Shown: positions 1 through 18,274 of the stretch, piece after piece
Layout of the letters: every line of letters starts with the position of its first letter
Numbering within the stretch: position 1 is the stretch's first letter
Translations under genes and position numbers: made by a program
Notes under the pieces: model-generated
Seen by the model: only the letters and a program-made list of their open reading frames with translations
Told to the model about the DNA's origin: nothing
Databases searched by the model: none
Origin: Gemmatimonadaceae bacterium
GTDB taxonomy: Bacteria > Gemmatimonadota > Gemmatimonadetes > Gemmatimonadales > Gemmatimonadaceae
Assembly: GCA_019689955.1 (NCBI GenBank)
Contig: JADGGM010000002.1
Coordinates: 1 to 18,274, forward strand
Direction: 5' to 3'
DNA: 18,274 nucleotides

Positions 1-2641
1 TGGCGGCGAAGGGGGCGAGGTGGCGCCGCTCGTACTGGAAGTCGCGCTCCACGCGCATGGAGCCGAGGAGGAACCATCCGAGCGTGAGCTGCCGCCCCGG
101 CGCCGTGAGCGTGTAGGTGAGCGTTCGCACGTCCGCGGAATCGGCGACCGTCGCGCTGTCCGAGCCCCAGGTGACGGCGGCCGGCGCGCCGGCGGAGTCG
201 CGCGCCGTGAAGCCCAGGCTCTCGTCGTCCGCGTCGGCCCACAGGTGCACCACCCGGCCGCTCCGGCGGTCGAGGTAGATCTGCACGGCGTTCTTCTTCG
301 CGTCGCGGAAGAGGCGCGTGCGATACCCCTGATACGCGGCGGTGTCGTCGAGCGCGGGGTCGGGGAAGGCGAGCACGGGTGGAACGGTACGCGCGCCGGC
401 ACCGATTGGAGCACGCGCTGTGTCGGCGGCTCCGCGTGCGAAGAGGCGTGTGCTGTCCCCTTCGACGATCACGTCGTAGCGCGCGCCGCGCAGGGCGACG
501 TTGCGCAGGGTGAGCCGGTGCACGGATGACGGGAGCACGGGTGGGAATGCGCGCACCACGCCGGAGTCGGTGAGCCGGAGGCCGGTGTAGCCGTAGATCA
601 CCTGCTGCAGGAACCCGCCCGCGCCGGTCACGAAGCTCACGGCGTCGTTGCGCGGCGTCTCGGCCAGCAGGCCGAAGGGGCCGCGCAGGTGCGGGCGATA
701 CGTGCGCGGGAGGAGGGAGTCGACCAGCGCGCGGTCCCCCAGCTCCGCGGCGACCACGGGGTAGAGCGTCTCCGTCATCATCGCCCCCCCGCCCTTGGCG
801 ATCAGGCGACGCGCGGCCGAGTCGAGGTCCGTGCGTTTGGCGGCGTCGCTCATGGGGAGCGCGAGCGGATAGGCGAGCAGCGGGACCACGGAGCCGCGCG
901 TCGAGTCGGGCGCGCCTTCGTACGTCGGGTGATACGTCTCCGCGGAGTCGTAGGGGACGGCCAGCCCCGCGGCGACCTCGGCCCAGCGCAGGTCCGGGCG
1001 CGCGCCGACACGCCGGCTCGCGGTGACGGCGATCTCGAGGTTACGGCGCGCGATGGCGTTCGTGTACGTGTCGTTCGAGATCCCGATGAGCCCCTCGTTC
1101 ACCGAGACTACGTTCCGGATCGCGTACCCCCCGCGCGCCGAGTCGCGCGAGACGCGGCTCACCCAGAAGTCGGCGGTGCGGCGGATCACGGGGTAGCCGA
1201 ATCGCGCGAGCCACACCGAGTCGCCGGTGGCGAGGTAGTACTGCCACTGCGCGAGCGCCACGTCGCCGGTGATGTGGATCTCGCCGCGCGCATTCTGGGC
1301 GGCGAAGTGGGGGGTGGTCTCCTCGCCGTGCTCCCCGGCCTCCCACGGGTACATCGCGCCGCGATAGCCGTTCGCGCGCGCGTTCTGCTCGGCCGCGGGG
1401 AGCGTGCGCGCGCGGAACATCACGAGCGAGCGGGCGATGTCGGGGTGCGTGAGGAAGAGCGCGGGGAACATCCACGTGTCGGCGTCCCAGAAGACGTGCC
1501 CGTAGTAGCCCGCCGTGGAGAGCCCCATGGGGGGGATGCTCGTGGCCGTGCCGGCGCGCGCGCTGCCGAGGAGCGCGAAGAGCATCCCGCGCACGACGCG
1601 CTGGAGCTCGGCGTTCCCCTTGACCACGATGGCGCTCGCCCAGTGGGCGTGGCAAGCGGCCTCGCGCGCGCGGCGGAGCGCGTCGTACCCGGCGGCGCGG
1701 GCCGCGCGCGCCGTGCGCCGCGCGCGCGCCAGCGGGCCCGGGCCCTCGTTGGACGACGTGATGGCCACGAGCTTGTCGAACGTATAGCGCGTGCCGGGTG
1801 TTGCGTCGAACGCGACCTCGATCGTCGCGCCGCTGTCGGTGCGCGCCGCGCGCGCGGTCGCGCCCGGGAGATCGCGCGGCCAGACGACGGCCACGACCTG
1901 CGCGATGGTCGTGGCGCGCCCGTCGGGGCGCGAGGTCATCCACAGCTCCGCGCCCGCGCCCGCGTCGCGCCCCGCGGCGGCCGTCGCCCCGGCGCCCGTA
2001 GGCGTCGCGTGCCCCGGATACCACAGCTCCGCCGGTCCCCACGCCGGATCGGCCCGCGTGAGGCGAGCGAGGGGGAGGCGGCGCGGCGAGGGCCAGGCGC
2101 GGAGCGTGAACGCGAGGCGCATCCGCCCCGCGGCGCGCGGGACGATCGTCACGCGGACCGCCGCGAGGTTGGGCTGCGGGCGCGAGACGAACGTCTCCAC
2201 CTCGACCATCGTGCGCCGTGTGCCATCCACCCACTCGTACGACGTGTGCAGCACGCCGTCGTACATGTTCAGCGTCTGCTGGTACGAGCGGAGCGCGGAG
2301 TCGCCGTCGGCCGCATCGGCGAGCCAGGTGGTACCGTCGGACAGGCGGACCTCGTTCCACGCCGGTACCGCCACGATGCGCGGGACGTCGTCGCGGCCGT
2401 GGTCGTACACGCCGGCGAGGAGCGAGGGCGTGGCTGCGAGCCCCGTGGGAGAGCCGGTGATTCCGAGCTGGCCGTTGCCGAGGTACGCGGGGAAGCGCTG
2501 CTCGGGCGCACGGGTGGTGAGGAGGAAGGTGGGGTCTTGTGCGCCGAGCGGAGCGGCGAGGAGCAGCGGGATCGTCGCCGCGATCGTGAGAATGAGGCGG
2601 AGAGCGTGGTGGTCCGTGCGCGTCACGATCAGGGATGGCAC
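1..2641 (-). CDS. Secreted GH65 family glycosidase (trehalase/kojibiose hydrolase-like), 3' end off the window
   Basis: The GTG start at 2641 is chosen because GAGG (2652-2649) lies 7 nt upstream; a GTG at 2626 has no such site. Residues about 10-32 form a Sec signal peptide ending near APLGA-QD. The mature protein begins with a GH65 beta-sandwich domain (FPAYLGNGQLGI). The (alpha/alpha)6 catalytic domain follows, with GHVFWDADTWMFPALF from residue 381 and SVNEGLIGISNDTYTNAI, where Glu516 sits at the family's general-acid position. About 880 residues are present and the frame is still open at base 1, in what looks like the C-terminal sandwich. GH65 enzymes hydrolyse or phosphorolyse alpha-glucosides such as trehalose, kojibiose and maltose. 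Export suggests a periplasmic or surface hydrolase, but the substrate is inferred only from family and the neighbouring sugar transporter. The start overlaps the regulator gene's end by 13 nt, so translation is probably coupled. Confidence 0.88.
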   Translation of the reverse strand, partial: MPSLIVTRTDHHALRLILTIAATIPLLLAAPLGAQDPTFLLTTRAPEQRFPAYLGNGQLGITGSPTGLAATPSLLAGVYDHGRDDVPRIVAVPAWNEVRLSDGTTWLADAADGDSALRSYQQTLNMYDGVLHTSYEWVDGTRRTMVEVETFVSRPQPNLAAVRVTIVPRAAGRMRLAFTLRAWPSPRRLPLARLTRADPAWGPAELWYPGHATPTGAGATAAAGRDAGAGAELWMTSRPDGRATTIAQVVAVVWPRDLPGATARAARTDSGATIEVAFDATPGTRYTFDKLVAITSSNEGPGPLARARRTARAARAAGYDALRRAREAACHAHWASAIVVKGNAELQRVVRGMLFALLGSARAGTATSIPPMGLSTAGYYGHVFWDADTWMFPALFLTHPDIARSLVMFRARTLPAAEQNARANGYRGAMYPWEAGEHGEETTPHFAAQNARGEIHITGDVALAQWQYYLATGDSVWLARFGYPVIRRTADFWVSRVSRDSARGGYAIRNVVSVNEGLIGISNDTYTNAIARRNLEIAVTASRRVGARPDLRWAEVAAGLAVPYDSAETYHPTYEGAPDSTRGSVVPLLAYPLALPMSDAAKRTDLDSAARRLIAKGGGAMMTETLYPVVAAELGDRALVDSLLPRTYRPHLRGPFGLLAETPRNDAVSFVTGAGGFLQQVIYGYTGLRLTDSGVVRAFPPVLPSSVHRLTLRNVALRGARYDVIVEGDSTRLFARGAADTARAPIGAGARTVPPVLAFPDPALDDTAAYQGYRTRLFRDAKKNAVQIYLDRRSGRVVHLWADADDESLGFTARDSAGAPAAVTWGSDSATVADSADVRTLTYTLTAPGRQLTLGWFLLGSMRVERDFQYERRHLAPFAA

Positions 2642-3537
2642 GCTGGCACCTCATCGTCAGAGGGGCCGGGTGATTCGGTCCCGCCCCAATAGGTTCGACA
2701 CCAGTGCTCGACGATCCAATACCATCCGATGAGATCCCGGGCCCTCGCTGGTGAGATGCCACCTATCCGTCTCACCATGGTGCGACCAGTTCGGGCGCTC
2801 GGGAATCCTGCCTCGGCGAGCACGCTTTCGACCGATCCACGCCGGCGCTGCTGCAACAGCAGCACGGCGCGGATCGCGCGGGCGAGCTCGAGCCATCGGC
2901 GCGGACTTGGCGCGCGCCACTCCTCGCTGCAACGCCGCTCGAGGCTTCGCACGGACTCGCCCATAGCCGCCGCCCAGTGGCTCGCTCGCCACCCGACCGG
3001 CCCATCGAAGAGCAGCTCGACGACGGCCTCGAATGCCGGCGCAATCGGATGTCCGAGGAGCGCGAGCCGTGGCCCGATCTGCCCACGCGTCGAGCGACTC
3101 GCCTCACGAGCCGCCCGCACGAGCGTCGCCAGCTCCGGCTCCCCGCCCGTCGTTGCCAACACCGCACCCGCCCCAAGGCGGCGCAGCCCGTCGAACTCGG
3201 CGACACTGAGCAGTTCGCCTACGCGCACCTCGACCATGAGGAGTGCCGACGGAGCAGCCCGGGCAATCCGCTCGACGCTCTCCGGGCTCCGATCTCCCGT
3301 GACGATGACCGTCCCTCGCGGCGACCGGCGAAGCGATTCGGGGGGCGACACCGCACCGAGTCGGTCGTAGGGCGGAGTCATGACGTACGCCGCTACGAGA
3401 TGACGCGAGACCAGCGGTTCGTTCGTCGGTTCGACCTGCAGCGACCGCGATGCCCACTCGCCGCGTGATGCCGGCCACTGCCCAGGGCGCCGCTGCGCCA
3501 AGGGCGTGAATCCGCCGGGCTGTTCGGGTTTTCGCAT
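2629..3537 (-). CDS. AraC-family-like transcriptional regulator
   Basis: This 302-residue protein has a C-terminal AraC-type double helix-turn-helix at about residues 183-267. The first helix pair reads WAAAMGESVRSLERR. Then come APSPRRWLELARAIRAVLLL, the second pair with GSVESVLAEAGFPSA, and a closing RRIGGISPARARDL. The N-terminal part (about residues 53-180) alternates hydrophobic strands and helices (TVIVTGD, SALLMVEVRVGE, GAGAVLATTGG). It could be a degenerate receiver-like fold, but no phospho-acceptor pattern is evident. ATG 3537 is the longest sensible ATG start and its codons are as G/C-biased as the rest. ATG 3381 is an alternative, and neither has a convincing Shine-Dalgarno. The gene overlaps the GH65 start, so it probably controls that enzyme and perhaps the whole sugar locus. 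Effector unknown. Confidence 0.72.
   Translation of the reverse strand: MRKPEQPGGFTPLAQRRPGQWPASRGEWASRSLQVEPTNEPLVSRHLVAAYVMTPPYDRLGAVSPPESLRRSPRGTVIVTGDRSPESVERIARAAPSALLMVEVRVGELLSVAEFDGLRRLGAGAVLATTGGEPELATLVRAAREASRSTRGQIGPRLALLGHPIAPAFEAVVELLFDGPVGWRASHWAAAMGESVRSLERRCSEEWRAPSPRRWLELARAIRAVLLLQQRRRGSVESVLAEAGFPSARTGRTMVRRIGGISPARARDLIGWYWIVEHWCRTYWGGTESPGPSDDEVPACHP
2649..2652 (-). promoter_or_regulatory. Ribosome binding site deciding the GH65 start
   Basis: GAGG on the minus strand, 7 nt before the GTG at 2641 and inside the last codons of the upstream regulator gene. It favours GTG 2641 over GTG 2626. Confidence 0.55.
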
Positions 3538-3565
3538 AGCAGGAGCGCACTGCACGACATAGCAT

Positions 3566-3588
3566 CCGTTCCCCAATGATCGGAACGG
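3566..3588. promoter_or_regulatory. Dyad in the divergent regulator/peptidase intergenic region
   Basis: Perfect 7-bp inverted repeat CCGTTCC - 9 nt - GGAACGG. It lies 29-51 nt upstream of the regulator ATG at 3537 and just upstream of the plus-strand peptidase start. It has the geometry of a protein-binding operator for divergent genes. Assignment is inference. Confidence 0.4.
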
Positions 3589-3610
3589 CTGCGACAGCCC
3601 CTTCACCACC

Positions 3611-3615
3611 GGAGG
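3611..3615 (+). promoter_or_regulatory. Ribosome binding site left in front of the broken M57 gene
   Basis: GGAGG lies 5 nt before an ATG at 3621 whose frame (MKIARTRQ...) stops at 3681-3683. It marks the original start of the gene, which is out of frame with the peptidase domain that follows. Confidence 0.6.
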
Positions 3616-3620
3616 TCTCC

Positions 3621-4278
3621 ATGAAGATTGCCCGCACAAGGCAGTCCTGGAGACATCACGTTCTCGACGTTCATCGACAGTGACTCGACCCTCGCCGCGG
3701 AGGCGGACTTCCCCGCCGATGCTCCGGCGGGATCGGGGAAGCCGGGGCCCAGGGTGCGCGTGAACCTTGCTTACGCGGGCTCCCCCAACACCGACCTGAC
3801 CAAGCTGCGCAACATGGTGCACGAGATCGGTCACACGCTCGGATACCGCCACACGAACTGGCAAGGCAACGAGCCCGTCAGCGCCTACGGCGCCAACCTC
3901 ATTCCGGGCACGCCATCGACCGACCCGGCGTCGGTCATGAACGGCGGTACGGCAGGAGTGAGCTGGGCCGGGTTCAGCACGTACGACAACGTGGCGACGA
4001 GGACGCTCTATCCAGGGACGTGTCTTGCGGCGAACATGAGTGGGCACTATCAGGTGCAGCCCTACGTCACCTGCACCTGGTCCGCGAACCCGACGGGCGG
4101 CACGCCACCCTACCTGTACTCCTGGATGGGAACTGCGTTGACGAGCTCGCGGACGTTCCTCTACTCCAATCCCGGCTCCGACTTCGTCATGCGCCTCGTC
4201 GTCGTCGACGCGATCGGCCGCCGGGACTCGGTGAGCCAGTCGGTCCGGGTCTATCAATACGGGCCACCCTGTGCCTGA
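3621..4278 (+). pseudogene. Truncated M57 (HEIGH-type) zinc metallopeptidase with a C-terminal PKD-like segment
   Basis: The frame 3628-4278 encodes the back half of an M57-type peptidase. It has the zinc motif HEIGHTLGYRHTNW (His65, Glu66, His69 and His75, counted from TTG 3628). It also has the downstream family signature IPGTPSTDPASVMNGG and the SWAGFSTYDNVATRTLYP block. A C-terminal PKD/Ig-like stretch follows from about residue 133. The signal peptide and the N-terminal half of the catalytic domain are missing. An ATG with an excellent Shine-Dalgarno stands at 3621, but it is out of frame and its reading stops after 20 residues. The simplest explanation is an internal deletion joining the original start to the middle of the gene out of frame. 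Translation from TTG 3628, 12 nt after the GGAGG, would yield only a cytoplasmic fragment. It is the only plus-strand gene in the sugar locus. Confidence 0.7.
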
Positions 4279-4327
4279 CATGCTCGGGGATCGCGGTGAG
4301 GCAAGACGCCCCGCCACGTGGGTGGGA

Positions 4328-4362
4328 GCCGCACCGGCAGAACTGTCGTCCTGCCGTGCGGC
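4328..4362. terminator. Hairpin between convergent genes, possible bidirectional terminator
   Basis: Stem GCCGCAC(C)GGCAG / CTGCCGTGCGGC (12 bp with one bulged C) with a 10-nt loop, lying between the plus-strand peptidase remnant (ends 4278) and the minus-strand receptor (ends 4409). There is no T tract on either side, so a Rho-independent role is uncertain. Confidence 0.45.
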
Positions 4363-4408
4363 CCCACTCTCGTGACACTGCGTCCGATGCGTCTGCCGGT
4401 GCCGCACC

Positions 4409-7128
4409 CTAGAAGTTGTACGCGATCGATGCCTGGAAGCGCCGCGGCAGAATCGGGCGCGCGAGGAACAGATCGCTCGTCCGCCCGCCGACGAGGCTCA
4501 GACGCGGGTTCCCCTCTTCCAGTCCCTTCGATTGGTACAGATTGAGAAGCTGCGCCGACACCGTGATGCCCCGCTGCGGGAACGCCTTCGACAGCGTGAG
4601 GTTCATGTAGCTGTACGTCGGCAGCCGGTCGCGGTGCCCGGTGCTGTCGGCGAACGATGAGTAGCGGCGATCCACGAAGTGCCAGTCAGCGATGAGGTCG
4701 ATCCCGTACGGTGCCGCATAGCTGGCCGACAGGTTGCCGATAACCGGGGGCACGCCGAGCAACAGCGTCCCGACGTCCGCCCCTTCGGGCACGGGAGCTG
4801 AGTCGCCGAGGAATCCGGGCAGTCGGGATAGTCGGCCTTGAGGAGCGTTCCGGTTGCGAGGAAGGAGAGCCCGCGGATCGGCTCCACCGACGCCTCCACC
4901 TCGACACCATAGGAGCGGTTCTCCGGGTTCGTCTGGATGATCCAGATCGGATTGCCGGTTTGCGGATCGGTGACGAGCCCCTGCGACGTGATGTCCTTCA
5001 GCACCGTGAAGAAGCCGTTCACGGCCAGCGAGAAGTCCGCGGCGGCATGCTTCACCCCGGCCTCGACGCTCCAGTTCCGGCGCGGCTTGAACTGCGCCAC
5101 CTGCGCCTGCGACGTCGCGTTGAGCAGTTCATCCAGCGCCGGCATCTTGTACCCCCGGCTCCCCTGGGCGTACAGCGCCGTCCGATTCGTGAGCGCGTAG
5201 TTCATCCCGATCGAGCCGGCCCAGTCATGCATGGACCGGTTGAAGTGCCGGAACGATCCGTTGCCGAACGTCTCGTTGTCGTACGTCGTCGCGGGATTGC
5301 CATCGAGGTCGACCGGCGACGTGTTTTCCGCCGTCTGCACGAAGCTGTCCCATTCGTAGCGGAAGCCGACGTCCGCACGAAGACGGTCGGTCAACTGGAG
5401 CGAGGTGCCGAGGACCGGGGAGAACACCGTCGTCTGCCCCTCACCGTTCGTGTACAACGAGAGGAAGTTGCGGAACCCGTTCTTCGTGACGAAGATCGTG
5501 TCGTTCCCCTGGAACGCGAGCAGATCGAGGAAATGCGGTTGGTCGCGCACGTCCATCAGGATGTCCGTGAAATACCACCGATTGGTCTGCGTGTAGTTCG
5601 CGAAATACATCCCCAGCGACACGCTGTGCTGCCCGAACTGCTTCCGGAGCTGGAGCTGGTTCTGGAACGCCGAGATCGGCTTCTCGACGTGCCACTCGCC
5701 GCTCGGTGCGACGAGGTGGTTCGGGTTGTCGAATGCCAGGCGCGTCGTGCCCGTTGCGTCGAACACGTTCGTATAGATCAACTTGGTCGAGTCCGCGGCC
5801 AGCCCGAGCCCAGCGATCCACACCGAGTCCCGCATCACATCGGACGGCACGATCGCGTTCCACTCCTGATTGTTCTGCATCACCTGCGCGGTGTTCTGGA
5901 TGTGCCAGCCGGTGCCGAAGTCGAATCCCGCATCGGCCGTGAGCCAGTACGCCTGCGTCCGCAGCCCGTTGTCGAGCGGGAGCTCGAGCTGCCCGGTCGG
6001 GATCGGCACGACCACGTGGTTCCCCTCGGCCGTGCTCATCGAGCCGTAGTTCGTGAACCCTGGCACGTAGCCGGGATCGTCCGGGTTCCGGAACGGGAGG
6101 GGGAGGATGCACTGATTGCGATCTCCGATGTACTTGACCGACGCGCGCACGTAGCCGTTGTCGAGCAGCCGCGTGACGTTCGCCTTGAGCTGGCCTCCGC
6201 GGATTCCGGGGAATCCCGGATCACGCACGCCGTGATCGTAGCGATAGAAGCCACCGACGTTGAACCGCCAGTTCTCGCCGAGCGGGCCGTTCAGGTTGAA
6301 GTCGTAGCGCAGGAGCTCCTGCGTCGCGGCGGACATCTTTAGCGTCCCCTGGAGCTCGTCTCCGCCGGTCTTGTTGATGTAGTTGATGATGGCGCCGGGG
6401 GTGTTCGACCCGAACAACGCCGAGCTCCCGCCCCGGACGACTTCCATGCGCTGGAGGTTCTCGTCGGGGCGGAAGAGGTTGTCGGCGTTCATGAAAAACG
6501 TGTGCATCGTCGGGAAGACCGGCAGCCCGTCCTCCATGAACATGACGTACTCCACACCGAGAATGCCGCGCATGGTGATGTTCTCGTTCACCTCGCCGCC
6601 GGAGCTCTCCACGCGGGTGAAGCCTGGTACGTAACGGAGCATCTCCGTCGTGCTTCGCGGCGCGGCTTGATTGATCTCCTACAGTGACATGGTCGTCGTC
6701 GCGTTGCTCGTCTCGAGGTTCGTGCGCGGTGTCGCGGTCCCCGTGACGACGACGGACTGGAGCTGCAGCGGGTCGCGCTCCAGGGTGAAGTTCTGCGTGG
6801 CGCGTTGGCCGGCGGCGATGGTGACCGAGGCGGCTTCACTCCGGTAGCCGATGCGACGCGCGCGGATCGAGTGCGTCCCCGCCGGGACGCGCCCGATGGT
6901 GTACGTGCCCGTGGTGTTCGTCATCGTGCCCAGCGTCGTCCCTTCCACGAACACCTGCACGTTGGCCAGGGGCGCGCCTTCCTGATCGTTGACCACCCCC
7001 GTGACAGACCCGGTGGTGTCTTGCGCCTGCACGCCGACGGTCAGCATCACCGTGAGCAGGAGCGTCGGCGCCGCGATCAGCAGAACGGCGCGAAGCGGTC
7101 GCGGATTCCAACGTGAGCGTCGTGTCAT
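4409..7128 (-). pseudogene. TonB-dependent outer-membrane receptor, broken by a nonsense codon and a frameshift
   Basis: Read through its lesions, this encodes about 906 residues. It has a signal peptide (cleavage near VGVQA-QD) and a CarboxypepD_reg-like beta-sandwich (about residues 38-130). A TonB-box-like SVVVTGTA, a plug domain (NENITMRG, VVRGGSSALFGSNTPGAIIN) and a 22-strand-type barrel ending in FQASIAYNF follow. Such receptors import large ligands across the outer membrane with TonB energy; the ABC genes next door suggest a sugar. Lesion 1 is TAG at 6681-6679 within MSL*EINQAAPRSTTEML, same frame on both sides; a CAG-to-TAG change would explain it. Lesion 2 is at about 4787-4790: the frame moves as if one C were lost from a C run, changing PCPKGRTS into the expected PEGADVGTLLLGVPP. 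GGAGGA (7141-7136) precedes ATG 7128 by 7 nt. Sequencing error at either site cannot be excluded. Confidence 0.82.
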
Positions 7129-7298
7129 AAGTGCATCCTCCGGGAGAGTTCACGAACGACGTACGACGAGCTCGCCCACCCCCTCGGCGGCGCCGCGCGG
7201 CGATGAGACCGCGCTCGGCGCGCCGACGGGCGGACGAGCGGTGAACACATTCTCGATGAACGGGCACTCTTCCCCGGGCGCACACGCGCACCGGAGGC

Positions 7299-7329
7299 GA
7301 TGGTGCGCACGGTGCATCGTGCGCCCATC
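7299..7329. repeat. Stem-loop upstream of the receptor gene
   Basis: GATGG(T)GCGCACG - GTGCAT - CGTGCGCCCATC: a 12-bp stem with one bulged base and a 6-nt loop, 171-201 nt upstream of the receptor start. It may be a terminator or a regulator site; there is no T tract. Confidence 0.45.
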
Positions 7330-7424
7330 TCGACACAGCTCGGCGGTGCATGCGCCGTCAGCGACGGCGCGGGCTCTGGAAGGAGGCTCACCGCGCAGTG
7401 CTCGACGAGGACGATTGTCTCGTG

Positions 7425-7449
7425 CCGGCCTCAGCAGATCGCAGGCCGG
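7425..7449 (-). terminator. Candidate terminator hairpin of the sugar ABC operon
   Basis: Perfect 7-bp stem CCGGCCT / AGGCCGG with an 11-nt loop, 60-84 nt after the last permease stop. No U tract is visible. Confidence 0.35.
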
Positions 7450-7489
7450 TCCGTACCGCCGGACGAGCACGGCAAGAACAAGGCCAGGT

Positions 7490-7505
7490 GGCGGCCGCAG
7501 CCGCC
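7490..7505 (-). terminator. Short stem-loop immediately after the permease stop
   Basis: GGCGGC - CGCA - GCCGCC, a perfect 6-bp stem with a 4-nt loop, ending 3 nt from the permease stop codon. It could help to end or stabilise the operon transcript. No T run follows. Confidence 0.35.
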
Positions 7506-7508
7506 CCG

Positions 7509-8345
7509 CTACCCTTTCACAGCGCCTGCCGTCAGCCCTTGCACGATGCGACGCTGGAACACCAGCGCCATCACCGCGACGGGGAGCGTCGCCACGACCG
7601 AGGCCGCGAGGATCTCCCCCCACGGGACCTGATACTGCCCGCGAAAGAGCGCAATCGCGACAGGCACCGTCTGCCGCTCAGGCCCGAGCGTGAACGAAAG
7701 TGCGAAGAGGAGCTCGTTCCAGCAATAGATGAACGTGAGGATCGCCGTAGTCGCCAACCCCGGCGCGGCGAGCGGGAGCGTGACGCGCACGAACGTCTCC
7801 CACCGGCTCGCCCCGTCCACGAACGCCGCTTCCTCGAGATCGCGCGGGAGATGGCGAAAAAAGCCTACGAGCAGCCACACCGTGAGCGGCATCGCGAAGG
7901 TGAGGTACGGCAGCACCAGCCCCGGATACGTGTCGATGAGGTGCAGCGCGCGCAGCACGAGGTAGAGCGGGCTCACGATCGAGATCTGCGGGAACATCGT
8001 GACCGCGAGGATGAGCGACAGGATCGCGGTCTTCCCCCGGAAGGTAAGCCGCGCGAGCGCGTACGCCGCGAGCGCTCCCACCGCGACGCAGAACACCGTG
8101 GTCGTGCCGGCGACGACGAGCGAGTTGCGGATCGGGAGCCAGAAGTTGCGCGTGGCGAATAGCGCACGGTAGTGATCGAGGATCAGCTCGCGCGGCCAGA
8201 GCGATGGCTGGCGGAACAGCGTCGCTTCGGGGGTGAGCGACGCGACGAGCGCCCAGTAGAACGGGAAGGCGAGGAGCACGAGCGCGAGCGCGAACAGCAC
8301 CCCGCGCACCCACCGCCCGCCGGCGCCGTGCCGGGCCCGGCTCAT
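7509..8345 (-). CDS. CUT1-type sugar ABC transporter permease (MalG/ThuG-like)
   Basis: A 278-residue inner-membrane permease with six predicted transmembrane helices, the first at about residues 14-36. It carries the conserved cytoplasmic EAA loop EEAAFVDGASRWETFVRVTL at 161-180, continuing into PLAAP, which docks with the ATPase. Length and C-terminal motif position fit MalG-type subunits. ATG 8345 is the right start because it overlaps the upstream permease's TGA by 4 nt (ATGA). It pairs with the MalF-like subunit to form the pore of a carbohydrate importer. The sugar is not readable from the sequence; the nearby GH65 gene suggests an alpha-glucoside. Confidence 0.92.
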   Translation of the reverse strand: MSRARHGAGGRWVRGVLFALALVLLAFPFYWALVASLTPEATLFRQPSLWPRELILDHYRALFATRNFWLPIRNSLVVAGTTTVFCVAVGALAAYALARLTFRGKTAILSLILAVTMFPQISIVSPLYLVLRALHLIDTYPGLVLPYLTFAMPLTVWLLVGFFRHLPRDLEEAAFVDGASRWETFVRVTLPLAAPGLATTAILTFIYCWNELLFALSFTLGPERQTVPVAIALFRGQYQVPWGEILAASVVATLPVAVMALVFQRRIVQGLTAGAVKG

Positions 8346-9262
8346 CGGCGCGCTCCGCTCCCGGTCACGTCCGCGCCCAGCCCCTTGATGTACAGGAGCG
8401 CCAGCCCGAAGGTGACGAGGAAGATGACCACCGAGAGCGCGGAGCCGTAGCCGAACTCCAGGTTCTGCAGCAGCGCGTTGAACGCGTAGAGCGCGATCGG
8501 TTCGGTCGACGTCCCCGGCCCGCCGCTCGTGAGCACGTAGATGAGGTCGAAGACGCGGAAGGCGTCGAGGGTGCGGAAGATGAGCACCACGAGGATCGCC
8601 GGGCGGAGGAGCGGGAGGGTGATGTGCCAGAGCTGCCACCACCCTCCCGCGCCGTCCGTCGCCGCGGCCTCGTACAGCGAGCGGTCGATCGTCTGCAAGC
8701 CGGCGAGGAGGAGGAGCGCCACGAAAGGGGTCGTCTTCCACACGTCGGCGAGGATCACCGGCACCCACGCGGTGGTGGCGCGCACGAGCCAGACGATGGG
8801 ATGATGCAGGAGCCCGGCGTCCATGAGCACGGCGTTGGCGATCCCGGCCTGCGAGTCGAACATGAAGCGCCAGAGGAGCGCGGCCACGACAGTCGGGATG
8901 GCCCACGGGATGAGCACGGCGGCGCGCACCACGCCGCGCCCGCGGAAGGTGCGGTCGAGGGCGAGGGCGAGGAAGAGCCCCAGCACCAGCTCCAGCGTGA
9001 CCGAGGCGGCGGTGAAGAACGCGGTGTGCGCAAGCGCGTGCCAGAATCGCTGGTCGTGCAGGATCGCCGCGTAGTTGCGGAGGCCGACGAACGGCCGCCC
9101 GAGCCAGGGCATGCGCAGGTCGTGCTGATGGAGCGACTCCCAGAGGGTCCAGGCGAGCGGGAAGAGGGCAATGAGGAGGATGACGGCGAGCGCGGGGATC
9201 ACGAGCCCCCACCCGAGCCGCGCTTCCCCACGCTCGAGCGACGCGGGCGCGGTCCGCTTCAC
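8342..9262 (-). CDS. CUT1-type sugar ABC transporter permease (MalF/ThuF-like)
   Basis: A 306-residue polytopic membrane protein. The first membrane helix is VIPALAVILLIALFPLAW (about 21-38), followed by five more. The EAA loop YEAAATDGAGGWWQLWHITL begins at about residue 197 and continues into PLLRP. The size matches the short MalF-like subunits of trehalose/maltose CUT1 importers without the large periplasmic loop of enteric MalF. The start is GTG 9262, which forms a GTGA overlap with the binding-protein stop. Upstream ATG codons in this frame would run deep into the binding-protein gene. It acts with the MalG-like partner and the lipoprotein binding protein encoded beside it. Confidence 0.91.
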   Translation of the reverse strand: MKRTAPASLERGEARLGWGLVIPALAVILLIALFPLAWTLWESLHQHDLRMPWLGRPFVGLRNYAAILHDQRFWHALAHTAFFTAASVTLELVLGLFLALALDRTFRGRGVVRAAVLIPWAIPTVVAALLWRFMFDSQAGIANAVLMDAGLLHHPIVWLVRATTAWVPVILADVWKTTPFVALLLLAGLQTIDRSLYEAAATDGAGGWWQLWHITLPLLRPAILVVLIFRTLDAFRVFDLIYVLTSGGPGTSTEPIALYAFNALLQNLEFGYGSALSVVIFLVTFGLALLYIKGLGADVTGSGARR

Positions 9263-10596
9263 CGCGCGCCCCCCGTGGTGTCGGCGCCGCTCCCTGCGCC
9301 GCGCGCCATGAGCTCGCGGATGCGGGTGCGGGCGATGAGGTCGTTCATCTCGCGCGCGGCGGTGTGCAGCGCGGCGGCGGGGGGGGCCTGGCCGGTGAGC
9401 GCGCGGTGCAGTTGGATCTGCAGGATCTCGGAGAGCTGCGTGTAGATCGGGATCACGGGGCGCGGGGTCGCGCGCTCGATCGCGCGCTCGATCTGCGCGA
9501 GCGGCGCCGGCACCGACGCGGCGAGCCGCGGATCGTGATACAGGCTCGGCCGCGTGGGATACTCCCCCACGGCGCGCGCCCGCTCGAGCATCTGCTCGGG
9601 GGCGGTGAGATACGCGATGAGCGCGTACGCCGCCTCCGGGTGCTCGCTGTAGGCGTTGATCGCGAGCTGCGCGCCGCCGAGCGTCGCCGTGGGGTGCCCG
9701 CCGGGCGCGGCGGGCATCGCGGTCACCGCGAACTTCCCGGCCACGCGCGAGGCGCTGGAATCGGCGAGGAGCGCGTAGGCGTACGGCCAGTTGCGCATGA
9801 ACACCGCGGTCCCGTTCTGGAACGCGAAGCGCGCTTCCTCCTCGTGCCACGTCAGCACGTCGGGCGGGGCGATGTGGAAGCGGGTGATCTCGTCGAGCAT
9901 GAAGGTGAGCGCGCGCACCCCCTCCGGCGAGTCGACGACCACGCGCCCGTCATCGGTGGTGATGCGCCCGCCGAAGGCGCCCAGGTACTCCTGGAACACG
10001 GTGACGAGCCCCTCGTAGCGCGCGCCCTGCCACACGATCCCGTACGGCGGTCCGTTCGGCCGGGCCATCGCGCGCTGGGCGAGCGTCACCAGGTCGTCGA
10101 GGCTCCGGGGCTCGTGGTCGACGAGGTCGGTGCGCCAGTAGAGCAGGCCGACGTCGGCGAACCACGGGAGCGCGTACAGCTTGCCGGCCCACTCGTTGGC
10201 CTCGATGGTCGCCGGAAAGAAGCTCGCGCGCGAGGGGCGGAACCGGTCGAGCGGGAGGATCCACCCGGCGGCCGCGAACTCCGGGGTCCACACGACGTCG
10301 AGCTGCAGCACGTCGGGGTCGCCGACGTGCGCGTTGAGCCATTGGACGAACAACTGGTGCCGCTGCGTGGCGTCGTCCGGGGTGGGCTGCACGCGCACGA
10401 CGATGTCCGGGTGCGCGGCCATGAACCGCGCCACCTGGCGCCGCAGCAGCGTCCCCTCGGTGCCGAGCGCGCTCCCGGAGATCGTGATGACCGGGCGCTC
10501 GTCGGAGCGCGCCGCCGTGCAGGCGGCGAGCGCCGCGAGCGCCCCGAGCACCGCGGCGCGCCGCGATCTCTCTGCGAACCTGAAGCGTGCGAGCAT
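9259..10596 (-). CDS. Extracellular sugar-binding lipoprotein of the CUT1 ABC importer (MalE/ThuE-like)
   Basis: A 445-residue solute-binding protein. The signal peptide ends in a lipobox at LAALAAC, making Cys26 the likely lipidated residue. The mature part fits the SBP_bac_1 (cluster B) fold: an N-terminal strand ITISGSALGTEGTLLRRQVA, the DVLQLDVVWTPEFAAAGWIL segment, and the late FMRNWPYAYAL and GGAQLAINAYSEHPEAAYA blocks typical of sugar-binding members. ATG 10596 is chosen because GGAGGG lies 4 nt upstream; a GTG six codons earlier would include that site in the coding region. It delivers sugar to the two permeases encoded downstream with 4-nt overlaps. No ATP-binding subunit gene accompanies the three, so a shared MsmK/UgpC-type ATPase encoded elsewhere is inferred. 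Confidence 0.92.
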   Translation of the reverse strand: MLARFRFAERSRRAAVLGALAALAACTAARSDERPVITISGSALGTEGTLLRRQVARFMAAHPDIVVRVQPTPDDATQRHQLFVQWLNAHVGDPDVLQLDVVWTPEFAAAGWILPLDRFRPSRASFFPATIEANEWAGKLYALPWFADVGLLYWRTDLVDHEPRSLDDLVTLAQRAMARPNGPPYGIVWQGARYEGLVTVFQEYLGAFGGRITTDDGRVVVDSPEGVRALTFMLDEITRFHIAPPDVLTWHEEEARFAFQNGTAVFMRNWPYAYALLADSSASRVAGKFAVTAMPAAPGGHPTATLGGAQLAINAYSEHPEAAYALIAYLTAPEQMLERARAVGEYPTRPSLYHDPRLAASVPAPLAQIERAIERATPRPVIPIYTQLSEILQIQLHRALTGQAPPAAALHTAAREMNDLIARTRIRELMARGAGSGADTTGGAR

Positions 10597-10600
10597 CCCA

Positions 10601-10606
10601 CCCTCC
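10601..10606 (-). promoter_or_regulatory. Ribosome binding site of the sugar-binding protein
   Basis: GGAGGG on the minus strand, 4 nt before ATG 10596. It decides this start over the in-frame GTG at 10614. Confidence 0.65.
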
Positions 10607-10739
10607 AAGAGCACCGTTCGACGCGCACGCCTCGCGTCGTCGACTCAAGGTGCACGCGCGTCGCCGCGCTCGCCAGGTGCGGCTCGGCGCGCCGGACGGT
10701 CTCTGGGAGGGGGCGGAGTGTCCTACGCCGGACGAGCGG

Positions 10740-11249
10740 TCAGTCCTCGTCCTCGACCTCCAGCTCGCCGCGCATCCCGAGGAGGGCGTGCGGATCGCAC
10801 TGGAAGTAGTAATCGCCGGGCTCGAGGTTGACGAGCAAGTCCAGCGTCTGTCCCGGGAGCTGCAACAGCTCCGAGGCCGGCGGGAGGTCCTTCTTGCCGG
10901 GGTTCGAGTCGGGGAGGAAGTGGACGTTGTGCACGCCGGTCTTGAGGGTGTAGCGGACCACATCCCCGCGATGCGCCTCGATCTTCTTCGGCTTGAAGTA
11001 GTTCCCAGTCTCGTCGGTGATGAGCTCCACGACGATCACCTTCCGCCCCGGCGCGGGGGTGAGCGGGGTCGTCGAGAGCGCTGCGCCCCCGCCCCCTCCC
11101 CCGGCGCCGCTCGGCGCCGCCGCGCTCGGCGCAGCCGCGCTCTCCGGGGCGGACGTCGTCGGCTTCCCCTTCTCACCGCACGCGGCGGCGAGGAGTGCGA
11201 TGCCGGCGGCGATCCCTATGGTTCGCGTACGTTGCAAAGTCAGTCTCAT
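10740..11249 (-). CDS. Plastocyanin-like blue copper lipoprotein of the nos operon
   Basis: A 169-residue protein. It has a lipoprotein signal (IALLAAAC, Cys24), a low-complexity Ala/Pro/Ser/Gly tether (about residues 30-72, with a run of six Gly) and a C-terminal cupredoxin domain. Type 1 copper ligands are visible: a His in VHNVHF (His107, or less likely His110), then Cys151, His154 and Met159 in FQCDPHALLGM, which gives plastocyanin spacing (C-x2-H-x4-M). A membrane-tethered one-electron carrier in the periplasm is expected. As the last gene of the nos cluster, 45 nt after nosY, it is a plausible electron donor to NosZ. A copper-delivery role is the alternative. ATG 11249 is preferred over a longer in-frame start because it puts the signal peptide at the N-terminus; GAGG lies about 9 nt upstream. 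Confidence 0.85.
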   Translation of the reverse strand: MRLTLQRTRTIGIAAGIALLAAACGEKGKPTTSAPESAAAPSAAAPSGAGGGGGGAALSTTPLTPAPGRKVIVVELITDETGNYFKPKKIEAHRGDVVRYTLKTGVHNVHFLPDSNPGKKDLPPASELLQLPGQTLDLLVNLEPGDYYFQCDPHALLGMRGELEVEDED

Positions 11250-11294
11250 GCGTGATAGCCTCGAGTCGAAGAGTAGTCCGGCGCTCGTGCGCAT

Positions 11295-12086
11295 TCAGAA
11301 GTCCTTGCGCCGGAAGGCGCGGGCGCCGAGGGTGGCCGGAGCCGCGATCCAGAGCGCGAGCGCGGCGGCGGCGGTGGCGGTCCCCGCGGCGGTGCCGAGG
11401 AACCGTTGGAGCACGGCGCCCGTGTACCCCATGAGCGCCGCGGCGTCGAGCTGCAGGAGCAGCGCGACCCGTGCAAGATCGACCGGGTTCGCCAGCATCA
11501 GCGCGATCATCGGCCGCTCCAGCTGGTAGTCGGCGAACGTCGCCACCAGGAGCAGCACGACCCCGTCGTACACCAGCGAGCAGGCGAGCCAGATCCCGAT
11601 CGCCGCGCCGAGCGCGCGCAGGCGGTCATCGGTCCGCACGGCGATCAGGAGCGCGATCCCGGTGAAGATCGCCGTGAGCGCCACCCCCACCGCGATCAGC
11701 GTCGCGAGCGGCGCGCGGAGCGCGGGGTCGTCCACCCCGTGCAGCGCGAACGGGAGGCCGAGCCCCACGACGAACCCCACCGCCAACGGGAGCACGAGGC
11801 CCAGATAGAGCCCCGCGAACAACTGCCTCCGCCGCACCGGCTGCGCGAGCACCAGCTCGATGAACTCGCGCGCGTTGTACACGTACACCGTGCCGAACAC
11901 GATCGTCGCCAGCGGCACCACGAACATCACGACGCTCGCCACGCTCGCGAGCGCCTGTGCGCTCCCGCCCGCGAAGCGCAGCAGCCCCTCGGTCGCGGCG
12001 GCGAAGAACAGCGTGTACGCCGCCAGCCACCGGCTCCGCGCGACGTCGCGCGCCTGGTAGCGCACCATCTTCCACATGGTCGTCAT
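11295..12086 (-). CDS. nosY: NosY, ABC transporter permease for NosZ maturation
   Basis: A 263-residue integral membrane protein with about six hydrophobic helices (FVVPLATIVFGTVYVY, LGLVLPLAVGFVVGLGLPFA, IAVGVALTAIFTGIALLIAV and others). It has the NosY/ABC-2-type pattern NAREFIELVLAQPVRRRQLF between helices. With NosF it forms the ABC transporter that, in known systems, works with NosD to supply a sulfur species for assembly of the CuZ centre. ATG 12086 overlaps the nosF stop by 4 nt (ATGA). It is complete, with the family's usual length. Confidence 0.92.
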   Translation of the reverse strand: MTTMWKMVRYQARDVARSRWLAAYTLFFAAATEGLLRFAGGSAQALASVASVVMFVVPLATIVFGTVYVYNAREFIELVLAQPVRRRQLFAGLYLGLVLPLAVGFVVGLGLPFALHGVDDPALRAPLATLIAVGVALTAIFTGIALLIAVRTDDRLRALGAAIGIWLACSLVYDGVVLLLVATFADYQLERPMIALMLANPVDLARVALLLQLDAAALMGYTGAVLQRFLGTAAGTATAAAALALWIAAPATLGARAFRRKDF

Positions 12087-12802
12087 GCGGCCACCCCCCG
12101 CAGCATCACCTCGGCGATCGCGCGCTCGAGGTTGCTCTGGCGCGTGCGGCGCTTCAGCTCGTGGACCGGGCCGTGGTAGCGCACGCACCCATCGAGCAGG
12201 AACGCGACGTCGTCGGCCAGCTCCTCGAGCTCGCCCATGTTGTGCGACGTGAGGAGCACCGTCCGCCCCGCCCCGCGCGATGCGAGGATCGCATCCTTGA
12301 GCGTGCTGCTCGCGACCGGGTCGAGCCCCGCCGTCGGCTCGTCGAGGATGAGGAGCTCCGGGTGGAAGAGGAAGGCGATCACCGCGTTCACTTTCTGCCG
12401 CGTCCCGCCGGAGAGGACGCGCAGCGGCTTCGAGAGCTCCCGCTCGATTCCGAGCGCGCCGATCAGCGTCTCGTCGCGCCGCGCGGCGCACGCCGCCCCG
12501 CGCAGGTCGGTGAGCATGGCGAGGAGCTCCGCCCCCGTGAGGTTGTCCGGGAAGCGCGCGATCTGCGGCATGTACCCGATCCGGGCGCGGTGCGCATGGC
12601 CGTCGCCGATCGGTACGCCGTCGAAGCGGATCTCCCCCGCGTCGGGGCGCACGAGGCCGACGATCATCTTGATGAGCGTCGTCTTCCCCGCCCCGTTCGG
12701 CCCGACGATCGCGGTCACGCGGGCCGGGGCGATCGCGAGGTCGACCGCCTGGAGCACGCGCTGCGCGCCGAACGCCTTCTCTACACGACGGATGTCGATC
12801 AT
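12083..12802 (-). CDS. nosF: NosF, ABC transporter ATPase for NosZ maturation
   Basis: A 239-residue ABC ATPase with all catalytic motifs: Walker A GPNGAGKT (34-41), Q-loop MPQ (Gln80), signature LSGGTRQK (130-137), Walker B LLILDEP with Glu155, D-loop AGLDP and H-loop His187 (TSHN). It energises NosY on the cytoplasmic side. ATG 12802 overlaps the preceding stop by 4 nt; the upstream extension of the same frame is a shadow of NosD. Context between nosD and nosY fixes the identification, since sequence alone would only say ABC-2-type ATPase. Confidence 0.93.
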   Translation of the reverse strand: MIDIRRVEKAFGAQRVLQAVDLAIAPARVTAIVGPNGAGKTTLIKMIVGLVRPDAGEIRFDGVPIGDGHAHRARIGYMPQIARFPDNLTGAELLAMLTDLRGAACAARRDETLIGALGIERELSKPLRVLSGGTRQKVNAVIAFLFHPELLILDEPTAGLDPVASSTLKDAILASRGAGRTVLLTSHNMGELEELADDVAFLLDGCVRYHGPVHELKRRTRQSNLERAIAEVMLRGVAA

Positions 12803-14484
12803 GGGACGCGGTGCATGCGCGGGTGATGGTCGCTCACCGCGGCCGGGGTGAGGACGGGGAGCGCGCGCTCGGCGGCGTCGAGCACGGCCACGAGCGGGCT
12901 CCGAAGCAGGACCAGCGACGGCTCGTGCTGCGCAACCACGAGCGAGAAGAAGCGCACGGGGTGGTACGGCACGTCGCCGGCGCCATCGCGGTCCAGGTCG
13001 TACCCGCCGTAGCCGTCCCAGTAGTTGCCGTCGAACGTCGTGCTGAGCGTGCGGCTGGCGGTCGCCACATCGAAGGTGTTGCCCACGAAGTCGTTCGCCG
13101 TGAAGCGGCCGTCCTGCGTGTCCCCCTCCAGGCGCACCGCCCACCCGTTGCTGACGAAGTCGTTGCGCTCCGCTACGAGCCGTTCGGCGCCGTCGGCCAG
13201 GAGGGCGACGGTGTTGTGGTCGAAGACATTGTGCGCGATGCGGCTGTCGGCGATCTCCTTGAGGAGGAGCCCGTAGGCCGCGCTCCCCCAGTTCTGCTCG
13301 AACCGGTTCCCGGTCATCTCCACGCGGTGCGCGTACATCACCGCCACGCCGGCGCCGTTCGCGCGAAAAATGTTGTCGCGGTAGCGGCAATCATCGGAGT
13401 ACATGAAGTGGAGCCCATAGCGCAGGTTCCCGGTGCTCACGTTGCGGCGGATGTCGCTCCCGGTCGTGAACTCGAGGTAGATCCCGTCACGGTGCCCGGC
13501 GACGTGGTTGTCCTCCACGGTGATGCCGTGCGCCGACCAGAGGTGGATCCCGTTCCCCGATGACGACTCGCGCTCCGCGCGCCCGCGCACGACGTTGCGC
13601 GCCACCACGCAGTCCGTCGCCCTGGCGAGGTAGATGCCGAAGAAGGCGTCGTCGACCATGTTGTCGCGGATCACGCAGTGGCGCGCCCCCGAGACCTTGA
13701 TCGCCGCGCGGTCCTCGATGAAGCTCGCCCCCACGTGCGCGAAGCGGAGCCCCTGGACCGTGACGTCGTCGGCGGTGACGGTCATGATCTGCCGCGCCCC
13801 TTCGCCGTCGAGCGTCGGGCGCCCTTCGCCGGTGATGGTCACGGGGCGGTCGACGACGATCGTCGGCTCGCGGTACGTCCCCGGGCGGACGACGATCCGC
13901 CCGCCGCGCGCCACGCGCTGCAGCGCCGCAGTGATGGTGCGCACCGGCCCGGCGGGATCGACGGTGACCGTCCGCTCGCCGCCCGCCGCGGTAACCGGCG
14001 CGGCGGTCTCGATCGGCGCGCGTCCCTCGCGCGCGGCCGCGGCGAGCATCTCCGTCCAGCCGAGCGACTCGCCGCCGAAGCGGGCGCGCAGCGCGGCCGC
14101 GTCGCGCGCCGTCGCGACCGCGAGCAGGCCGCGCCCCATCGGGCTCCCCGGCCCCGGCACGCGCAGGTAGAGCGCGGTGCGCGCCGGGATCAACGTCCCC
14201 GGGTGCGCGTAGTCGCTCACCCACAGCGATCGCACGCGCGCGCTGTCGGTCGACGCGTAGTACCCGGCCAGGCACTCGATCGAATCGAAGCGCAGCACCT
14301 TCCCGGTCTGCGTGACCAGCTCCGCGCCGAATCGCGGATCGGTGATCTGCATCCGGCAGTAGTCGCAGCTGTCGCGGCCGTACGCGATCGGCGCGGGATC
14401 GCGCCCCACGCACGCCGCGCTGCCGGCGACGAGCGCCACGACGAGCGCACGCCGCATCACCCATCCGCGCGGCGCGCGAGTCAC
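12799..14484 (-). CDS. nosD: NosL-NosD fusion protein (copper chaperone lipoprotein joined to NosD beta-helix)
   Basis: One uninterrupted 561-codon frame encodes two proteins that are normally separate. Residues 1-25 are a lipoprotein signal (ALVAGSAAC, Cys25). Residues about 26-150 are NosL-like: Cys40-Asp-Tyr-Cys43-Arg-Met45 (SCDYCRM) followed by ITDPRF, a strand with GKVLRFDSIECLAGYY, and a second Met in SPMGRGLL. NosL is a Cu(I)-binding chaperone for NosZ. After a short Ala/Glu/Arg linker, residues about 171-561 are NosD. They form a right-handed beta-helix of about 20-residue turns with GNGIHLWSAHGITVEDNHV, HRDGIYLEFTTGSDIRRN and YGLHFMYSDDCRYRDN. The start is probably GTG 14484, overlapping the upstream TGA by 4 nt like the other junctions; ATG 14457 is possible. 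NosD would thus be tethered to the membrane with the copper chaperone. Confidence 0.9.
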   Translation of the reverse strand: MTRAPRGWVMRRALVVALVAGSAACVGRDPAPIAYGRDSCDYCRMQITDPRFGAELVTQTGKVLRFDSIECLAGYYASTDSARVRSLWVSDYAHPGTLIPARTALYLRVPGPGSPMGRGLLAVATARDAAALRARFGGESLGWTEMLAAAAREGRAPIETAAPVTAAGGERTVTVDPAGPVRTITAALQRVARGGRIVVRPGTYREPTIVVDRPVTITGEGRPTLDGEGARQIMTVTADDVTVQGLRFAHVGASFIEDRAAIKVSGARHCVIRDNMVDDAFFGIYLARATDCVVARNVVRGRAERESSSGNGIHLWSAHGITVEDNHVAGHRDGIYLEFTTGSDIRRNVSTGNLRYGLHFMYSDDCRYRDNIFRANGAGVAVMYAHRVEMTGNRFEQNWGSAAYGLLLKEIADSRIAHNVFDHNTVALLADGAERLVAERNDFVSNGWAVRLEGDTQDGRFTANDFVGNTFDVATASRTLSTTFDGNYWDGYGGYDLDRDGAGDVPYHPVRFFSLVVAQHEPSLVLLRSPLVAVLDAAERALPVLTPAAVSDHHPRMHRVP

Positions 14485-15179
14485 GCGGACACCTCCGCGG
14501 GGCGGGGGTGGGGGGCGCGCGCGTCGGTGTCCGGCTCGCCCACCGCGTCGGCCCGGACGTCGGCCGGCGCACCGCTCGCCCCGCCCGCGAGCTGGCGACG
14601 CCGGCTCACCACCAGCGCCGCCACCGCGAGCGCGACGGCGAGCGCCGCCACCCACGCGCCGGGACCGGGCCACGAGATCGCCGTGAAGTTGAGCAGTTGC
14701 TTCGAGCCGATGATCGGGGGCTGGTAGGTCATTCCCGGCACCTTGATGATCGCGTGCTCGAGGTCAAGGTTGTGCCCGTAGTCGTGCTCCCACCGCCAGA
14801 ACTCCGCGAGGCCAGCGAGCGACAACCCGACGAAGCTCACGAGCCAGGCGATGAGGAGCTTCCGCCGCCCCACGAGCGCCACGACGAGCCCTGTGAGCAC
14901 CAGCGCACCCACCACCCACGGCATGATGTGGAGCACCGGGATCGCATGCGGGTCGATCGTCTTCATGCCGATGTAGTGATTGAGCTCGTTGATGTTGTCG
15001 AGGTCGTTCGGCGATACGCCCCGCACCGTGTTGAGGTGGATCTCGAGCCCGAGCCCCTCCGGGTACTGCGGCGCGAGCAGGTAGATGCGCCACAGCGGGA
15101 GCGCGAACAACGTCGACAACAGCAACGCGGCGGCCGCGGTGAGCAGTCTCGCGTACTTCGACATGGTCATGATCGGCAT
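14481..15179 (-). CDS. NosB-like polytopic membrane protein of the clade II nos cluster
   Basis: A 232-residue protein with four predicted membrane helices: about 9-34 (ending FALPLWRIYLLAPQYPEGL), 84-105, 108-130 and 171-195. A periplasmic-type loop between helices 1 and 2 carries HYIGM and PHAIPVLH. The segment after helix 3 is rich in acidic residues and His (EFWRWEHDYGHNLDLEH). The C-terminal tail is polar and acidic. The position directly after nosZ and before nosD fits NosB, the membrane protein typical of clade II clusters, whose exact function is not settled. I recognise the family from context and topology rather than from a catalytic motif. Three in-frame ATGs (15179, 15170, 15164) compete. 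GGAG at 15184-15181 is only 1 nt from the first and 10 nt from the second, so ATG 15170 may be the true start. Confidence 0.75.
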   Translation of the reverse strand: MPIMTMSKYARLLTAAAALLLSTLFALPLWRIYLLAPQYPEGLGLEIHLNTVRGVSPNDLDNINELNHYIGMKTIDPHAIPVLHIMPWVVGALVLTGLVVALVGRRKLLIAWLVSFVGLSLAGLAEFWRWEHDYGHNLDLEHAIIKVPGMTYQPPIIGSKQLLNFTAISWPGPGAWVAALAVALAVAALVVSRRRQLAGGASGAPADVRADAVGEPDTDARAPHPRPAEVSA

Positions 15180-15206
15180 GCTCCGGCAGAGAGAAGGATC
15201 GCGGCG

Positions 15207-15244
15207 CGCACGGAGCGGGGCCGGTCGGGCCGCCGCTCCGTGCG
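15207..15244 (-). promoter_or_regulatory. Strong intercistronic hairpin between nosZ and nosB
   Basis: Perfect 12-bp inverted repeat CGCACGGAGCGG (15207-15218) / CCGCTCCGTGCG (15233-15244). The 14-nt loop region can itself pair GGCC with GGCC. It lies 12 nt after the nosZ stop and ends 28 nt before the nosB start, with no U tract. Probable roles are partial termination or protection of the nosZ 3' end, lowering accessory-gene expression relative to nosZ. Confidence 0.65.
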
Positions 15245-15255
15245 TGCCAGGAAGA

Positions 15256-17265
15256 TCAGCGCCCGCCCGAGGCCGCGTGCATCGCGGCCTGCGCCTTCGG
15301 GCTCACGTTCGCCACGAGCGGCACCGACGACCCGGCCGGCGACACGCGCACGTACCCCTGCATCTCCTGGTGCAGCGCCGAGCAGAAGTCAGTGCAGTAG
15401 AACGGATAGATCCCCGGCGCCTGCGGCACCCAACGGATCGACCGCGTCTCCCCCGGGAGCAGGATCAACTGCGAGTTCTGGTTCCCCAGCACCGCGAAGC
15501 CGTGCAGGATGTCCCAGTCCTGCTCGATGTTCGTGACATGGAAGTACACCGTGTCACCCACCTGCACCCCTTCGATGTTGTCCGGGGTGAAGTGGCTGCG
15601 GATCGCGGCCATCTTCACGTCCACCCGTTTCCCGCGGCGCGCGATCCCGCCGTCGCTCTCCGCGTGCACCGCGTACGGGTTCCGGTTCGCGGAGAGCTTG
15701 AAGTACTTCACCTGCTTGTCCTTGATCAGGCTCGCCGGGATCGCCTGCGCGTAGTGCGGCTCCCCCATGGTCGGGAAGTCGAGCAGGAGCTTCATCTTGT
15801 CGCCGCTGATGTCGATCAGCTGCGCCGACTGCGCCAGCTCGGGCCCCGTGGGGAGGTAGCGGTCCTTCGTGATCTTGTTGAGCGAGACGAGGTACTTCCC
15901 CCACGGCTGGCGGCTGTCGCCGCCGGGGATCATGAGGTGCCCCACCGAGTAATAGACCGGGATCCGGTCCACCACCTCCCACGTGCCGAGCTTCCACTTC
16001 ACGATCTCGGAGGAGATGAACATCGAGGTGTACGCGTACCCCTTCCCGTCGAACTCCGTGTGCAACGGACCGAGCCCGGGCTTCTGGACCTCGCCGGCCA
16101 CGACGGCCTGGTAGCTCAGGACGGGGATCCCGTCGACCACCGAGTCGAACTGCTTCGCCGCGATCGCCTTCTGCATCTTCGAGAACGAGTGCACCGGGAT
16201 CACGGTGGAGAGCTTCCCGCCGGCCACGATGTACTCCCCCGTCGGATCGACATCCACGCCGTGCGGCGACTTGGGAGTCGGGAGGAAGTACATGAGCCCG
16301 TCGCAGCGCGCGGGGTCGAGCACGCGCACGCTCGTCTTCCGCTCACTCTTCGCGACGTGGGTGACCGAATCGATGTAGTTGTGGACGTAGGCGGTCGGCA
16401 TGACGCGCGCCTTCCCCTCAGCCACACACTGTTCCGCGCGGCGGTAGTTCACCGCGGCCACGTAGTCCTTGTCGTTCTGCGACGCGTTCACCTCGAGCTT
16501 CGTCGTCGCCTGCTCGGTGTTGTACGAGGTGAAGAAGAACCACCCATCCGACGGCCCCTTCCCCGCGTGCGCGAGGTCGTAGTCGTACCCCGGGACGAGG
16601 ATCTGGAAGGCGACGTCCATCTTCTCCGGCTGGTCGGCCGTGATGAACGAGAGCACCCCCTTGAAGTTCCGCGCGTACGTGTCGATCGCGACGTCGGCGT
16701 TCGGCACGGGGATGCTGAAGCGCGTAGCCGAGACGATGTACTTGGTGTTCGGCGTCGTGAACGGCGTCGCGTGCGCGCCCGCGGCGTTCGGGATCTGCAG
16801 GATCTCATCCGTCTGGAACCGGGTGAGGTCGATGCGCGCGACGCGCGGCGTGTTGTTGGCGTTGATGAACAGCCAGCGGCCGTCGGGGACGCCGTCGGTC
16901 TGCGACAGCTCCGGGTGGTGTGCGTCGTCCCAGGGCACCATCCCGTAGGTCGTCTGGAGCATCGCCTTCGTCTCCTCGTCGTACCCGTAGCCGTTCTCGG
17001 GGAAGACGGAGAAGACGGGGATGGTCTTGATCAGGCGGCCTGAGGGGAGGGCGTAGACGGTGACCTGCCCGCTGAACCCGCCGGAGAAGAACGCGTAGAA
17101 CTCGTCGTACGAGCCGGGGGGGACGTAGACGCGGCTCGCCGCATCCCCGGTGACGAGGCGCTGCGAGGTCTTGGGCACTCGGGACGTGCAGGCGAACAGA
17201 AGCGCCCCGATGATCGCACCTGCACCGAGTCCGGAGAGCAGTGTACGAGAGGCGATGCGTGGCAT
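15256..17265 (-). CDS. nosZ: Nitrous-oxide reductase NosZ, clade II
   Basis: NosZ reduces N2O to N2 + H2O outside the cytoplasm. The 669-residue protein has a seven-bladed propeller with the seven CuZ histidines: His116 and His117 (DDAHHPEL), His165 (GAHATPF), His335 (SPHGVDVD), His402 (PLHTEF), His443 (SVGHLMIP) and His504 (GEPHYAQ). A cupredoxin domain holds CuA: His588, Cys624, Cys628, His632 and Met635 (CTDFCSALHQEM). The leader MPRIASRTLLSGLGAGAIIG lacks a twin-arginine motif and is Sec-type, which with the linked nosB-type gene indicates clade II. It ends at LLFAC (Cys26), an imperfect lipobox. ATG 17265 has GAGG (17274-17271) 5 nt upstream. It is the first gene of the operon and diverges from the DUF542 gene. 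Confidence 0.97.
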   Translation of the reverse strand: MPRIASRTLLSGLGAGAIIGALLFACTSRVPKTSQRLVTGDAASRVYVPPGSYDEFYAFFSGGFSGQVTVYALPSGRLIKTIPVFSVFPENGYGYDEETKAMLQTTYGMVPWDDAHHPELSQTDGVPDGRWLFINANNTPRVARIDLTRFQTDEILQIPNAAGAHATPFTTPNTKYIVSATRFSIPVPNADVAIDTYARNFKGVLSFITADQPEKMDVAFQILVPGYDYDLAHAGKGPSDGWFFFTSYNTEQATTKLEVNASQNDKDYVAAVNYRRAEQCVAEGKARVMPTAYVHNYIDSVTHVAKSERKTSVRVLDPARCDGLMYFLPTPKSPHGVDVDPTGEYIVAGGKLSTVIPVHSFSKMQKAIAAKQFDSVVDGIPVLSYQAVVAGEVQKPGLGPLHTEFDGKGYAYTSMFISSEIVKWKLGTWEVVDRIPVYYSVGHLMIPGGDSRQPWGKYLVSLNKITKDRYLPTGPELAQSAQLIDISGDKMKLLLDFPTMGEPHYAQAIPASLIKDKQVKYFKLSANRNPYAVHAESDGGIARRGKRVDVKMAAIRSHFTPDNIEGVQVGDTVYFHVTNIEQDWDILHGFAVLGNQNSQLILLPGETRSIRWVPQAPGIYPFYCTDFCSALHQEMQGYVRVSPAGSSVPLVANVSPKAQAAMHAASGGR

Positions 17266-17270
17266 GGCAA

Positions 17271-17274
17271 CCTC
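17271..17274 (-). promoter_or_regulatory. Ribosome binding site of nosZ
   Basis: GAGG on the minus strand, 5 nt before ATG 17265. It fixes the start well inside a longer open frame that extends to 17427. Confidence 0.6.
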
Positions 17275-17362
17275 GTGGCAAGTGTACGGATCCCGCGCCG
17301 CCGCGAGCGGCCAGGGGTGAATCCTCGGGCGGGAAGGTAGGCTCGCCAGGCTGGCCCAAGAA

Positions 17363-17424
17363 TCGGGGAAGCTCGCACGCCACGTCAGGAGAGGTCGGGG
17401 GGCACCCGGTCGGCGCTTCCCCGA
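17363..17424. promoter_or_regulatory. Long-spaced inverted repeat in the nosZ/DUF542 divergent promoter region
   Basis: Perfect 10-bp arms TCGGGGAAGC (17363-17372) and GCTTCCCCGA (17415-17424), 42 nt apart. They sit about 98-160 nt upstream of nosZ and 79-140 nt upstream of the DUF542 gene. This could be paired sites for one regulator, or a leader structure of the nosZ mRNA. No FNR/NNR-type TTGAT-N4-ATCAA box was seen in the 237-nt gap. Confidence 0.35.
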
Positions 17425-17467
17425 CACGCATCCGGAAAAGGGCCGACTGCCCGCGGATCGCGATGGT

Positions 17468-17475
17468 GCTAATCT
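17468..17475 (+). promoter_or_regulatory. Possible extended -10 promoter element for the DUF542 operon
   Basis: GC-TAATCT preceded by T at 17467 (TGC-TAATCT), 28 nt before the GTG start, fits an extended -10 box in an otherwise G+C-rich gap. No good -35 was found. Weak, motif-only evidence. Confidence 0.3.
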
Positions 17476-17491
17476 TCGTCAGCGATTTATC

Positions 17492-17497
17492 AGGAGG
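17492..17497 (+). promoter_or_regulatory. Ribosome binding site of the DUF542 gene
   Basis: AGGAGG, a full Shine-Dalgarno, 5 nt before the GTG at 17503. It supports a GTG start for the small gene. Confidence 0.75.
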
Positions 17498-17502
17498 CGC
17501 TC

Positions 17503-17772
17503 GTGCTGCAGGCTCCATTCATCGACCCGGCGTGGACGATCGTCGAAGTGCTCCGCCGCTATCCGAGCACGCTCCGCGTGTTCCTCGAGTACGGGATCGA
17601 CGTCGGGTGCGGGAGCGGCGCGACGCTCGCTGAGGCAGCGGCCCGCGACGGCGCGGACCTGCGGGTGCTGCTCGACGCGCTTCAGGAGACGGCCCGCGAG
17701 CGCTGGCCGGCCTACCACGCGACGACCGCGTCGCACCACCATCTCCACCGCCAGGTCGAGGCCTGTCCATGA
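17503..17772 (+). CDS. Short stand-alone DUF542 (ScdA_N-like) protein
   Basis: An 89-residue cytoplasmic protein matching the DUF542 domain found at the N-terminus of ScdA/RIC iron-sulfur repair proteins. It has WTIVEVLRRYPSTLRVFLEY, then GIDVGCGSGATLAEAA, then the helix LRVLLDALQ. The family normally has two adjacent cysteines (CCGG); here the sequence is GCGS, so only one Cys is left at this place (a second Cys is near the C-terminus, EACP). The hemerythrin-like domain of full RIC proteins is absent, although the tail has a His cluster (SHHHLHRQ). Full-length relatives respond to nitrosative and oxidative damage. Divergence from nosZ suggests a role in N-oxide respiration, as inference. Its stop overlaps the next gene's ATG by 4 nt. 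Confidence 0.78.
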   Translation: MLQAPFIDPAWTIVEVLRRYPSTLRVFLEYGIDVGCGSGATLAEAAARDGADLRVLLDALQETARERWPAYHATTASHHHLHRQVEACP

Positions 17773-18251
17773 GCTGGTCCACCCGCGCGTTCATCAAGGC
17801 GAGCCTGGCCTGGCTCACGGTAAGCGTCACGCTCGGGGTCGCGGTCGTCTTCCACCCGGAGTGGGGGACGTTCGCCCCGGCCGCGGCGGTCGCGGGGCTG
17901 CTCGGCTTCGTGTCGATGGTGCTCTTCGGCCTGATGTATCACCTGCTTCCGCGCATGGCCGGCCGCCCGCTCGAGAGCGACGCGGTCGCGGAAGCGCACT
18001 GGTGGCTGGCGAACGTGGGGCTCGTGCTCATCATGGGCGGGATCGTCTTCGAGCCGCTGCACTTCGAGCTCTCGAGCGCGATGGTGCTCGTCGGGACGGG
18101 GCTCTCCGCAGCCGGGGGGTACACCTTCGTGGTGAACCTGTGGCGCACCTTCACCCCGGCAAACGCCCCGACGACGGACGGCGAGCGCGAAGGGCACGAG
18201 CCGGTCCGTCCCCCCCGTCGCGTGATCGCGCGCCTCTCGATCCTGCGGTAG
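17769..18251 (+). CDS. Four-helix membrane protein resembling short cytochrome oxidase subunit I homologues
   Basis: A 160-residue protein with four predicted helices (about 9-28, 36-61, 80-100, 104-125) and a polar, Pro/Arg-rich C-tail. Segments such as LLGFVSMVLFGLMYHLLPRM, AGRPL and AEAHWWLANVGLVLIMGG match small stand-alone homologues of haem-copper oxidase subunit I that occur near denitrification genes. As I recall the family, an AHxH-type motif precedes the LLGFVSM segment. Here that place reads APAAAVAG, so the first histidine pair is missing, while the His of MYH and of EAHWW are kept. Function unknown; a membrane haem or redox role is a guess. ATG 17769 overlaps the DUF542 stop (ATGA), so the two are one operon. 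Confidence 0.75.
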   Translation: MSWSTRAFIKASLAWLTVSVTLGVAVVFHPEWGTFAPAAAVAGLLGFVSMVLFGLMYHLLPRMAGRPLESDAVAEAHWWLANVGLVLIMGGIVFEPLHFELSSAMVLVGTGLSAAGGYTFVVNLWRTFTPANAPTTDGEREGHEPVRPPRRVIARLSILR

Positions 18252-18256
18252 CAGCG

Positions 18257-18274
18257 CTGTGGCTTATACACATA
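18257..18274. other. Mosaic-end-like / DnaA-box-like sequence at the window edge
   Basis: The last 18 bases, CTGTGGCTTATACACATA, match the Tn5/Nextera mosaic end at 15 of 18 positions, with 11 consecutive matches (CTTATACACAT). Within them TTATACACA (18264-18272) fits the TTWTNCACA DnaA-box consensus. The A+T-rich run differs from everything before it. Adapter carry-over at a contig end is the simplest reading. Confidence 0.5.

What the first reader, a model, noticed from the sequence alone, without database searches (positions are those of the whole stretch)
12799..14484. NosL and NosD fused into one membrane-anchored maturation factor
The frame runs unbroken from a lipoprotein signal and a NosL copper motif (CDYCRM) through a short linker into a full NosD beta-helix. 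NosL and NosD are classically separate proteins. The fusion would fix the Cu(I) chaperone next to the NosD-NosFY complex at 1:1 stoichiometry and replace NosD's own signal peptide by lipid anchoring. I cannot say from memory how widespread this fusion is.
Basis: partly seen in the sequence, partly recalled or inferred. Interest (0 to 1): 0.7.

Follow-up and report, generated by a model that had tools for sequence, protein, structure and literature searches.

The report
Copper chaperone NosL fused to NosD
In a Gemmatimonadota bacterium, two proteins that normally work separately to load copper into the enzyme that destroys the greenhouse gas nitrous oxide are joined into one protein with a lipid-anchor signal; relatives carry the same join, so it is real and testable.

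Summary
One unbroken minus-strand frame (14484-12799, 561 aa) carries a lipoprotein signal, a NosL domain with an intact CxxCxM copper site, a linker of about 22 residues and a full NosD beta-helix, inside a clade II nosZ-nosB-[nosL-nosD]-nosF-nosY operon. An artefact is very unlikely: 81 of 301 other fetched proteins share the architecture, and the copper residues never vary in 57 aligned fusions. NosD's own signal peptide is gone. The fusion is uncommon per genome (4 of 110 examined nosD loci), but its state changes at least 8 times on supported branches of a NosD tree. It belongs to a wider pattern: nosB, nosL, nosD and nosF are joined as B-L, B-D, L-D, B-L-D and D-F. Where NosB or NosF takes part, a hydrophobic segment sits at the junction in 178 of 180 scored cases, as topology demands. 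NosB-NosL and NosB-NosC2 fusions are in print; my searches found no mention of the others. Most likely it is a working tethered Cu(I) chaperone-acceptor pair at the cytoplasmic membrane. It bears on where NosL sits and what NosB does.

The parts
12799..14484 (-). nosL-nosD fusion gene, 561 aa, GTG start, TGA stop
   Evidence: open frame; PF05573 and PF05048; TIGR04247
14492..14496 (-). GGAGG, likely ribosome-binding site, 7 nt before the GTG start
   Evidence: sequence upstream of 14484
14413..14484 (-). lipoprotein signal peptide, residues 1-24; acceptor Cys25 is 14410-14412
   Evidence: hydrophobic segment 9-25; this Cys is invariant in 24 of 24 NosL rows of A1
14035..14409 (-). NosL domain, about residues 26-150
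   Evidence: PF05573 37-146; match to 7osf_H/7znq_L 25-154
14350..14367 (-). CDYCRM, the CxxCxM Cu(I) motif, residues 40-45
   Evidence: C40, C43, M45 invariant in the 57 fusions of A2; CxxCxM in 76 of 82 L-D proteins, the other 6 having predicted starts at the motif's Met; motif described in PMC6530538 (passages)
14137..14139 (-). Met116 of SPMG, a further conserved Met of NosL
   Evidence: invariant in the 57 fusions of A2
13966..14031 (-). interdomain linker, residues 152-173, no His, no signal-like stretch in any frame of this strand
12811..13935 (-). NosD beta-helix domain, residues 184-558
   Evidence: TIGR04247 425.9 bits; 7o0y_A E 7.9e-45
14481..15179 (-). nosB, four hydrophobic segments, LNHYIGM and YGHN motifs
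   Evidence: hydropathy and sequence; motifs as in PMC9697520 (passage); own HMM seeded from this protein
15256..17427 (-). nosZ, clade II Sec-dependent N2O reductase (start codon not settled)
   Evidence: TIGR04246 929.1 bits, cut-off 625
12083..12802 (-). nosF, ABC ATPase, ATGA overlap with the fusion
   Evidence: PF00005; overlap
11295..12086 (-). nosY, ABC permease, ATGA overlap with nosF
   Evidence: PF12679; overlap
10740..11294 (-). plastocyanin-like cupredoxin, next gene, possible electron donor (inference)
   Evidence: PF00127

Best explanation
A functional two-domain maturation factor for the CuZ centre of NosZ. The NosL signal peptide directs Sec export and lipid attachment at Cys25; NosL binds one Cu(I) through CxxCxM; the linker keeps it beside the covalently attached NosD, which docks on NosFY in the cytoplasmic membrane and passes copper to NosZ. 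The join makes chaperone and acceptor 1:1, removes a diffusion step and keeps NosL at the cytoplasmic rather than the outer membrane. It arose by loss of the nosL stop and of the nosD signal-peptide region, and has arisen or been lost repeatedly. Shown here: frame, domains, intact copper motif, loss of NosD's signal, recurrence, operon. Inferred: lipidation, docking, copper hand-over, membrane location.
For: Domains over cut-off. C40, C43, M45, C71 and M116 invariant in the 57 fusions aligned, out of 82 found; CxxCxM in 76 of 82, the other 6 having predicted starts at the motif's Met. Pfam finds NosL in 55 and NosD in 57 of those 57. 82 of 302 fetched proteins are L-D, the window's included. 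The only copy of each found in the genome. No hydrophobic segment between the domains in 75 of 82, against an N-terminal one in 33 of 34 stand-alone NosD. At least 8 state changes forced by supported branches, one clade rejected at p-AU 4.85e-12. NosL relays Cu to NosD of NosDFY in P. stutzeri: stated in PMC13068155 (passage).
Against: Uncommon per genome (4 of 110 loci). Of 30 genomes without a strong NosL at the locus, two of the window's own genus among them, 27 have no detectable NosL at all, so NosL is dispensable in near relatives. The contig carries an apparent frameshift in another gene, so base-level quality may not be perfect. No expression, lipidation or copper data; no structure. 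The linker has no His, unlike many NosL tails, so it looks like a plain tether. The lipobox (SAAC) is weak by recalled consensus; a lipobox pattern is seen in 58 of 82 L-D proteins.
Confidence: 0.75

Rival explanations
1. Assembly or base-calling artefact: an indel joined two neighbouring genes that lie in different frames.
For: In 85 of 89 unfused nosL-nosD neighbours nosD lies in another frame than nosL, so one indel could join them; a TonB receptor on this contig is split between frames at about 4603-4792.
Against: 81 other proteins (clusters at 90% identity) have the same architecture, one of them on a 573-kb contig (P0003); no signal-like stretch remains in any of the three frames of the linker DNA; codon-position GC is steady.
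Confidence: 0.02
2. A fusion of convenience that is cut apart after export, so that mature NosL and NosD work separately as usual.
For: In B-D, B-L and B-L-D fusions a hydrophobic junction segment is kept (110 of 112, 51 of 51, 12 of 12 scored); by permissive patterns 111 of 112 B-D have an AxA-like site and 45 of 51 B-L and 11 of 12 B-L-D a lipobox-like one. Five L-D proteins of 600 aa keep a NosD-type signal in the linker.
Against: The window linker has no hydrophobic segment (best 11-residue mean 0.82, threshold 1.6) and no signal-like stretch in any frame; some other periplasmic protease would be needed.
Confidence: 0.12
3. Neutral fusion: neighbouring overlapping genes fuse and split often with no functional gain; NosL next to NosD is tolerated because they already bind each other.
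For: Neighbouring genes of this cluster fuse in many combinations; the L-D state changes often; two same-genus genomes show no NosL at all.
Against: NosD's signal is cleanly replaced and the copper site kept, so the product is constrained; but constraint does not show an advantage over the split form.
Confidence: 0.35

Closest known systems
NosL lipoprotein chaperone and NosD of NosDFY (PDB 7osf, 7znq, 7o0y)
   Same: Same two families, same operon role, Cu(I) motif and lipoprotein signal
   Different: Two separate chains there; one chain here, with NosD's own signal peptide lost
NosB-NosL fusion (Dyadobacter fermentans, Flavobacterium; PMC9697520, passages)
   Same: Fusion of neighbouring clade II nos accessory genes involving NosL
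   Different: Partner is membrane protein NosB, and in the B-L proteins scored here the NosL signal is kept internally (51 of 51 hydrophobic); in the window the partner is NosD and no internal signal remains
NosB-NosC2 fusion (mentioned in PMC11409646, passage)
   Same: Another joined pair of nos cluster products
   Different: NosC2 is named in an electron transport module (reference title seen), not in copper delivery
Stand-alone nosB, nosL, nosD order of many Gemmatimonadota
   Same: Same gene order (56 of 110 loci unfused with nosL)
   Different: nosD often starts at or overlaps the nosL stop, in another frame in 85 of 89, and its leader reads as a signal peptide in the rows shown

Membership tests
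NosL (PF05573) | profile match over the curated cut-off | tested here: met
   43.6 bits against 24
NosL, clade II type | CxxCxM motif and a further conserved Met | tested here: met
   C40, C43, M45 and M116 present, invariant in the 57 fusions of A2; definition from PMC6530538 passages
NosL | lipoprotein signal with acceptor Cys | tested here: inconclusive
   Cys25 at the end of a hydrophobic segment, column invariant in 24 of 24; the box SAAC is weak by recalled consensus, no signal predictor was at hand and lipidation is not shown
NosL | binds one Cu(I) | not testable with these tools
   needs protein
NosD (TIGR04247) | profile match over the curated cut-off across the full length | tested here: met
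   425.9 bits against 300, profile 1-377 of 377
NosD | own Sec signal peptide (usual, not part of the family model) | tested here: not met
   none in the linker; export is presumably by the NosL signal instead
NosD | encoded next to nosF and nosY | tested here: met
   fusion overlaps nosF, nosF overlaps nosY, both by ATGA
Clade II nos cluster | Sec-dependent NosZ and a nosB | tested here: met
   TIGR04246 929.1 bits; nosB by its two published motifs and four hydrophobic segments
NosB-NosL fusion class | NosB and NosL in one frame | tested here: not met
   separate genes with a GTGA overlap in the window

The most novel reading that the evidence does not exclude
NosB, NosL, NosD and NosF are parts of one membrane-embedded copper-delivery machine, and evolution has joined neighbouring members with the right transmembrane spacing. 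On this reading NosB, a membrane protein of unknown function, is a structural partner of NosL-NosDFY (holding or relaying copper at its periplasmic His/Met loops) rather than an electron carrier, and NosL works at the cytoplasmic membrane, not the outer one.
Probability: 0.4. Interest if true: 0.75.

Novelty: new variant of a known kind. Interest (0 to 1): 0.5.

Why it matters
N2O reduction by NosZ is called the only biological pathway of N2O consumption (abstract of PMC11237620, seen in the listings), and NosL is needed for CuZ assembly when copper is short (PMC6530538, passages). A natural NosL-NosD chain supports direct chaperone-to-NosD transfer at the cytoplasmic membrane, against the printed supposition that NosL sits in the outer membrane (PMC6530538; PMC7660919). 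It also offers a ready single-chain construct for structural work. [quoted passage not shown] PMC9697520 already drew such a hint from the NosB-NosL fusion.

Tried and rejected
Artefact by indel: nearly refuted, see rivals. Linker as a frameshifted signal peptide: the linker DNA of five fused loci (window, L011, L015, L032, L109) was read in three frames; none reads as a signal peptide, the most hydrophobic out-of-frame stretch (1.35, L011) lying at the start of the NosD domain. His-rich linker as a copper relay: NosL C-terminal tails in the loci hold 12.0% His (99 tails, B-L loci and a few duplicate loci included), tails of 55 B-L proteins 7.7%, 82 L-D linkers 4.7%, the NosL and NosD domains of the L-D proteins 1.7 and 2.8%, the window linker none, so it is not a feature of this protein. 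Foreign or misbinned contig: tetranucleotide distance of three window parts to the own-bin pool is 0.10-0.16, own contigs left out in turn 0.12-0.18 (8 contigs of 4 kb or more), 11 loci of other genomes 0.21-0.80; rejected, on a small pool. Pfam PF05573 as a test of NosL absence: it missed three genomes where the own HMM sees NosL (G080, G159, G284), so it was replaced by alignment A1. NosB by sequence in the PDB: one chance-level hit, E 0.86. No Rfam family at gathering threshold in the window. Other phyla could not be surveyed evenly (one search failed).

Limits of the counts: the 302 proteins come from three capped or length-limited searches, two of them built to favour fusions, so their proportions are not frequencies. 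A2 holds 57 of the 82 L-D proteins, my choice; the 25 left out include six whose predicted start lies at the motif's Met. Of 145 genomes with any match, 108 were examined at 110 loci; the other 37 had weak or partial hits or were not fetched, and some of the 110 loci are cut by contig ends, so 'no nosL at the locus' includes such cases (G100's NosL lies on another contig). Five B-D and four B-L proteins could not be scored at the junction. For the trees, nine duplicate loci, short or low-scoring NosD stretches and four in five of the B-D proteins were dropped; searches used subsets of 96 and 46 of the 270 rows, picked after the first tree was seen. Results against a tidy picture: in 6 of 12 B-L-D proteins the NosL site is altered (three lack the first Cys of CxxCxM, three the PM motif).

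Full report
What is there. The minus strand from 17427 to 10740 reads nosZ, nosB, nosL-nosD, nosF, nosY, cupredoxin. nosB, the fusion, nosF and nosY overlap by GTGA, ATGA and ATGA, so they are probably translated together. The fusion starts at GTG 14484 with GGAGG 7 nt upstream and ends at 12799. NosL scores 43.6 bits against a cut-off of 24, NosD 425.9 against 300. Against solved structures the two halves match NosL and NosD as separate chains.

Is it real. 82 of 302 fetched proteins, the window's among them, carry NosL then NosD in one chain. In 57 of them, chosen and aligned, C40, C43, M45, C71 and M116 never vary; CxxCxM is present in 76 of all 82, and the other six have predicted starts at the motif's Met. 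The named contig JAGWRB010000186.1 (L032, 64% identical in its best segment) has the same operon and fusion. The contig's composition fits its own bin.

How common. In a sample of 395 genomes of the phylum 145 had a match. I examined 110 nosD loci of 108 genomes: no fusion among nosB, nosL and nosD with nosL present in 56; no fusion and no nosL in 26; B-L in 21; B-D (no nosL) in 3; L-D in 3; B-L plus L-D in 1. So L-D is in 4 of 110 loci, the window's included. On a NosD tree of 46 chosen rows the L-D state needs 10 changes, 8 of them forced by well-supported branches, and one clade is rejected (p-AU 4.85e-12). On 96 rows it is 19, 9 forced. Gain and loss cannot be told apart by these counts. 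The window groups with three other fusions (95/87), next to stand-alone NosD proteins.

How it is built. Among 89 unfused nosL-nosD neighbours nosD often begins at or near the nosL stop and lies in another frame in 85; stand-alone NosD has an N-terminal hydrophobic segment in 33 of 34. In L-D fusions a hydrophobic stretch between the domains reaches the threshold in 7 of 82, five of these a family of 600 aa that keeps a NosD-type signal. No signal-like stretch remains in any frame of the five linkers whose DNA is held. So the fusion removed stop and signal, and one signal, NosL's lipoprotein signal, is left.

The wider pattern. The same set holds 117 B-D, 55 B-L and 12 B-L-D proteins. The window's NosB has four hydrophobic segments and by the positive-inside rule (recalled) ends inside the cell, so a periplasmic partner needs one more crossing: a hydrophobic junction segment is present in 110 of 112 B-D, 51 of 51 B-L and 12 of 12 B-L-D proteins that could be scored. 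Most of these junctions keep AxA-like or lipobox-like sites by permissive patterns, so such chains may be cut after export; the window's L-D chain lacks that and should stay whole. In 6 of 12 B-L-D proteins the NosL copper motifs are altered. In five of five Calditrichota/KSB1 loci NosD and NosF share one frame with one hydrophobic segment between the NosD domain and the NosF Walker A motif. Loss of nosL is also common: of 30 genomes without a strong NosL at the locus, 27 show none anywhere (G100, G197 and G204 do), while all 5 control genomes do.

How it works. NosL binds Cu(I) tightly and is needed for CuZ when copper is short (PMC6530538, passages); NosL relays copper to NosD in complex with NosFY (PMC13068155, passage; the structural paper under doi 10.1038/s41586-022-05015-2, as I recall it, is not held). 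A covalent pair would do this at 1:1. [quoted passage not shown] PMC6530538). In a fused chain both are hard to reconcile if NosD is to dock on NosFY, so the fusion argues for the cytoplasmic membrane. That is inference.

What is in print. NosB-NosL (PMC9697520, passages) and NosB-NosC2 (PMC11409646, passage) fusions are described. In eight searches (listings) and passages of twelve papers I saw no NosL-NosD, NosB-NosD, NosB-NosL-NosD or NosD-NosF fusion. I read no paper in full, and most subscription papers are not held. Where a source names such proteins, it calls them NosD or nitrous oxidase accessory protein, so the sequences are public though the architecture seems unremarked.

Verdict. 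A real, recurrent, probably functional fusion; a new variant of a known kind. Interest 0.5: moderately surprising alone, more so as part of the B/L/D/F fusion set.

Noticed in passing
L058, L059, L060, L061, L062 (Calditrichota and KSB1 MAG contigs): NosD and NosF share one open frame with one hydrophobic segment between them, joining the periplasmic and cytosolic parts of NosDFY in one chain (5 of 5 loci).
   Followed up: partly
P0022, P0031, P0040, P0064, P0066, P0073, P0107, P0110, P0115, P0120, P0171, P0228: Twelve NosB-NosL-NosD triple fusions of 720-825 aa; in six of them the NosL site is altered (P0040, P0066, P0073 lack the first Cys; P0110, P0115, P0120 the PM motif).
   Followed up: partly
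P0184-P0302 (117 of these 119); L014, L019, L133: NosB-NosD fusions; the three genomic loci have no nosL and those three genomes (G016, G048, G156) show no NosL anywhere.
   Followed up: partly
L015, L084, L096, L103, L105, L109: Loci with two NosL domains, one weaker (fused to NosB in five of them), the other separate or fused to NosD; the L-D linkers of L015 and L109 are rich in His.
   Followed up: no
G200 and G362 (same genus as the window): nosB-nosD without any NosL found in the genome; G200 also has a second full clade II NosZ at C67:100551-102350.
   Followed up: no
window 4409-7128, minus strand: TonB-dependent receptor gene in pieces: a carboxypeptidase-regulatory-like N-terminal part, plug and barrel (profile 55-353), and the barrel's end (356-436) in another frame; decay or sequencing error.
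   Followed up: partly
window 17503-18251, plus strand: ScdA_N/DUF542-like small protein followed by a short COX1-like membrane protein (below Pfam's cut-off), divergent from nosZ; may belong to nitrogen-oxide or oxygen handling.
   Followed up: no
P0049, P0050, P0054, P0058, P0068: Five L-D fusions of 600 aa that keep a NosD-type signal peptide inside the linker, a possible young stage of the fusion.
   Followed up: partly
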